A DNA stretch of 64,000 nucleotides from positions 1-64,000 of the forward strand of contig NZ_JAKZEW010000017.1 of NCBI RefSeq assembly GCF_022548875.1, read 5' to 3'. The translations under genes were made by a program, and so were the position numbers. Position 1 is the first letter of the stretch. The number at the start of each line of letters is the position of its first letter. Below the pieces are notes generated by a model that did not search any database, was not told where the DNA came from, and worked only from the letters and a program-made list of their open reading frames with translations. This DNA comes from Glycomyces sp. L485 (GTDB lineage Bacteria > Actinomycetota > Actinomycetes > Mycobacteriales > Micromonosporaceae). Positions 1 to 64,000 of the stretch are shown here, one piece after another.

Positions 1-96
1 CAGCAACCAACCAGACCCTCACGGAACTTGATCAAGCCCTGGCCCCGCACCACGCTCCATCGCGAAGGCCCACTTCACCTTGAAACGCTCTTGGGG

Positions 97-1041
97 CTAA
101 CGGGCACCCTGTTGTTCCAGCCATTGCAACATCGCTTGGTTGGTCTCCTCCGGGTTCTCCTGCTGGATCCAGTGACCGCAATCCAGACTGATCACATCCA
201 CATTGGGCACGAACGCCGTCAGGTTCGCGGACCTCGAGACCGGGTCCCGGTCGCCGAAGATCATGAGGGCGGGCTGCTTGATGACCGGGTCCACGTCCGC
301 GAGCAGGCGCCAGTTGCGGTCCAGATTCCTGTACCAGTTGATGCTGCCCGTGAACCCCGATGATGCGAAGGCGGAGACGAATACGGCCAGTTCGCCGTCG
401 CTCATCACGGGCTCGCCGAGCGGTGTCGCCGCTCGGGCGAGGTTGATCATCGCCATGCCCGGCTGCGGCTCTGTCGGGGGCTCGTTCTTCCGGTACAGGT
501 TGCGAAGGAACTGGAAGGTGTTGTCTTCGAGTACGGCATCCGCGACGCCCGGCTGCCGATTGAAATGGACGAAGTAGAAGTCGCCGCCGAGCATGGCTTC
601 CATGAACTCGATCCAGGGAGTTTCTCCGCGCTCCTGATACGGCAGGCTCAGGTTGATCACCTTGTTCACGCGGTTCGGATGCAGCAAGGTCAATCCCCAG
701 ACGACCATCGCGCCCCAGTCATGGCCGACGAACGTGGCGTCTTCGTATCCGTAGTGATCGAGCAGTGCGATGAGGTCACCGGCGAGGTGCGCGATGTCGT
801 AGTCGGTCACTTCAGCCGGACGGGAGGAGTTGCCGTAACCCCGCTGGTTCGGGACGATGACGTGGTAGCCCGCTGCGACCAGGGCAGGCACTTGATAGCG
901 CCAGGAAAAGGCGAGCTCCGGCCAGCCGTGACAGAGCACAATGGGCGCTCCGGCGTTCTGCCGGCCCGCTTCGAACACTTCGAGTTCCACCCCGTTGACC
1001 GGGATGACGGTGGGCTCGGGGAAATCAGTGGGATTGAACAT
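97..1041 (-). CDS. Alpha/beta hydrolase, soluble epoxide-hydrolase type
   Basis: A 314-residue cytoplasmic alpha/beta hydrolase. The oxyanion motif HGWPE lies near residue 38, the nucleophile elbow reads GHDWGA (Asp nucleophile near residue 107, as in epoxide hydrolases and haloalkane dehalogenases rather than Ser esterases), the acid residue is probably in FGDRDP, and the catalytic His is in DCGHW near the C-terminus. Length fits the family. No signal peptide. The start is supported by GGAGGAA a few bases upstream. It is divergent from a WYL regulator across about 110 bp, so control by that regulator is a fair inference. Substrate is unknown; dehalogenase activity cannot be excluded. Confidence 0.88.
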   Translation of the reverse strand: MFNPTDFPEPTVIPVNGVELEVFEAGRQNAGAPIVLCHGWPELAFSWRYQVPALVAAGYHVIVPNQRGYGNSSRPAEVTDYDIAHLAGDLIALLDHYGYEDATFVGHDWGAMVVWGLTLLHPNRVNKVINLSLPYQERGETPWIEFMEAMLGGDFYFVHFNRQPGVADAVLEDNTFQFLRNLYRKNEPPTEPQPGMAMINLARAATPLGEPVMSDGELAVFVSAFASSGFTGSINWYRNLDRNWRLLADVDPVIKQPALMIFGDRDPVSRSANLTAFVPNVDVISLDCGHWIQQENPEETNQAMLQWLEQQGAR

Positions 1042-1153
1042 TGCGCTTCCTCCATGGCTTTTCGAGACGATCAGGCGTCCTGAGCGCCGGTCGCCACCAC
1101 CGTAGGGCGCATTGCGGACAAGATCGGTCCTCGATCAGTGGCACACTGAGAAA

Positions 1154-2119
1154 ATGCGGAAAGATCCCACCGGTCGAGCGCTGCAGCTGCTCTCGCTCCT
1201 GCAGACCCATCGATGGTGGCGCAGCGCCGAACTCGCCGAACGCCTCGAGATCACGGAGCGAACTGTGCGCCGCGACGTCGACCGGCTGCGCGATCTCGGC
1301 TATCCGGTCGATGCCACGTCGGGTAGATACGGGGGCTACCGGCTTGCGACGGGGACGCACCTGCCGCCCCTGGTCCTCGACGACGGCGAGGCCGTCGCAG
1401 TGGCCGTCGGTCTGCGCTATGCCGCGGAGGCCGCCGTCGTCGGCATGGAGGAGACGTCGCTGCGCGCCCTGATGAAGATCGAACAACTCCTGCCGCATCG
1501 GCTGCGCCGACGGGTGTCGGCGCTCCATTCAAGCGTTGTTTCGATCCGGCCGGAAGACGACGGCATCGTCGACCCCGAAGCGCTCAGCTTGCTCGCCGCG
1601 GCGTGTCGAGACTGTGAGGAGGTGCGTTTCGACTACCGGCGGCACGACGGCGAGCCCAGCGGACGGCTCGTCCAGCCGCACCGACTCGTCACCGCCGGTC
1701 GCCGCTGGTATCTCGTGGCGTGGGACCGGCATCGCGGTGACTGGCGCACGTTTCGGCTGGATCGGCTCCGGGAGCCCCGACTGACGGGTGAGCATTTCAC
1801 GCCCCGCGCGATCCCGGGAGGCGACGCTGCGAGCTTCCTCGCAAGCTCAGTCAGCTCGATACCCCGTCTCCATGTAGCGAAGATCGCCGTCGAAGCCGCG
1901 TTCGCCGAGCTCGAGGGTGTGCTCCGGTGGGTGGACCACACGCCGATCGAGATGGAGACGGACGCTTGCCGCGTCCAGATCCGCAGTGAGGATCTCGGCC
2001 GGCTCGCCATGACTGTCGCCCGCATCGCACTCACCGCCCCAGTGGCCGTCATCGAACCAGCCGAACTCGCCGACACCGCCAGACAGCTCGCCACCCACCT
2101 CACCGCCCCGCCACCATGA
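1154..2119 (+). CDS. WYL-domain transcriptional regulator (HTH_11)
   Basis: A DeoR-like winged helix-turn-helix at about residues 5-60 (SAELAERLEITERTVRRDV) is followed by a WYL domain centred near residue 195 (WYLVAWDRHRGDWRTFRLDR), a ligand-sensing fold in bacterial regulators. I chose the ATG that gives MRKDPTGRALQLL because HTH_11/WYL proteins start just before this helix; an in-frame ATG 42 bp upstream would add an unlike leader. Length of 321 residues is normal. It is divergent from the epoxide-hydrolase-like gene and is likely its regulator. Ligand unknown. Confidence 0.88.
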   Translation: MRKDPTGRALQLLSLLQTHRWWRSAELAERLEITERTVRRDVDRLRDLGYPVDATSGRYGGYRLATGTHLPPLVLDDGEAVAVAVGLRYAAEAAVVGMEETSLRALMKIEQLLPHRLRRRVSALHSSVVSIRPEDDGIVDPEALSLLAAACRDCEEVRFDYRRHDGEPSGRLVQPHRLVTAGRRWYLVAWDRHRGDWRTFRLDRLREPRLTGEHFTPRAIPGGDAASFLASSVSSIPRLHVAKIAVEAAFAELEGVLRWVDHTPIEMETDACRVQIRSEDLGRLAMTVARIALTAPVAVIEPAELADTARQLATHLTAPPP

Positions 2120-2186
2120 CCATCAGGAGCGGATCGACCGATCAAGTCATGCAGGCCAGGCCACCGCCGAGAACGGTTTCGCGGCC

Positions 2187-2318
2187 ATGGCCCACGACAT
2201 TCCAGCGGCGCACCCGTTCGACTGCACCGACGACGACTCGTTCATCGTGTCCGTGCGCGGTGACGACGCAGGCGAAATCACCCAACTGCGCGAGACGCTC
2301 GGCGACGGGCGACCGTGA
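2187..2318 (+). CDS. Possible 43-residue hypothetical protein
   Basis: A short open frame (begins MAHDIPAAHPFDC, ends LRETLGDGRP) with coding-like composition and good amino-acid balance (FIVSVRGDDAGEI). The same frame stays open upstream past 2115 without a better start, and there is no convincing ribosome-binding site. It could be a small gene or the remnant of a longer one. Function not recognised. The rest of 2120-2432 holds only the hairpin and repeats listed separately. Confidence 0.3.
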   Translation: MAHDIPAAHPFDCTDDDSFIVSVRGDDAGEITQLRETLGDGRP

Positions 2319-2385
2319 TCGTCGATCTGAGTCCGAACGGTCACAGTCCGTCGCAAGCGGGCACAGACGAATATGCGAAAGTTAA

Positions 2386-2419
2386 TCGCCTGTGACCGGC
2401 TACTGCCAGTCACAGGCGA
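2386..2419. repeat. 11-bp inverted repeat with GTCACA motifs
   Basis: TCGCCTGTGAC at 2386-2396 is the exact reverse complement of GTCACAGGCGA at 2409-2419, separated by 12 bases. Two direct copies of AACGGTCACA flank it (2336-2345 and 2425-2434). It could be a weak bidirectional terminator or a protein-binding site. Confidence 0.6.
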
Positions 2420-2432
2420 TCACAAACGGTCA

Positions 2433-2456
2433 CATGGGCCCCGCAAGGGGCCCATG
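2433..2456 (-). terminator. Rho-independent-type hairpin after ssrA
   Basis: A perfect 10-bp stem (CATGGGCCCC / GGGGCCCATG) with a GCAA tetraloop lies 7 bp beyond the tmRNA 3' end on the minus strand. There is no real U-tract, which is common for actinobacterial terminators. Confidence 0.7.
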
Positions 2457-2462
2457 GTGGTG

Positions 2463-2835
2463 TGGAGCTGCAGGGAATCGAACCCTGGTCCTCCGCTGCC
2501 TTTGTGAGGCTTCTCCGGGTGCAGTCCGCTGTGCCTTTTCTCGAGCCCCGCCGATCTCGCGGACAAGTCGGTGAGACGGGCTCCAGCCGCCGAAAGTGTC
2601 GTGCGACGACCCAGCGACCAAGTCGTCGACCTAGCGTCCTAGATGATGCCGCGAATCCGGAGCGGACGCGCCCCCGGTGCGGCAGACTACGCTATCGCTT
2701 AAGCAGCGAGGGCGTAGTCAGAAGTGCTTTTTGCGTTGGCACTTGTTGTTTTCCAACGTTGGTTTACGAGACAGCGTTGGCTTCCTCGACCCGCTTCCCT
2801 CACATCAACACACGGAGTCGAAACCGATCAGCCCC
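2463..2835 (-). ncRNA. ssrA: tmRNA (transfer-messenger RNA)
   Basis: Ribosome-rescue RNA acting with SmpB, encoded just upstream. The 5' end (GGGGCTGATCGGTTTCGAC) pairs over seven positions with CAGCTCC at the 3' end; the T-arm GGTTCGATTCCC precedes it. A CCA is not directly adjacent to the discriminator A, so CCA is probably added or trimmed. The open tag frame, on the minus strand near 2700-2740, reads ...ANAKSTSDYALAA then TAA, ending in the ALAA protease signal. About 373 nt, normal for a one-piece tmRNA. Ends are set by base-pairing and could be off by a base or two. Confidence 0.95.
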
Positions 2836-2918
2836 TTGGTTGAGGTGAGATACCCCTGTTCAGTTGTGCTCAGTGATTCTAGCTCAGTCCAACGGGACCC
2901 GGCCACGGGATATTCCCG

Positions 2919-3425
2919 CTACCGGTTCCCGCGCTTCGCGGCGCGGCCGACGGCCCGCTCGATCTCGCGGTCGGCCTCGCGCTTCGCGATGGCCTGGCGC
3001 TTGTCGTAGCTCTTGCGGCCCCTGGCCAGACCCAGCTCCATCTTCGCCCAGCCGTTCTGGAAATAGACGGCCAGCGGCACCAGCGTCAGGCCGGCCTCGT
3101 CGAGCTTCGGCTCCAGCTTGGCGATCTCGCCGCGGTGCAGCAGGAGCTTGCGGATCCGCCTCGGGGGGTGGTTCGTCCAGGTCCCGTAGTCGTACTCGGG
3201 GATGTGGAAGTTGTGGACGCGCGCTTCGCCGTTCCTGATCTCGGCGTACGCGTCGACGATGTTGCCGCGCCCCTGGCGCAGCGCCTTGACCTCGGTCCCG
3301 GACAGGACCATCCCGGCCTCGTAGGTGTCCAGGATGTCGTAGTCGTGGCGGGCTTTGCGGTTGGTCGTCACGACGGTGCGCTCGGGGCCCGAGTGCTTGG
3401 GCTTCGGCTGCTTCTTCTTGGACAC
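2919..3425 (-). CDS. smpB: SsrA-binding protein SmpB
   Basis: Binds the tRNA-like domain of tmRNA and delivers it to stalled ribosomes. The 168-residue protein shows the family core: [42 protein letters not shown], and a basic C-terminal tail ([19 protein letters not shown]) that enters the mRNA channel. The start [10 protein letters not shown] is a normal basic N-terminus. It sits between the M23 peptidase and ssrA, the usual actinobacterial order. Confidence 0.97.
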
Positions 3426-3462
3426 GCGCCAAGCTTAACGATCGAACAAACGTATGTCGACG

Positions 3463-4710
3463 TCAATTCGGGTGCTGTAAGCGGCACAGACAGGACGGGA
3501 GGTAGCCCAAGGGGTTCACGCGCTCGCCGCCCTTCCGGACCTCGAAGTGCAGGTGCGCACCGGTCGAGGCCCCCGTGGAGCCCACCGCGCCGATGCCCTC
3601 ATTGCGCGAGACGCGCTCGCCCTTGCTCACCCAGATGCTCGACTGGTGGGCGTAGCAGCTGTTCAGGCCGCCGCCGTGTCCGATGCAGGTGAGCATCCCG
3701 TAGCTGCCGCTCCAGCCGGCGTGGACTACGGTCCCCGAGTCGGCGGCGTAGATCGTGGAGCCGTGGCCGGCGGCGAAGTCGGTGCCGCCGTGGAACCGGG
3801 AGGTGCCGTAGATCGGGTGGCGCCTCCACCCGAAGTCCGAGGACTTCCAGCCGTTGACCGGCACCGCGAAGCCCGACCCTGATTCGCCGTCGGACGAGGA
3901 GTCGCCGCTGGAGCCCTCAGAGGAGGACGCGGACCGCAACTCCTCGGCCAGGCGCTCGGACTCGGCCTCCAGCCGCTCGTACTCGGCCTCCGCCTCGACT
4001 TCGGCGGCCTCGGCGACGGCGAGGGCGTCGGTGCGCTCGGCGACGAGCTGCTCCACCTCCGCCCGGGCGGCCACGGCCTCGTCGACGCGGACCTCGGCCG
4101 CGGCCAAGGCGTCCTCAGCCTCGGCCCCGGCTTCGGCGGCCACGGCTTCGGCGACGGAGGCGGCGGCCTCGACGTTGGCCGCCTCGCGGCGCTTGAGGGT
4201 CACGTCCTCGACGGCGGCGTTCTTGCCCTCGACCATGAATTCGAAGTAGGAGAGGCCGTCGACCACCTGGGACATGTCATCGGCGCCGAGGATCGCGTCG
4301 ACGGTGAGCAACTCGACGCCCCGGTAGATGGCGGTCAACATCTCGGCCTGCGCCTCGCGGGCCTCCTCGACGGCCGCCGCGGCGGCCTCGAACTCGGCCT
4401 CGGCCGCTGCGAGCGCTTCACGGGCCTCCTCGGCGTCCTGCTGGGACTCGGCGGCGATGGCCTCGGCGGCGGCGATGCGCCCTTCGGCCTCGTCGACTGC
4501 CCGTTCGGCACCGGGCAACCGCGACTCGGTCTCGGCGAGGGTCTGTCCGGCCTCGGCGACCTCTTCTGAGGCACCTTCGAGTGCGGCGGCCATGCGGGCC
4601 TTCTCGCGCTCGACGGCGTCCAGTTCGTCTTGCGAGGGCAGGCCGGAGGCGGGGCCGCTCGCGGCCACTCCGAGGAGCAGGGCCGCGAGCGGCAAGCTAA
4701 TCCGTCTCAT
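3463..4710 (-). CDS. M23 (LytM) peptidase with long coiled coil
   Basis: A secreted murein hydrolase or hydrolase activator of the EnvC/CwlO type, probably coupled to FtsEX. An N-terminal signal peptide (LPLAALLLGVAASGPASG) is followed by Ala/Glu-rich coiled coil to about residue 255, a Ser/Gly/Asp linker, and a LytM domain at about 290-400. All zinc ligands look present: HGGTDFA, SCYAHQ and AHLHFEV, so it should be an active endopeptidase. Two Cys near the C-terminus may form a disulfide. It lies directly downstream of ftsX, as amidase activators regulated by FtsEX often do. Confidence 0.92.
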   Translation of the reverse strand: MRRISLPLAALLLGVAASGPASGLPSQDELDAVEREKARMAAALEGASEEVAEAGQTLAETESRLPGAERAVDEAEGRIAAAEAIAAESQQDAEEAREALAAAEAEFEAAAAAVEEAREAQAEMLTAIYRGVELLTVDAILGADDMSQVVDGLSYFEFMVEGKNAAVEDVTLKRREAANVEAAASVAEAVAAEAGAEAEDALAAAEVRVDEAVAARAEVEQLVAERTDALAVAEAAEVEAEAEYERLEAESERLAEELRSASSSEGSSGDSSSDGESGSGFAVPVNGWKSSDFGWRRHPIYGTSRFHGGTDFAAGHGSTIYAADSGTVVHAGWSGSYGMLTCIGHGGGLNSCYAHQSSIWVSKGERVSRNEGIGAVGSTGASTGAHLHFEVRKGGERVNPLGYLPSCLCRLQHPN

Positions 4711-4781
4711 GTGTCCCGAACCTAGTCCATCAATGACAGAGATTCGGGCGTTTGTGGCTTACTGCGCTAATAGGGCGACGG

Positions 4782-5657
4782 TTACACCTTGATATTGAAA
4801 CGCAGCGTGATCCAGGCGGTGACCGCGCTGATCACGGCCGCGATGCCGGCCAGGATCGGCAGCAGCAGGATCACCGAGTTCCATTCGACCGGCGGCATCA
4901 GGCTGAACAGGTTTGAGAACTGGCCGTCGATCACGAAGACCTTCGCGGCGATCAGGGTCCCGAAGGCGAAGATCGCGCCGATGATGCCGGCGAAGACCGC
5001 CTCCATGACGAACGGGGCCTGCACGAACCAGTTCGGGGCGCCGACCAGCTTCATGATCGCTACCTCGCGGCGCCGCGAGTAGGCGGCGACCTGGATGGTG
5101 TTCGCGACCAGCATCAGTGCGGCCACGCCCTGGACGAGCGCGACGATGAGGGTGAGCTTCTGGGCGCCGCCGAGGATGTTGAAGACGTCGTCGAGGATCT
5201 CCCGCTGGTTCGTGGCCTGGTAGACGCCGTCACGCCCGGCGTACTCCTCGATGAGCAGGGGCGCATTGTCGATGTCCTTCAGTTTGATGCGGAACGCCGC
5301 CGGCAGGACCTCGGAGTTCACCGAGGCGATCAGCTCCTCGGATTCCGAGAAGGTCTCCTGGAACCGTTCCCACGCCTTCTCCTTCGACTCGAACTCGACC
5401 TCGGCGACGTACTGGTTCGACCGCAGGTCCGAATGGATCTGGTCGGTGACTTCTTCGGTGATCTCGCGGTCGAGGTAGATCACCACCTCGAGGTTCGTCT
5501 GGTAGTACCGCTCGATGACGTCGACCTGGTTGTACAGCAGCAGGCCGGCACCGAGCATGGTCAGGGAAACCGCCATGGTGATGATCATGGCGACGGTCAT
5601 GGAGATATTGCGCCACAGTCCGAGGAACACCTCGGACATCACGTACTTCGCGCGCAT
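4782..5657 (-). CDS. ftsX: Cell-division ABC permease FtsX
   Basis: A 291-residue membrane protein with four transmembrane helices: one near residues 20-42 (VAMIITMAVSLTMLGAGLLL), then an extracellular loop of about 120 residues, then three helices in the FtsX/MacB-type C-terminal half. The cytoplasmic stretch AYSRRREVAIMKLVGAPNWF is the conserved contact region with FtsE. With FtsE it transmits ATP hydrolysis to an extracellular murein hydrolase, very likely the M23 peptidase next door. The ftsE-ftsX gap is about 23 bp, so one transcript is expected. Confidence 0.95.
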   Translation of the reverse strand: MRAKYVMSEVFLGLWRNISMTVAMIITMAVSLTMLGAGLLLYNQVDVIERYYQTNLEVVIYLDREITEEVTDQIHSDLRSNQYVAEVEFESKEKAWERFQETFSESEELIASVNSEVLPAAFRIKLKDIDNAPLLIEEYAGRDGVYQATNQREILDDVFNILGGAQKLTLIVALVQGVAALMLVANTIQVAAYSRRREVAIMKLVGAPNWFVQAPFVMEAVFAGIIGAIFAFGTLIAAKVFVIDGQFSNLFSLMPPVEWNSVILLLPILAGIAAVISAVTAWITLRFNIKV

Positions 5658-5680
5658 GTGCTCTGCTCTCTGCCTTCCGC

Positions 5681-6361
5681 TTAGCCGTAGACGCCGCGAG
5701 CTTGGTCGCGGACGATCTGGCCGTTCTCGATCTCGATGACGCGACGGCGCATCTGGTTCACGATGTTGGAGTCGTGGGTGACCATGACGATGGTGGTGCC
5801 GGTCCGGCTGATGCGGTCGAGGAGCCGCATGATCTCGATGGAGGTGTCCGGGTCGAGGTTACCGGTGGGCTCGTCGGCCAGCAGCAGGAGCGGCCGGTTG
5901 ACGAACGCGCGGGCCACCGCCACGCGCTGCTGCTCGCCGCCGGAGAGCTCGTGGGGGTAGCGGTGCTCCTTGCCGCCGAGGCCGACCAGTTCGAGGACCT
6001 CGGGCACGACACGGCGGGCGACCGACCGGGGCTTGCCGATGACTTCGAGCGCGAAGGCGACGTTCTCGGCCGCTGTGCGGTTGGGCAGGAGCCGGAAGTC
6101 CTGGAAGACGCAGCCGATGCTGCGCCGGTAGGCCGGCACCTTCCATCTGCGCAGCTTGGTCACGTCCATGTCGCCGACGGTGATGGTGCCCTTGTCGGGT
6201 ACCTCTTCACGCAGCAGGAGCTTGATGATCGTGGACTTCCCCGCGCCGGTCGGGCCGATGAAGAAGACGAACTCTCCCTTGTCGATGAAGACGTTGACGT
6301 CCTCGACCGACGGACGGTTCGACCGGGGGTAGTGCTTGTTTACGCCCTCGAGCTGAATCAC
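5681..6361 (-). CDS. ftsE: Cell-division ATP-binding protein FtsE
   Basis: ABC ATPase partner of FtsX. Walker A is GPTGAGKST, the signature [15 protein letters not shown], Walker [15 protein letters not shown], and the H-loop MVTHD. I chose the GTG that gives [17 protein letters not shown] (226 residues), because FtsE proteins begin at this strand; an in-frame ATG at 6433 would add 24 unlike residues. No clear Shine-Dalgarno is visible at the GTG, so the start is less certain than the identity. Confidence 0.94.
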
Positions 6362-6569
6362 GTGGCGGAGTCTAGCCGCCAAAGCCCCGCCACGGTCGAG
6401 CGGCTCCAGTACATGCGTGGCATACCGTGGCACTTACGGCCCATATGTCCCGTCCGTTTCCGGGTAACGAATCGATTTCGTCCGAACGGGTGAAGCGACT
6501 ATGGTCACGCGGCCCATGGTTTGCCGCACTTTGCCGCGAAGTGTCGCGCGATCGACCGGTGCCGCCCGC

Positions 6570-7682
6570 CTAGGACTCCTTCTCGCCGCTCCTGCGCCAG
6601 CGGATGCCCGCTTCCAGGAACGAGTCGATGTTGCCGTCGTAGACGCCTCTGACGTCGGAGGTCTCGAAGCCGGTTCGCAGGTCCTTGACCATCTGGTAGG
6701 GGTGCTCCACGTAGGAGCGCATCTGGTCGCCCCACGAGGCCGTCGCCGAGCCGCGGAGCTCGTCGACCTTGGCCTTCTCCTCCTCGCGCTTGAGCACGAG
6801 CAGCTTGGCCTTGAGCACGGCCATGGCGGTGGCCTTGTTCTGCAGCTGCGAACGCTCGTTCTGGCAGGCCACGACCAGGCCGGTCGGAAGGTGAGTCAGG
6901 CGCACGGCCGAGTCGGTGGTGTTGACGCCCTGGCCGCCGGGGCCCGATGACCGGTAGACGTCGACGCGGATCTCGTCGTCGGGGATGTCGATGTTGTCGG
7001 TCTGCTCCAGGGTCGGGACCACCTCGACGGCGGCGAAGCCGGTCTGGCGGCGCCCCTGGTTGTCGTACTTGCTGATCCGCACCACGCGGTGGGTGCCCTG
7101 TTCGACCGAGAGCGTGCCGTACGCGTAGGGGCCCTTGACGGCGAAGGTCGCCGAGCGGATGCCGGCCTCCTCGGCGTAGGAGACGTCGTAGACCTCGCTG
7201 GCGAAGTCGTGCGCCTCGGCCCACCGCAGGTACATGCGCATGAGCTGCTCGGCGAAGTCACAGGCGTCGGCACCGCCGGCGCCCGAGCGCACCGAGACGA
7301 CGGCGTTGCGCTCGTCGTACTCGCCCGAGAGCAGGGTGCGGACTTCGAGCTCGTCGACGGACTTGCGGATGGAGCCGAGCTCGGCGACGGCCTCGGCCCT
7401 GGCGCTCGCGTCGTCCTCGCTCTCGGCGAGCTCGAACATGACTTCGACATCGTCCATGCGCCCGTGCAGGCCCGCGAGCTTGTTCAGCTCGGCCTGGACG
7501 TAGGAGAGTCGGGAGGTGATCTTCTGGGCGTGTTCGGCGTCGTCCCACAGCCCCGGGTCGGCGGCGGCGGCTTCGAGCTCTTCCTTCTCACGCCGCAGCG
7601 CCGGAAGGTCGAGCACGGCCTCGACGCTCGCGAGGGTCGCCTTCAATTCGCGCAGATCGGCGGAAACATCGACACTGGTCAC
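6570..7682 (-). CDS. prfB: Peptide chain release factor 2
   Basis: Class I release factor for UGA/UAA stops, 370 residues. The catalytic GGQ is intact ([16 protein letters not shown], residues 249-251) and the overall RF2 architecture is present. The gene is one uninterrupted frame, with no programmed +1 frameshift site of the E. coli type. The codon-recognition tripeptide, SPF in the RF2s I know, reads Ser-Lys-Tyr at residues 204-206 ([13 protein letters not shown]), which is unusual and is listed as a finding. It is upstream of ftsE, a conserved actinobacterial neighbour. Confidence 0.96.
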
Positions 7683-7719
7683 AACAGATCAGGGTACGCC
7701 TGTAGCCCCGCTCATACGA

Positions 7720-7757
7720 AACGGGACGCTGGACCGCATGTGGTCCGGCGTCCCGTT
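7720..7757 (-). terminator. Hairpin terminator after the PadR gene
   Basis: A 16-bp stem (AACGGGACGCTGGACC with GGTCCGGCGTCCCGTT, one G-T pair) with a 6-base loop lies between the PadR stop and the prfB start, so it most likely ends the minus-strand PadR transcript. Confidence 0.75.
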
Positions 7758-7807
7758 CCGTGCTTGAAGTGCTTACCCGTGTCTAACGCGCTGCCTAGTG
7801 CTTGAAG

Positions 7808-8317
7808 CTAGGAAGCGCGCTTCTTGATCCAGCTGAGTGCCGACCGGTGGTAGCCGACCGCGAACTCCATCGCGGCTGCGGCGCCCGGGTCCTCGCTGGA
7901 GTAGTCCTTCGCCGCGGCGCGGGCCTCTGCCAGGGCTTCCTGGTGCTGCTCGGTGGCGTCGGCGAACATGTCGTTCAGCGTGTCGGCGGACATGTAGTCG
8001 GTGAAGGCGGTCCGCAGCGCGACGGGGTCGCGCAGCTGACCGATGCGGGCCGGCTCGTTGAGCCAGCGCGTGAAGGCGCGCTTGCCGTTGGCACTGATCG
8101 TGTACGGCACCGATGCGCGCGGACCCGGTTTGCCGACGCGGACGAGGCCCGCCTCGGCCAGCGCCGGGAGTTCGCGGTAGACCTGCGAGCGGGTCATGGT
8201 CCAGTACGGACCGAGGCGACGAGTCGCCTCTGCCATGAGTTGCCCACCGGTCATTGGACCTTCGTGTAGCAAGCCCAGCAATGCTGCTGAGGTTGCGTTC
8301 AGTTCTTTTCCTGCCAT
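7808..8317 (-). CDS. PadR-family transcriptional regulator
   Basis: A 169-residue PadR protein. The winged helix covers about residues 8-90 (LLGLLHEGPMTGGQLMAEA, SQVYRELPALAEAGLVRVG), followed by the C-terminal helical dimerisation region. I chose MAGKELNATSAALLG; the frame is open further upstream, but PadR proteins start just before helix 1. PadR proteins usually repress a neighbouring gene and themselves. No obvious target lies adjacent, and the 250 bp upstream hold only its promoter region with no further gene. Ligand unknown. Confidence 0.88.
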   Translation of the reverse strand: MAGKELNATSAALLGLLHEGPMTGGQLMAEATRRLGPYWTMTRSQVYRELPALAEAGLVRVGKPGPRASVPYTISANGKRAFTRWLNEPARIGQLRDPVALRTAFTDYMSADTLNDMFADATEQHQEALAEARAAAKDYSSEDPGAAAAMEFAVGYHRSALSWIKKRAS

Positions 8318-8568
8318 GCCCGACAGGATGCCATGTGGATACGGTTCTGACAAGTGGACAGCTCCAATGTGTCGATTGACCGTTACGAATGCACAGTAGT
8401 GACTGTCTACCGAATTCGTTGCAAGCCTTGCGAATCGGCTACGAGCTTCCAGTTCAGTACAACGTGTGTTTGGAGAATTCCAATGTTGTGATCCCGATCG
8501 CCTCACCGATTGCTCAAACGCAGTGTCGTGCTCTAGCTACGGAGCATTATCGACTGTCGCCATCGCAT

Positions 8569-9873
8569 TCAGTTGCCCGGCATACGGGAGCCGATGAGGT
8601 CGGATCCGGGCATCTGGTCGACATGTTCGCCCTCATTGGAGTCTTCGGGAGCGCTGTCATTCTCGTCTGAATCGGACAAATCATCTGTTTCGATTGCAGG
8701 AGTGTCGCTATCCGCCTCGGGCTCATCGAGCCCCGGTGTCGTGGGGTCGACGGTGGGCTCCTCCGGGGGATCGGCGGGCCCGTCGGTCGGTTCGGGGCTG
8801 TCGCTCGTCTTCGCGGGGGCCGTCGTCGAGGACGGGTCGGCGACGTCGGTACCGTCGCCGCCGCCGATCCCGGGGAGAGCGAAGAGGACGCACGCGGCGA
8901 CCGCGGCAAGACCGACCGCTCCGGCGCCGACGAGCGCCCGCGGCCACCGCTTCGAGGGCCTCGCGCCCTCGCGCACCGCGGCGGCGGCGATCTGTGGCAG
9001 CGGCGGCGTCGCCGGCGCGGAGGTGATCGGGGCGGTGGCGCCTCGGTCGCGCAGCTCCGGTTCGATCGGGGCGGTCGCCTGCCGCGACAGTCCGGGGGCG
9101 AGGCGGCGCAGTTCGACGGCGACGGCGTCGAGGTCGCCGCGCCCGCGCGGGTCGAGCGCGAGGAGCGTCTCGACCACCGTCCACAGGTCGGCGTCCACGG
9201 CGGCGGGCTTGACGGGGATCTGCGCCAGATGGCGTTCGAGCACGTCGGTGATCGAGCCGCCGCGGTAGGCGCTGTGCCCGGTGAGGGCCTCGTACAGGAC
9301 CAGCCCCAGCGCGTAGTTGTCGATGCCCGGGCAGGCGGATTCACCGGCGGCGATCTCGGGCGCGGTGTACTCGGGGGTGCCGTGGGAGGGCGTGGAGGTG
9401 GAGCCGGCGGCGCGGGCGACGCCGAAGTCCACGAGCTTGACGCCGTCGCCGACGAGCATGAGGTTGCCGGGCTTGACGTCCCCGTGGAGGAATCCCGCGC
9501 GCTGGACGGCGGCAAGGGTCTCGGCGGCGTCCGCGCAGCGGAGGGCGGCCTCGGCGGCCGGGAGAGGTCCGTGGAGGCTCAGGTGCTCGCGCAGGTCGGT
9601 GCCTTCGGCGAGTTCGAGGACGATCGCGAGGACCGCGTCGGTGACGACGAAGTCGCGCACGCCGATCACGCCGGGATGGTCGACTGCGGCCAGGATCTCG
9701 GCCTCGGAGAAGAAGCCCTCGACGATGTCGACCTCGCCGCGCAGCTCATCGCGGAGGACCTTGACGGCGACCGGTTCACCGCTGGCCTGGTCGTGGCCGC
9801 GCCACACGACGCCGACCGCGCCTCGTGCGATCTCGGTCTGGAGGACGAAGCGGTCGGCCAGGACGGTGGCCAT
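8569..9873 (-). CDS. Membrane Ser/Thr protein kinase (PknB type)
   Basis: N-terminal Hanks-type kinase (about residues 1-265): glycine loop ARGAVGVVWRG, Lys in VAVKVL, catalytic loop HGDVKPGNL, DFG, and GTPEYTAPE. One predicted helix near 310-330 (LVGAGAVGLAAVAACVLFAL) leads to an acidic Pro/Thr-rich extracellular tail of about 100 residues with no PASTA repeats. The catalytic-loop Arg of HRD is replaced by Gly, so it may not need activation-loop phosphorylation. GAGGAGG five bases before the ATG fixes the start. It is divergent from a PP2C phosphatase, its probable counterpart. Confidence 0.92.
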   Translation of the reverse strand: MATVLADRFVLQTEIARGAVGVVWRGHDQASGEPVAVKVLRDELRGEVDIVEGFFSEAEILAAVDHPGVIGVRDFVVTDAVLAIVLELAEGTDLREHLSLHGPLPAAEAALRCADAAETLAAVQRAGFLHGDVKPGNLMLVGDGVKLVDFGVARAAGSTSTPSHGTPEYTAPEIAAGESACPGIDNYALGLVLYEALTGHSAYRGGSITDVLERHLAQIPVKPAAVDADLWTVVETLLALDPRGRGDLDAVAVELRRLAPGLSRQATAPIEPELRDRGATAPITSAPATPPLPQIAAAAVREGARPSKRWPRALVGAGAVGLAAVAACVLFALPGIGGGDGTDVADPSSTTAPAKTSDSPEPTDGPADPPEEPTVDPTTPGLDEPEADSDTPAIETDDLSDSDENDSAPEDSNEGEHVDQMPGSDLIGSRMPGN

Positions 9874-10155
9874 GGTGCCTCCTCGGGCTGGTTCGGACCT
9901 TGGCGATTCCACTGTAAATCGGCACTTCTAGCAGGTCAGCGGGCTGAGGGGAGGCTGGCACGATCCTGGGATACACGGGTCGCGGCGCGGACCGGCGGGC
10001 GCGGATCCAGGTCAGGCGGCCGTTCGGGCGAACGGCCGGGAATCGCGGGTCGTCTCTCGTGCCCGACCAACCACTACACTTGCGCCCATGTCCCTCGAAC
10101 GGCCATGCTTCAAACAGAATGCCGAAACCCGGTGCGAACTCAGTGGTGATCGCCT

Positions 10156-10965
10156 GTGACCGAACTACGTTGGCGCTATGGCGCCGCCACCGACGTGGGC
10201 AAAGTCCGCGATCTCAACGAGGACTCCCACCTGGCGTCGCGGCGCCTACTCGCGGTCGCAGACGGGGTGGGCGGGGCCGCCGCCGGTGAGGTCGCGAGCG
10301 GAGTGACGATCACCGAGGTGACTCGGCTCGCGCGCCGTTCTCCGGTGGAGGCCGAGGCCGAGCTGGGCGAGGTCGTCGACGCCGCACGAGACCGAATCCG
10401 CGCGGCGGTGGCCGAGAACCCGGAGTCGGAGGGCATGGCGACGACGCTGACGGCCCTGTGGCTCGGCGACGACTCGGTCGACATCGTCCATATCGGCGAT
10501 TCGCGGGCTTACCAGCTGCGCGGTGAGGACTTCGTGCAGGTGACCGTGGACGACTCGTACGTCCAGCACCTGGTCGACGAGGGCGCGATCACCCCCGCCG
10601 AGGCGCAGGACCACCCCTACAAGTCGGTGGTGACGCGCGTGCTCCAGGCGAATCCGGCGCCGGCGCACTTCGAGACGCGGCCGGCCGCGCTCAAAGACCG
10701 GTACATGCTGTGCTCGGACGGGTTGAGCGACGTGGTCGACGACTCGGTCATCGAGGAGACGCTGCGGGACTTCACCGACCCGCAGGCGGCGGCCGACGAG
10801 CTGGTGCGCCTGGCGCTGGAAGGCGGCGGGCCCGACAACGTCACGGTCGTGGTCGGCGACGTCTCGGAGCACAAGCGGTTCAAGCGGTGGCCCTGGGTCG
10901 CCGCGGCGATCGCGGTGGTCCTGGTCGTCGCGGCGATCGCGATCGGCCTGGCCCTGGGCGGCTGA
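10156..10965 (+). CDS. PP2C-type Ser/Thr phosphatase, membrane anchored
   Basis: A 269-residue PP2C phosphatase. Metal-binding motifs are all visible: DLNEDSH, VADGVGGAAAGE, VHIGDSRAYQLR, LCSDGLSD and PDNVTVVVGD. A C-terminal transmembrane helix (VAAAIAVVLVVAAIAIGLAL) anchors it with only two residues outside. It starts at GTG; the phosphatase core begins almost at once (RYGAATDVGKVRD), so little can precede it. It is divergent from the kinase across about 280 bp that hold no other gene. The pair probably forms a reversible phosphorylation switch. Confidence 0.93.
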   Translation: MTELRWRYGAATDVGKVRDLNEDSHLASRRLLAVADGVGGAAAGEVASGVTITEVTRLARRSPVEAEAELGEVVDAARDRIRAAVAENPESEGMATTLTALWLGDDSVDIVHIGDSRAYQLRGEDFVQVTVDDSYVQHLVDEGAITPAEAQDHPYKSVVTRVLQANPAPAHFETRPAALKDRYMLCSDGLSDVVDDSVIEETLRDFTDPQAAADELVRLALEGGGPDNVTVVVGDVSEHKRFKRWPWVAAAIAVVLVVAAIAIGLALGG

Positions 10966-10968
10966 GCG

Positions 10969-11667
10969 TCAGGCGTCGCCGAAGGGCACGCCCGCGACCG
11001 TCCCCTCCATTCGGGCGGTGTACTCGAAGAAGCCCGCGTCGTCGGCGGTCACGTTGTTCAGGTGCCCGTGCAGTTCGAACGAGATGACGCCGACCAGGCG
11101 GTTCCAGGCCAGGATGCCCCGGGCGACTTCGTCGACGACGAGATCTTCGCCCGGCATCAGGTCGAGCATGCCCGGCTCGACGAGGGACGGGTCGCAGGAG
11201 GGGCCGGGCGGCGGACGGAACTTCCCGGCGGCCTTCGCGTCCGACAACACCCGGGCCAGCGCGAGCGGCATCCGTCCGGCCGCAGTGGCGGTCTCCTGCG
11301 GGGCGGCGTAGCCGGGAACCGGAGTCCCGAACAGCAGCGCGAACTCGTAGCGGTGGGACATTGACCATTCGCGCACGGCCCGCCAGATTGCCAGCCAGCG
11401 CTCGCCCGGTTCGGCGGCGGGGTCGTCCGCACCTTCGGCCGCGGAGCCGATGTCGTTGTAGCCGTCGAGGATCAGGGCCGTGAGGAGTTCGTCGCGGCTG
11501 GGGAAGTAGCGGTAGATCGCCGAGGAGGCCATGCCGAGTTCGCGGGCGACGGCGCGCAGCGACAGGGCCGAGGGGCCGACCTCGCCGAGTTGGTGTTTCG
11601 CCGCGGAGAGGATTTCCTTGGTGAGCTCGGCGCGGGCGCGTTCCCTGGCGGTTCTCGGAGCATTCAT
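10969..11667 (-). CDS. TetR-family regulator with WHG-type C-terminal domain
   Basis: A TetR helix-turn-helix lies at about residues 15-60 (LSLRAVARELGMASSAIYRY, then PSRDELL). The C-terminal ligand-binding part (GERWLAIWRAVREWSMSHR and EVARGILAWNRLVGVISFE) is the WHG-like type. I prefer the ATG giving MNAPRTARERARAEL; an ATG 15 bp upstream would extend it over the GTGTACAC palindrome. It converges with the PP2C gene, 3 bp between stops. Target unknown; autoregulation is likely. Confidence 0.88.
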   Translation of the reverse strand: MNAPRTARERARAELTKEILSAAKHQLGEVGPSALSLRAVARELGMASSAIYRYFPSRDELLTALILDGYNDIGSAAEGADDPAAEPGERWLAIWRAVREWSMSHRYEFALLFGTPVPGYAAPQETATAAGRMPLALARVLSDAKAAGKFRPPPGPSCDPSLVEPGMLDLMPGEDLVVDEVARGILAWNRLVGVISFELHGHLNNVTADDAGFFEYTARMEGTVAGVPFGDA

Positions 11668-11674
11668 GTGATCA

Positions 11675-11682
11675 GTGTACAC
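11675..11682. promoter_or_regulatory. GTGTACAC palindrome, probable TetR operator core
   Basis: A perfect 8-bp palindrome starts 8 bp upstream of the chosen TetR start codon, in a TGATCAGTGTACACAAAA context. The position suits autorepression. Confidence 0.45.
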
Positions 11683-11744
11683 AAAACAGAGCGCCGCTCT
11701 TGCCCTGAGAGCGTCGACCGGACCGCCCCGGGCGGCACCGAATC

Positions 11745-12662
11745 CTATGCGGACAGGGCGATGCCGTCGAGGATGTCGTGCTCGCTGATGAGCACGGCGT
11801 CCGCGCCGCTCCGCTCCATGATGGTCCGCAGCACCAGCGCCCCGCCGAAGATGACGTCGGCGCGCCCGGGGTGCATCACCGGGATCGCCAGGCGCTCGGC
11901 GTGATCGGCCGCCGCCAGGTCACCGGTGACCTTCGCCACCTGCTCGTAGCTCAGCTTGGTGCCGTCGATGGCGTCGGCGTCGTAGGAGGGCAGGTCGAGG
12001 GCGATGCCGGCGAGCGTCGTCGCCGTCCCCGCCACCGCCACCAGTTCGCCGGCCTCCCGGCCAGGGTCGGCCACCGACAGGGCCCTGTCCACGACCGACT
12101 GGATGTCGGCGACGGCGGCCTCGGCCTCGGGCCGAGTCGGCGGGTCGGAGCGCAGGTGGCGCTCGGTCATGCGCACGCAGCCGACGTCGACCGAGATCGC
12201 CGACAGGACCCGTGAGTCCTCGCCGCGCACGAATTCGGTCGAGCCGCCACCGATGTCGACCAGCAGGCGCTGGCCCTCGATCGCGGGAAGCGTCGCCACG
12301 GCGCCGGTGTACGACAGGCGGGCCTCGTCGTCACCGGTGATGACCTCGGGGGCCGCGCCCAGCGTCGATTCGACCATCTCCTTGAACTCGTGGGCGTTCT
12401 CGGCGTCGCGGCTGGCCGAGGTGGCGGTCATGCGGACCGCTTCGGCTCCGTGCTCGCGGATCTGGGCGGTGTAGTCGGCCAGCGCGACCCGCGTGCGTTC
12501 CAGCGCGGCGCCCGAGAGCCGCCCGGTGTCGTCGACGCCTTCGCCGAGTCGCACGACCTCCATGCGCCGCACCACGTCGTGGAGCCGCCCGCTTTCGTCG
12601 ACGTCCGCGATGAGCAGTCGGATCGAGTTCGTTCCGCAGTCGATTCCCGCTACGCGCCTCAT
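11745..12662 (-). CDS. Exopolyphosphatase / pppGpp phosphohydrolase (Ppx/GppA family)
   Basis: A 305-residue ASKHA-fold enzyme that removes terminal phosphate from polyphosphate or pppGpp. The phosphate-1 loop is GIDCGTNSIRLLIADV at the N-terminus, phosphate-2 is LLVDIGGGSTEFV, and the segment VDVGCVRMTERHL follows. This is the short actinobacterial form with only the two catalytic domains. I chose the ATG before RRVAGIDCG because the frame upstream is the shadow of the DUF501 gene. Its start overlaps the DUF501 stop by 4 bp (ATGA), indicating translational coupling. Confidence 0.92.
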   Translation of the reverse strand: MRRVAGIDCGTNSIRLLIADVDESGRLHDVVRRMEVVRLGEGVDDTGRLSGAALERTRVALADYTAQIREHGAEAVRMTATSASRDAENAHEFKEMVESTLGAAPEVITGDDEARLSYTGAVATLPAIEGQRLLVDIGGGSTEFVRGEDSRVLSAISVDVGCVRMTERHLRSDPPTRPEAEAAVADIQSVVDRALSVADPGREAGELVAVAGTATTLAGIALDLPSYDADAIDGTKLSYEQVAKVTGDLAAADHAERLAIPVMHPGRADVIFGGALVLRTIMERSGADAVLISEHDILDGIALSA

Positions 12663-13192
12663 GCGCCCGCCTCCTGGTCCGCTTCGCAACTGCCGTGCTT
12701 CCACCATTCGGGGAGCCGTTCGATCGCCTCGTCGCCGAACGGGTCGACACCCGGTCCGGCCGCCAGCGCGTGGCCGACGAGGGCGTGCAGGCACTTGACG
12801 CGGTCGGGCATGCCGCCGGCCGAGACCCCGTCGATCTCCGACACGTCGCCGAGTTCCGCTCGCCGTGCGAGGTAGTCCTGGTGGGAGCGCCGGTGGGCCT
12901 CGGCGAGGTCTTCGTCCTCGGCGAGCCGGTCGTTCATCTCCTTCATGACCCCGCCGCCTTCGAGCCGCCCGATGGCCGAGGCGGCCTTCGGGCAGGTCAG
13001 ATAGTAGGTGGTGGGGAAGGGCGTCCCGTCAGGCAGCCTGGGCTCGGTCTCGATGACGGCGGGCTGGCCGCACGGGCAGCGCCAGGCGACGGCGTGCGCG
13101 CCGCGGATCGGGCGTCCGAGCTGGTTCGAGACGGCCGCGGCGTCGGTTTCGGTCACCGGCTGCGGTTCTTGGGGCCACGCGTTGGGCTTCAA
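12659..13192 (-). CDS. DUF501-family protein
   Basis: A 177-residue protein of the actinobacterial DUF501 family, recognised from LGRPIRGAHAVAWRCPCGQP, the TYYLTCPKA segment and DRVKCLHALVGHALA. Conserved Cys (CPCG, TCP) and His residues hint at metal binding, but the function is not known. It always sits between ftsB and ppx in this block; both overlaps here are 4 bp. The N-terminus is short and the start follows from the overlap with ftsB. Confidence 0.9.
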   Translation of the reverse strand: MKPNAWPQEPQPVTETDAAAVSNQLGRPIRGAHAVAWRCPCGQPAVIETEPRLPDGTPFPTTYYLTCPKAASAIGRLEGGGVMKEMNDRLAEDEDLAEAHRRSHQDYLARRAELGDVSEIDGVSAGGMPDRVKCLHALVGHALAAGPGVDPFGDEAIERLPEWWKHGSCEADQEAGA

Positions 13193-13707
13193 TCCTCTGA
13201 TTCCTCTTGGTCGAGCTGGTCGGCGTCTTCAAAGGTAGCGACCAGGTCGTCGTACCAGGGCCGGTCGGCGTCGGCTTCGGCGTCGTCGCCGCCGGTGTGC
13301 CTGGGGTCCTCCTCGTCCTGGACGATGACGAGGTTCTCCCCCGGTTCGACGAGCAGGAGGCTGGAGCGGATCTGGGCCTTGACGTATTCGGGGTCGTCCC
13401 ATTTGATGCGCTCAGCTTCGAGCTCGGCGAGGCGTTCGCGCTGCTCGGACTGCTCGGCTTCGAGCCGGTTGATCTCGATGCGCTGTTCAACGTAGGTGCG
13501 CAGGGGGTAGGCGTAGGCGAGGGCGAGCGCGGAGAGGACGAGCGCGATGACGGCGGCCCGGCGGGAGAGCCGGCTCTGGGCCCTGGCACGGACGCGCTTG
13601 ACCTTCGGGCGGACGGGGACGCCGGAAGCGGGCCTGCGACCGGCGCGAGTGCGACCTGGACCGGTCGATCGTGCTCCGGGGCGGCTGGGTCGTCGGCTGG
13701 CGCTCAC
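13189..13707 (-). CDS. FtsB/DivIC-type septum formation initiator
   Basis: A 172-residue single-pass protein. A long basic, Pro/Arg-rich cytoplasmic tail (to about residue 47) precedes one transmembrane helix (AAVIALVLSALALAYAYPL), a coiled coil with RIEINRLEAEQSEQRERLAE, and the DivIC signature WDDPEYVKAQIRSSLLLVEPGE near residue 115. An acidic C-terminal tail follows. It is expected to join FtsL and FtsQ in the division complex. Directly downstream of eno, the usual actinobacterial position. Confidence 0.92.
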   Translation of the reverse strand: MSASRRPSRPGARSTGPGRTRAGRRPASGVPVRPKVKRVRARAQSRLSRRAAVIALVLSALALAYAYPLRTYVEQRIEINRLEAEQSEQRERLAELEAERIKWDDPEYVKAQIRSSLLLVEPGENLVIVQDEEDPRHTGGDDAEADADRPWYDDLVATFEDADQLDQEESED

Positions 13708-13738
13708 GGGCCCAGCCTAGTCGATCCGGGGACGGGCG

Positions 13739-13768
13739 AGGCCCCCGCGCCGATCGGCGCGGGGGCCT
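13739..13768 (-). terminator. Perfect palindromic terminator after eno
   Basis: A 30-base perfect palindrome (arm AGGCCCCCGCGCCGA) forms a 13-bp GC stem with a GATC loop, 16 bp beyond the eno stop. It separates eno from ftsB. Confidence 0.85.
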
Positions 13769-13783
13769 TCGAACGCGGTGTCG

Positions 13784-15097
<1,314 letters not shown>

Positions 15098-15362
15098 TCA
15101 GCCCGATTACGGGCCTGTGTCCCGAGGATTTCGACCGACCCGACACTGCGCCGGCCACAGCTCCTTAGCGTACGCCTCGCCCCCTCCGTCGGTGCTCGCG
15201 ATCCGAGAAGGCGCGCCGCCGTGCAAACCATGATCGGAATCTGGCCGCAGCCCTATAAGGTGGGGGCGAACCTCAGATCAGACACCCGTGCTAGGCGTGC
15301 CCAGCGAATCCAGTGCGCCACTGGCATTCTCGAACGCCCGCACCTCTGGGAATTGGAGCCTC

Positions 15363-15998
15363 ATGCCCACTCGGAACTCCCTGCACCGCCGCGCTGCCCT
15401 CGGTGCGGCGGCGGTACTCGCACTAGCGGGCTGCACGAACGACACCGGAGAGGAGACCGATACAGTCTCGGAGGACCAGGCCGCACTGGTGGAACTCGGC
15501 GAACGCTTGAACGGCGCCGACGGGCACGCCTACACAGCCGCGTACCTGGTGGAGGGCACCGGCACGTCGGTGCTCCTAGCGGTGGATCCCGAGGCGGCCA
15601 CGGCCGCCGTGGTGGTCGACGACCGGCCCGAGTTCTGGACCGGCGAGGACGTCGAGGAGATCCCGGGCTGGTTGAGCGGCGAGCTCACCGGGGTGCTGCC
15701 GACCGGCGGCGAAGTGTCGGAATGGCTGACTGCGACCTCCGGAGACCCGTCGGCGCGGTCGGAGTTCTCGGACACGACCCTCGCCGGAGAGTTGGCGGAC
15801 TGCGTGAACGTGCGGGGCGCCGCGGAGTCGCCGGTGGGCGCCTTCGAGGTGTGCGTGACCACGATCGGCGTGATCGCCTCGATCACGGCCGACCTCGGCG
15901 AAGTCACCTACACGGCCAAACTGGTGAACTACCACGATGGCGTCGACGACGCGCGGCTGGACGAGCTGGCGGGTACCAGCAGGCACAACAACGAGTAG
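15363..15998 (+). CDS. Secreted lipoprotein of unknown function
   Basis: A 211-residue protein with a lipoprotein signal: basic start (MPTRNSLHRRAAL), hydrophobic core and lipobox LALAGC with Cys at residue 22, then an acidic Thr/Glu-rich linker. The rest is a small soluble domain with two further Cys (ELADCVNV and FEVCVTT) that could pair. No family recognised. The frame is open upstream, but this ATG gives the only sensible signal peptide. A TATAAG box near 15256 may be its -10 element. Confidence 0.8.
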   Translation: MPTRNSLHRRAALGAAAVLALAGCTNDTGEETDTVSEDQAALVELGERLNGADGHAYTAAYLVEGTGTSVLLAVDPEAATAAVVVDDRPEFWTGEDVEEIPGWLSGELTGVLPTGGEVSEWLTATSGDPSARSEFSDTTLAGELADCVNVRGAAESPVGAFEVCVTTIGVIASITADLGEVTYTAKLVNYHDGVDDARLDELAGTSRHNNE

Positions 15999-16224
15999 TT
16001 CCGGCGTCGGCGAACCGAAGTCAGGTTAGAGTCTCCCGGCGGGCCGGGCCAGGCGCTACGGGGGTTCGCCCGAAAGGGTGTCAGCGCCGCCCGGTCCGCC
16101 CCGCACCATCCGCAACCCCTCGACGCGTATGCCGCGTCACAAGCGACATCCCTGTGGAGCTACCGCGAATCGGTCGGGTAAGCTTGTCGACGTTGCCGCA
16201 TCGCAGGGTGCGAAACAAGGCCAA

Positions 16225-16300
16225 GCTCCCGTCGTCTAGGGGCCTAGGACGCCGCCCTCTCAAGGCGGAAACGGCGGTTCGAATCCGCTCGGGAGTACCA
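16225..16300 (+). tRNA. tRNA-Glu (anticodon CTC)
   Basis: A complete cloverleaf: acceptor GCTCCCG pairs with CGGGAGT, D-arm GTCTAGGGGCCTAGGAC, anticodon stem CCGCC/GGCGG with loop CTCTCAA giving anticodon CTC, and T-arm GGCGGTTCGAATCCGCT. The CCA end is encoded. Confidence 0.97.
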
Positions 16301-16316
16301 GAGTATTGATGTTCGA

Positions 16317-16346
16317 AAACGGTCGGGTCGAAAGATCCGGCCGTTT
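16317..16346 (+). terminator. Hairpin after tRNA-Glu
   Basis: A 10-bp stem (AAACGGTCGG with CCGGCCGTTT, one G-T pair) and a 10-base loop lie 17 bp after the tRNA and are followed by a mildly T-rich stretch. Confidence 0.65.
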
Positions 16347-16473
16347 CGCGTATGTCCGTTTCTCACACATGAACATGCGCACCAGCATCGAGGGCGCGTC
16401 CCCTTCGTCGCGTTTGACGCGATTGCGTGCGGTCGATCAGTATCTGGTGTCTACAGCGCTGGTAGGAGGAGCC

Positions 16474-17034
16474 ATGTTCAGGATCGAGTGGACCGCCCAC
16501 GAGCCGAAGCCACAGGCCGAGATCGACGAGCTGTACAGCGAGCTGCTCGAATCGATCGAGATCGACGGTCCCTACGAGTTCTCCACCCTGGTATGTGCCG
16601 CTCAGCTTCTGGAGACGCGATATGTCGTGGCTCGCATCATCGGATACTCCGATTGCGAGCCGACCTTGGACTACACGGACATCGTCGACCTCTTCGAGAG
16701 TATGGATGCGGCGCTTGGGGCCTTGGAGGAGCACCGAACGGGAGTACTCGAGTTCTATCCGGCATCCTCCGAGTCCATCGCCTTCGATGCCTCCCACGAC
16801 CAGGTCCGGCTCTTCCGAGTGCCCTGGCTCGAAGCGAACGGGATCGATATCAAGAGCCCATTGCCACACCATCTCACCGCGCGCCCAGAGGCCGTATGCG
16901 AGCGCAGCGTCCTCGCTGACCATCTCAGGGACCTTCGCCGAGAATTCGCCCAGGCCGCAATCAAGAGCGACCCTCGTCTGGCAGCACACGAACCTCTCCG
17001 CCGATGGTCGCTCAACGAGAGTGGCAGCACCTGA
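16474..17034 (+). CDS. Hypothetical protein, 186 residues
   Basis: A soluble, acidic protein with no signal peptide or membrane segment. It begins MFRIEWTAHEPKPQAE after a strong AGGAGGA, which fixes the start although the frame is open earlier. Features seen are Glu/Asp-rich helices (IDELYSELLESIEIDG) and a C-terminal basic stretch DHLRDLRREFAQ. I do not recognise a family. It sits alone between tRNA-Glu and a stretch without clear genes, a position typical of accessory genes. Confidence 0.7.
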   Translation: MFRIEWTAHEPKPQAEIDELYSELLESIEIDGPYEFSTLVCAAQLLETRYVVARIIGYSDCEPTLDYTDIVDLFESMDAALGALEEHRTGVLEFYPASSESIAFDASHDQVRLFRVPWLEANGIDIKSPLPHHLTARPEAVCERSVLADHLRDLRREFAQAAIKSDPRLAAHEPLRRWSLNESGST

Positions 17035-17125
17035 GTCTCCTGAAGATTGCCGTACCGAGACACTCCGCCCAGTCCTCGACCGGCTTGCGATCACCAGAGT
17101 GCGTGTGAACTACCTTGGTCGCGCC

Positions 17126-17317
17126 TCAGGGTGCCAGCCCGGGCCAGGGTCGCGCTCCTCCAGTTGGAGGGCGGCACCGGAAGTCGGCGAGATCGGTGAC
17201 GGTGCCTCGGGCCAGCATGGGGTCAAGGTGGTTGTCGCTGTTGTATTCGCTGGGGTCGGTGAGACTGGAATCGAGGAGGATCGATCCACCGGGCGGACGT
17301 TCGATCAGGACCTTCAC
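17126..17317 (-). CDS. Possible small protein or gene fragment
   Basis: A 63-residue frame from GTG (MKVLIERPPGGSILLD... ending GGARPWPGLAP) has mostly G/C third positions, like real genes here, while the other frames do not. There is no clear ribosome-binding site and the frame extends upstream without a better start, so it may be the 3' end of a lost gene. Function unknown. The remainder of 17035-17497 holds nothing I can name. Confidence 0.25.
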   Translation of the reverse strand: MKVLIERPPGGSILLDSSLTDPSEYNSDNHLDPMLARGTVTDLADFRCRPPTGGARPWPGLAP

Positions 17318-17497
17318 GTCACCGTGTTGCAGCAGGGTCTGGTCTGGTTCAGGATTCTGGCTGTGAACCGACGCCGGCGCGGAAACCGCATATGGCGACG
17401 GCGATCTTCGTAGGCTATGGCGGCGGGCATACGACGAAGCCGGAATGGCGGCCCGCCGATGGAACCGCCGAGAAGGATCAGACGGCTGGAGGCTGAC

Positions 17498-17887
17498 ATG
17501 GAGTATTGGACGGCGATTCGACTGCGGAAGCCGTTCGCCGACACGGTGGAACGGGTCCGTGAGGCGTTGCAGGAGCAGGGCTTCGGCGTACTCACCGAGA
17601 TCGACGTGCAGGCGACTCTGCGAGAGAAGCTCGGCGAGGAGACCGAGGACTACCTCATCCTCGGTGCTTGCAACCCTCCCCTGGCACATCAGGCGCTGGA
17701 AGTCGACCGGCGGATCGGGTTGCTGCTGCCCTGCAACGTCGTAGTCCGCCGGGACGAGGACGAGACCGTGGTCGAGGCGTTGGAGCCGCAGGTCATGGTC
17801 GACGTCACCGGCAAAGCGGACCTCGCTCCGGTCGCGGCCGAGGCGGGTCGGCGCCTGCGTGCCGCGCTTGAGGGCATGCGTTCCTGA
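17498..17887 (+). CDS. DUF302-family protein
   Basis: A 129-residue cytoplasmic protein of the DUF302 family, recognised from the pattern FADTVERVREALQEQGFGVLTEIDV, the GACNPPLAHQAL segment, GLLLPCNVVV and the C-terminal VAAEAGRRLRAALEG. CNPP and PCNV carry the conserved Cys residues. DUF302 proteins are small beta-rich folds often linked to metal or redox stress; the biochemical role is not established. GGAGG nine bases before the ATG supports this start over an in-frame ATG 81 bp upstream. Confidence 0.9.
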   Translation: MEYWTAIRLRKPFADTVERVREALQEQGFGVLTEIDVQATLREKLGEETEDYLILGACNPPLAHQALEVDRRIGLLLPCNVVVRRDEDETVVEALEPQVMVDVTGKADLAPVAAEAGRRLRAALEGMRS

Positions 17888-17997
17888 TCCAGGAGGCCAC
17901 GTCGGGGCCTTCCTCCGAAGGCGGCGGGGTGGCGCGGAGGGACACGGCGGCAGCTCGGTTCTGGCTCTGTGCCCCGACGGGATCCGACGGTGCGACC

Positions 17998-19059
17998 TCA
18001 CCGTTCCTGGTTCGCGGCTCGCTCGGAGAGAGCGCGGCGTAGCCTGGCGGCCGCGCGCTCGGGCGGCAGAGGATTGACCGCGATCCCCGTCCCGAGCTCG
18101 AATCCCGCGGCGATGACCAAGCGCGGCAGCAGGCTCAGATGCCACGAGAAATAGTCGGTGTGCTCCTCCCCGTTGGGGGCGCTCACGAGCACGAAGTTGT
18201 AGGAGAAGTCGCCGAGCAGGTCCCGCAGTGCGACCAGGAGGCCGCGCAGCAGGGCCGAGGCATCGGTGAGCACCTCGTCGGCCACGTCGGCGAAGGACGC
18301 CTGGTGGACACGTGGCACCAGCCGGGCCTCGAACGGGACCCGTGAGGCGTACGGGGCGAGCGCCACGACATGGTCGGCGACGGCGAGGACTCGGGCGCCT
18401 TCGGCGAGTTCGGCCGTGGTGACGTCGGCGTACAGGCAGCTTCCGTGGTCGTCGTAGTGGGCCCGGGCGATGTCGAACAGCTGCCGGTATCGCAGCGGCA
18501 CGATCGGGGTGGCGACTATCTGGGAGTGCGGATGCGACAGCGAGGTGCCGGCGGCCGCACCGTGGTTGCGAAACGGCAGCACCAGGCCCGGTCGAATCCC
18601 GCGGAGCGCGCGGGCGCGGGCGCGGTACGCACCGAGAACGGCCGCAACGGCCGCGTCGTCGGCATCGGCCAGGTCCAGGTCGTGGCGGGGAGTCTCGATG
18701 ACCACCTCGTGCGCGCCGACGCCGTCGGCGGAGACGAGGAGGCCATCGCGGTGGTGGAGGGCCGGCCGATCGGCGGCGGCGAGGACTGGGAACCGGTTGG
18801 GCACCACTCGCACCGTCCAACCGTCACCGTCGTCTGTGGGCAGCCGCCACAGCTCGGCCGGCGTCTGGTCCTCGTTGCCCGGGCAGAACGGGCATTTCGG
18901 GTCGAGGGTGACAGGTCGAGCGCCCCGGGCGGGTGTCGAATCGGGCACCGGATGCGGCCGGCGCTCGCGCTCCGGGGCGATCACCGCCCAGGCGCGTGTG
19001 AACGGGTCCTGACGCAGTTCGGCATTGTCCGGGCCTGTCCTCCCGGCGCGGGACGTCAC
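17998..19059 (-). CDS. galT: Galactose-1-phosphate uridylyltransferase (HIT superfamily)
   Basis: Leloir enzyme exchanging UDP-glucose and galactose-1-phosphate. Zinc-site Cys pair in CPFCPGNE; active-site segment [18 protein letters not shown] with the nucleophilic His in HPH. The C-terminal half also fits ([20 protein letters not shown]). At 353 residues it is normal. It starts at a GTG overlapping the stop of the upstream glycosyltransferase by 4 bp (GTGA), so the two are translationally coupled. No galK or galE is adjacent, so a specialised nucleotidyltransferase role remains possible. Confidence 0.88.
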
Positions 19060-20498
19060 GCGCCCGCCCGACTCGCCGTACGTAGGAACAGCTGGGGGTT
19101 CGCGGCGAATTCGCGGGCGCAGGATTTCGAGCAGAACCGGAACCGCTGCCCGTGGTACGCGTGCTGGAGCTCGGAGTCGGGACGGACCCGCATGCCGCAG
19201 ACGGGATCGCGATCCTCCCCGGACACACCCGCGGCCGCCAGCGCCTGAGGTGTCCCCGGGTGCCGCTCGAGCAGATCTGAGATCAGCCGCAGCTCGTCGC
19301 CGAGCAGGCGGGGCAGCAGGAACCGGTGCAGCACCCGCCTGCGGCCGGCGTCCGCGAGGCGGCGCCCGGCAGCGGGGTCGGCCAGCAGGTCCAGGACGCG
19401 CGCGGCGCATTCCTCGACCGAGTCGACCAGGTAGCCGCCCACGCCGTCGGCGAGCTGCAGCGGGATGCCGCCCGCGCGACCGGCCACGACCGGTGTGCCC
19501 TTCCAGGTGGCCTCGGACACCACCAGCCCGAACCCCTCACGCAGGGACTTCTGGATCGCCACATCGGCATGGCGCTGGAAGGCGTTGACCTCGATGTTTC
19601 CCACGCCGGTGAGGTTGGTGAACAGGTAGATGTCAGGGTCGTCGGCTGCGGCGTCGCTGATCTCGCGGTACACCTGCCAGCCCTCCGGGTCGTCGCGCGC
19701 CATCGCCCCGACCAGGGCCAGTTGCACGTCGGGCATCCGGCGCTTGACGATCCGGTACGCGGCGATCACGCCGAGCGGGTCCTTCCAGTGGTCGAAGCGG
19801 GACACCTGCAGCAGCAGGGGCCGCGCTACGTCCACCCCGATCCAATCGACGATGGAGACGGCCAGGTGCTCGTCGAGATCGATGTTCTTCGGGCTGAGCG
19901 GGTCGATCGCGGGCGGGATGATCTCCACCCGGCCGTGGGAAACGTCCGGCGGGGCGAACGATCCCAGGGTGTACACCGAGGCGTCATAGTCGTCCAGCAG
20001 CGGCATGAGTCGGGCCAGGACCTCCGGGTCGGGCGCCGAGCTGTCGATGTGGCAGCGCCAGATCCATCGCGCTTCTCCGCGGCCTCGCAGGTGCGGCAGC
20101 GCGAGGGGCTGCGGATCGTGGACGATGACGACGTCGTAGGGCTCTTCCATCTGGGCGGCGACGCGTGCGGAGGTCTGCTCGTATATCTCCCATTCGGCCT
20201 GGGTCACGCCGCGGGTGCCGCCTTGCAGTGCGTTGTGAATGGCCTTTGTCACCGCGAAGAACTCCTCGGTGCCGGTGATGGTCTTCCATCGGGCGACGAT
20301 TCCCAGATCGCGCATCAACGGCACTTCGGACCGCAGGATCTCTGCCACGCCACCGCCGTAGGAGGTGGCGTTCACGTGCAGGACCCGTGCGCCCGCCAGC
20401 GGTTCGGCCAGTTCGCGCAGGTCCTGCAGTACTTCGTCTCCTACGGTCGCGCGGTATGCGTCTAGTCTGTTGCGCCCGACGTCAACGTTCTGCAGCAT
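19056..20498 (-). CDS. TreT-like trehalose synthase (GT4) fused to a C-terminal YHS domain
   Basis: Residues 1 to about 410 are a GT-B glycosyltransferase of the TreT type: [48 protein letters not shown], and the GT4 motif [20 protein letters not shown]. TreT makes trehalose from NDP-glucose and glucose. Residues 431-480 form a YHS domain ([13 protein letters not shown], then [16 protein letters not shown]), normally a small metal-binding module of copper or heavy-metal proteins. The frame is continuous, so this is a true fusion. The start follows GGAG, and an upstream ATG would add 61 unlike residues. It is coupled to galT. Confidence 0.88.
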
Positions 20499-20865
20499 CC
20501 TCACCGTCTCCTTCGAGCGCGGTGGCAGGCGTTCGGCCCTCGCCGGCGAGCCCGCACCGTGGCGGTTCGAGGCGCGCCGGGACCGGCGTTTCGGCTGCGG
20601 GTCGTCCAGGTGGCGCGGGGTGCGTCCCATGCGATGGGCGAAGAGCGCCCGACCCCGGGCGAGTTCGGGGCAGACTGTCACGAGGGCATACCGCCCACCT
20701 GCTCATTCGGTCACCGTACCAGTCTCTCGCCGTCGGAGCCGGTGTTCGTTTGAGCGGTGCCCTGGCACGGATGCACCGAGCTGGTCGGTCTGGCGGACCG
20801 CCGCATCCTGCGACACCGTCGGCGGTGGACGAGCAGGCGGTGGAGATGGCGTAGCAGATTCAGAT
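20499..20865. other. Intergenic, no gene seen
   Basis: About 370 bp upstream of the TreT-like gene. Open frames here are Arg/Pro/Gly-rich on both strands with no start signal or family match. It should contain the promoter of the treT-galT pair; no clear -35/-10 pair stands out. Confidence 0.5.
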
Positions 20866-20900
20866 CAGGCGAGCTCCGGACTGAGTCCGGCGCTCGCCTG
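20866..20900 (-). terminator. Long hairpin terminator after the SDR gene
   Basis: CAGGCGAGC pairs with GCTCGCCTG and TCCGGAC continues with GTCCGG, giving a stem of about 15 bp with one bulged C and a short loop, 8 bp beyond the SDR stop. Confidence 0.8.
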
Positions 20901-20907
20901 GTCGAGG

Positions 20908-21723
20908 CTACTCGGGGTCGGCCGAGCGGCTGGTCTTCTCCCAGGCCCGCCAGGTGGCCATCCTCTGCTCGTGCGAGGCGAGCACCAGGTCGTATCCCTG
21001 AGACGCAAGGAGCAGTCGGGTGGGCGGCTCTGCCGCGTCGACGACTTCGAACAGGGCCTCGACGCTGTCGTCCGCCCTCGGCGTCGGACCACCGCTCCAG
21101 TTCGCCATCGCGTCCCGCAGCGGCTGATAGAGGGGGTTCGCCTGGGAGCGGCCGGCGGAAGCGCCGGCCCAGTCGGTTGCGAAGGCGGACGGCTCGATCA
21201 AGGTGGTCTTGATGCCGAAACCTGCGACTTCCCGTTCCAACGCCTCGGTGAAGCCCTCCAAGGCCCATTTGGAGGCGTTGTAGATGCCCAGGCCGGGGAA
21301 CGCGGTCACGCCGCCGATGCTGGAGACCTGGACGATGTGGCCGCCACCCTGTTCGCGCAGCAGCGGAATCGCGGCCTGGGTGATCCACAGGGCGCCGAAG
21401 AAGTTGGTCTCCATCTGCGCGCGGGCCTCGTCCTCGGTCGTCTCTTCGACGGCGCCGAAATGTCCGTAGCCGGCGTTGTTGACCACTACGTCGAGACGGC
21501 CGAAATGACTGTGCGCCTGGTGGACAGCGGCGATTCCGGCGTCGCGGTCGTCGACGTCGAGCCGGATCGGCAGGACGGCGTCGCCGAAGCGGTCGACCAG
21601 ATCGTCCAATGCGCTGGAGTCGCGGGCGGTTGCGGCGACTCTGTCGCCGCGCTCGAGCGCGGCGGTGGTCCAGGCGCGGCCGAAACCGCGGGAGGTGCCG
21701 GTGATGAACCACGTCTTTGACAT
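20908..21723 (-). CDS. Short-chain dehydrogenase/reductase
   Basis: A 271-residue classical SDR. NADP-type dinucleotide motif TGTSRGFG at the N-terminus, NNAGYG near residue 80, catalytic Ser in VSSIGG, and YNASK as the YxxxK motif. The nearby Arg in TARDSSALDDL fits NADP(H). The C-terminal half resembles SDRs annotated as oxidoreductases acting on hydrophobic ketones; substrate unknown. ATG with MSKTWFITGTSRG is chosen because the Rossmann fold begins there. It is divergent from a TetR regulator, the likely repressor. Confidence 0.92.
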   Translation of the reverse strand: MSKTWFITGTSRGFGRAWTTAALERGDRVAATARDSSALDDLVDRFGDAVLPIRLDVDDRDAGIAAVHQAHSHFGRLDVVVNNAGYGHFGAVEETTEDEARAQMETNFFGALWITQAAIPLLREQGGGHIVQVSSIGGVTAFPGLGIYNASKWALEGFTEALEREVAGFGIKTTLIEPSAFATDWAGASAGRSQANPLYQPLRDAMANWSGGPTPRADDSVEALFEVVDAAEPPTRLLLASQGYDLVLASHEQRMATWRAWEKTSRSADPE

Positions 21724-21802
21724 GCAATGTCCTTTCTTCACTCCGGCGTCTCCGGAGACGACTTGGCGTCGACCGATGCGAGTCGGCGCCGTTGATAATT
21801 TC

Positions 21803-21833
21803 ATTGTACGCCAAAGATGTCTCACTGTGCCAA
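21803..21833 (-). promoter_or_regulatory. Candidate promoter of the SDR gene
   Basis: On the minus strand a TACAAT -10 box (21803-21808) is preceded by TTGGCA (21828-21833) at a 19-bp spacing, or TGGCAC at 18 bp. It lies between the SDR and the divergent TetR gene and could overlap the regulator's operator. Confidence 0.5.
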
Positions 21834-21889
21834 CTATGGCTTGATGTGCTTAAGGCAACTCTTTGCGCCGAGCGAGGTATGCTGGTGGC

Positions 21890-22513
21890 ATGGAGGAATC
21901 GAAGGTGGGGCTGCGAGAGCGCACGCGCAACATGGTGCGGGCGCAGTTGGCCGACGCCGCCTTGAAGCTGTTCGTCGAGCAGGGCTTCGAGGCGACGACG
22001 GTCGAACAGATCGCCGCGGAGACCGGCCTGTCCCGCCGCAGTTTCCACCGCTACTTCTCCAGCAAGGAGGACGTGTTCGGACAGTGGTTCGTGGAGATGG
22101 GCCGGCAGCTCGCCGAGGCCCTGGCGGCGCGTCCGCCCGAGGAGTCACCCTGGTTCGCGCTGCGCCGCGCCTTCGACGAGCTCGTGCAGGACATGAGCGC
22201 CAGACCCGAGGCGCTGGACATCACCCGAATGGTCGCGAACACCCCCGCATTGCATGCCACACATCTGCAGAAGCACGCCCACTGGCGGGACGTGCTCGCC
22301 GACGTGCTCCAGCGGCGCCTGGCCGAGAACGGCCGGGGACCGGACCGGATCGCCTCGGTGGCGCTCGTCGGCGCGGCCCTGGCCAGCCTCGACTCCGCCC
22401 AGTCGGAATGGGCCTCGGAAGGCAACGATCTGACGCTCGATGAGCTGTTGGACCGGGCCATGAACGCCGTCGCGCCGCTCTCGGCCCCCGAGGACCACCT
22501 GCAGCGCGACTGA
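21890..22513 (+). CDS. TetR-family transcriptional regulator
   Basis: A 207-residue TetR protein: helix-turn-helix at about residues 15-60 (TTVEQIAAETGLSRRSFHRY, then FSSKEDVF), followed by a MftR-like helical C-terminal domain. An in-frame ATG 27 bp upstream exists, but MEESKVGLRERTRNMV is the usual N-terminus. It is divergent from the SDR gene across about 165 bp, the classical layout of a TetR repressor and its target. Its stop is 5 bp from the convergent GH42 stop. Confidence 0.92.
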   Translation: MEESKVGLRERTRNMVRAQLADAALKLFVEQGFEATTVEQIAAETGLSRRSFHRYFSSKEDVFGQWFVEMGRQLAEALAARPPEESPWFALRRAFDELVQDMSARPEALDITRMVANTPALHATHLQKHAHWRDVLADVLQRRLAENGRGPDRIASVALVGAALASLDSAQSEWASEGNDLTLDELLDRAMNAVAPLSAPEDHLQRD

Positions 22514-22518
22514 GGGGC

Positions 22519-24480
22519 TCAGGAGGTTCGCACGATGACGGCGTCTCCCGCAGCGACGGGGATGTCGCCGGAGTAAGCGGTGCCGTCGAGGGCGTCGGCG
22601 CCTCGGATGCCGGGGACGGTCGTGTCCTGGTCGGTGTGGTTGATGAGGAAGCAGTAGTCGCCGCGGTGGACGATCTCGACGTGTTCGGGGACGCCGATCG
22701 GGCGCGGCACTCCAGCGTGGTCGAGGGCTTCGGAGAGCAGTGCCCGCAGCCCGGTGCTGTCGTCGAGGGCGGTGGCGGCGTACCAGGCGGTGCCGGCGCC
22801 GAGCCGGTGTCGAGTGAGGGCGGGGTGTCCGGCGTCGGGTCCGTCGGCGAAGGAGGTGAGCGCCTGGGCGCCTTCGAGTCGGACGCGTTCGGACCAGATC
22901 CGGCCCCTCGCACCGGAGTCGAGCGACGCCGCGTCGCCCTCGGCTAGCGGGTGGAACTCCTCGACCCACAGGCCGAGGGTCTCGCGCAGCGCACCGGGGT
23001 GGGCTCCGGGGTGGACGGTGTCGTGTTCGTCGACGATGCCGGAGAAGTAGGAGACGACCAGGTGCCCGCCGTCTTCGACGTAGCCGCGGAGGTTCTTGGC
23101 GGCGGCGTCGGTGAGCAGGTAGGAGGAAGGTGCGACGACGAGGCGGTAGCCGGACAGGTCGGCTTCGGGGTGGGCGAAGTCGACGGTGACGTGCTGCTTC
23201 CACAGCGCCTCGTAGTAGGCCTCGACCCTTTCGCGGTAGCCGAGATCGACCGAGGGCCGCCATTCGAGTTCGAGGGCCCACCACGACTCCCAGTCCCACA
23301 ACAGGGCCACCTCGGATGCGACCTCGGTGCCGGTGACGCCGGCCAGGCGCTGCAGGTCCGCGCCGAGGGCGACCACGTCGCGCCACACTTCGGTGTCGGT
23401 GCCGCCGTGAGGGAGCATCGCGGAGTGGAACTTCTCGGCGCCGGACCGGGAGGCCCGCCACTGGAAGAACATGAGGCCGTCCGCGCCGCGCGCGAGGTGG
23501 GCCAGGGAGTTGCGGCGCATCTCGCCGGAGGTCTTGGCGAGATTGCGACTCTGCCAGTTGACCGCCGAGGTGGAGTGCTCCATGACCATCCACGGGCCGC
23601 CGGCGACGCCGCGGACCAGGTCGGCGCTCATGGACAGTTCGATGTGGTTCTCGGGCCGCTCGGCGACGAGGTAGTGGTTGTTGGAGACGACGTCGACGAC
23701 GTCGGACCAGCGCCAGTAGTCCATGTCTTTGCAGTTGGGGACCATGAAGTTCGTGGTCGCCGGCGCGTTCGAGTAGCGGGCGACGATCTCGCGCTGGGCG
23801 CGGTAGTTGGCGATGTGCTCGTCGTTGGAGAACCGCTGCCAGTCGAGTTGCAGGGCCGGGTTGACGCCGGGCGGGGCGGCGCTGGGAGCCTCGATCTGAT
23901 CGAAGGAGCGGTAGACGATGCCCCAGAAGGCGGTGCCCCAGGCGTCGTTGAGCCGGTCGATATCCCCGTATCTGCTTTCGAGCCAACGGTGGAAGGCCTG
24001 CCTCGAGACCTCGCAGTAGCACGCGACACCGGCCCAGCCGTACTCGTTGTGAACGTGCCACAGCTCCACGGCCGAATGGTCGCCGTAGCGGGCGGCGAGT
24101 TGCTCGACGATGCTCGCGCAGGCCTCGCGGTAGACCGGCGAGGAGGGGCAGACGCCATGCCGGGTACCGCCCGCGAGGACGCGTCCGTCGAAGTCGACCA
24201 GGCGGATCTCGGGGTGCTCCCTGCGCAGCCACGCAGGAGGCGAGGCCGTCGGAGTGCCGAGGTCGACGCCGATGCCGTTCGCGCGCAGGAGCTCCATGAT
24301 CCGGTCGAGGCCGCTGAAGTCGTACTCGCCGCGGAGCGGTTCGATGATCCCCCAATTGAAGATCCCGAGGCTGACGAGGTTGACCCCCGCCTCCCGCATG
24401 AGCCGGACGTCTTCGTGCCAGACCTCCTCGGGCCACTGCTCGGGGTTGTAATCGCCTCCATAGCGAATCGTCTTCAACAC
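22519..24480 (-). CDS. GH42 beta-galactosidase
   Basis: Intracellular beta-galactosidase of 653 residues with no signal peptide. Acid/base Glu146 lies in HVHNEYGW and nucleophile Glu301 in MVMEHST. The N-terminus (IRYGGDYNPEQWPEEVW) and the C-terminal trimerisation and beta-sandwich domains (YCFLINHTDQD) are complete. The start is a GTG preceded by AGGAGA at 2-7 bp; the first residues VLKTIRYGG match the family. Divergent from the ABC importer with two LacI-type operators between them, it should hydrolyse imported galacto-oligosaccharides from GH53 action. Confidence 0.95.
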   Translation of the reverse strand: MLKTIRYGGDYNPEQWPEEVWHEDVRLMREAGVNLVSLGIFNWGIIEPLRGEYDFSGLDRIMELLRANGIGVDLGTPTASPPAWLRREHPEIRLVDFDGRVLAGGTRHGVCPSSPVYREACASIVEQLAARYGDHSAVELWHVHNEYGWAGVACYCEVSRQAFHRWLESRYGDIDRLNDAWGTAFWGIVYRSFDQIEAPSAAPPGVNPALQLDWQRFSNDEHIANYRAQREIVARYSNAPATTNFMVPNCKDMDYWRWSDVVDVVSNNHYLVAERPENHIELSMSADLVRGVAGGPWMVMEHSTSAVNWQSRNLAKTSGEMRRNSLAHLARGADGLMFFQWRASRSGAEKFHSAMLPHGGTDTEVWRDVVALGADLQRLAGVTGTEVASEVALLWDWESWWALELEWRPSVDLGYRERVEAYYEALWKQHVTVDFAHPEADLSGYRLVVAPSSYLLTDAAAKNLRGYVEDGGHLVVSYFSGIVDEHDTVHPGAHPGALRETLGLWVEEFHPLAEGDAASLDSGARGRIWSERVRLEGAQALTSFADGPDAGHPALTRHRLGAGTAWYAATALDDSTGLRALLSEALDHAGVPRPIGVPEHVEIVHRGDYCFLINHTDQDTTVPGIRGADALDGTAYSGDIPVAAGDAVIVRTS

Positions 24481-24580
24481 GGTCTCCTGTGAATTCCTCG
24501 CACCGACGCCTGTGAACGTGCACGCTACCCGGCCTGCCACAGGTTGGCAACCTGACGCCTCGCAGGTGTTGTTTCAGAAT

Positions 24581-24594
24581 TGTGATCGTTCTAT
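24581..24594. promoter_or_regulatory. LacI-type operator A (GH42/ABC intergenic)
   Basis: TGTGATCGTTCTAT, matching 11 of 14 positions of the motif TGTGAWCGWTCACA deduced from four copies in this locus. It is about 100 bp upstream of the GH42 start. Confidence 0.65.
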
Positions 24595-24639
24595 GGACCA
24601 TTATTGCGTAGATAGATCGCAAACAGGTGCATACTACCC

Positions 24640-24684
24640 TTGCTTTCAGTGACGCATATCGCTACGTTGATGTAATCGTTCACG
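24640..24684 (+). promoter_or_regulatory. Promoter and LacI-type operator B before the importer
   Basis: TTGCTT (24640-24645) and TACGTT (24663-24668) at 17-bp spacing form a weak promoter, followed at once by the operator TGTAATCGTTCACG (24671-24684). The arrangement repeats that at 31417-31468, where the operator also covers the start of transcription. Confidence 0.6.
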
Positions 24685-24737
24685 GTCTGCCGCTGGACCC
24701 CAGCGCCAGAATCCCTCAACTGAGACGAGGACTTGAT

Positions 24738-26048
24738 ATGCGAGGCAAAGGAGCTGTCGCCGCCGCGGCGGCGGCGGCGCTCGGACTGTCCGCCTGCGGC
24801 GGCCCCCCCGAAGAGGAGCAGGCCACCGAACTGGAATGGGACGCCGACGCCCAGCAGTACGTCATCGAAGAGGAGATCGCCTCCGGCGAAGTGCCACTGA
24901 AGGTGTGGATCGAAGAGGAACACCTCGCCGAGGCCGTCGTCACCTCCTTCAAAGAAGAGTTCAAAGAGGAATATCCCGACATCCAGGTCGAGTACGAGCT
25001 GGTCGTCAAGAACGACGCTGTCGAGAAGATGTCCCTGGCCGGCGAGGCCGGCAACGGCGCGGACGTCTACATGAGCTTCTACGACCAGGTCGCCCGCGCC
25101 ATAGACGACGGCACCGCGGCACCGCTCGGCGAATACGAGAACGTCCTCTCCGAGCGCATGAGCGGCACCTTCACCGACGTCGTCTCCGCCGACGACCAGA
25201 TGTACGCCGTGCCGGTCACCACCGAATCCATGGCCCTGATGTACAACACGACCCTCCTCGAGGAGCTCACCGGCTCCCCTGAGCCGGCCCAGACCTGGGA
25301 GGAGATCATCGACCTGGCCGGGGAGTACAACGACCCGGCCGCCAACCGGTGGACCATCCGCATGGTCACCAGCGAGATCTACCGCGCCTACCCGATCTTG
25401 TCCGCTGCCGGCTGGCAGGTCTACCCCGACGGCGATGTCGACGATCCCGGATTCGACGACCCGGAACTGGCGGCGGCGCTCGACTACTTCGCCGGCCTGC
25501 GCGAGATCTTCAACGTGCCCAGCGCCGACACCACGTGGGAGACCGTCGAGGAGGAGTTCGCCAAGGGCGAGACTCCCTACGTCATCACCGGCCCCTGGAG
25601 CTTCTCCACCTTCGACGAGGGCGCCGAGGCAAACGGCTTCGAGTACGGCGTGACGACCTTGCCGACCGCGAACGGCGGCGAGCCCGCGGGGGCCTTCGCC
25701 GGCATGCACGTCGCCGTGGTCTCGGGCTATTCGGAGTACCCGGCCGCCGCGCGAGTCTTCGCCAACTTCCTGGCCAGCGACACCGGCGCCGCCACCATCT
25801 ACGAGCAGACCGGCCAGATCCCGGCTATCACCGCCGATCTGCTGTCGGGGGTCGAGGGCATCGCCGATGACCCGAACGTGGCCGGCATCGTCGCACAGTC
25901 GGCCCAGGCGGACCTGATCCCGCAGGTGCCCCAGTACTTCTGGGAGACCGGCAATGTCCTGACGGTGGACGTGTGGAACGACCTGTCCGACACCGCCGCC
26001 GCCCAGGAGAAGGCCGTGGCCACCTACAACGAACTGCACGGACTCTAG
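24738..26048 (+). CDS. ABC sugar-binding lipoprotein (MalE/GanS-like)
   Basis: A 436-residue extracytoplasmic solute-binding protein of family 1. Signal peptide with an unusual poly-Ala core and lipobox GLSAC (Cys at about residue 19), then an acidic N-terminal extension before the binding fold (VPLKVWIEEEHLAEAV). The family signature GPWSFSTFDEG and GYSEYPAAARVFANFL are clear. ATG with GACGAGGA upstream is preferred over an in-frame ATG 111 bp earlier. First gene of the importer operon; galacto-oligosaccharides are the probable ligand. Confidence 0.93.
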   Translation: MRGKGAVAAAAAAALGLSACGGPPEEEQATELEWDADAQQYVIEEEIASGEVPLKVWIEEEHLAEAVVTSFKEEFKEEYPDIQVEYELVVKNDAVEKMSLAGEAGNGADVYMSFYDQVARAIDDGTAAPLGEYENVLSERMSGTFTDVVSADDQMYAVPVTTESMALMYNTTLLEELTGSPEPAQTWEEIIDLAGEYNDPAANRWTIRMVTSEIYRAYPILSAAGWQVYPDGDVDDPGFDDPELAAALDYFAGLREIFNVPSADTTWETVEEEFAKGETPYVITGPWSFSTFDEGAEANGFEYGVTTLPTANGGEPAGAFAGMHVAVVSGYSEYPAAARVFANFLASDTGAATIYEQTGQIPAITADLLSGVEGIADDPNVAGIVAQSAQADLIPQVPQYFWETGNVLTVDVWNDLSDTAAAQEKAVATYNELHGL

Positions 26049-26060
26049 GAACCGGTCACC

Positions 26061-27491
26061 GTGAGTACCACCGAATCCGCTACGACCTCCGAGTCCCCCA
26101 CCCCGGCCGGGGGCCGCGCGCAGCGCGGCCCCGGCCGTGCGGGCCTCCCCTCGTGGGTGCCGGGCGCCGCTTCGGCGCTGGTGTGGGGGGCCGGCCAGCT
26201 GATCAACCGTCAAGTCGGCAAGGCCGCTTTCTTCTTCGGGTTCTTCGCCGGCGCCATCGTCACGGAGATCGCCACCGGCAACTACTACTCCGGGATGGAG
26301 TTCAGCCCGCGCGGCAACGGAGGGTTCTTCGCCAAAGGCCTGTGGGGCCTGGTCACGCTCGGCACGCAGCCGCGCGAGATGACCCTCACCGGTCTGACAG
26401 AGGGCGACAACTCGATCGTCCTCATGGCCAACGGCCTGATCGCGATCCTGACCATGGCGCTGCTCGCGATCCTGTGGATCTGGGGCGTCCGCGACGCCGT
26501 CCGCTACCGCCGGACTCTGAACGCCGGTGGCGACCGCGTGACCTCGAGGGACTATTTCCAACGGCTGTGGGATGGCGCTTTCGCCTATATCGCGCTGTCG
26601 CCTGGCCTGGTGCTCATCGTGTTCATGTCGGTGCTGCCGGTCCTGTTCGGCATCCTGGTCGCCTTCACCGACTACAACCGCGACAACCTGCCCCCGAAGA
26701 ACCTCGTCAGTTGGGTCGGCTTCGACAACTTCGCCACCGTCTTCTCGGTTCCCTCCTGGGCCGGGACATTCCTCGGAGTCCTCACCTGGACCTTCGTGTG
26801 GGCCGTGCTCGCCACAGCCATGACCTACATCGCGGGGATGCTCCAGGCAGTCCTCCTGGCGAACAAGAAGGTCAGATTCCCGCGCGTGTGGCGCTCGATC
26901 TTCCTGCTGCCCTGGGCAGTGCCCGGGATCGTCTCGGCCCTGGTGTTCCGGTCGATGTTCAACGGCCAGTTCGGGCCCATCAGCCAGTTTCTGGTCGACA
27001 TCGGCCTGACCGACGAGCGGATCTACTGGTTCACCGACCCCTCCAGCCCCAATCTGGCTCGCGGCGTCGCACTCCTGGTGAACCTGTGGCTCGGGTTCCC
27101 GTTCTTCATGGCTCTGGTCGGCGGTGTGCTCGCCAACATCCCCGACAGCTACTACGAGGCCGCCCGCATCGACGGCGCAGGCCCGCTCCAGCAGTTCCGG
27201 TACATCACGTTTCCGGTCGTCCAGCGAGTGGTCTCACCGCTGCTGATCCTGGCGTTCGTGAGCAACTTCAACAACTTCGGCCTGATCTACTTCCTCACCG
27301 AAGGCGGCCCCGACAACGTCGACTACCGGTTCGCCGGCAGCACCGACCTCCTGGTCACCTGGTTGTTCAAGCTCACCCTCGACAACCGGCTCTACAACAT
27401 CGGAGCGGTGATGAGCCTGATCGTCTTCTTCATCGTCGGCACCATCTCGGTGTGGAACCTCAACCGGTCCAAAGCGATCCGGGAGCTGTGA
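26061..27491 (+). CDS. ABC sugar permease, MalF/GanP type
   Basis: A 476-residue inner-membrane permease. An extra N-terminal region with membrane segments (WGAGQLINRQVGKAAFFFGF and a further helix near residue 140) precedes the core of six helices, as in MalF/GanP. The EAA loop for the ATPase is EAARIDGAGPLQQF. It starts at GTG, 12 bp after the binding protein, with a Ser/Thr-rich leader. No ATPase gene is near; actinomycetes usually supply a shared MsiK-type ATPase. Confidence 0.93.
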   Translation: MSTTESATTSESPTPAGGRAQRGPGRAGLPSWVPGAASALVWGAGQLINRQVGKAAFFFGFFAGAIVTEIATGNYYSGMEFSPRGNGGFFAKGLWGLVTLGTQPREMTLTGLTEGDNSIVLMANGLIAILTMALLAILWIWGVRDAVRYRRTLNAGGDRVTSRDYFQRLWDGAFAYIALSPGLVLIVFMSVLPVLFGILVAFTDYNRDNLPPKNLVSWVGFDNFATVFSVPSWAGTFLGVLTWTFVWAVLATAMTYIAGMLQAVLLANKKVRFPRVWRSIFLLPWAVPGIVSALVFRSMFNGQFGPISQFLVDIGLTDERIYWFTDPSSPNLARGVALLVNLWLGFPFFMALVGGVLANIPDSYYEAARIDGAGPLQQFRYITFPVVQRVVSPLLILAFVSNFNNFGLIYFLTEGGPDNVDYRFAGSTDLLVTWLFKLTLDNRLYNIGAVMSLIVFFIVGTISVWNLNRSKAIREL

Positions 27492-27494
27492 AAC

Positions 27495-28406
27495 ATGACT
27501 GCCACCACAAGGAATGAGCCGGGGCCACCGGCGACGCGCCAGAAGCGACCTCGCCGAGGAGACGCCGAAGGCCGTCAGCGGCTGCGCGACGGCACCGCCG
27601 GCCTGTTCATCCACATCGAACTCGCGATCGTCGCGTTCATCGTCGTCTTCCCACTGCTGTGGGTCGTCGGCTCCTCCCTCGGGCCCGGCGGCGGCCTGGC
27701 CAACGCCACCCCGATCCCCGAGAACGCGAGCCTCGACAACTACGTCCACCTGTTCACCCAGACGGACTACGGACGCTGGTACCTCAACTCCCTGTACGTC
27801 GCCACCCTCAACATGGTCGGCAGCGTCATCCTGTCGGCTCTGTGCGGGTACGTGTTCGCGCGTATCCGCTTCCGCGGCCGCAAGGTCAGCATGCTGGGAA
27901 TCCTCATCCTCCAGATGTTCCCCAGCTTCCTGACCGCCATCGCGGTCTACATGCTGTTCCTCAATTTCGGGCTGCTGGACTCCCTGACGGGGCTGGCGCT
28001 GGTGAGCATCGCCGCGGCGCTGCCGTACAACACCTGGCTGATGAAGGGCTACACCGACAACCTGCCCGCGAGTCTGGACGAGGCCGCCGCGATCGACGGC
28101 GCCGGTCGGATCACGATCTTCCGCAAGATCGTCCTGCCGCTCATGCGCCCGATGCTCACCTTCGTGGCGATCACCCAGTTCACGATCCCGTGGATGGACT
28201 TCATCCTGCCTCGTCTGCTGCTGCAGAGCCAGGACAAGCAGACCGTGGCACTGGGCCTGTTCCAGCTGATCACGAACCAGTACCTGAACGACTTCACCAC
28301 ATTCGCCGCCGGTGCGGTGGTCCTCGCGGTGCCGATCACGATCCTCTACATCGTCCTGCAACGCCACCTGGTCACCGGTGCCATGGCGGGCGCGGAGAAG
28401 GGATGA
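27495..28406 (+). CDS. ABC sugar permease, MalG/GanQ type
   Basis: A 303-residue permease with six transmembrane helices; EAA loop EAAAIDGAGRITIFRKI. N-terminal cytoplasmic tail is Arg-rich. It follows the MalF-type gene with a 3-bp gap and its stop overlaps the start of a 45-codon frame (ATGA). With the two upstream genes it makes a complete importer except for the ATPase. Confidence 0.94.
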   Translation: MTATTRNEPGPPATRQKRPRRGDAEGRQRLRDGTAGLFIHIELAIVAFIVVFPLLWVVGSSLGPGGGLANATPIPENASLDNYVHLFTQTDYGRWYLNSLYVATLNMVGSVILSALCGYVFARIRFRGRKVSMLGILILQMFPSFLTAIAVYMLFLNFGLLDSLTGLALVSIAAALPYNTWLMKGYTDNLPASLDEAAAIDGAGRITIFRKIVLPLMRPMLTFVAITQFTIPWMDFILPRLLLQSQDKQTVALGLFQLITNQYLNDFTTFAAGAVVLAVPITILYIVLQRHLVTGAMAGAEKG

Positions 28407-28540
28407 GCATGTACCGGGGAGCGGGTGCGGCCATGACCGCCGAGGTCGAGTCCCTCGGCGAAAGTCCCTGGGCTGGACAGGCCCTCTTCGATCTCGACGG
28501 CAGAGGCCTGTCGTCGTCGCAGGCGCTCGGCGGCGCCTGA
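28403..28540 (+). CDS. 45-residue mini-protein resembling a GH53 C-terminus
   Basis: The start overlaps the MalG stop by 4 bp. The segment ESPWAGQALFDLDGRGLSS matches the end of GH53 catalytic domains: the galactanase just downstream reads ESNSWDNQTLFDHSGNKLS there, with about ten of seventeen aligned residues identical. No catalytic part is present. The best reading is a remnant left by deletion of a second GH53 gene, kept in frame with the permease; a functional mini-protein is less likely. Confidence 0.5.
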   Translation: MSMYRGAGAAMTAEVESLGESPWAGQALFDLDGRGLSSSQALGGA

Positions 28541-28564
28541 CCCTCGATCGCAAAGGAGCGACTA

Positions 28565-30196
28565 ATGAGACGACTATTCGCGGTGGCCCTCACGGCCACC
28601 ATGTGCTTCACCGCCTTCGCCACGGCCTCCCCGGCCCAGGCCGTGCGGAGCGACTTCTACATGGGCGTCGACGTCGGCACGCTCGCCGAGGTCGAGGCGT
28701 CCGGGGAACGCTTCTACGACGACGGCGTGCAGGGCGACGCACTGCAGATCATGGCCGACAGCGGTTCCAACCTGGTGCGGCTGCGACTGTGGAACGACCC
28801 GTACAGCTCATCGGGCCAGCCCTACGGCGGCGGCACGAACGACCTGGCGAAGACGATCGAGATGGCGCAGCGCGCCAAGGCCCTCGGCATGGACGTCCTC
28901 CTCGACCTCCACTACTCGGACTTCTGGGCCGACCCGGGCAAGCAGTTCAAACCCAAGGCGTGGCGAAACCAGTCCTACGGCCAGCTCGTCGACTCGGTGC
29001 GGAACTACACCCGCGACGTCGTCTCCCAGATGAACGCCGCGGGCGCCAAGCCCGACATCGTCCAGGTGGGCAACGAGATCACCAACGGCATGCTCTGGCC
29101 CGAGGGCCGCACCTCCAACTGGTCGCAGCTCGGAGGCCTGCTCAAGGCCGGGATCGAGGGCGTCCACCAGGGCGCGAGCGGCATCGAGATCGCACTGCAC
29201 CTCGACCGCGGCGGCAACAACGGCGCGTACCGCAACTGGTTCGACAACGCCCACGCGCAGGGCGTCCCGTACGACATCATCGCCATGTCGTACTACCCGT
29301 ACTGGCACGGCACGATGAACCAGTTGCGGAACAACATGAACGACGTGGCCTCGCGCTACGGCAAGGACGTCCTCGTCGTCGAGACCGCGTACGCCTGGAC
29401 CCTCGCGGACGGCGACGGCCGCGGCAACATCTTCACCAGCGACCACGCCGAGAGGTCGGGCTACCCGGCGACGGTGGCGGGCCAGACGCAGTTCCTGCGC
29501 GACCTGCAGGACGCCATCGCCGACGTGCCGAACGACCGCGGCCGCGGCCTGGTCTGGTGGGAGGCGGCGTGGACCGGCGACACCACCTGGGCCACGTCGG
29601 CCGGGATGTCGTACATCGACGACCACGCCGGCGAGAGCAACTCATGGGACAACCAGACCCTGTTCGACCACAGCGGGAACAAGCTGTCGACGCTGGACGT
29701 CTTCGGCGAGGTGACCGGCGGTGGTCCCGGAGATCCCGGAGATCCCGGAGAGAATGTGCTGACCAACGGCGGCTTCGAGTCGGGCAGCGGCAGGTCGGCG
29801 TCCGGCTGGAGCGTGTGGGCGCAGGACAGCGCCGACACCGACGCGGCCTTCCGGGAGTCGCGCGGGAGCATCCACCAGGGAAGCCACAAGTTCACGCACT
29901 GGAAGGGCTCCGCGTACGTCGTGTCCGCCTACCAGTCGCTGAGCGTCCCGAACGGGACCTACACGCTCACGGCCCAGGTCATGAACGGCGGCGGCCAGAA
30001 CGCCGCGTACATGTACGCCAAGCGGCACGGCGGCGGTGAGCACCGGGCGGACCTCCCGGTGACCTCGCAGTGGACGCAGGTGTCCGTCTCGGGCATCCAG
30101 GTCACGAACGGGCAGATCGAGGTCGGGTTCTACTCGGACGCGAATGCCGGAAACTGGATCAACGTCGACACCGTGAGCCTGTCTCGCACCGGGTGA
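28565..30196 (+). CDS. Secreted GH53 endo-beta-1,4-galactanase with CBM61-like module
   Basis: Cuts the beta-1,4-galactan side chains of pectin outside the cell. Signal peptide to about residue 26 (ending SPAQA), catalytic GH53 domain about 30-375 with acid/base Glu171 (VQVGNEITNG) and nucleophile Glu273 (VVETAYAW), a GDP-repeat linker (GGGPGDPGDPGEN), and a C-terminal beta-sandwich of about 145 residues (VLTNGGFESGS through NVDTVSLSRTG) resembling CBM61, the galactan-binding module seen with GH53. AAAGGAG before the ATG supports the start. Located in the importer operon. Confidence 0.94.
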   Translation: MRRLFAVALTATMCFTAFATASPAQAVRSDFYMGVDVGTLAEVEASGERFYDDGVQGDALQIMADSGSNLVRLRLWNDPYSSSGQPYGGGTNDLAKTIEMAQRAKALGMDVLLDLHYSDFWADPGKQFKPKAWRNQSYGQLVDSVRNYTRDVVSQMNAAGAKPDIVQVGNEITNGMLWPEGRTSNWSQLGGLLKAGIEGVHQGASGIEIALHLDRGGNNGAYRNWFDNAHAQGVPYDIIAMSYYPYWHGTMNQLRNNMNDVASRYGKDVLVVETAYAWTLADGDGRGNIFTSDHAERSGYPATVAGQTQFLRDLQDAIADVPNDRGRGLVWWEAAWTGDTTWATSAGMSYIDDHAGESNSWDNQTLFDHSGNKLSTLDVFGEVTGGGPGDPGDPGENVLTNGGFESGSGRSASGWSVWAQDSADTDAAFRESRGSIHQGSHKFTHWKGSAYVVSAYQSLSVPNGTYTLTAQVMNGGGQNAAYMYAKRHGGGEHRADLPVTSQWTQVSVSGIQVTNGQIEVGFYSDANAGNWINVDTVSLSRTG

Positions 30197-30204
30197 GTGA
30201 GACC

Positions 30205-30237
30205 GGGGAGGCCGCCAGAGCTGTGGGCGGCCTCCCC
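30205..30237 (+). terminator. Strong hairpin after the GH53 gene
   Basis: A perfect 12-bp stem (GGGGAGGCCGCC / GGCGGCCTCCCC) with a 9-base loop, 8 bp after the stop codon. It shows that the LacI reading frame does not begin here and may be partly uncoupled from the operon. Confidence 0.85.
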
Positions 30238-30283
30238 GCCCACCGGCGATAGGGAAGAATCTGAGCTGGAACGCGAGGAAGAG

Positions 30284-31294
30284 TTGAAGGACTTGACACG
30301 GAAACGACCTACGATCAACGATGTCGCCGAGGCCTCCGGGGTCTCGCGCGGCACGGTGTCACGCGTCCTCAACGAGAAGGGGAACGTCTCACTGGCGGCG
30401 GAGACGGCGGTCCGCCGGGCGGTGGCCGAGACGGGGTACGTGGTCAACCGCGCCGCCCGCAGCCTGAAGACCAGCCGCACCGGCTCGATCGTCATGGTCC
30501 TGTCCGAGCCGCAGGAGCGCCTGTTCGAGGACCCGAACTTCTCGGTGCTCATGCGCGTGGCGACGAACCAGCTCGCCGACCGCGACATGTCGCTGGTCCT
30601 CATGATCGCCGGCGACGACGGCGGACGCGACCGGGTGGCCCGCTACCTTCGCGGCGGCCACGCCGACGGGGCGCTGCTGATCTCCTCCCACGCGGGCGAC
30701 CCGCTGCTGGAGGCCATCGAGCACAGCGGGGTTCCCACGGTGGCATGCGGCGCGGTGCTGGGGCGCGAGAGCGTCATCCCGTACGCGGCGGCCGACGACC
30801 GCGGCGGGGCGCGCGCGATGACCGAGTACCTGGTGGAGCAGGGGCGCCGCAGGATAGGCATGATCACCGGCCCGCTCGACACCCCCGGCGGCTCGCTGCG
30901 GCTGGAGGGCTTCACGGGCGTGCTGGGCCGCAGGGCGACCAAGAGGATGGTCGTCCACGGCGACTACACGCAGGCCGGCGGTGAGGCTGCCATGCGCAAG
31001 CTGCTGGCGAACGTGCCCGACCTGGACGCGGTGTTCATCGCCTCCGATCTCATGGCCGCCGGGGCGCTCCAGGCTCTCCATGCGACGGGCCGACGCGTCC
31101 CCGGCGACGTGGCCGTCGCCGGGTTCGACGACTCGGCGATCGCCACCGCGACCCGTCCGATGCTCACCACCGTCCGCCAGCCCCTCGCCAAGGTCGCAGA
31201 GGAGACGGTCCGCCTCCTCATCGCCCTGCTCGACGAGCGGGAGGTCGAGTCCGTGGTACTGCCGACCGAACTGATCGTTCGCGACTCGGCCTGA
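30284..31294 (+). CDS. LacI-family repressor, probable regulator of the galactan locus
   Basis: A 336-residue LacI/GalR protein: N-terminal helix-turn-helix INDVAEASGVSRGTVSRVL, hinge helix NRAARSLKTSRTGSIVMVL, and a periplasmic-binding-protein-like core ending VVLPTELIVRDSA. No ATG fits; I chose the TTG giving MKDLTRKRPTINDV, with GAGGA upstream. Another TTG 9 bp later is possible. A GTG at 30197 lies before the terminator hairpin and is unlikely. The four TGTGAWCGWTCACA-like sites around this gene are its likely operators; inducer probably galactose or a galactobiose. Confidence 0.9.
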   Translation: MKDLTRKRPTINDVAEASGVSRGTVSRVLNEKGNVSLAAETAVRRAVAETGYVVNRAARSLKTSRTGSIVMVLSEPQERLFEDPNFSVLMRVATNQLADRDMSLVLMIAGDDGGRDRVARYLRGGHADGALLISSHAGDPLLEAIEHSGVPTVACGAVLGRESVIPYAAADDRGGARAMTEYLVEQGRRRIGMITGPLDTPGGSLRLEGFTGVLGRRATKRMVVHGDYTQAGGEAAMRKLLANVPDLDAVFIASDLMAAGALQALHATGRRVPGDVAVAGFDDSAIATATRPMLTTVRQPLAKVAEETVRLLIALLDEREVESVVLPTELIVRDSA

Positions 31295-31385
31295 CGCCGA
31301 GAGCGAGGCAGCCGGTTCGGCAGGCGCGGCGTACGGCTGATGCCGCCATCGCAGCACCGCGCGGAATCGACGGCGCCGTCGCCGA

Positions 31386-31399
31386 CATGATCGTTCACA
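31386..31399. promoter_or_regulatory. LacI-type operator C
   Basis: CATGATCGTTCACA, 31 bp upstream of the -35 box of the esterase promoter. It is spaced 69 bp from operator D, which would allow looping. Confidence 0.65.
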
Positions 31400-31416
31400 G
31401 AATCGCTTTGAACGTA

Positions 31417-31468
31417 TTGACTAGATATTGACGTATGGCTATACTTCGTCTTGATGGGATCGTTCACA
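31417..31468 (+). promoter_or_regulatory. Sigma-70-type promoter and LacI operator D
   Basis: TTGACT (31417-31422) and TATACT (31440-31445) with an exact 17-bp spacer form the best promoter in the window. Operator TGGGATCGTTCACA (31455-31468) begins about 3 bases after the expected start site, a classical repression position. It drives the esterase and possibly the PL11 lyase. The remaining 200 bp to the esterase start are untranslated leader with no recognised structure. Confidence 0.8.
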
Positions 31469-31669
31469 ATCAGATCCTGAGGCCACTGACCGAAGAGGAG
31501 AAAACGCCGGCACCGGACCCCTGACCTCTGCTCCAGTGGCCCCTAGCCGTCAACACCCCAGAGGCCGGGAAGGCTCTTGCGACACTGAGCGCGCATTCAG
31601 GGTCTCAGTACCAGATCGATCCACCTGCCGGTGGGCACCGGCCTCCGAACCATCCAAGAAGGAGTCAAC

Positions 31670-32968
31670 ATGGCAATGCAACGACGCACTTTCCTGAATC
31701 TGAGCCTCGCCGGAGCGCTGGGTGCGGGCGCGTCCCTGCTCGGCTCCGGGCAGGCGCTCGCCGATCCCGCCCCGGCCGATCCGTTCGCCGTGGGCGTGCG
31801 CAGGTACGACTGGTGGCGCGGCAGCCGCCAGTGCACCACCTACGTCTACTACCCCGCCACCGGCAGTGCCGGCGGGAATCCGATCACCGACGCCCCGACC
31901 GCCGACGGCGTCTTCCCCGTCTACAACTTCACCCACGGCTTCCAGAGCAGCCCGCAGAACTCCCTGTTCATCATCCGGGCTCTGGCCGCGGCGGGCTTCG
32001 TCGTCCCCGCCCCGCACTTCGACCACAACTTCAACGACGTCAACAACGGCAACGTCTCCCGAGACGTCTCGGAGATCATCACCCAGACCCTCGCCCTCAA
32101 CAGCAGCGGGCCCCTGGCCGGGCACATCAACACCGACATCGGCGTCGGCGTCTCGGGCCACTCGCTGGGCGGCATGACCACCCACGGCCTGCTGACCTCC
32201 TGGCCCGACAGCCGCATCATCTCGGCCAACCCGCAGTCGTGCACCGACATGGGCAACCCGTCCAGTTCCGTCTCGGCCAAGGTCCTGTTCGTCCACGGTG
32301 ACCGCGACGACCTCACGGGGTACGACTCGGCCCGGCAGGCGTACTCGGAGATCTCCTGGCCCAAGGCGTTCCTCACCTTCGTCGGCGGCAGCCACACCAG
32401 CTTCTGGAGCGACCAGCGATTCCCCAGAACCGTCGTCGACTGGGCCCGTTGGACCATGTACGGCGACACCGCCGCTCGGGACCGCCTCCCGGCAGACGCG
32501 AGCGGGTCCGGCACCAGGTGGGAAGCCGAGTTGGGCGATCCGCCCAGCGGCTCGGGCCACTACCGCCTGACCGCCCAGCACAGCGGCAAGTTCGCCGACA
32601 TCGACGCCAGGTCCACCGCCGCCGGGGCACTGCTCATCCAGTGGGCCCCCACCGGTCGGACCAACCAGGACTTCGAGTTCGTCGACTCGGGCGACGACCA
32701 CTACCGGATCAAGGCGCGTCACAGCGGTCTGGTCCTCCAGGTCGCCGACAACAGCAGCGGAGCCGACATCACCCAGCAGCCGGACACGAACGCCGCGAAC
32801 CAGCAGTGGCGCATCGTCGACCACGGCGACGGCACGGTCAGCCTCATCAACCGGGCCTCCGGCCTGGCCATGGACGTCTGGGAGTGGTCCTCCGACGACG
32901 GCGCCCGCATCTCCCAGTGGGAGTACACAGGCGACTCCAACCAGCGCTTCTCCCGTCAAGCCGTCTGA
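31670..32968 (+). CDS. Secreted alpha/beta-hydrolase esterase with C-terminal ricin-type lectin
   Basis: A 432-residue exported enzyme. Twin-arginine signal (MQRRTFLNLSLAGALGAG) with cleavage after ALA near residue 31. Catalytic fold like actinobacterial cutinase/triacylglycerol-lipase-type esterases: oxyanion HGFQSSP, nucleophile GHSLGG, Asp in HGDRDDLTGYD, His in GGSHTSF. From about residue 300 a RICIN-type beta-trefoil follows (YRLTAQHSGKFADIDA, YRIKARHSGLVLQVAD, NQQWRI). In a pectin locus an acetyl- or feruloyl-esterase role is plausible but inferred. AAGGAG upstream fixes the start. Confidence 0.85.
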   Translation: MAMQRRTFLNLSLAGALGAGASLLGSGQALADPAPADPFAVGVRRYDWWRGSRQCTTYVYYPATGSAGGNPITDAPTADGVFPVYNFTHGFQSSPQNSLFIIRALAAAGFVVPAPHFDHNFNDVNNGNVSRDVSEIITQTLALNSSGPLAGHINTDIGVGVSGHSLGGMTTHGLLTSWPDSRIISANPQSCTDMGNPSSSVSAKVLFVHGDRDDLTGYDSARQAYSEISWPKAFLTFVGGSHTSFWSDQRFPRTVVDWARWTMYGDTAARDRLPADASGSGTRWEAELGDPPSGSGHYRLTAQHSGKFADIDARSTAAGALLIQWAPTGRTNQDFEFVDSGDDHYRIKARHSGLVLQVADNSSGADITQQPDTNAANQQWRIVDHGDGTVSLINRASGLAMDVWEWSSDDGARISQWEYTGDSNQRFSRQAV

Positions 32969-33075
32969 CCCATAGCGATCCGATCCGACGATGACGGCGT
33001 CGCACGGTATCCCGGCATACAGTGTCGGCGCCGTCTCGGTCGGGTGCCCCGCAACCCACTACGCACGGAGCAATC

Positions 33076-35421
33076 ATGCGAACACCTCGGATCAGGCGGC
33101 TCAAGAGCCTGACGGCACTCGCGGTCGCGGCCCTGGTCGCCGCGGCCATGTTCATCTTCAATCCGTTCGGCGCCTCGGCACAGGTCGACACCGACGCCTG
33201 GTACATCATCGAATCCCGGTCCTCGGGCCTGGTCCTCGACATCGAGGGCGCCTCTACGCAGACAGGCGCCGAGCTGGTCCAGTGGAACCGCACGGATGCA
33301 GAGAGCCAGCAGTTCCGGTTCATCGACGCCGGCGACGGCTACCACCGCATCCAGGCGCGGCACTCGAACATGGTCCTGGATGTGTGGGAACGGAACCCCG
33401 ACGACGGGGCCACCATCGCCCAGTACACCGATCAGAACGGCACCAACCAGCAGTGGCAGGTCCAGGAGAGCGGCGGCTACGCCACCTTCGTCAACCGCTT
33501 CTCCGACAAGGCGCTCGACGTGTGGGAGAAGTCCACCACCGCCGGTGACCGGATCTCGCAGTACACGCCGAACGGCGGCACGAACCAGCAATGGCGACTG
33601 ATCCCGGTCGACGGCGACGAGCCGACCGATCCCCCGACCACCGGCGGTCCCGGCGACCCCGGTCAGGGCGGCGACGGCCGGTACGAGGTCGAGGCGCTGA
33701 CCCGTGGAGTCACGGTCGTGCCGTCCGGCGGTGGGAACCTGGTCAGCTGGCGGCTGCTGGGAACCGACGCCGAGGACGCGGCCTTCAACGTCTACCGAGG
33801 CGACACGAAGTTGAACTCCTCGCCGATCACCGGCGCGACCAACTACCTCGACGGCTCCGGATCGTCGGGTTCGCAGTACACGGTCCGGGCCGTCACGGAC
33901 GGGACCGAGGGTTCCGCCTCGGGTGTCGAGGTCCGGTTCAACTCCAGCGGCTACTTCGATGTTCCGATCCAGCGGCCGGCGGGCGGCACCACGCCTTCGG
34001 GCGAGTCGTACAGCTACGTGGCGAACGACACCAGCGCCGCCGACCTCGACGGCGACGGCACCTACGAGCTGATCGTCAAATGGGACCCGACCAACGCCCA
34101 CGACAACGCGCACGATGGCTACACCGGCAATGTCTACCTCGACGCCTACCGCCTCAACGGCCAGCGGCTGTGGAGGATCGACCTGGGACGCAACATCCGG
34201 GCCGGGGCGCATTACACGCAGTTCCAGGTGTACGACTACGACGGCGACGGCGCCGCCGAACTCGCGGTGAAGACCGCCGACGGCACCCGCGACGCCAACG
34301 GCACCGTCATCGGCTCGTCCAGCGCCGACCACCGCAACTCCTCCGGCCGGATCCTGGCCGGGCCGGAGTTCCTGACGATCTTCGACGGCCGGACCGGCGC
34401 GGCGATGGACACGGTCAACTACCAGCCGGCCCGCGGCAACGTCTCCTCTTGGGGTGACAACTACGGCAACCGGGTCGACCGGTTCCTCGCCGGAACGGCC
34501 TATCTCGACGGTGAGACCCCGTCGATGATCTTCTCGCGCGGCTACTACACCCGCACGGTGATCTGGGCCGTCGACTGGGACGGCCAGGACCTGACCACCC
34601 GGTGGACCTTCGACTCGAACCAGGCCGGTTCGCAGTACGAGGGGCAGGGGGCGCACAGCCTCTCCATCGCCGACCTGGACGGCGACGGCCGCCAGGACGT
34701 CGTGTTCGGGGCCATGGCGATCGGCTCGAACGGGCAGGCGCTGTGGAACACCCGCCTGGGCCACGGCGACGCCCTCCACGTGTCGGACTTCGTGCCGTCC
34801 AACCCCGGGCAGGAGGTGTACATGCCCTCGGAATGGACCTCGGGACCCTCCTCGCGCCTGGTCGACGGCGACAACGGCTCGATCATCTTCCAGACCCCGC
34901 GCACCGGCAACGACAACGGCCGCGGCGTGGCCGGCAACGTCTGGTCGGGCAATCCCGGCGGCGAGTTCTGGTCATCGTCGGTCGGCGGCATGCAGGACGC
35001 CTCGGGCAGCAACATCGGGTCGAAGCCGAGCTCGACCAACTTCCTGTCCTGGTGGGACGGCGACGGCGAGCGCGAGCTGCTCAACGGCACCACCATCGAC
35101 AACTACTCGCCGGGCCAGCGGCTGCTGACCGGTTCGGGGGTGTCGTCGAACAACGGCACCAAGTCGACTCCGGCGCTGTCGGCGGACCTGTTCGGCGACT
35201 GGCGCGAAGAGGTCGTCTGGAGGACCTCGAACAGTTCGGCGCTGCGGATATACGCCACGCCGCACGAGACGGACCTGCGGATACCGACGCTGATGCACGA
35301 CATTCAGTACCGGGTCGCGATCGCCTGGCAGAACACCGGCTACAACCAGCCGCCGCACCCGAGCTTCTACATCGGTTCGGACGTCACCGCCTATCCCTGG
35401 CCTGATGTCCACACCCCGTAG
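33076..35421 (+). CDS. Secreted PL11 rhamnogalacturonan lyase with N-terminal ricin-type lectin
   Basis: Cleaves the rhamnogalacturonan I backbone outside the cell, 781 residues. Signal peptide ends near GASAQ (residue 35). Residues 38-180 form a RICIN-type trefoil (YHRIQARHSNMVLDVWE, NQQWQVQ, NQQWRL); a Pro/Gly linker follows. The PL11 domain covers about 200-781: LTRGVTVVPSGGGNLVSWRLL, calcium-type DLDGDGTYE, YDYDGDGAAE, DLDGDGRQD loops of the beta-propeller, and FGDWREEVVWR. Motifs match YesW/YesX. GGAG lies before the ATG. It follows the esterase by about 100 bp. Confidence 0.94.
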   Translation: MRTPRIRRLKSLTALAVAALVAAAMFIFNPFGASAQVDTDAWYIIESRSSGLVLDIEGASTQTGAELVQWNRTDAESQQFRFIDAGDGYHRIQARHSNMVLDVWERNPDDGATIAQYTDQNGTNQQWQVQESGGYATFVNRFSDKALDVWEKSTTAGDRISQYTPNGGTNQQWRLIPVDGDEPTDPPTTGGPGDPGQGGDGRYEVEALTRGVTVVPSGGGNLVSWRLLGTDAEDAAFNVYRGDTKLNSSPITGATNYLDGSGSSGSQYTVRAVTDGTEGSASGVEVRFNSSGYFDVPIQRPAGGTTPSGESYSYVANDTSAADLDGDGTYELIVKWDPTNAHDNAHDGYTGNVYLDAYRLNGQRLWRIDLGRNIRAGAHYTQFQVYDYDGDGAAELAVKTADGTRDANGTVIGSSSADHRNSSGRILAGPEFLTIFDGRTGAAMDTVNYQPARGNVSSWGDNYGNRVDRFLAGTAYLDGETPSMIFSRGYYTRTVIWAVDWDGQDLTTRWTFDSNQAGSQYEGQGAHSLSIADLDGDGRQDVVFGAMAIGSNGQALWNTRLGHGDALHVSDFVPSNPGQEVYMPSEWTSGPSSRLVDGDNGSIIFQTPRTGNDNGRGVAGNVWSGNPGGEFWSSSVGGMQDASGSNIGSKPSSTNFLSWWDGDGERELLNGTTIDNYSPGQRLLTGSGVSSNNGTKSTPALSADLFGDWREEVVWRTSNSSALRIYATPHETDLRIPTLMHDIQYRVAIAWQNTGYNQPPHPSFYIGSDVTAYPWPDVHTP

Positions 35422-35471
35422 AAGTCAGCGGCACTCGGGCGCGGGGCCGGCGCACCCCGCACCGAGACGAT

Positions 35472-35506
35472 GAGCGAGGCGGACCCGGGGCGGGTCCGCC
35501 TCGCTC
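35472..35506 (+). terminator. 15-bp perfect hairpin after the PL11 gene
   Basis: GAGCGAGGCGGACCC and GGGTCCGCCTCGCTC pair perfectly across a GGGGC loop, 50 bp beyond the stop. It also lies 24 bp beyond the convergent ATPase stop, so it could serve both strands. Confidence 0.85.
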
Positions 35507-35529
35507 ACTTCCGTCGCTGGATCGGCGAC

Positions 35530-36936
35530 TCACTCCGTGCACAAACGCGGCGGTACGAGTTCGGAGGCGAAGATGTCCGCTGCCGTGAATGCGAAGGTCT
35601 CGTCATCGCCGTACCTGACCTCTTCCCGTGCCGCCACCGCATAGCGCAGTTCCTCACCGCCGCCGAGAGAGGCGGCCTTGGCGATCAATGCCGTCTTGAT
35701 CCGATTGGCGTTCACCGATTTGGCCCACTTCGCCTCGCCGACGAGAACCGGGATTCTGGTCCGCTCGGGTTGGGCCAGCACGACAGCGTCGATCTCGTCT
35801 TGGCCGCCGCCGCGCCACCAGGGGCCGACCTTCACGACCCGGTCTCCGAGCAGGCCCGCGACCGCGAGTCGCCGCAGGTGAGCCCGGAATGCCTCTTCGA
35901 ATGCCCACCCGAAGTGCTCGGAGGTCGCATCGGCGAGCGCGGCGACGATCCGCTCGCCCGAGCCGAGCTCGATCTCCTCGGCGTAGGCAGACAGGGGTCC
36001 TAGGTGGAAGGCGAGCAGGTTGTCGGCGATCGCATAGTACTTCCGCCGGGTCCGCGCGCTTTCGGTCACCGGCGTGACGTGCCGGAGCAGACGCAGCTCC
36101 TCCAGGCGTTCGAGCGTTCGAGTCGGGTTGGCGCCGACGGCGGTCTGAATCTCGGAGTACTTGGTGCTCCCCTGCGCGACCGCGTGCAGCACAGCCTCGG
36201 CCAGGCCGCCTTCGCCGGCCTCGGTCTTGAGGACGAATTCCGCTTCCAGTCGCAGCGGTGCACCGGGGCGGCAGGCGAGTTCCAGGAGGTTGTCTTCGAA
36301 TGATCGGCCTTGGTCCCACATGGACAGATGCAGCGGCATCCCGCCACAGACGGCCCATACCTTCGCGCGCTCGACCGAGTTCAAATCAGGCAGCATCCCG
36401 GCAGACTCGAACGGAAGAAACGGATGCAACTGCACGGCCAGGTCGAAGCGGCCATAGAGGGGTTCACGGGAGTCTTGGAGACCGAACATCGTGCGCACCG
36501 CCGATCCGCACAGCAGCACCTTCAGCGAGGTCCTCCCCTCCCATCGATCCCAGAACGCGCGCAGGATTCCCGGTAGGGCGGGTTCGGACTTCAACAGCTC
36601 GGGGAATTCGTCGAGTGCCAACAGCGTGGGCGTTGCGACGGCCAGCTCCGCCAGGTGGTCGAGGGCCTCGTCCCAGTCCCGATACGGGTTCGCGCCCGCG
36701 AGGTCGCGCCTGAGATCGGGGATCACAGCCGCCACTCGCGCGGAGAGGCTCCTGAGCTCGGCTGCGGCGGGAAGCCCCCGGCCGGTATAGAACACTGCTC
36801 GCTTGCCGCCGGTGAAATGACTGATCAACGCGGTCTTGCCGACTCGACGCCGCCCCCAGATCAGCGCGAACCGCGGAGAGGATCCCCACCAGCGCTCCAG
36901 GCGCTCCAGTTCCTCACGACGACCGACGAATTTCAT
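35530..36936 (-). CDS. AAA-type ATPase with C-terminal DUF234 (PD-(D/E)XK) domain
   Basis: A 468-residue protein of the archaeal-type ATPase family. Walker A GRRRVGKTAL near residue 30, Walker B LLALDEFPEL near 110, sensor LLCGSAVRTM, a winged helix (STKYSEIQTAVGANPTRTLERL), and a C-terminal DUF234 domain whose DEIDAVVL and VLVGEAKW keep the Asp...Glu-x-Lys nuclease pattern. The start MKFVGRREELERLERWW is the family consensus. These proteins are found as lone accessory genes; a defence or toxin-like role has been suspected but is not shown. Confidence 0.9.
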   Translation of the reverse strand: MKFVGRREELERLERWWGSSPRFALIWGRRRVGKTALISHFTGGKRAVFYTGRGLPAAAELRSLSARVAAVIPDLRRDLAGANPYRDWDEALDHLAELAVATPTLLALDEFPELLKSEPALPGILRAFWDRWEGRTSLKVLLCGSAVRTMFGLQDSREPLYGRFDLAVQLHPFLPFESAGMLPDLNSVERAKVWAVCGGMPLHLSMWDQGRSFEDNLLELACRPGAPLRLEAEFVLKTEAGEGGLAEAVLHAVAQGSTKYSEIQTAVGANPTRTLERLEELRLLRHVTPVTESARTRRKYYAIADNLLAFHLGPLSAYAEEIELGSGERIVAALADATSEHFGWAFEEAFRAHLRRLAVAGLLGDRVVKVGPWWRGGGQDEIDAVVLAQPERTRIPVLVGEAKWAKSVNANRIKTALIAKAASLGGGEELRYAVAAREEVRYGDDETFAFTAADIFASELVPPRLCTE

Positions 36937-36960
36937 ACACTGAAAGTATCATACGTCCAG

Positions 36961-36985
36961 TGCATGTTACATCGAATGCATGTAA
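36961..36985. promoter_or_regulatory. Palindrome and direct repeat upstream of the DUF234 ATPase
   Basis: TTACAT and ATGTAA (36967-36985) form an inverted repeat with a 7-base centre, interleaved with a direct repeat TGCATGT at 36961 and 36977. AT-rich and 25 bp from the ATPase start, it looks like an operator. Confidence 0.5.
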
Positions 36986-36990
36986 TAGAA

Positions 36991-37027
36991 GACCGGGCCC
37001 GGTGGCTTGCGCCGCCGGGTCCCGGTC
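36991..37027 (-). terminator. Hairpin after the subtilase gene
   Basis: A stem of about 16 bp (GACCGGGCCCGGTGGC with GCCGCCGGGTCCCGGTC, one wobble and one bulge) with a TTGC loop, followed on the minus strand by TTCTATT. It sits 68 bp beyond the subtilase stop. Confidence 0.65.
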
Positions 37028-37094
37028 ACTGGGCGGTGCTTCAGCTCGGGGCTCCCCCAACCGGGAGTCCCGCTCTTGCGACCGCCCTGTTCTA

Positions 37095-40000
37095 TCAGTG
37101 GTTCAGGACCACGATCGTCCGCCCCGCCAGGTCCTCACCAGCGAAGTAGTTCACCGCCGCCAGATAGCGGCCTTCGGGATCGAGGTCCGACCAGCTCGCG
37201 GTGACGGTGTATTCGCCGCCTGGAGCGGCGTCGATCGAATCCGGGGTCACCGTCAGGCCGCTCGCGACCTCGGGGAGCGCCCAGGTGTGGACCGAGACCT
37301 CGACGGTCTCGACCGGCGCGCTCCACAGGTCCACGTAGATGACGTACGTCTGACCCGGTTCCAGGTCGAGTACCTCGTCGGAACTCGCGTTGGACGTCTC
37401 GTCGTACAACGCGAGCGATCCGTCGGAGTCCCTGGTGTAGGCGTAGAGGTCCAGGTCGGTGCCCGCTTCGTAGTCGGCATCGACGGTCGCTACGCGGCCC
37501 GTCACGGCGTCTGCCGGGACGGTGAACTCGAACGCCTTGGTCTGCTCGCGCTCCGGCGGGCTGTCCCTGGGGAACGTGGATTTGTCCGCGCCGCTCAGCG
37601 TCAGCGTCTCGACCTCGGAGGCGACCGGGCCGGACGCCGTGATCTCCAGCGGCGCCTCGATTCCGGTCCGCACGCCGATCTCGATCGACCCCTCCGGTCC
37701 CGAGACGAGGACTTCCTGCGGCGCGGCGATGTCCTTGTACCGGACTGCGATCGGGCTGTGGACCTCATGGCCGTACCAGTCGCGCCAGGTCAGCGAGCCG
37801 AACGACCATTCGCCGACGGCGGCGTCAGTGCGGGTGACGGTGAGCGTGTATGTCATCGACGCCCCGGGGGCGACCCTGAGCCAGGCGCGGTCCACGGTCA
37901 CCTCGAAGCCGGCCGGCGCCTCGATCTCGGGAACGTAGAAGCCGTAGCGGTCGTCCACGTTGGTCACCGTACGGGTGATCGTCTGCACGCCGACCAGGTC
38001 ATTGACCGCGATCGACGGGTAGTTCAGGTCGCTCGGGTCGATCGCGCCGTGCTCGGCCTCGTTCGCCTGGCAGGTCGCGCCCTCGTCGAGCTGCTGGAAC
38101 TGCCCGATGGCACATCCGTAGCCGATCCAATCGTCGACGCCCGAGTCGTAGACCAGGCCAGGGTCGAACATGGTCCGCCCGTCGGCGTGTCCGGCCCCGA
38201 AGTCGAACGGGGTGGCGTCCTCGCCGCCGCGCTGGATCGGTTCCCCCGCGGTGTCGACCTGGTAGGCGGTCGTCATCAGCGCCGACTTGACCGTCATCGG
38301 CGACCAGTCCGGGTTGGCGCTCATGAGCAACGCCGCGAGCCCGGCGACGTGCGGGCTCGACATGGACGTGCCGCTCATGATGCCGAAGTCGTCGTCTCCG
38401 GCCATCCAGTCGGGGGCGTACGCGGCGAGGACCTGGACGCCCGGTGCGGTGATGTCGGGCTTGAGCAGGTCGCCGTCCGGCACCAGGCTCGGGCCCACAG
38501 AAGAGAACGGCGCCATCTCGGGCGCGGTGTGCTCGACGGGTTCGAGCCGGTGGAGCGTGACGGTCGCCTCGGCGTTGCCGGCAGCATACGCTTCAAGCGC
38601 GTCACCGGCCTCGACGTCGATGTGGGCGGCGACGATCGGGGCATCCCAAGAGCTGGTGCGAATGTCGTCCGCTTCGGGGTCGTCGTTGTAGACGACCATC
38701 GCCGCACCACCCGCGTCGAGCACTTCCTCGCCCTTGTCGAAGACCATGACCTCGCCTTGGGCGCAGGCGACCGCACGACCGGAGACCGTCTCGGCGTCGA
38801 GCGTGCCGGGCAGGCAGAGCCGCGCCTCGCCCGGGTCGGCCCCGTCGAGCGCGGCCTCTTCGGCGAGAACCAAGTCGAGCTCCTTGTCGGCGCTGGACCA
38901 GCCGCCGATGGTGCCGTACGGGAAGGCCCGGCCGTCGCCGAGACTCAGCTCGGACTCGATGGCGCGCGGGTGTGTGGAGGCGGCCACGGTGGTCGCCCAC
39001 GGGCTGTTGTGGTTGACCGTGGCCGGGCCGTCGAAGCCCTGGTTGCCGGCGATGGTGGCGACGAAGACGCCGGCTGCGGAGGCATTGAACATCGCGATCG
39101 ACACCGGGTCGTTGACGCTGCTCCTCGCTCCGTGGACCGAGAAGTTGATGACGTCTACCCCGTCGTTGACGGCGTCATCGAAGGCCGCCACCGTGTCCGA
39201 GATGGCGCAGCCGCTGGGACCCCCGAACGGGGTGCCCCAGCAGGCCTTGTAGAACGCCAGGCGCGCGGCGGGAGCCAGGCCCGAGACGGTCCCCTGCGAT
39301 TCGCCGTCGAGCACAAGGTCGGTCCCCCAGTTCCCGGCGGCGATGCTGCCGATGTGGGTACCGTGCGTCCAGTCCGAGCGTGGCGATGCCAGGCCGACGC
39401 CGTCCGCTGCGAGGCCTTCGGCGTCATACCAGCGCGCACCGATCACCTTGTTGTTGCAGGTGACGTTGTCCTCCGGCTTCTCCTCGCCCTCGACGCACTC
39501 ACCACTCCACTTGGCGTCGATGATCTCCTGATCGGGCCTCGGCTCGGGCATGGGCGCGAAATGCGGGTGCTCAGGCCAGTAGCCGTCGTCGACGACGCCG
39601 ATGATGACACCCTCGCCCGCCCGCTCGCCGCCACCGAACTCCGTCTCCCACGACCCGCCGGCACCGGACAGGCCGAGGAACTCGGGCGAGGCGTCCATCT
39701 GGAGCGGCTGGCGCCGGTCGGGGAAGACGCCGGCGACGCGGTCGTGCCCGGCCAGCTCGGCCGCCTCGGCGGCGGTGAGCTCGACGGCGACGCCGTTGAA
39801 CACGGTGTCGAACTCGTAGTCGGGCGTGACGCCCTGGACCTCGGCGAGCACGTCGTCGCGGATCTCGGCCAGGTGGTCGCGGTACTCCTCGACCTGCGGC
39901 GAGTCCTGGTCGATGGTCTCGCCCTCGTCGGGGGCGGTGGCGGCCAGGCCGGTGAGGCCGCCGTCGTAGACGGCAACCGGTTCGTCGGAGAACTGGACGA

Positions 40001-40148
40001 GGTAGCGGCCGTCTCTGAACGAGGCGGCCGGTACAGGGTCGGCCTCGGCGGGGCCGGCGACGAGGGCCGTCGCCGTGAACGCGGCCGCGCCGACCAGCGC
40101 GGTGATGCGCCGTCCTCGAGCGGCACGGGATGGCCGTGCGGGTCTCAT
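37095..40148 (-). CDS. Secreted subtilisin-like S8 protease (1017 residues)
   Basis: Signal peptide ends near residue 36 (VAGPAEA). An inhibitor-I9-type propeptide follows (GRYLVQFSDEP, FNGVAVELTAAEAAELA). Catalytic Asp in GVVDDGYW (about 183), His in WTHGTHIG (about 262), oxyanion Asn in IAGNQG, Ser in SGTSMSSPHVAG (about 590). A PA-like insert sits between His/Asn and Ser, and a long fibronectin-III/pre-peptidase-like C-terminal region carries the rest (TVTNVDDRYGFY, TDLDLYAYTRDSDGSLALYD). The domain order resembles plant-type subtilases common in actinomycetes. Substrate unknown. Confidence 0.94.
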   Translation of the reverse strand: MRPARPSRAARGRRITALVGAAAFTATALVAGPAEADPVPAASFRDGRYLVQFSDEPVAVYDGGLTGLAATAPDEGETIDQDSPQVEEYRDHLAEIRDDVLAEVQGVTPDYEFDTVFNGVAVELTAAEAAELAGHDRVAGVFPDRRQPLQMDASPEFLGLSGAGGSWETEFGGGERAGEGVIIGVVDDGYWPEHPHFAPMPEPRPDQEIIDAKWSGECVEGEEKPEDNVTCNNKVIGARWYDAEGLAADGVGLASPRSDWTHGTHIGSIAAGNWGTDLVLDGESQGTVSGLAPAARLAFYKACWGTPFGGPSGCAISDTVAAFDDAVNDGVDVINFSVHGARSSVNDPVSIAMFNASAAGVFVATIAGNQGFDGPATVNHNSPWATTVAASTHPRAIESELSLGDGRAFPYGTIGGWSSADKELDLVLAEEAALDGADPGEARLCLPGTLDAETVSGRAVACAQGEVMVFDKGEEVLDAGGAAMVVYNDDPEADDIRTSSWDAPIVAAHIDVEAGDALEAYAAGNAEATVTLHRLEPVEHTAPEMAPFSSVGPSLVPDGDLLKPDITAPGVQVLAAYAPDWMAGDDDFGIMSGTSMSSPHVAGLAALLMSANPDWSPMTVKSALMTTAYQVDTAGEPIQRGGEDATPFDFGAGHADGRTMFDPGLVYDSGVDDWIGYGCAIGQFQQLDEGATCQANEAEHGAIDPSDLNYPSIAVNDLVGVQTITRTVTNVDDRYGFYVPEIEAPAGFEVTVDRAWLRVAPGASMTYTLTVTRTDAAVGEWSFGSLTWRDWYGHEVHSPIAVRYKDIAAPQEVLVSGPEGSIEIGVRTGIEAPLEITASGPVASEVETLTLSGADKSTFPRDSPPEREQTKAFEFTVPADAVTGRVATVDADYEAGTDLDLYAYTRDSDGSLALYDETSNASSDEVLDLEPGQTYVIYVDLWSAPVETVEVSVHTWALPEVASGLTVTPDSIDAAPGGEYTVTASWSDLDPEGRYLAAVNYFAGEDLAGRTIVVLNH

Positions 40149-40534
40149 AATCGGGGTTCCTTTCGGAGGGTTGCGCTTTCAAGTGGCGGGGTCGGCTTGT
40201 CGATGGATCCGGGGCGCGCCCGCCCTCACCCTGTGCGCGGGCGCGCCCCGGCTGGCGCGGTCAGCCCGAGACCGCGCCGTGTGGAGGAGATCAGGTCAAG
40301 TGGGCCGGGCCGCGGTCCTCGGCGCCGACGGGGAATCGGCGAGCAGTCGTTTCATAACAGTTCGTAGTAATTAGGGTGTTCCTCTCATAAAGCGAAGAAC
40401 CTTCCCGAAAGGGGAATACGGCGTCACTATGATTGCTTGAATCCACAACGATCGTCAATACGTTCGGATGCTTTTGAGGGGGTGCGAAATAGCCCCCCTG
40501 AGAACCCTCGATCCGCTGCGGCAGAGGAAGATTG
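40149..40534. other. Divergent promoter region, no gene
   Basis: About 390 bp between the subtilase and the XRE regulator. It is clearly richer in A+T around 40340-40470 than its surroundings, as expected for promoters on both strands, but no convincing -35/-10 pair or repeat could be assigned. Confidence 0.5.
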
Positions 40535-41698
40535 ATGGACAAGGCACAAGCGAGACAAGGAGGCACCGAGCTCGGGCGGTTCTTGCGCGCACGGCGCGAG
40601 AGGACCGGCCCCGCCGACGTCGGCCTGAGCGCCCGCCCGGGCGTTCGGCGCACACCGGGCCTGCGACGCGAGGAGCTCGCGATGCTCGCCGGAGTGAGCC
40701 CCGACTACTACAGGCGACTGGAGCGCGGCAAGGAATCCCACCCGAGCCCGCAGGTCATCGACGCACTGGCCCGAGCGCTGAGACTCGGCGGTCTCGAGCA
40801 CAGGCACCTGCGCGAACTGGCGGCGCGAGCCGGCTGCGCCAAAACGGCGCCCACCGCGCCGAGTCGGGCCCTACCGCCCGCGGTGCCGCTCATGCTGGAG
40901 CGGCTGCGGCCGTATCCGGCGATCGTGGTCAGCCGTGTCTTCGACGTGCTGGACGCCAATCCGAGCGGGCTGCGGATGCTGATAGGGATAGAGGACTGGC
41001 CGGCCGAGGAACGCAATCTCGCCCGTCTCCTGTTCCTGCACCCGTCCACCCGGAGAGTGTGCGGCGACTGGGAGCATCTGGCCCGCCGCTGCGTCGCCGG
41101 GCTCCGCACACTGGCCGGAACCGAACCCGATGCCCCCGACCTGGCAGGCGTCGTCGGCGAGCTGATGGCCGAGAGCCCGGAGTTCGCGAAGTTCTGGGAC
41201 CGCTACGAGGTCGAAGGACACACCTTCGGCGACAACACCTTCCACTTGCCGGAGCTGGGTACGATCAGGGTGGGCTACCAGGGCATGGTCTTGCAGGGCA
41301 CCGGAGGGCAGCGGCTGATATTCAGCTTCGCCCCTCCCGGCGGCCCCGACTACGACGCGCTGGTGAGGCTCGACGCGGAGGCCGCCGAGCACTTAGCACC
41401 CGCGGATCTCCTCCACGGCGATCGGCTTCTCCGGGAACGAGATCCGGACGCTCCGGGCCGACCGGGCCGGGAGTTGGAGGTACGCCGAGAGCTCGTCGCG
41501 ATGCGACCCTCGAGCACGCGCCCGTCCCCGGCGGCCTGGCGGCCGAGTGCAGGTCCGCGGCGACATCGGTGCAGTAGGGGTCGCGGAACGAGTCCTCCGC
41601 CAGGCCGAAGGCCTGCGCCTTCTCGCATGTGGCCTGCACCTCAGTCGTTATCGAACCGTGATGATTCAGAGACCGTTTCGTTTGTTTCGATCTCGTAG
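40535..41698 (+). CDS. XRE regulator with MmyB-like ligand domain, extended tail
   Basis: Helix-turn-helix at about residues 12-80 (TPGLRREELAMLAGVSPDYY, RRLERGKE) and MmyB-like domain about 105-290 (VVSRVFDVLDANPSGLRML, FHLPELGTIRVGYQGM, GGQRLIFSFAPPGG). Family members end soon after this point. Here the frame runs on for about 95 residues of Arg/Pro/Ser-rich sequence (SRGRGTSPPPGRRPAPS) that looks non-coding in origin and overlaps a minus-strand remnant. A lost stop or a frameshift is likely. ATG after GAGGAAG is preferred to the TTG 3 bp earlier. Confidence 0.8.
   Translation: MDKAQARQGGTELGRFLRARRERTGPADVGLSARPGVRRTPGLRREELAMLAGVSPDYYRRLERGKESHPSPQVIDALARALRLGGLEHRHLRELAARAGCAKTAPTAPSRALPPAVPLMLERLRPYPAIVVSRVFDVLDANPSGLRMLIGIEDWPAEERNLARLLFLHPSTRRVCGDWEHLARRCVAGLRTLAGTEPDAPDLAGVVGELMAESPEFAKFWDRYEVEGHTFGDNTFHLPELGTIRVGYQGMVLQGTGGQRLIFSFAPPGGPDYDALVRLDAEAAEHLAPADLLHGDRLLRERDPDAPGRPGRELEVRRELVAMRPSSTRPSPAAWRPSAGPRRHRCSRGRGTSPPPGRRPAPSRMWPAPQSLSNRDDSETVSFVSIS
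41393..41640 (-). pseudogene. Remnant of the 3' end of an unidentified gene
   Basis: Read on the minus strand, two stretches in different frames look coding: DSFRDPYCTDVAADLHSAA, then RDELSAYLQLPARSARSV followed by RISFPEKPIAVEEI before a TAA. Together they suggest the frameshifted end of a protein, perhaps of an exported beta-sandwich enzyme. It has no start and overlaps the XRE tail. Confidence 0.35.
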
Positions 41699-41705
41699 CG
41701 TATCG

Positions 41706-41761
41706 GTTAATCGATTAACGCTTCCGGTGGAGCCGCGCGTTAGGATAGTTAATCGATTAAC
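41706..41761. promoter_or_regulatory. Two perfect LacI-type palindromes GTTAATCGATTAAC
   Basis: Identical 14-bp palindromes at 41706-41719 and 41748-41761, centres exactly 42 bp (four helical turns) apart, in the 75 bp before the lacI start. A TAGGAT box (41741-41746) between them may be the -10 element, so the downstream copy would block transcription. Strong candidates for autoregulation of the operon. Confidence 0.85.
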
Positions 41762-41773
41762 CTCTCGGAAGGA

Positions 41774-42829
41774 ATGCCAACGGTGACCAAGCAACCCCGA
41801 CTCGCCGACGTCGCGAAGGCCGCGGGCGTCTCGACCGCCACGGCCTCCATGGCGCTCAACGACACCGGCGGCTCACGCATCGGACGCGAGACCCGCGAGC
41901 GGGTCCGCACGGCGGCAGCCGAACTCGGCTACCGCCCCAACACCGTCGCACGCGGCCTGCGCACCAGGCGCAGCCAGATGATCGGCTTCGTGGGCGACGA
42001 CGTCGCCACCACTCCCTTCGCCGGCCAGATGATCCGCGGCGCCCACGACGCCGCCCGCGAGGCCGGATTCCTCCTGCTCATGGTCGACACCACCGGCGAC
42101 TCCGCCGAGACCGGCGAGGCCATCGCCGCCCTCCAGGAGCGCCAGATCGACGGCGTCCTCCTCGCCACCATGTACCACCAGGTCATCGAAGTCCCGGAGG
42201 CGATCGGCTCGACCCCGCACGTGCTGCTCGACGCCCGAACCGCCCACGGCTCGTCCTCCTCGGTCGTCCCCGACGAGCGCGGAGGCACGCTCGGCGTCCT
42301 CGCCGAACTGACCACCGCCGGGCACACCCGCATCGGACACGTGACCACAGTAGAGCAGGTCGAGGCGCGGCGACTCCGCCTGGCCACCTGGAGCGAGCAC
42401 GTCGCCGCCTACGGACTCGACCCGGCCGAGCTGCTGGCCGAGGGCACCGGGTCGACGAGCCCCGGCGGCTTCGCGGCGGCGATGCGGCTGCTGCGCCGCC
42501 CCGACCGGCCCACCGCGATCTTCTGCTTCAACGACCGGATGGCCATGGGCGTCTACCGCGCCGCCGCCGAACTCGGCCTGTCCATTCCAGACGACCTCTC
42601 CATCGTCTCCTACGACGACCAAGAACTCATCGCCCCCGAACTCGTTCCCGGGCTCACCTCGGCGGCCCTCCCCCACTACGACATGGGGCAGTGGGCCGTC
42701 CGGGAACTGCTGCGGCGTCTCGGTGAACCCGACGCCGAACCCGTCCGGCACCTCATGCCATGCCCGGTGAGCCGACGCGAGTCGGTCGCCGGGCCCCGAC
42801 CCTTCCATTCGATCCCTTTGGAGACATGA
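41774..42829 (+). CDS. LacI-family repressor heading the sucrose/fructan operon
   Basis: A 351-residue LacI/GalR protein. Helix-turn-helix RLADVAKAAGVSTATASMAL, hinge NTVARGLRTRRSQMIGFV, and sugar-binding core with FCFNDRMAMGVYRAAAELG and the IPDDLSIVSYDDQELI region. It is the first gene of the operon, followed by a binding protein whose ATG overlaps its stop (ATGA). Two perfect palindromes just upstream are its likely operators. Inducer probably sucrose, fructose or a fructoside, judged from the genes downstream. Confidence 0.92.
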   Translation: MPTVTKQPRLADVAKAAGVSTATASMALNDTGGSRIGRETRERVRTAAAELGYRPNTVARGLRTRRSQMIGFVGDDVATTPFAGQMIRGAHDAAREAGFLLLMVDTTGDSAETGEAIAALQERQIDGVLLATMYHQVIEVPEAIGSTPHVLLDARTAHGSSSSVVPDERGGTLGVLAELTTAGHTRIGHVTTVEQVEARRLRLATWSEHVAAYGLDPAELLAEGTGSTSPGGFAAAMRLLRRPDRPTAIFCFNDRMAMGVYRAAAELGLSIPDDLSIVSYDDQELIAPELVPGLTSAALPHYDMGQWAVRELLRRLGEPDAEPVRHLMPCPVSRRESVAGPRPFHSIPLET

Positions 42830-44112
42830 ACATGCAACGACGCAACCTCATGAAGCTCGCCGCCGCGACCGGCGGCGCCGCCCTCACCGGACCGGCCCTG
42901 GCCGCCTGCTCCGCCTCCAGCGGCGGCTCGTCCGACGGCGAGCTGCTGCTGTGGACCCACAGCGCCGGCAACGAAGAGGAGCTGGCCGTCACCGACCAGA
43001 TCATCGACACCTTCAACTCCCGACAAGACGCCTACACCGTGAAGCGCGAGTCCTTCCCCCAAGGCGCCTACAACGACAGCGTCAACGCCGCCGCGCTCTC
43101 GGGCGACCTGCCCGACCTGCTCGATGTGGACGGCCCCAACGTGCCCAACTGGGCCTGGGCCGGACACCTCCAGCCGCTGGACCTGCCCAGCGAACTCACC
43201 GACAAGTTCCTCCCGACCGCGCTCGGCGTCTTCCAAGACCAGCTCTACTCCGTCGGCCACTGGGAGGCCGCCTGCTCGATCTTCGCGCGCGAGTCGGTAC
43301 TGGAGGCCGCGAACGTCCGCATCCCCACCATGGACGAGCCCTGGGGCCGCGAGGAGTTCGACGAGATCCTCCAACGCCTGGTCACCGACGGCGGCTACCA
43401 GTGGGCCATCGACTTCAGCACCGCCGACATCGGCGAGTGGTACCCCTACGCCTACTCCCCCTTCCTCCAGAGCTTCGGCGGCGACCTGATCGACCGCTCC
43501 AGCTACCTGACCGCCGAAGGCGCGCTCAACGGCGACGCGGCCGTCGAGTGGGGCCGCTGGTTCCAAGGCATGTTCACCGGCGGGCTCTCCAACATGGAAT
43601 CACCGGCGGGCGCCGAGGACTTCAACCAGGGCGCGGCCGCGCTGGCCTTCAACGGCAACTGGGGCGCGCTCGCCGCCATCGACCTCTACGACGACATGCT
43701 GTTCCTGCCCCCGCCGGACTTCGGCGACGGCCCCAAGATCGGCGGCGGCTCCTGGCAGTGGGCCGTCTCCGCGGGCGCCGACCCGGCGGGCGCGAACTCC
43801 TGGATGGAGACCGCGCTGTCGGACGAGTTCGTCGCCGAGTTCGCCAACCTGACCGGCCTGATCCCGGCCACCGAGTCCGCCGCCGACCTCACCGAGCACT
43901 ACAGGACCGACGGCGACCTGCGGATGATGATGGACTACTCCCGCGCCTACGCGGTCCTGCGTCCCGAAACCCCCGCCTACACGGTCATCGCCAGCGTCTT
44001 CACCAAGTACGCAGGCGACATCATCCACGGCGGCGACGTCGCGGAGGCGCTCGACGCGGCCGTGTCCGAGATCGACGCCGACATCGAATCGAACTCCGGA
44101 TACGGGTTCTGA
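42826..44112 (+). CDS. ABC sugar-binding lipoprotein
   Basis: A 428-residue family-1 solute-binding protein. The signal has a twin-Arg-like start (MQRRNLMKLAAATGG) and lipobox ALAAC (Cys near residue 27), so a Tat-exported lipoprotein is likely. Binding fold visible in LLLWTHSAGNEEELAV, DLLDVDGPNVPNWAW and ALAFNGNWGALAAI. GGAG precedes the ATG, and the 4-bp overlap with lacI supports it; a second ATG two codons later is possible. Ligand inferred to be sucrose or fructo-oligosaccharide from the neighbouring hydrolase and kinase. Confidence 0.92.
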   Translation: MNMQRRNLMKLAAATGGAALTGPALAACSASSGGSSDGELLLWTHSAGNEEELAVTDQIIDTFNSRQDAYTVKRESFPQGAYNDSVNAAALSGDLPDLLDVDGPNVPNWAWAGHLQPLDLPSELTDKFLPTALGVFQDQLYSVGHWEAACSIFARESVLEAANVRIPTMDEPWGREEFDEILQRLVTDGGYQWAIDFSTADIGEWYPYAYSPFLQSFGGDLIDRSSYLTAEGALNGDAAVEWGRWFQGMFTGGLSNMESPAGAEDFNQGAAALAFNGNWGALAAIDLYDDMLFLPPPDFGDGPKIGGGSWQWAVSAGADPAGANSWMETALSDEFVAEFANLTGLIPATESAADLTEHYRTDGDLRMMMDYSRAYAVLRPETPAYTVIASVFTKYAGDIIHGGDVAEALDAAVSEIDADIESNSGYGF

Positions 44113-44126
44113 AGGAGCGGTCACGA

Positions 44127-45083
44127 ATGACCATCGCCAGCACCGACCGACCCGCCCCCGCCGCGCCTGCCGCCTCGCACGAGGCGCGCAGGCGACGGCG
44201 CGGCCAGTTCTCGCGGGCCGAGCAACGGGCCGGAACGGCCTTCGCGATCCCCGCGATCGTCCTGCTCCTCGTGTTCGTCATCGGCCCGGCCGTGGTGGCG
44301 CTCGCCATGAGCTTCACCAACGCCAGGCTCATCTCACCGGTGGCGCCCGAATTCGTGGGGCTCGACAACTTCCGGCGTGCCTTCCTCGACGACGCGGTCT
44401 TCCACCGCTCGATCCTCAACACCTTCCTGTTCGCGGGGCTGGTCGTCCCGCTCCAGGGCGGGCTCGGCCTGGTGCTGGCGCTCCTGGTCAACCAGAAGCT
44501 CGCGGGGCGGAACTTCTTCCGCACCGTGTACTTCCTGCCGGTGATCACCTCGATGGTCGTCATAAGCCTCCTGTGGCGATTCCTCTACCAGGAGGAGGGC
44601 CTGGTCAACTCGGCCCTGTCGATGATCACCGGCGGGTTCTACGCCGGCCAGGCGTGGCTGGCGAACCCGTCGACCGCGATGTTCGCCATCGTCGTGATGA
44701 GCGTGTGGCAAGGCGTCGGCTTCCACATGGTCATCTGGCTCGCCGGCCTCCAGACCATCCCCGATGTCGTCTACGAGGCCGGCGCGCTCGACGGCTGCAC
44801 CCCCTGGCAGCGCTTCCGGCACATCACCCTGCCGCTGCTGAAGCCGACGTCCGTGTTCGTGCTGATCACCATCACCATCGCCGCGATGAGCCTGTTCGTG
44901 CAGGTCGACGTCATGACCGGCGGCGGGCCCCTCAACTCCACCAGTTCGATCGTCTTCCAGATCGTCCAGAAGGGCTTCGAGCAGCAGCAGATCGGCTACG
45001 GCGCCGCTCTCTCACTGATCTTCTTCTGCATGGTGTTCGCTCTGGCGCTCATCCAGCGCCGCCTGACCAGGGACAAGGACTAG
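44127..45083 (+). CDS. ABC sugar permease, MalF type
   Basis: A 318-residue inner-membrane permease with an Ala/Arg-rich cytoplasmic tail and six helices; EAA loop EAGALDGCTPWQRFRHI. AAGGAG at 44112-44117 sets the ATG, 14 bp after the binding protein stop. Partner of the next permease. Again no ATPase in the operon, pointing to a shared MsiK-type ATPase elsewhere in the genome. Confidence 0.94.
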   Translation: MTIASTDRPAPAAPAASHEARRRRRGQFSRAEQRAGTAFAIPAIVLLLVFVIGPAVVALAMSFTNARLISPVAPEFVGLDNFRRAFLDDAVFHRSILNTFLFAGLVVPLQGGLGLVLALLVNQKLAGRNFFRTVYFLPVITSMVVISLLWRFLYQEEGLVNSALSMITGGFYAGQAWLANPSTAMFAIVVMSVWQGVGFHMVIWLAGLQTIPDVVYEAGALDGCTPWQRFRHITLPLLKPTSVFVLITITIAAMSLFVQVDVMTGGGPLNSTSSIVFQIVQKGFEQQQIGYGAALSLIFFCMVFALALIQRRLTRDKD

Positions 45084-45087
45084 GCCA

Positions 45088-45990
45088 ATGACCACGACGG
45101 CTCTCAAGCACCCCGCTCCCGCAAGGCGGCTCTGGGTCTACCTGCCGATGACGATCCTGGCCGGGTTCTTCCTGTTCCCGATCGTGTTCATGGTCGCGGC
45201 CAGCCTCAAGACCGACCACCAGATCTTCGCCGACATGGACTCGCTGCGCGCGTTCCTGCCCGTCGGCGACGTCTCGTTCGCCAACTACGCCGCCGTTTTC
45301 GACCGAGTCCCGTTCTGGCGGTTCCTCGGCAACACCCTGTTCGTGACGTTCATGGTCACCGCGCTCGGCCTCGTCGTCAACTCCATGTGCGGCTACGCCC
45401 TCGCACGGATGAAATGGAAGGGCCGCGGCCTGGTCTTCGGCTTCATCATCGCCACGCTCATCCTGCCGTTCGACACCACGATCGTCCCGATGGTCTACCT
45501 CGTGGCGAACCTGCCGTGGATCGGATTCGACGGCTTCAGGCCGGTGCTGGAGATCGGGTGGCTCAACAGCTACCACGTGCAGATCGTGCCGTTCATCGTC
45601 AACGCCTTCACGATCTTCCTGTTCGCCCAGTACTTCAAGAGCCTCCCCAAAGGACTCGAGGAGGCCGCGGCGATGGACGGCGCCGGATGGCTGCGAACCT
45701 ACTGGCGCATCATCGTGCCACTGTCCAAACCGGTGTTCGCCACCGTCACCATTCTCATGGTCGTCACCTCCCCAGCCACCTGGAACGCCTACCTGTGGCC
45801 GCTCATGACCGTCCAGAGCGAGGAGCTGCGCCCGGTCATGGTCGGCGTCCAGTACTTCTTCCAGCTCGACACGTCCTGGGGCGAAGTCATGGCCTACATC
45901 TCGATGATCACGATCCCCATGGTCGCCGTCTTCATCGCCTTCCAACGATCCTTCATCCAGAGCATCGCCGGCGCCGGCATGAAGGACTGA
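45088..45990 (+). CDS. ABC sugar permease, MalG type
   Basis: A 300-residue permease with six helices (first: MTILAGFFLFPIVFMVAASL) and EAA loop EAAAMDGAGWLRTYWRI. It starts 4 bp after the MalF-type stop. Complete and ordinary for the family. Confidence 0.94.
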   Translation: MTTTALKHPAPARRLWVYLPMTILAGFFLFPIVFMVAASLKTDHQIFADMDSLRAFLPVGDVSFANYAAVFDRVPFWRFLGNTLFVTFMVTALGLVVNSMCGYALARMKWKGRGLVFGFIIATLILPFDTTIVPMVYLVANLPWIGFDGFRPVLEIGWLNSYHVQIVPFIVNAFTIFLFAQYFKSLPKGLEEAAAMDGAGWLRTYWRIIVPLSKPVFATVTILMVVTSPATWNAYLWPLMTVQSEELRPVMVGVQYFFQLDTSWGEVMAYISMITIPMVAVFIAFQRSFIQSIAGAGMKD

Positions 45991-46031
45991 ACCACCGGTT
46001 CCCGAGACACCCGACACCGCAAAGGAAACCA

Positions 46032-46979
46032 ATGCTCAAGCTCGCCGACCACTGGGTCTGGGACTCGTGGTACGCCACCGACGACGCCGGACGCCACCAC
46101 GCGTTCTTCCTGCGCGCCTCCCGGGCGCTGCAGGAGGAGGAGCGGCGCCACCAGCGGGCCTCGATCGGGCACGCCGTCTCCGACGACCTGGCCGACTGGA
46201 CCCTGCTGCCCGACGCGCTGGTCTTCGACGACGGTCCCGCCTGGGACGACCGGGCCACCTGGACCGGTTCGGTGGTGCGCGGCGACGACGGCCGGTGGCG
46301 CCTGTTCTACACCGGCGTCTCGCACGCAGATGACGGCAAGGTGCAGCGGATCGGCTCGGCGGCCTCCGACGACCTCATCACCTGGCACCGGCTGCCGGGC
46401 CCGCAGGTGGAGGCCGACGCACGCTTCTACGAGAAGTACCGCCCCGGCTCGGACTGGTTCGACGAGGCCTGCCGCGACCCGTGGGTGTTCCGCGACCCGG
46501 CCGGCGCGGGCTGGCACATGCTGTTCACCGCGCGCGTCGACGGCCCCGAGCCGGCCCGCGAGCGCGGCGTGGTCGGCCACGCCAGGTCGTCCGACCTGGA
46601 CTCGTGGGAGGTGCTGCCGCCGCTGAGCCGCCCGGACGCGCTCGGCTTCGGGCAGATCGAGGTGCCCCAGCTGCACCGGGTGGACGGCCAGTGGCTGCTG
46701 CTGTTCTGCTGCGGTCCGAACGAGGCGTCGGACGCCCGCCGAGCCTTGGGCGAGATCGGCGACAACTTCACGGTGCCGGTCGAGGACTTCCTGGGCGGCT
46801 TCGACATCGCGAAGGCGAAGCCGTTCGCACACGAGAGCCTGTACGCTGCCCGTCTCCACGACATCGACGGGCAGGCGCATATCATCGGCTTCCGGAACTT
46901 CGAGGACGGCGAGTTCGTCGGCGAGATCGCCGACCCGGTCCCTGTGCGTTGGAACGGAGAGAGGCTGGTGTGCAAATGA
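46032..46979 (+). CDS. GH32/GH68-like (clan GH-J) hydrolase
   Basis: A 315-residue intracellular five-bladed beta-propeller glycosidase. The pattern fits clan GH-J: probable nucleophile Asp11 in WVWDSWY, the Arg-Asp-Pro motif at 148-150 (EACRDPWVF), and acid/base Glu210 in GQIEVPQLH. It lacks the NDPNG motif and the C-terminal beta-sandwich of typical invertases, so it is a short atypical member. Placed between a sugar importer and a PfkB kinase, a fructoside-releasing role is likely. AAAGGAAA precedes the ATG. Confidence 0.75.
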   Translation: MLKLADHWVWDSWYATDDAGRHHAFFLRASRALQEEERRHQRASIGHAVSDDLADWTLLPDALVFDDGPAWDDRATWTGSVVRGDDGRWRLFYTGVSHADDGKVQRIGSAASDDLITWHRLPGPQVEADARFYEKYRPGSDWFDEACRDPWVFRDPAGAGWHMLFTARVDGPEPARERGVVGHARSSDLDSWEVLPPLSRPDALGFGQIEVPQLHRVDGQWLLLFCCGPNEASDARRALGEIGDNFTVPVEDFLGGFDIAKAKPFAHESLYAARLHDIDGQAHIIGFRNFEDGEFVGEIADPVPVRWNGERLVCK

Positions 46980-47890
46980 TCGGCGTGATCGGCGAGGCCC
47001 TGATCGACCTGGAGGTGTCAGAGGCCGAGCCGCGGCGCCCGACGGCGCATCCGGGCGGCAGCCCCATGAACGTCGCGGTCACACTGGGCCGCTTGGAGTC
47101 CGAAACGGCGTTCTTGGGGCGGCTGTCGTCGGACGCTTTCGGGCGGCTGCTGCGCGGCCACCTCGCCGACTCGGGGGTGGACCTGCGGTGCGCGGTCGAC
47201 GCCTCCGAGCCGACCAGTCTGGCGATCGTCTCGGTCGCCCCTGACGGATCGGCGAGCTACTCGTTCCACGTGTCGGGTACCGCCGACTGGCAGTGGACGG
47301 CCGCCGAGCTGCCGGGGGATCCGGGCTTGGACGCCGTCCACGCCGGGTCGCTCGCGCTGGCTGTGGAACCTGGCGCTGCGGTGGTCGAGCGGTGGCTGGC
47401 GGGGTTGAGCACCGACACGACGGTGAGCCTGGACCCGAACGTGCGCCCGGCGCTGCTGGGCGATCGGGAGGCGTTCCGGGACCGGATCGACCGGTGGCTG
47501 GCGTTCTCCTCGATCGTGAAGGTCTCGCATGAGGATCTGGAGTGGATCTGGCCGGGCGCCGACCAGGCCGAGCTGGCGCGGCATTGGGTCGACAAGGGCC
47601 GCGAGCTGGTCGTGGTGACGCGCGGCGGAGACGGCTCGCTCGTGGTGTGCGGCGGCGAGACGTTCGAGGTGCCCGCGGCGGAGACCGACATGGTGGACAC
47701 GGTCGGTGCCGGGGACGCGTTCAGCGGCGGCCTGCTCGACTGGCTGGGCCGGCACGACCGGCTGCGGCCGGAGGGCCTGGCGCGCCTGAGCGCGGGCGAG
47801 GCGCGAACGGCGGTCGAGTTCGCCTCCGAGGTCGCGGCGATCACCTGCTCGCGGGCGGGCGCGAACCCGCCCCGCCGCGACGAGCTGTGA
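46976..47890 (+). CDS. PfkB-family carbohydrate kinase, probable fructokinase
   Basis: A 304-residue ribokinase-family kinase. N-terminal GEALIDLEV and GGSPMNVAVTLGRL segments and the C-terminal ATP/anion-hole motif DTVGAGDAFSGGLLDWL with catalytic Asp are intact. Substrate motifs fit bacterial fructokinases. ATG overlaps the upstream stop by 4 bp (ATGA); a GTG two codons earlier is an alternative. It would trap fructose released by the hydrolase as fructose-6-phosphate. Last gene of the operon. Confidence 0.88.
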   Translation: MIGVIGEALIDLEVSEAEPRRPTAHPGGSPMNVAVTLGRLESETAFLGRLSSDAFGRLLRGHLADSGVDLRCAVDASEPTSLAIVSVAPDGSASYSFHVSGTADWQWTAAELPGDPGLDAVHAGSLALAVEPGAAVVERWLAGLSTDTTVSLDPNVRPALLGDREAFRDRIDRWLAFSSIVKVSHEDLEWIWPGADQAELARHWVDKGRELVVVTRGGDGSLVVCGGETFEVPAAETDMVDTVGAGDAFSGGLLDWLGRHDRLRPEGLARLSAGEARTAVEFASEVAAITCSRAGANPPRRDEL

Positions 47891-47900
47891 AGATGCGCTG

Positions 47901-47930
47901 GGCCCGTCACTCGGTATCGAGTGCCGGGCC
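47901..47930 (+). terminator. Hairpin ending the lacI-to-kinase operon
   Basis: GGCCCG and CACTCG pair with CGAGTG and CGGGCC around a GTAT loop with one internal T/C mismatch, starting 10 bp after the kinase stop. Confidence 0.75.
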
Positions 47931-47954
47931 GTGAGTCGCTCTGACGCCCGGGTG

Positions 47955-48197
47955 TCACCCGTCCTTGAAGAGATCCTCGATGTTCGATACGTACGGCGTC
48001 TTGAGTAGCCAGGCTTGCAGCTGCTCGGGGTCGAGGCACGAGGTGATGCGCTCCCGGTCGGCATCGCTGAACCGGACGCCTCTCTTGTCGAGAAGCGCGA
48101 TGATTCCGTCGGCAAGGCCTTCCGCGCGGAATTCTTGACGGAGTTCTGAGACGTATCCGAAACTCATGGTCTTCATTATCTTCTTCCAGATCTCTCG
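47955..48197 (-). pseudogene. C-terminal remnant of an Rpn-family (PD-(D/E)XK) protein
   Basis: About 80 codons: EIWKKIMKTMSFGYVSELRQ, then AEGLADGIIALLDKRG, SDADRERITSCLDPEQLQAW and VSNIEDLF. This matches the C-terminal helical part of actinobacterial Rpn/YhgA-like putative transposases and nucleases, in which the same ARGV...DRERI-TDLDQLDTW pattern recurs. The nuclease domain is absent upstream. An ATG (48176) could still give a 73-residue protein. Confidence 0.6.
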
Positions 48198-48265
48198 TTG
48201 GCAACCTTCGCCGAGACCGCCCTCGGAGGAACAGCGGTTGCCCCGGACCGCCACTACCCGGTCTC

Positions 48266-48290
48266 GGCGTGCCCACGAAGCGGGCACGCC
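48266..48290 (-). terminator. Perfect 9-bp hairpin
   Basis: GGCGTGCCC and GGGCACGCC pair across a 7-base loop, 11 bp beyond the stop of the hypothetical gene upstream on the minus strand. Confidence 0.7.
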
Positions 48291-48300
48291 TTCTCCATCT

Positions 48301-48711
48301 TCAGAGTTCTAGGAGCCTGATGCCTGCGGCGATGTGCTTGACCTCTTCGATGCCTTGGCGGCCGAAGGGGTCGCGGACTTCGGCCGCCAGGCCCGGTTCG
48401 AGGAGCACCACCGCTTCGCGTTCTCCGGCGAAACCGTTGTCGCCCAGCGGCTCTGTCGCCCAGTCGGCGTCCTTCTCGTGGTAGTCGATGAGGAACTCCC
48501 GCAGGCCCTCCGCGTCGGTCAGGCGCGCGCCGCGCATGGCGTGGACTTGGAGGTCGACGCGCCATGCGTCCTCGATCTGCGACTCCCACACGCGCTGCAC
48601 GAACTCGACTTTGCCCCACTCGAACTCGAAGTCGGACGGCTCGCCGAGCCTTTCGGGCAGATAGGTCATGGCGAGGCGATCGATGGCGTCGTTCTGCTGC
48701 CTGATACTCAT
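48301..48711 (-). CDS. Hypothetical protein, about 136 residues
   Basis: Small acidic soluble protein (MSIRQQNDAIDRLAMTYLPE... ending IEEVKHIAAGIRLLEL), no signal or membrane segment. Trp- and Glu-rich helices are visible (FVQRVWESQIEDAWRVDL). No family recognised. The start is uncertain: the frame is open to 48762, where another ATG would add 17 residues, and neither has a clear ribosome-binding site. It lies beside the Rpn remnant in a small accessory patch. Confidence 0.65.
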   Translation of the reverse strand: MSIRQQNDAIDRLAMTYLPERLGEPSDFEFEWGKVEFVQRVWESQIEDAWRVDLQVHAMRGARLTDAEGLREFLIDYHEKDADWATEPLGDNGFAGEREAVVLLEPGLAAEVRDPFGRQGIEEVKHIAAGIRLLEL

Positions 48712-48871
48712 GTCGACATTGTACTTTCTGACCGCCCTACGACTGTTGTTCGTCGAAATCATGTATGTCCGAAACTCGCCGTGCTCGTCAGAGATATGTG
48801 GTCTGTGCGTCGAACATTGCGTTCACTCTGCGCCTGGTCGGGTCATCCCAAGACCTCGCGCCGCCGTCGAA

Positions 48872-49366
48872 TCAGAGGGAGACGACGCTGATGAGCGCCG
48901 TCAGGCCCGCGAGGCTTGAGCCGACGATGCCGAGCACCAGGCCGGTCGTCGCCAGGCCGCGGCCCGAGACCCCGCCCGCGGCGCGCCGGATCTGGCGCCG
49001 CGAATACACCGCCAGCACGATCGAGCCGCCGCCGAGCAGCGCCGTCAACATGAAGAACGTCAGGCCCGCCCACGGGCTGAACGCGGCGAACACCAGCCCC
49101 GGCAGGGACGCCGGAATAGCGCCGATCCCGGCCACGAGCGACCCGATCGCCGGCCCCGACGGTATCGGTTTGAGACGAGGTTGCACCAGGAAGAACCCGT
49201 CGACCATGGCAGGTGCTGGGACTGCCATCGGCGGCCATTGGACCGAATGCGGCTGATAGACGGGCCCGGGATACGAGCCCCATCCCGGACGGGGGTGCTG
49301 CTGCGGTGCCGGCTGAGGGTAGGCCGGCGGCTGCATTTGGGGCTGGTACGGGTCCTGAGCGTTCAC
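48872..49366 (-). CDS. DUF4190-type small membrane protein
   Basis: A 164-residue protein: Pro/Gln-rich cytoplasmic N-terminus (about 60 residues, PQMQPPAYPQPAPQQHP) followed by the DUF4190 pattern of two hydrophobic segments (AIGSLVAGIGAIPASLPGLV and GLATTGLVLGIVGSSLAGLT) around a short loop with RRQIRRAAGGVSGRG. Such proteins are common in actinomycetes, of unknown function. Confidence 0.82.
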   Translation of the reverse strand: MNAQDPYQPQMQPPAYPQPAPQQHPRPGWGSYPGPVYQPHSVQWPPMAVPAPAMVDGFFLVQPRLKPIPSGPAIGSLVAGIGAIPASLPGLVFAAFSPWAGLTFFMLTALLGGGSIVLAVYSRRQIRRAAGGVSGRGLATTGLVLGIVGSSLAGLTALISVVSL

Positions 49367-49375
49367 GGCCCCAGC

Positions 49376-49591
49376 CTATCTATTGCGCAGCGAACGTGCG
49401 ACCTCCTCGAAGTACTCGTCGACTTCCCCGGTGTCGTAACCGCGCATGGTCATCTGGAAGCCGAGGTTGGTGAGTGAATCCGGGTGCGGGGGCGCGCCGG
49501 CCTCCATCGCCCTGCCAATGCGTGACACCGCTCGGTCAACTTGGGTTCGGTCGTATCCGCGAAAGCGGACAGAGAAGAAGGGGTTCTCCAT
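49376..49591 (-). CDS. Small protein with two DivIVA-like motifs
   Basis: A 71-residue protein containing the DivIVA N-terminal motif twice: FFSVRFRGYDRTQVDRAVSR and FQMTMRGYDTGEVDEYFEEV. DivIVA binds curved membranes through this motif, normally once and followed by a long coiled coil; here the coiled coil is missing. It could be a regulator or adaptor of polar growth proteins. It starts at ATG (MENPFFSV) and lies 9 bp upstream of the DUF4190 gene, so they may be co-transcribed. Confidence 0.75.
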   Translation of the reverse strand: MENPFFSVRFRGYDRTQVDRAVSRIGRAMEAGAPPHPDSLTNLGFQMTMRGYDTGEVDEYFEEVARSLRNR

Positions 49592-49684
49592 ACGTCACAG
49601 TGTGCCAGGTGATCGCCACCCGGTGAGAGCGCCCTGCCGTTTGGGTCACCATCCATTCACATACCGACACCTAACGGACACAAG

Positions 49685-51814
49685 CTAGGTCAGGACACGC
49701 TTCCACCGGCTGCCACTCGCGTCAGCCTCGCGGCAGTAGGCCAGGGCGATACGGGCGGCGGCTTCGGCGTCGGCCTCGTCCACCGAGCCGGGCGCGAACG
49801 CCGCCTGATTCACCAGCCGCGGCAGGCCCTCGGCAGAAGCGCCGACCGTCCCGGCCCGAGCGGCGGCCTCCTCGGCGTTCGCGTGCGCGCCGACTTCGAC
49901 CCCGGCGCGGGCCGCCGAGCCGAGGACCTCGGCCCACGCCCCGGCCACCCGTTCGGCCGGGCTCCCGCGCCGCAGCCGACGCCGCCGGCGGAGTCTCCGG
50001 CGCGCCTTGAGGATCAGCGGGATTGAGCCGATCACCAAGGCGGCGGCGATCCACCACGCCCAGGTCGGGATGACGTCGTTCGCCGCGCTGGTCGCGGCGT
50101 CGAAGTCGCCCTGGTCGTCCTCCAGAGCCGGGTCGTTGAAGTCCTCGGCGTCGCCGCCTCCGGACTCGGGCTCGGGCTCCTCGGTCGCCTCTTCTTCGAG
50201 CTCGTCGAGGGTCTCCTCGGGCGGGACCGGCGCGACGCCCCCTGCGGGCATGGGGTCGAAGCGGACCCAGCCGACGCCGTCGAAAGCGATCTCGGGCCAG
50301 GCCAGGCCCTGCGCGGCGGTGACGGTGGATGGCCCGCCGGGGACGTCGAAGCCGACGACGACGCGGCTGGGCAGGCCGGCGAGGCGGGCGATGAGCGCGT
50401 AGGTCGCGGCGAACTGCTCGCTGGTGCCCCGCTGGCCGCCTGCCTCGACGGGGGCCTCGAGGAAGAATTCGAGCGCCGGGTAGTCGTGGCCGGAGGGCGA
50501 CTCGGGGTCGAAGCCGTAGTGCTGGGAAAGGAAGTCGGCCAGGCCCTGGGCGCGGTCGTAGGGAGTGTCGTAGGTGGCCGTGATGTAGTCGGCGATGGCC
50601 GTCATGCCCTCGGGGGCTCCCGGCGGCATGGCGACGCTGACCGGGTCGGACAGGTCGGGGCGGGCGCCGACGGCGTCCTCGGGGTCCACGATGAGCGGGT
50701 CGGAGCCGACGTGGAAGGTGTCGCCGGTGGCGAGCCCGTCGGGGGTGAGGAGCCCTCTGGTCCGAAGGTTGACGGCGACGGGCAGGTCGGTGACGGCGGC
50801 CGGGTCGGCGACCGCCGGCACGAGTTTGCCGCCGAGCTCGATGATCTCCACCTCGGCGGCGAAACCGCCGTCGCCAGAGCCGGGCAGGACCGACCCGGCG
50901 GTGCGGAAGTCGCCGCCGGCCTGCCAGGTGACGCCGTCGTACTCGGTGAGGACGCCGAGGCGCATAGCGGCGTCGCCGTCGATGTCGGCGCGGAACAGCT
51001 CCCGGTCGGGGTTCTTGGCCCATTCGGGGATGCGCGCGAGCGGGTTGAGGTCGATGTCGGTCAGCTGCGGCGGTTCGACCAGCTCGCGCGGGTCGCCGGG
51101 GCTCGTGGTGACCAGTCGCGTCGCCATGGGCGCCAGCGCGGCGACGGCCACGAGCAGGACCGCGGCGCCGATCACCGAGCCGACGAGTGTCGCCGAGCGC
51201 CTGGGGGCGCCGCCGTCGACACGGGCGTCGCTGTCGGGTCTCCTGCCGGGCGGCGCGGAAGTCGCGGCCAGGGCGACTGCGGCGAGCAGGCAGTAGACGA
51301 CGGTGACGGCGATGGCGGGGTCGGCGTTGGGGCCGACGAGGTAGAGACCGGCGGTGTACAGCAGCGTCGGCGGCAGGCAGCCTGAGAGCGTGCGGCCGTA
51401 GCGGATCGCGAGCTCGCAGGCGAGGGTGGCGGCGAGCCAGGTGAGGAAGACGGGGACGCCGACGGTGTCGGGGGCGGGTTCGACGGGGATGAGCGCGGTG
51501 AGCGTGCGGGGGACGGCGTTGACGATCGCGTCGACCACGACGGTCGGTAGCGGCTCGGCGCCGTCGGCGGTGAGGGCGAAAGAGCCGATGAGGTACGCGG
51601 CGAGTCCCCAGAAGGATACTGACGCGGCGAGCCAGGGGGGCTTGTTGCGCAGCAGGAAGCCGACGGCGAACGCGGCGACGGCGGCTCCGGCGACCAGCCC
51701 GGTGAGGACGGGGCCGTGGTAGACGCGGGCGGCGACCGTGCCGGCCAGCGCGCACATGACCGTCAGGCACGCGGCGACGACGGCGATTCGGAGTCGGTAG
51801 CGGCTCACTCTCAT
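49685..51814 (-). CDS. Transglutaminase-like membrane protein (TgpA type), degenerate active site
   Basis: A 709-residue protein: N-terminal block of about six transmembrane helices (to about 200), a large extracellular part with a transglutaminase-like domain about residues 400-530, an acidic linker (LDELEEEATEEPEPESGG), another helix (IPTWAWWIAAALVIGSIPL), and a cytoplasmic C-terminal DUF4129-like segment. In the core GTSEQFAATYALIARLAGLP the catalytic Cys position is Ser or Glu, and GLAWPEIAF has Leu where His is expected; Asp in RFDPMP remains. It is coupled to the DUF58 gene by a 4-bp overlap. Confidence 0.88.
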   Translation of the reverse strand: MRVSRYRLRIAVVAACLTVMCALAGTVAARVYHGPVLTGLVAGAAVAAFAVGFLLRNKPPWLAASVSFWGLAAYLIGSFALTADGAEPLPTVVVDAIVNAVPRTLTALIPVEPAPDTVGVPVFLTWLAATLACELAIRYGRTLSGCLPPTLLYTAGLYLVGPNADPAIAVTVVYCLLAAVALAATSAPPGRRPDSDARVDGGAPRRSATLVGSVIGAAVLLVAVAALAPMATRLVTTSPGDPRELVEPPQLTDIDLNPLARIPEWAKNPDRELFRADIDGDAAMRLGVLTEYDGVTWQAGGDFRTAGSVLPGSGDGGFAAEVEIIELGGKLVPAVADPAAVTDLPVAVNLRTRGLLTPDGLATGDTFHVGSDPLIVDPEDAVGARPDLSDPVSVAMPPGAPEGMTAIADYITATYDTPYDRAQGLADFLSQHYGFDPESPSGHDYPALEFFLEAPVEAGGQRGTSEQFAATYALIARLAGLPSRVVVGFDVPGGPSTVTAAQGLAWPEIAFDGVGWVRFDPMPAGGVAPVPPEETLDELEEEATEEPEPESGGGDAEDFNDPALEDDQGDFDAATSAANDVIPTWAWWIAAALVIGSIPLILKARRRLRRRRRLRRGSPAERVAGAWAEVLGSAARAGVEVGAHANAEEAAARAGTVGASAEGLPRLVNQAAFAPGSVDEADAEAAARIALAYCREADASGSRWKRVLT

Positions 51815-52986
51815 AGGGCCGCGCCTCCGCCGTCCCAGGCCGCGGCGAACTGCTCGCCGTCAGCGGCCTTGAGCGAGGGCAGACCGCCGACGAGCACGGC
51901 GGAGGTGTGGAGGCCGGGCGCGAGGTGGACGGCGATGACGACGGGGTAGACGCGTTTGAGTGCGGCGAGGCGGGCCGTGGGGGGCTCGGTGCCGGTGATC
52001 CACACGAGGGTGTCGCCGAAGCGGCCCGCGGTGAGGCGGGCGACGTAGGCGCCGAGGGAATCGGTGGCGTCGCAGGCGAGTTCGGCGAGGAGGTCGCCGT
52101 AGGCGTCGCGGCCGCTCCCGGAGAGGGCGCTGCCGGAGGCGGTGACGAGCGCGGCGTGGTATTCGGCGCGGAAGCAGGCGGTGAGGACCGAGTAGGCGGC
52201 CTCGCAGGCGGCTTCGAAGGAGTCCGGGCCCGTCCAGGATTCGGCCCGGTCGTCCAGTGCCACGGCCACTGTGGGCATCGAGGTGTCGACGTGTTCTTTG
52301 ACCATGAGCTGGCCGATGCGCGCCGACGTGCGCCAGTGGACGTGCCGCAGTTCGTCGCCGATGACGTATTCGCGCAGCGAGTGGAACGTCAGTGACCCCT
52401 GTTCGACCTTGTCGGCGGTGCCCTCCAGGGAGCGGGCGAAGCCGTCGGGCGTGCGCCCGAGCGTCCACAGTCGCGGGTGAACCCAGAGGCGGGCGGTGGG
52501 CCCGAACGAGCCCGCGGTGGCCGCGAGCCCGAGGAGGTCGCGCTTGCCGATGCCGAGCGGTCCGGCGTCGACCACGCCGCGCCGCTCGGCGCGGATCGCG
52601 TAGGTCGCGTTCGCCGACTTGCCGGGCCGCAGTCGCGCCAGCGGGACCGCGACGCGGCGGGTGGCCTGCGCGACGCCGCTGTGGCTGTCGACGGCGCGGG
52701 CGTTGACCGACCGCCAGCGCCCGGCGTTGCGCACCTCCAGAGCGACCGTGGCGCTCTGCCCCACCGAGACGCGGTCGGGCGCGACCGAGCGCTCGACTTC
52801 GAGGTTCGGTTTCGCGGCGATGACGGAGACCGCGGCGGCGCACGCGAGGCCGGCGGCGGCGCCGATCGCGACGAGTTCGGGATAGCCCCACTGCCAGCCC
52901 GCGAGGATCAGTACAGCCGCCGCTGCGGCCAGTCCGACTCCCCGCGCGGTCACCGGGACCGCACGGAGGAACTCCAGGCGGTTCAT
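51811..52986 (-). CDS. DUF58-family (VWA-like) protein
   Basis: A 391-residue protein with two N-terminal transmembrane helices (GVGLAAAAAVLILAGWQWGY, ELVAIGAAAGLACAAAVSVI) and the DUF58 core motif EYVIGDELRHVHWRTSAR near residue 210. DUF58 proteins accompany MoxR ATPases and are thought to act as adaptors with a von Willebrand-like fold. Overlaps its neighbours by 4 bp on both sides, so MoxR-DUF58-transglutaminase are translated as one unit. Confidence 0.93.
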   Translation of the reverse strand: MNRLEFLRAVPVTARGVGLAAAAAVLILAGWQWGYPELVAIGAAAGLACAAAVSVIAAKPNLEVERSVAPDRVSVGQSATVALEVRNAGRWRSVNARAVDSHSGVAQATRRVAVPLARLRPGKSANATYAIRAERRGVVDAGPLGIGKRDLLGLAATAGSFGPTARLWVHPRLWTLGRTPDGFARSLEGTADKVEQGSLTFHSLREYVIGDELRHVHWRTSARIGQLMVKEHVDTSMPTVAVALDDRAESWTGPDSFEAACEAAYSVLTACFRAEYHAALVTASGSALSGSGRDAYGDLLAELACDATDSLGAYVARLTAGRFGDTLVWITGTEPPTARLAALKRVYPVVIAVHLAPGLHTSAVLVGGLPSLKAADGEQFAAAWDGGGAAL

Positions 52987-54008
52987 GCCGCCGAAGCGGG
53001 CAGCGGGACGGGGACGGACTCGAAGACCTCGGCGACCACCCCGGCTCCGCTCGCGCCGCGCATGGCGGCGTCCGGCGCCAGTTGGATGCGGTGCGAGAAC
53101 ACCGGTTCGGCGAGGGCTTTCACGTCCTCGGGGATGATGTAGGTGCGGCCCTGGGAGAGCGCGTACACCGAGGCCGCGCGTGTCAGCGCGATGAGCCCGC
53201 GCGGGCTGACCCCGACCGCGACCTGCGGGTGTCCGCGGGTGGCGTTCGCCAACTGCACCAGGTAGGCGTACAGGGGGTCGGCGATGTAGACGTACTTGGC
53301 GACCTCGGCCATCTGCTTGACCGTGTCGGTGTCGACCACGGCCGGGATGTTCTCCGGGGAGCGCTGGTGGGTGCCGCGCAGCACCTCGATCTCGGCGGCC
53401 TCGACGGGGTAGCCGACCGACAGCTTCACCAGGAACCGGTCGAGCTGGGCCTCTGGAAGCCGGTAGGTGCCGTCCATCTCGACCGGGTTCTGGGTGGCCA
53501 CGACGACGAACGGGGACGGGACCGAGTGCGGGTGCCCGTCCACCGTCACGCGGCCCTCCTCCATGACCTCCAGCAGCGCCGACTGGGTCTTGGGGCTGGC
53601 CCGGTTGATCTCATCGGCGATGACGATGTTGGCGAACACCGGGCCGGGGTGGAACTCGAATCCGCCCGAGCCCTGGTTGAAGATGGTGACACCGGAGACG
53701 TCGGACGGCAGGAGGTCCGGAGTGAACTGGATGCGCCGCCACTGGCCCGAGACCGCCGAGGCGATCGCGCGGGCCAGGGTCGTCTTCCCGGTGCCGGGCA
53801 CGTCCTCCAGGAGGATGTGGCCCTCGGCGAACATGGCCGTCAGCGCCAGGCGCACTACGTCGGGCTTGCCGAGCACGACGGTGTCGACCGCGGCGGCGAG
53901 ACGTTCGAACGTCGCGGCGAACGCCTCGGCCTGCCCGGGGTTGAGCGTGACCGGCTGCTGCACGGGCCGAGGCGCCTGCAACGGATGGGTCTGCTCGCTG
54001 TCCTGCAT
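52983..54008 (-). CDS. MoxR-family AAA+ ATPase
   Basis: A 341-residue cytosolic AAA+ chaperone-like ATPase. Walker A EDVPGTGKTTLA, Walker B NIVIADEINRA, sensor 1 VVVATQNPVEMDGTY, Arg finger region RLPEAQLDRFL, and sensor 2 in GVSPRGLIALTRAA. The start MQDSEQTHPL follows AGGAGAG. It is 11 bp downstream of the FnIII protein stop, giving the operon order FnIII-MoxR-DUF58-transglutaminase. Confidence 0.95.
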   Translation of the reverse strand: MQDSEQTHPLQAPRPVQQPVTLNPGQAEAFAATFERLAAAVDTVVLGKPDVVRLALTAMFAEGHILLEDVPGTGKTTLARAIASAVSGQWRRIQFTPDLLPSDVSGVTIFNQGSGGFEFHPGPVFANIVIADEINRASPKTQSALLEVMEEGRVTVDGHPHSVPSPFVVVATQNPVEMDGTYRLPEAQLDRFLVKLSVGYPVEAAEIEVLRGTHQRSPENIPAVVDTDTVKQMAEVAKYVYIADPLYAYLVQLANATRGHPQVAVGVSPRGLIALTRAASVYALSQGRTYIIPEDVKALAEPVFSHRIQLAPDAAMRGASGAGVVAEVFESVPVPLPASAA

Positions 54009-54019
54009 GTTCTCTCCTA

Positions 54020-56668
54020 CTAACAGGTCGGGATGTCGCCGGTGCTGTTTACTCCGACACCCTGGACCCGCAGCCAAACGAACGGAATGTATCCGGCCTC
54101 GCCTCCGAAATCGACCCGAACCCAGATATTCGAGTCCTTCTTCTTAGGGTGGTAATCGCGGTGTACGCCGTTCGAGTCCGGTCCTCGCGGTGTGATCGTG
54201 GCGCCCTTCTTGTAGCAGTAGGCGTTATAGGTCTTTCCTGGCCCGGTGGCCCCGATCTCTTTGGTGTCGTGGGAGGTTCCGGCTCGGACCGAGACCCGGT
54301 TCGCATCGGTGCCGTTGCAGTAGGAGTCTCCGGCCGGATCCTCGCAGTGGAAATACACGTCGGCCTTGATGACCGTGGTCGAGATGTTCCGGACGTCCGA
54401 GAGGTCCATACCGACGGCGTTGTTGATCTGGACCTGGTAGCTGCCCTCGGTCGAGGCCCGCCGATTGCCATCGGTGAGCGTCTGGTCGCACGGTCCGTCG
54501 TCGACGATGCCCTTGCCGCGATGCAGCTCGCATGTGGCCTCGCCGCCGCCGTCGTCGTAGGTGACGGTCACCGACACCGAAGTGGGGGTCGACGAGGTCG
54601 AGGCGATCTGCACCTGCGGCGCGGTCATGGTGTTCGAGGTGGTCTCGGCCGGTTCGGACTCACCGGCCTCGTTCACGGCCGTGACCGTGACGGTCACCTG
54701 CTTGCCGTCGGCGAAGCCTTCCATGCGTGCGTTCGTCTGCCCGGAGACCTCCTTGGTCTGGTCGCCCGCGCGCACGATGTACTTCTCGATCGGGCGGCCG
54801 TTGTTCTGTGGCTGGTCCCAGGTGACGTCGATCGATCCGGCCGCGTCCGAGGCGGTCTCGGCGAGCAGGTTGGTCGGCGGCTCGGGGACGTTGAACGGCC
54901 TGATCGAATTCGACAGTGCCGAGGGCTCGGAGGCGGCCGCTCCGGCGAGTGTGGTCACCGAGAACGCGTACTGGGCGTCGTAGGACAGTTCGCCGTCGGG
55001 GACCGTCAGCGAGGTCCCGTCCGATTGGCCGACCACGCGCCGGTCACCGCCGCCGCTGACGCTGAGGGCCTCGACCTGGTAGCCGGTCACGTCGTTGCCT
55101 TGGCCGTCGGCCTCGTCCCAGGTCACGTCGACCGTGCCGTCGCCGACCGCGACCGCCTCGACGTTCTCGACCGGGTCGGGGACCTCGGCGGAGGGGGTGA
55201 TCGACGGCGAGGTCGCCGTGTCGCCCGCCCCGATCCCGTTGTGGGCGGTCACGGTGAACGTGTAGGGCTCGCCGTTGTCGAGCCCGTCGATCTCCAGCAC
55301 GCGCTGGCCGGGGGCGATCTCCCAGTTCTGGCCTGCGCCTTCGACGACGTACTTGGTGAGCGCCGAGCCGTTGTTCGGGGCGGCGTCCCACGACAGGTTG
55401 ATCAGGCCGTCGCCGACGGTGCCCGCGAGGTTGGTGACCGCGCCGGGCGGGCCGACCTCTTCACCGCCTTCGCCTTCGCCTTCCTCGTCCTCGTCCTCGT
55501 CGCCGGAGGAGTCGTCCTCGTCGTCCTCGGGCGGGGCGTTACCGCCGAGGATGTCGTCGCGGTCCTTGGGGGCCAGGCGGGCGTTGCCGTCGGAGGAGAC
55601 GACCACGGCGTTGTTCGTGTTCACCGCGTTCGCGAAGAGCGTGTCGCCGGTGTGGTACAGCTCGATCGGGCCCTTGGCGGAGTCGATCTCGATCTTGTCG
55701 AGCTCGTTCCCTTCGAGGTCGTAGACCCACACCAGGCCGGCCGCGCCGTCGGGAACGTACACGCGCTGGTGGAATTCGAGGGAGGCCCCGAGGAGGTTGG
55801 AGGAGCCCGCGGCGATGTCGAAGCGGCGGGAGTCCTCGTCGTTGACGGTGATGACCGCCGGCGGGTCGGTGACGGTCACGGCCGCGACGGTGCCGGGGCT
55901 GGTTTCGGCGGTCTCGGTGGGGCCGAGCAGTTCGATGGCGCTCTCGGACATGCGGCCGTCGCTGCGCAGGGTCGTCATCTTCTGCACCGTCGAGTTGAGG
56001 ACGGCGACACCGTCGCCGAGGACGGTGAGGGACAGCTGCTGGCGCGGCTCGGCCACGACGTGAGTGTCGAGGGCCTCGGCACCGGAGTCGCGCGGCTCGA
56101 TCTGGACGATGGTGCCTTCGCGCGGCACGCCGACCCACAGCTTGCCCTCCTTGTCGAAGGCGCCGCCGGTGAGCCCGGCCGCGAAGGACAGCGGGCCGCC
56201 GATCGCTTCCAGGGTGCTCGGGTCGACCTGGTTGACCAGGCCTTGGGTCTGGTCGACGATGAACGCGCCGTCGTCGTGGAGGGCGACGCGGACGCCTTCG
56301 CCCGGAACGGTCTCGGCTTCGCCGGTGAGCGCGAGCGTGGAGAGGTCGATCGCGCTGACCTGGCCGGTGGCGATGTTCCGCAGCAGCAGGTGTGTGTCGG
56401 TCTGCACGATCTGGACGGCGTTGCCGGCGGCGTCGGTGACTTCGAAGCGGGCGTCGGTCGCGGCGGTGAGGCCGTTGACGCGCGCGATCTCGCCCGCGGG
56501 GGTGGTCCAGAGCCAGAGGCTGCCGTCCTCGCCTTGGTTCTCGCGGCTGAAGGCGCCGGTGCCGAGAAGGGTGGCCACCAGGGCTCCGACGAGCACGACC
56601 GGGAGTCCAACCGCGATGAGGAGGCCCTTGACGTTGAGGCGCCGGGCATCGGAGTTCAGAGTGGTCAT
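54020..56668 (-). CDS. Membrane-anchored fibronectin type III protein with propeller-like and SH3-like parts
   Basis: An 882-residue type II protein: cytoplasmic DARRLNVK, transmembrane helix near residues 14-36 (LLIAVGLPVVLVGALVATLL), a beta-propeller-like repeat region to about 370, a very acidic linker (EDEDEEGEGEGGEEVG), then three fibronectin III domains (PGAVTNLAGTVGDGLINLSW; PVENVEAVAVGDGTVDVTW; PPTNLLAETASDAAGSIDV), an Ig-like segment and a C-terminal SH3b-like domain with several Cys. It is the first gene of the MoxR operon and probably its cell-surface client or scaffold. Confidence 0.88.
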   Translation of the reverse strand: MTTLNSDARRLNVKGLLIAVGLPVVLVGALVATLLGTGAFSRENQGEDGSLWLWTTPAGEIARVNGLTAATDARFEVTDAAGNAVQIVQTDTHLLLRNIATGQVSAIDLSTLALTGEAETVPGEGVRVALHDDGAFIVDQTQGLVNQVDPSTLEAIGGPLSFAAGLTGGAFDKEGKLWVGVPREGTIVQIEPRDSGAEALDTHVVAEPRQQLSLTVLGDGVAVLNSTVQKMTTLRSDGRMSESAIELLGPTETAETSPGTVAAVTVTDPPAVITVNDEDSRRFDIAAGSSNLLGASLEFHQRVYVPDGAAGLVWVYDLEGNELDKIEIDSAKGPIELYHTGDTLFANAVNTNNAVVVSSDGNARLAPKDRDDILGGNAPPEDDEDDSSGDEDEDEEGEGEGGEEVGPPGAVTNLAGTVGDGLINLSWDAAPNNGSALTKYVVEGAGQNWEIAPGQRVLEIDGLDNGEPYTFTVTAHNGIGAGDTATSPSITPSAEVPDPVENVEAVAVGDGTVDVTWDEADGQGNDVTGYQVEALSVSGGGDRRVVGQSDGTSLTVPDGELSYDAQYAFSVTTLAGAAASEPSALSNSIRPFNVPEPPTNLLAETASDAAGSIDVTWDQPQNNGRPIEKYIVRAGDQTKEVSGQTNARMEGFADGKQVTVTVTAVNEAGESEPAETTSNTMTAPQVQIASTSSTPTSVSVTVTYDDGGGEATCELHRGKGIVDDGPCDQTLTDGNRRASTEGSYQVQINNAVGMDLSDVRNISTTVIKADVYFHCEDPAGDSYCNGTDANRVSVRAGTSHDTKEIGATGPGKTYNAYCYKKGATITPRGPDSNGVHRDYHPKKKDSNIWVRVDFGGEAGYIPFVWLRVQGVGVNSTGDIPTC

Positions 56669-56798
56669 CGTGAGGCGGTTCCTCTTTGGGATCAGCTGTG
56701 GGCAGGGCGCACGAGTGCGGGGGTTCGGCCCCGGAAGGGTCCGGAGATGCTCAGGAGGTTCAACACACGACGTTGAGCCTAATTCGTCCACACGCCCC

Positions 56799-57110
56799 CT
56801 ACCAGGCTCTCAATGTCACAAGAAGGTCTCGGAACCGGGTGTCGCCAAGTGGGCTCGGCCCTGTTCGGGCGGCGCGGGAGACGCACCGCCCGACCCGATC
56901 GCAGTCAGGCGGTGTCTGGGCCAGTTCGGCGAGTTCGGGGACCGGGACTCCGGCTGTGGTTGCGTAGCCGCCGTCGGTGAAGTCGGCGATCACCACGGCT
57001 CCCGAGTCGCGGAACATCCACGGGTCGCCGCCGGTGCCGGTGCCGGTGACCTTGATCCTGGCGACGCGGCGGCCGGAGCGGGTCAGGCCGCGGATGACCG
57101 AGGCACACTC
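56799..57110 (-). pseudogene. Fragment resembling a DUF1611-type protein
   Basis: The frame opens right after a TAG and reads ECASVIRGLTRSGRRVARIK, then VTGTGTGGDPWMFRDSGA, VIADFTDGGYATTAGV and PVPELAEL, after which the sequence becomes non-protein-like. The KVTGTGTGGD...RDSGA...DFTDGGY pattern looks like the middle of a DUF1611 (P-loop) protein. Both ends are missing. The rest of 56669-57254 holds the promoter of the FnIII operon and nothing else I can name. Confidence 0.5.
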
Positions 57111-57254
57111 CTAATAGGACAAACAGGGTCGGCTGAAGGCCCCTGTTGATGGAAGACACGAGCGGCCGGATTCCAGGCCACGGTGGCAGACCTGGAGTCG
57201 GTCTTTGTAAAGAGTGGATTCGATGAACGTGCGAAGGCGTCCGGACCACGCGGC

Positions 57255-57283
57255 GAAAAAGGGTCGCCCGCTAGGGCGGCCCT
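57255..57283 (-). terminator. Rho-independent terminator after cysG
   Basis: AGGGTCGCCC and GGGCGGCCCT (one G-T pair) form a 10-bp stem with a GCTA loop, followed on the minus strand by TTTTTCG. It is one of the few canonical U-tract terminators in the window. Confidence 0.88.
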
Positions 57284-57300
57284 GTCGCTGAGCTGCGGAG

Positions 57301-58500
57301 CTACAGTTCCCGGCGGCGTCCGGCGACGGCGCCGATGACGATCACCGCGGGGTGGTTCGCCTCGGTCGACCCGAGCGTTTCGAGGGTGCAGCCGCGCACG
57401 GTCTGGTTCTTCGTCGTGGCGTTCTCGACGATGCGGACCGGGCTGGAGGCGTCGCGCCCTCCGTCGATGAGCGCCTCGGCGATCGCGGCGCGGTTCTTGA
57501 CGGCCATGAGCATCACGAGGGTGCCGTTGGACTTCGCGAGCGCGTCCCAGTTCACGCGGCTCTTGGGGTCGGCGGGCGGCACGTGCCCGGTGACGACGGT
57601 GAAGTCGTGGACGATGGCGCGCTCGGTGACGCTGATGCCCGCCGCGGCGGGCCCGGCGATCGATGAGGACACTCCGGGGACGACCTGGACGGGAACGCCC
57701 GCGTCGAGGCAGGCGTCGAGCTCCTCGGCGCCGCGGCCGAAGACGAAGCCGTCGCCGCCCTTGAGACGCACGACGAACTTGCCGGCCAGCGCGCGCTCGA
57801 CCATGACGGCGTTGATCTGCTCCTGGGTGGTGTGGCGGCCGTACGGGAGCTTGGCGGCGTCGACGATCTCGACGTCGTCGGCGAGCAGGTCGAGCAATTC
57901 CTGCGGGGCGAGCCGGTCGGAGACGACGACTTCGGCCTGGCGCAGCAGTTCGAGGCCGCGCAGGGTGATGAGGTCGGCGTCGCCGGGTCCGGCTCCGATG
58001 AGGGCGACCCCTGCGGGGCGTCGGCGCGTGCGAGTGCGCGGGGCGTCGAGGTCGCCGGTGCGCAGCAGCGCGGCGACGGCGTCGCGGATCCCGGCTGCGC
58101 GGGAGGGGTCACCCGACGCGGAGACGGCGACTGAGACGTCGTCGAAGGCGGTGGAGGCGAGAGTCCAGGCGTCGGAGGCGTCCGCGTCGTCGGCGCGTAC
58201 AGACCAGATACGGTCGGCTTCGGCTTCGGCGGCGACGGCGGCGTTCACCGCGGGGTCGTCGGTGGCGGCGAGGACGAACCAGGCGCCGGCGGTGTCGCCG
58301 GTCGCGAAGGGACGCTCGTCCCAGTGCAGTTCGCCGGAGGCGGCGTAGTCGCCGAGGGTCGTGGTGACCTCGGGTGCGACGAGCCGGACGTGTGCGCCCG
58401 CGTCGAGCAGGCGGGGGACGCGCCGTGCGGCGATGGTGCCGCCGCCGACGACGAGCACCGTCTTGCCGCGCAACCGCAGCCCAATCTCGTAGACCGACAC
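57301..58500 (-). CDS. cysG: Siroheme synthase: precorrin-2 dehydrogenase fused to uroporphyrinogen-III methyltransferase
   Basis: A 399-residue two-domain enzyme. Residues 1-150: NAD-dependent precorrin-2 dehydrogenase/ferrochelatase (VLVVGGGTIAARRVPRLLDAG). Residues 163-399: SAM-dependent methyltransferase CobA with GAGPGDADLITLRGLELL, VVSDRLAP, VVRLKGGDGFVFGRG and GVSSSIAGPAAAGI. It converts uroporphyrinogen III to siroheme for sulfite or nitrite reductase; no such reductase is nearby. Shorter than the 457-residue E. coli CysG, with a trimmed N-terminal module. Starts at GTG after AGGAGG. Confidence 0.94.
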   Translation of the reverse strand: MSVYEIGLRLRGKTVLVVGGGTIAARRVPRLLDAGAHVRLVAPEVTTTLGDYAASGELHWDERPFATGDTAGAWFVLAATDDPAVNAAVAAEAEADRIWSVRADDADASDAWTLASTAFDDVSVAVSASGDPSRAAGIRDAVAALLRTGDLDAPRTRTRRRPAGVALIGAGPGDADLITLRGLELLRQAEVVVSDRLAPQELLDLLADDVEIVDAAKLPYGRHTTQEQINAVMVERALAGKFVVRLKGGDGFVFGRGAEELDACLDAGVPVQVVPGVSSSIAGPAAAGISVTERAIVHDFTVVTGHVPPADPKSRVNWDALAKSNGTLVMLMAVKNRAAIAEALIDGGRDASSPVRIVENATTKNQTVRGCTLETLGSTEANHPAVIVIGAVAGRRREL

Positions 58501-58706
58501 GTTGGCCTCCTCCGCTCCTGGAAACTGCGGACAAGCGTAGGCAGATATCGTCTCGTGCGGCTAACCGGCTCATTGCGAGCGTGTTACGTGTGGTCAGCGC
58601 TCCGTGTCGTACGGGAGTGATGCCGGTGCCGTCGCGCCTGCACGCCTTCATGAACGGATTGCACGAGGGCAGTGAGTATTTTCACCTTCAGGTCTCCGCT
58701 GTAGCC

Positions 58707-58719
58707 TAGTCTGGATACA
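58707..58719 (+). promoter_or_regulatory. Probable leaderless promoter of the PBP gene
   Basis: TAGTCT (58707-58712) lies 7 bases before the ATG, the spacing at which transcription would begin on the start codon; there is no Shine-Dalgarno. Leaderless messages of this kind are common in actinomycetes. Confidence 0.5.
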
Positions 58720-60896
58720 TGCGCAATCGACCCCGCCACCGGCAGATGACCGGCGTCGACTCCGAAGGCACCGGCAGTCCGAACTCGCCCGCGGACGGGG
58801 TGTACGCCCTGCTCCGGACCAGTCTGCTGTGCGGACTGGCGATCGCGGCCCTGGTGTTCCCGTTGGTCGCCATGGCGGGGCTGAGCACCAAGGCGGGTTT
58901 CGACGCGATCGACGTGCTCTCCGAGGAGGTCGCGGAGACCGACCCTCCGCTGACATCCTATGTGTACGCCTCTGACGGCGAGACGCTCGTGAGCCTGTTC
59001 TACGACGAGTTCCGCCGCCACGTGGAGCTCGACGAGGTCGCGCCGGTGATGCAGCAGGCGATCGTCGCGGCCGAGGACGCGCGCTACTTCGACCACAACG
59101 GCATCGACTACCGCGGCATCATGCGGGCGGCCGTCGCGAACCAGTCCTCCGGCGGGGTCGAGCAGGGCGCCTCGACGATCACCATGCAGTACGTGCGGGG
59201 CGCGCTCAAGCTCAACGCCGACTCGATCGACGAGGTCATCGAGGCCACCGAGCAGACTTCGACGCGCAAGCTCCGCGAGGCGCGATTGGCGATGGCCGTC
59301 GAGGAGCAGCTGACCAAGGACGAGATCCTGGAGCGCTACCTCAACCAGGCCTATTTCGGGCACAACGCGTACGGGATCTTCGCGGCGTCCCAGGTGTACT
59401 TCTCGAAGCATCCCTCGGATCTGGAGCTGGAGGAGGCCGCGCTGCTGGCGGGCCTGGTGCAGGCGCCCTCGGCGTACGACCCGATCTCCTCGGACCAGAC
59501 CTCGGCGCTGAACCGCCGCAACTGGGTGCTCGACCGGATGGTCGAGGTCGACTACCTCTCCCGGGGCGACGCCTCGGAGGTGCGGAGCCTCGAAATCGAG
59601 CTCGACACCTCGGACCCGCCGAACTCGTGCATCGGCATCGAGGGCACCACCAGCGAGTATGGTTTCTTCTGCGACTACTTCCGGCGCTGGTGGCGCGAGC
59701 AGGACGCCTTCGGGGAGACACCGGCCGAGCGGGAGAAGGAGCTGCGCCAGGGCGGCTACACCGTCATCACGACGCTCGACCCGGAGCTGCAGAAGCTCAC
59801 GAACGACAAGGTGAACGACGCGAAGAGCCAGAGCAATCCGCTCGCGCACGGCGCCGTGGTCATGGAGCCGGGGACGGGGCGCGTCAAGGCGCTCGGGCTG
59901 AACCGGACGTTCTCCTACGACCAGGACGACAACGGCTCGCACTCGAACCCGAGCTTCGACGATCGCAAGGGCAACTATCCGAACACGGTCAACCCGGTGC
60001 TCGGCGGCGGCGACACCGGCGGCTACCAGGCCGGTTCGACGTTCAAGATCTTCACGATGCTCGCCGCGCTCGACGAGGGCTACACGCTCAACCACAACAT
60101 CCACTCGCCGCACCGGGTGGTGACGGGCTTCGTCACCGGCGGCGGCTCGGCAAGCTGCGGCAACCGCTGGTGCCCCAAGAACGGCTCGGCCTCCATGGCC
60201 GGCAACCGCAATATGTGGTCGGGCTTCGGGATGTCCGTCAACACCTACTTCGCGCAGCTCATCGACCAGGTCGGGGCTGACAAGACGGTGGAGATGGCCG
60301 AGCGGATGGGCCTGAAGTGGCGCAGCGAGGGCGACGCCTACTACGCCTCGGAGGAGCGGCGCGCCGGCTGGGGGCCGTTCACGCTCGGCGTCTCGGACGT
60401 GCAGCCGATCGAGATGACGAACGTGTTCAACACGCTCGCCGCCGAGGGCGAGTATTGCGAGCCGATGCCGGCGCTGCGCGTGATCGACCCGAACGGGCAG
60501 GAGCTCGACGTGGCCGTGCCGCGCTGCCACCAGGAATTGGAGAAGGACGTCGCCAGGGCCGCCACCGACGCGGGCCGCTGCGTTACCGAGCAGCCCCGCA
60601 AGGGAGCCAAGTGCGGGCCGTGGGGCACGTCGCGGAACGTGGGCGAGATCGTCGACCGTCCCGTGGCCGGCAAGTCCGGTACGACCGACAACGACCGCGC
60701 CTCGTGGTTCCTGGGGTACACGCCGCAGATCACCGTGGGGGCGTTCATGGCCGATCCGGACTACATCTTCAACCCGGTCGGCATGTCGAATTCGTCGGTC
60801 TCCAAGGAGACGGTCGGCGCGATCATCGCCGGGGCGCTCAAGGACGAACCGGTGGAGCAGTTCAAGCCGCCGTCGAAGAAGATCCAGGGACGCTGA
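58719..60896 (+). CDS. Class A penicillin-binding protein (GT51 + transpeptidase)
   Basis: Bifunctional peptidoglycan synthase of 725 residues. Cytoplasmic tail, one transmembrane helix near 33-54 (LLCGLAIAALVFPLVAMAGL), GT51 glycosyltransferase with catalytic Glu in AAEDARYFDHNGID (about 117) and RKLREARLAMAVEEQLTKDE, and a transpeptidase with SxxK in GSTFKIF (about 438), SVN (about 506) and KSGT (about 650). A second ATG ten codons in is possible. No PASTA or FnIII extension. Its last 35 bp overlap the convergent SURF1 gene. Confidence 0.95.
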   Translation: MRNRPRHRQMTGVDSEGTGSPNSPADGVYALLRTSLLCGLAIAALVFPLVAMAGLSTKAGFDAIDVLSEEVAETDPPLTSYVYASDGETLVSLFYDEFRRHVELDEVAPVMQQAIVAAEDARYFDHNGIDYRGIMRAAVANQSSGGVEQGASTITMQYVRGALKLNADSIDEVIEATEQTSTRKLREARLAMAVEEQLTKDEILERYLNQAYFGHNAYGIFAASQVYFSKHPSDLELEEAALLAGLVQAPSAYDPISSDQTSALNRRNWVLDRMVEVDYLSRGDASEVRSLEIELDTSDPPNSCIGIEGTTSEYGFFCDYFRRWWREQDAFGETPAEREKELRQGGYTVITTLDPELQKLTNDKVNDAKSQSNPLAHGAVVMEPGTGRVKALGLNRTFSYDQDDNGSHSNPSFDDRKGNYPNTVNPVLGGGDTGGYQAGSTFKIFTMLAALDEGYTLNHNIHSPHRVVTGFVTGGGSASCGNRWCPKNGSASMAGNRNMWSGFGMSVNTYFAQLIDQVGADKTVEMAERMGLKWRSEGDAYYASEERRAGWGPFTLGVSDVQPIEMTNVFNTLAAEGEYCEPMPALRVIDPNGQELDVAVPRCHQELEKDVARAATDAGRCVTEQPRKGAKCGPWGTSRNVGEIVDRPVAGKSGTTDNDRASWFLGYTPQITVGAFMADPDYIFNPVGMSNSSVSKETVGAIIAGALKDEPVEQFKPPSKKIQGR

Positions 60897-61620
60897 CCGG
60901 CTCGTCGGGTTCGCCGCGCATTTCACGGCGGACCAGGACGACCCAGCCGACCGGGATGAGCGCGGCGAACAGCGCCCACTGGGCGGCGTAGGAGTAGTTC
61001 TGCCAGGACCGGAACGACGGCGTCTCGAGCGGCTGCAAACCCTCGACGGGCTCGACGTCGGCGATCCAGGCGTCGCGCGGTTCGTGGTCGATGTGGTCTT
61101 CGAGCAGCTCCAGGCTCAGGCGCCGCGCGGTCAGCACACCGCCGTCCTCGCCGACCGCGCCGCCGGGCGGCTCGGACTCGTACACCCGGCCGGTCACGGT
61201 GACCTCGCCCGATGGCGGCGCCGGGTAGTCCGGCGCGCGGCCGGTGCCCTCGGAGGCCACGAAGCCACGGTTCACGAGGATCGCCGTGCCGTCCTCGAGC
61301 ACCAGCGGCGTCACGATCTCGAAGCCGTTGACGCTGTTGTTGGTCTGGGCCCGCAGCACGATCTCGCCCGAGGCGTCGTACACGCCGGTCGCCTCGACCA
61401 GCGTCCACCGGGCGGACCCGTCGAGCCCGGCCCCGGCCGGCACGACCTCGTCCAGCGGGCGGGCCTCGGCGGCCGCCTCGATCCGGGCGTTCGCCTCGGC
61501 ACGCTGCTCGGCGCGCCCCCACTGCCACTGGGACAGCAGCGCGCACACGACCATCACGACCACCCCGGCCGCGGACAGCCCCAGCCAGCGGGGCATCCCC
61601 AGGAACCGGTACGACTTCAT
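60862..61620 (-). CDS. SURF1-family cytochrome oxidase assembly protein
   Basis: A 252-residue membrane protein with the SURF1 layout: N-terminal helix (LGLSAAGVVVMVVCALLSQW followed by WQWGRAEQRAEANARI), an extracytoplasmic domain with FEIVTPLVLEDGTAILVNRGFV, and a C-terminal helix (YAAQWALFAALIPVGWVVLV). It assists heme insertion in the aa3-type oxidase. ATG with MKSYRFLGMPRW is chosen; upstream GTGs are possible. It is convergent with the PBP gene and divergent from the M20 peptidase. Confidence 0.93.
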   Translation of the reverse strand: MKSYRFLGMPRWLGLSAAGVVVMVVCALLSQWQWGRAEQRAEANARIEAAAEARPLDEVVPAGAGLDGSARWTLVEATGVYDASGEIVLRAQTNNSVNGFEIVTPLVLEDGTAILVNRGFVASEGTGRAPDYPAPPSGEVTVTGRVYESEPPGGAVGEDGGVLTARRLSLELLEDHIDHEPRDAWIADVEPVEGLQPLETPSFRSWQNYSYAAQWALFAALIPVGWVVLVRREMRGEPDEPVSVPGSSSTAA

Positions 61621-61659
61621 CACGACGCCGAGTCTAGACGCGGCATAGGATTGCTCGTC

Positions 61660-63000
61660 ATGAGCGATGTCGTGAATGCGGTGCGCGCCGCCATGCCGGC
61701 CGTGCGCGCCGACCTGGAAGCACTCGTGCGGATCCCGGGAGTGGCCTTCGACGGGTTCGACCACGAGCCGGTCCGCCGGGGCGCCGACGAAGTCCAGCGG
61801 CTGCTGACCGAGGCCGGAGCCGCCGAGGTCAGGCAGATCAGGCACGGAATCGGGCAGCCGAGCGTGTTCGCCCACTTCCCCGCGCCCGCCGGACAGCCGA
61901 CGGTGCTGCTGTACGCCCACCAGGACGTCCAGCCGGTCGGGGACCTGTCGCTGTGGGACCAGGAGGACCCGTTCGCGACCGTCGAGCGGGGCGGGCGCCT
62001 GTACGCGCGCGGCGTCGCCGACGACAAGGCCGGGGTCATGGCGCACGTCGCCGCGCTCCGCGCCCACGGCGGGAGGCCGCCGGTCGGCGTCAAACTCCTC
62101 ATCGAGGGTGAGGAGGAGTTCGGATCCCCCACGCTGGAGGCGCTGCTGCGCACGCACCGCGGCGAGCTGGCCGCCGACGTCGTGGTAATCGCCGACTCCA
62201 CGAACTGGCGCACCGACATCCCCGCGCTGACCACGACGCTGCGCGGCGTGATCAACGTCTACGTCGAGGTCGCGCTGCTGAGGGGCGCGGTCCACTCCGG
62301 CGTCTACGGCGGGGCCGTCCCCGACGCGCTCACGGCGCTGTGCCGACTGATGGCGACACTGCACGACGAGAACGGCGACGTGGCAGTGGAGGGCCTGGTC
62401 ACCGCCGCGCCGATCGACCTCGCCTACGAGGAGGCGAAGCTGCGCGAGGAGACCGGGATGCTGAGCGGCGCCGAGTTCCTCGGATCCGGCTCGCTGACCG
62501 CGCGGATGTGGACGAAGCCGACCGCGACGGTCCTCGGCATCGACGCCCCGGGCGCGGCCGAGGCCGCGAACGCGCTCCAGCCGACCGCTCGCGCGAAGGT
62601 GTCGTTCCGGCTCGCCGCGGGCGACAGCGGCGCGAACGCGATCAAGGCGGTGACTGCGCACTTCGAGGCGCACGCGCCGTGGGGCGCCGAGGTCCGTGTG
62701 GTCCCCGAAGCCGGCGTCGGCGACCCGTGCGTGATCGACGCGACCGGGCCGGCGTTCGACGCGGCGCGGGCGGCCTTCACCGAGGCGTGGGACGGGACGG
62801 CGCCGGTCGAGATCGGCATCGGCGGCTCGATCCCGATGATCGCGACGTTCCAGGAGCTGTTCCCCGAGGCGTCGATCCTGGTGACCGGTGTGGAGGACCA
62901 GCTGTCGAATCCGCACGGCCCGAACGAGTCGCTCGACCTGAAGATGTTCGAACGCGTCTGCGTGGCCGAGGCGCTGCTGCTGGAGAAGCTCAAGAGGTAG
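61660..63000 (+). CDS. M20-family metallopeptidase (dipeptidase)
   Basis: A cytoplasmic 446-residue M20 peptidase of the carnosinase/PepV-like dipeptidase group. Zinc site and catalysis: HQDVQPVGD (His, Asp), ARGVADDKAG (bridging Asp), EGEEEFGS (general base and Zn Glu), and the dimerisation-domain His in GAVHSGVYGG. Complete and of normal length. TAGGAT lies 8 bases before the ATG; it may be a -10 box of a leaderless message, or AGGA may serve as ribosome-binding site. Confidence 0.94.
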   Translation: MSDVVNAVRAAMPAVRADLEALVRIPGVAFDGFDHEPVRRGADEVQRLLTEAGAAEVRQIRHGIGQPSVFAHFPAPAGQPTVLLYAHQDVQPVGDLSLWDQEDPFATVERGGRLYARGVADDKAGVMAHVAALRAHGGRPPVGVKLLIEGEEEFGSPTLEALLRTHRGELAADVVVIADSTNWRTDIPALTTTLRGVINVYVEVALLRGAVHSGVYGGAVPDALTALCRLMATLHDENGDVAVEGLVTAAPIDLAYEEAKLREETGMLSGAEFLGSGSLTARMWTKPTATVLGIDAPGAAEAANALQPTARAKVSFRLAAGDSGANAIKAVTAHFEAHAPWGAEVRVVPEAGVGDPCVIDATGPAFDAARAAFTEAWDGTAPVEIGIGGSIPMIATFQELFPEASILVTGVEDQLSNPHGPNESLDLKMFERVCVAEALLLEKLKR

Positions 63001-63004
63001 AGCA

Positions 63005-63035
63005 CAGGGCACGGGCGTCGCAGCGCCCGTCCCTG
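63005..63035. terminator. Bidirectional hairpin between convergent genes
   Basis: CAGGGCACGGGCG pairs with CGCCCGTCCCTG (one bulged C) around a 6-base loop, in the 38 bp between the M20 and M48 stop codons. Confidence 0.75.
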
Positions 63036-63038
63036 GTC

Positions 63039-64000
63039 TTAGAAGCTGTCGCGGAGCTTGCGAAGGAGCTTGGCGAGCGGGTCGCCGGAGGTCTCGAAGA
63101 CGTCCCTGTAGGACTTCGCGGCGGCTTTGGCCTCTTCGGTGATCGAGGCGTTCGAGTCCTCGTCGCGCCGCGGGTAGTCCCCGGCCAGATACTCGCGGTA
63201 CTCGCCCTCGTCGATCCATCGTTTGAGGGAGGCGGCGCGGGCGACGGAGAAGTCGTGGCTGCGCTGTTCCAGCAGCATGAGCTTCAGGAAGCTGTCGCGC
63301 ATGTCGCCGCCGGTCTCGAACTCCTTGGCCTGCTCCAAGAACGCCGCGGTGTCGACATCGGACAGGTCGCCGCCGCCGGCCATCTTGGCCATGACGCGGA
63401 TCGCGGCGGCCGGGTCCTGGACGGCGAGCGTCCCGGCCCGGTCGGCCGACAGCTCGGATTTTCGACTCCACTCGTACAGCGCGGCGGTGATGACGCGCAA
63501 GCCGACGACGCCGACGGGGATCCACGCGACCGAGGTCGTCAGGCGCAGCAGCACCATCAGCAGCGTGCGGTAGAGGCCGTGGCCAGACAGCGCATGGCCG
63601 AGCTCGTGGGCGATCAGGAAGCGCAGCTCGGTCTCGTCGAGAAGATCCAGCGACCCGGAGTTGATGACGATCAGCGGCTTGTCGATGCCGATGCACATGC
63701 CGCCGAGGTCGGGGTTGCGCGTGACGTAGAGCTCGGGGAGGTCGCCTTCGACATCGAGCGTGGCCGCGACGCCGAGGTAGGCCTCGTGGACGCGCGAGTA
63801 CTGGTGGCGGTCGACCCTGATGGCCGAGCCGAGGAACATCAGCCGCAGGGCCCGCTCGGAGACCAGGCTGGAGAGCTTGCGGAGCACGATGTCGAAGCCG
63901 CGCAGCTCGCGCAGCGCGACCAGCGCGCCCCGGTCGGCCGGGTGCTCCCACGCCCGAGTCGATATGCCTCGCAGGACCACCGGCTCGCGGCTCGCCTGTC
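63039..64000 (-). CDS. M48-family metallopeptidase, 5' end outside the window
   Basis: A zinc peptidase of the HtpX/M48 type. The zinc motif is IAHELGHALSGH near residue 130 of the visible part, with the third ligand in SRKSELSADRAG. One or two hydrophobic segments follow the motif (LLMVLLRLTTSVAWIPVGVV), so it may be membrane-associated. At least 313 residues are visible from a GTG at 63980, but the frame stays open to the window end and the upstream residues (SREPVVLRGISTRAWEHPAD) look coding, so the true start is probably outside. Confidence 0.88.
   Translation of the reverse strand, partial: QASREPVVLRGISTRAWEHPADRGALVALRELRGFDIVLRKLSSLVSERALRLMFLGSAIRVDRHQYSRVHEAYLGVAATLDVEGDLPELYVTRNPDLGGMCIGIDKPLIVINSGSLDLLDETELRFLIAHELGHALSGHGLYRTLLMVLLRLTTSVAWIPVGVVGLRVITAALYEWSRKSELSADRAGTLAVQDPAAAIRVMAKMAGGGDLSDVDTAAFLEQAKEFETGGDMRDSFLKLMLLEQRSHDFSVARAASLKRWIDEGEYREYLAGDYPRRDEDSNASITEEAKAAAKSYRDVFETSGDPLAKLLRKLRDSF

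Follow-up and report, generated by a model that had tools for sequence, protein, structure and literature searches.

The protein encoded at positions 19056–20498 of the window (the whole 64,000-nucleotide stretch that was analysed) joins a TreT-type GT4 core to a C-terminal YHS domain, and its gene overlaps a GalT-like gene downstream. The two products are tentatively interpreted, with appreciable doubt, as a pair of trehalose/glucose-1-phosphate enzymes that respond to metal, probably to copper. The features discussed below are as follows.

19056..20498, minus strand: TreT-YHS fusion gene (480 aa), TreT-type GT4 core with C-terminal YHS domain
19266..20498, minus strand: TreT core, residues 1–411, from Pfam, solved relatives and alignment
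19209..19265, minus strand: linker, residues 412–430, with residues 415–427 at pLDDT <50 in the model
19083..19208, minus strand: YHS domain, residues 431–472, from Pfam, with Asp-x-Val-Cys and two further Cys
17998..19059, minus strand: GalT-like gene (HIT superfamily), its GTG start overlaps the stop of TreT, and At5g18200 is the nearest solved sequence
17417..17887, plus strand: DUF302 gene, convergent neighbour, candidate member only

Gene organization and identity of the TreT core

The reading frame runs uninterrupted on the minus strand from ATG at 20498 to TGA at 19056, whereas the plus strand of the same interval is interrupted by stops on translation. The ATG is preferred over the GTG at 20681 of the ORF list because it is preceded, 9 bases upstream, by AAGGAG. 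The original prediction that TreT and YHS are joined in one continuous frame is borne out by this 480-residue minus-strand ORF, which has Pfam matches to both parts (the prediction itself named no strand), and the cysteines that it placed at CGM and CSKSC are present as DPVCGM and FCSKSC. An assembly artefact is excluded as the source of the fusion, since the fusion recurs in genomes of other species. The AlphaFold model has a mean pLDDT of 81.7 and a pTM of 0.82, and the poorly predicted linker makes the YHS domain look like a tethered module.

On sequence grounds the core is assigned to the TreT family and fold. Pfam matches to TreT_GT1 (PF21269; residues 41–182, 6e-51, 172.3 bits against a cut-off of 27) and Glycos_transf_1 (residues 226–387, 1.3e-20, 74.1 bits against 26.4) cover most of it, and residues E321 and E329, invariant across 12 aligned homologues, match the Glu-x7-Glu arrangement that we take to be the motif of retaining GT4 enzymes. 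The top solved sequence relatives are the TreT proteins of Thermoproteus uzoniensis (6zj4) and Pyrococcus horikoshii (2x6q), which are ∼40% identical in the core and share its fold (TM-scores by target of 0.92 and 0.88, respectively), but unlike TreT-YHS the solved chains stop after the core and carry no YHS tail. The score of 386.7 bits with NCBIfam NF041139 (Thermococcales TreT) is under the cut-off of 775 of this model, which describes a narrow archaeal group.

The YHS tail and its copper precedent

The Pfam match to YHS (PF04945) spans residues 431–472 with an E-value of 1.3e-11 and 44.7 bits against a cut-off of 30.3, and a score above the cut-off rules out a chance match; a PDB search with the YHS segment alone returned weak matches, the best at E 0.11. 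One Asp and three Cys (Asp-x-Val-Cys and two later Cys) are kept in all 21 TreT-YHS sequences. In comparisons with three Glycomyces copies, dN is 0.22–0.24 and dS 0.58–0.83 for the YHS segment, dN is 0.12–0.13 and dS 0.63–0.74 for the core, and dN is 0.32–0.39 for the linker. With dN of the tail below its dS and above dN of the core, the tail is constrained, but less so than the core. At E 1e-5 or better the source genome has one YHS domain; it also has one OtsA-family gene.

The closest functional precedent is an adenylyl cyclase of Mycobacterium phlei, whose activity is switched on by copper at 1–10 µM through a C-terminal YHS domain, whereas further transition metals tested in combination with magnesium elicited none (PMC4626032). 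One Asp and three Cys are proposed there as the copper ligands, and EDTA added after copper abolished activity, so that binding rather than oxidation is favoured (PMC4626032). The cyclase resembles TreT-YHS in being a cytosolic enzyme with a C-terminal YHS domain, a short linker and the Asp and three Cys, and differs in its unrelated catalytic domain and in linker length (8 residues as against ∼19); its copper response is demonstrated (PMC4626032), whereas that of TreT-YHS is predicted. P1B-type metal ATPases with a terminal YHS share the same Pfam domain and the DPVCGM/FC/C pattern, and at some loci they adjoin TreT-YHS, but they are membrane pumps rather than sugar enzymes. YHS is also found C-terminally, in a genome that encodes TreT-YHS, on an XdhC-like protein (L238, 419–1384) and on an ABC ATPase (L252, 796–1644).

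Distribution and history of the fusion

The architecture, which the original prediction had proposed to look for elsewhere, was found at 21 of 75 chosen and examined TreT loci, in Actinomycetota, Myxococcota and one Acidobacteriota metagenome-assembled genome (MAG). The 54 loci lacking YHS are a hand-chosen, non-random set (27 from the Actinomycetota search, 17 from Myxococcota, 6 from Acidobacteriota, and L036, L038, L310 and L311). Left out of the counts were L031 and L033 (near-copies of L030), L037 (a 3 kb contig), L039 (37% identical) and the plasmid record H3; the near-copies L029/L077 and L123/L124 were retained.

In the genome searches a fusion was scored where the TreT match ran through query residue 471 or beyond. 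Among the matches listed, such cases occur in at least 8 of 396 Actinomycetota genomes, source genome included; they were found in 4 of 193 Myxococcota and 1 of 199 Acidobacteriota genomes and in none of 294 other Streptomyces genomes drawn. In a separate search TreT-YHS appeared at three Glycomyces loci and at five loci filed under four species names of Streptomyces, and three Streptomyces plasmid records carry the gene. No close copy was found among 100 other genomes of the source family, 5 of the same genus included, where the next-best match (9.7e-59) ends before YHS. The distribution is patchy, as for a mobile gene.

In a tree of 73 TreT loci all 21 with YHS fall inside one group of 41 rows with support of 93/76, which is below the star of the tool, and the next larger group, of 43 rows, is starred with support of 98/88. 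The YHS label changes 4 times on this tree, compared with a mean of 18.4 after shuffling. The simplest history is one gain of YHS followed by about three losses, other orders being possible, and loss in some members of the 41-row group indicates that the tail is dispensable. Restriction of the fusion to one species is ruled out by the tree.

Genomic neighbourhoods

Pump linkage was defined as a P1B-type pump of at least 200 bits no more than 9 kb away or inside the flank that was fetched, flanks being shorter than 9 kb at many loci. By this measure a pump is nearby at 11 of 21 loci with YHS and 4 of 54 without (p = 5e-5, with no correction for kinship). Within the 41-row group the figures are 11/21 and 4/20 (p = 0.05, marginal), and outside it 0/34; all of these figures are weakened by shared descent and near-copies. 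Any stress-type gene is nearby at 17 of 21 loci with YHS, 4 of the 20 without it in the group and 1 of 34 outside, a count that leans toward loci with YHS because the neighbour panel was drawn from them.

Many TreT-YHS genes and YHS-bearing phosphorylase genes (see below) sit in mobile islands of metal and stress genes. At L032, in Streptomyces anulatus, TreT-YHS comes immediately after a P1B pump gene, itself YHS-bearing, and a CsoR-family gene. The TreT-YHS stretches of plasmids pI (S. mirabilis) and pFRL3 (Streptomyces sp. FR1) contain heavy-metal ATPases, FtsH and universal stress proteins, that of pFRL3 also HtpX, PspA and mercury(II) reductase. Elsewhere the neighbours of TreT-YHS are, at L116 and L117, acetate kinase and phosphoketolase; at L120, a universal stress protein and a PEP-synthase-like enzyme; at L118, a cupredoxin; and at L035 (the Acidobacteriota MAG), a P-type ATPase with a CPC motif and a GAPDH-like enzyme. 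The pump signal at L026 is a hemerythrin-bearing P-type ATPase rather than a classical copper pump, and the match at L028 is similar to it. In Glycomyces, P-type ATPases with a C-terminal hemerythrin domain (L026, 9895–12195; L027, 9031–11463) lie a few kb from TreT-YHS.

No metal pump lies within the window, and none of the five E1-E2 ATPase matches of the source genome is on the contig of the window. The DUF302 gene is the one neighbour common to the window and an island, a similar gene being present in the S. mirabilis island. Islands of this kind were not found in the open-licence PMC literature searched.

YHS domains on alpha-glucan phosphorylases

A second sugar enzyme carries YHS, at its N-terminus. 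At L035 (the Acidobacteriota MAG) the gene after the pump encodes an alpha-glucan phosphorylase whose N-terminal YHS scores over the Pfam cut-off. In 6 of 193 Myxococcota genomes the phosphorylase match starts at residue 1–5, inside YHS, and Anaeromyxobacter is a seventh case. Its YHS-phosphorylase frame (Anaeromyxobacter oryzisoli; L243, 1489–2382, and L296, which hold the same gene) breaks partway in the assembly, which may be real or an assembly error. On cyanobacterial plasmids the fusion occurs on at least 5 records of four genera (among the best 20 of 546 records), and in the four plasmids examined it stands among heavy-metal or cation-transporting ATPases, with multicopper oxidase, four-helix copper proteins and phytochelatin synthase also represented.

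When eight phosphorylases were scanned with the YHS Pfam model, L286, L290, L294 and L243 (the gene of L296) scored over the cut-off, L292 and L293 scored below it, and L291 and L295, in which only the Cys pattern of YHS remains, were unmatched; six of the eight had been entered from match residue 1–5, with the first YHS residues trimmed. L287, L288 and L289 were scored for YHS by motif only. Both YHS enzymes occur in one genome in Anaeromyxobacter, in the Acidobacteriota MAG and in G933, where the YHS of the phosphorylase is under the cut-off.

A pump is nearby at 5 of 12 phosphorylases with YHS versus 3 of 11 without, and at 0 of the 7 YHS-phosphorylases of Myxococcota. Phosphorylases lacking YHS also lie near metal pumps, on plasmids of Roseomonas, Pseudorhizobium and Ancylobacter, so sugar enzymes occur in such islands with or without the tag. 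Together with the pump-free window, the hemerythrin-bearing ATPase at L026 and the marginal p value within the 41-row group, these untagged phosphorylases led us to reject pump adjacency as proof of metal sensing. Plasmids of Indioceanicola and Meiothermus (L303, 3944–4174; L308, 11750–11926) encode stand-alone YHS proteins a few kb from a YHS-less alpha-glucan phosphorylase and a type II GAPDH.

Role of the YHS tail

The arrangement shared with the copper-switched cyclase makes metal gating by analogy the leading idea for TreT-YHS, and a cyclase with the same kind of tail that is switched on by copper gives the principle a precedent (PMC4626032). The original prediction had suggested metal or redox control of trehalose synthesis and considered it new. 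The first part is strengthened by the ligands kept in 21/21 sequences, by YHS on a second alpha-glucan enzyme, by the metal and stress islands and by the cyclase (PMC4626032); the claim to novelty does not stand, since YHS tails are already present on adenylyl cyclases, XdhC and an ABC ATPase. YHS-tailed enzymes are therefore known, and it is the use of YHS on TreT and on alpha-glucan phosphorylase that was not found in the open-licence PMC papers searched.

Alternatively, the tail may bind metal without gating catalysis; on an otherwise ordinary enzyme of stress trehalose it could provide a structural zinc site, buffer metal or act as a docking tag. We regard this as a serious possibility, if a doubtful one. 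The predicted disorder of the linker, the faster evolution of YHS than of the core, the absence of YHS, apparently through loss, from 20 of the group's 41 rows, and its presence on P1B pumps, XdhC and an ABC ATPase, where gating of an enzyme is not obvious, would all fit a tail of this kind. However, the sole tested YHS enzyme found in print is copper-regulated (PMC4626032), and YHS occurs on two enzymes of one sugar route.

Identity of the GalT-like partner

The translational coupling to a GalT-like gene that was originally described corresponds to a GTGA overlap of the TreT stop (TGA, 19058–19056) with the GalT-like start (GTG, 19059–19057). A GalT-like gene is near 11 of 21 TreT loci with YHS, the window included, versus 1 of 54 without, namely L038 (Aerophobota), where it is convergent. 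Metal islands of Streptomyces have the pair too, as do two further, more distant TreT-YHS loci. On S. mirabilis plasmid pI a GalT-like stretch after TreT-YHS (L076, NZ_CP074103.1, 94666–95619) is absent from the PLSDB gene table.

Among solved sequences the GalT-like protein is closest to Arabidopsis At5g18200 (1z84, 2.6e-55), followed by 6k5z (2.2e-35), E. coli GalT (3.3e-30) and human GalT (3.6e-18), and the CxxC pair and His-x-His-Ser-Gln stretch align with At5g18200. At5g18200 phosphorolyses ADP-glucose (PMC11066809), and its PDB entry 2h39 is titled ADP-Glucose Phosphorylase; it differs in being a plant protein without a known link to trehalose. The second GalT of the source genome, which adjoins GalE on another contig and is 31% identical to the GalT-like protein, gives the opposite order (6k5z, 3.9e-42; E. 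coli, 8.3e-30; human, 1.3e-29; At5g18200, 1.2e-19). We infer from these similarities that the partner may be an NDP-glucose phosphorylase. The suggestion that it makes a non-glucose nucleotide sugar becomes less likely given At5g18200 as nearest relative and a separate galT-galE pair, but it keeps some ground in the galT_1 score and the adjoining galactan-type cluster described next.

The partner could instead be a true Leloir GalT for galactan use that adjoins TreT-YHS by history or shared expression only, which we consider unlikely. Its score with NCBIfam TIGR00209 (galT_1) of 114.5 bits passes the cut-off of 102.1, its model, of low confidence (pLDDT 60.2), fits At5g18200 and canonical GalTs with similar scores (Z 20.1–21.8) and does not tell the two kinds apart, and genes for a GH42 enzyme, a solute-binding protein, two permeases and a GH53 enzyme lie a few kb away at 22519–30196. 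That interval, with its GH42 beta-galactosidase and two ABC permeases, looks like a galactan-use cluster, and together with the galT_1 score it means that the partner may have a galactose role. Against a Leloir function, another GalT stands next to GalE in the genome and is nearer to canonical GalTs, At5g18200 ranks first over E. coli GalT by 25 orders of magnitude in E-value, and the pair recurs at the other TreT-YHS loci noted above.

Proposed mechanism and implications

That the tail is a redox (thiol) switch instead of a metal switch is very improbable. The three conserved Cys in a small domain, and the mercury(II) reductase and universal stress proteins of some neighbourhoods, speak for it; against it stand a conserved Asp that fits a metal site and the loss of cyclase activity with EDTA after copper, which favours binding over oxidation (PMC4626032).

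For the metal-responsive enzyme pair, TreT-YHS would catalyse trehalose + NDP ↔ NDP-glucose + glucose and carry YHS on a flexible linker. The YHS domain would bind a soft transition metal, copper being the likeliest, and the bound metal would alter TreT activity, by analogy with the M. phlei cyclase. The GalT-like partner would catalyse NDP-glucose + Pi ↔ glucose-1-phosphate + NDP, so that the two enzymes could interconvert trehalose and glucose + glucose-1-phosphate with no nucleoside triphosphate spent, allowing the cell to produce or recycle trehalose when metal or another stress is present.

A broader proposal, which we think improbable as a whole, is a copper-gated switch of sugar reserves in which YHS was gained separately by phosphorylase (N-terminal) and TreT (C-terminal), and rising metal would drive glycogen → glucose-1-phosphate → NDP-glucose (by way of an NDP-glucose phosphorylase) → trehalose without NTP. 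If it is true, mobile islands would couple metal efflux to the production of a sugar that protects proteins at times of ATP shortage.

The signals usually associated with trehalose synthesis are osmotic, thermal or carbon-related. With TreT-YHS the YHS domain, which has been little tested, becomes available on a soluble enzyme whose tail-less natural relatives can serve as controls. A metal-sensing domain in TreT that is shared with a glycogen-breaking enzyme and often carried on mobile metal and stress islands would connect the toxicity of metals directly with carbon reserves.
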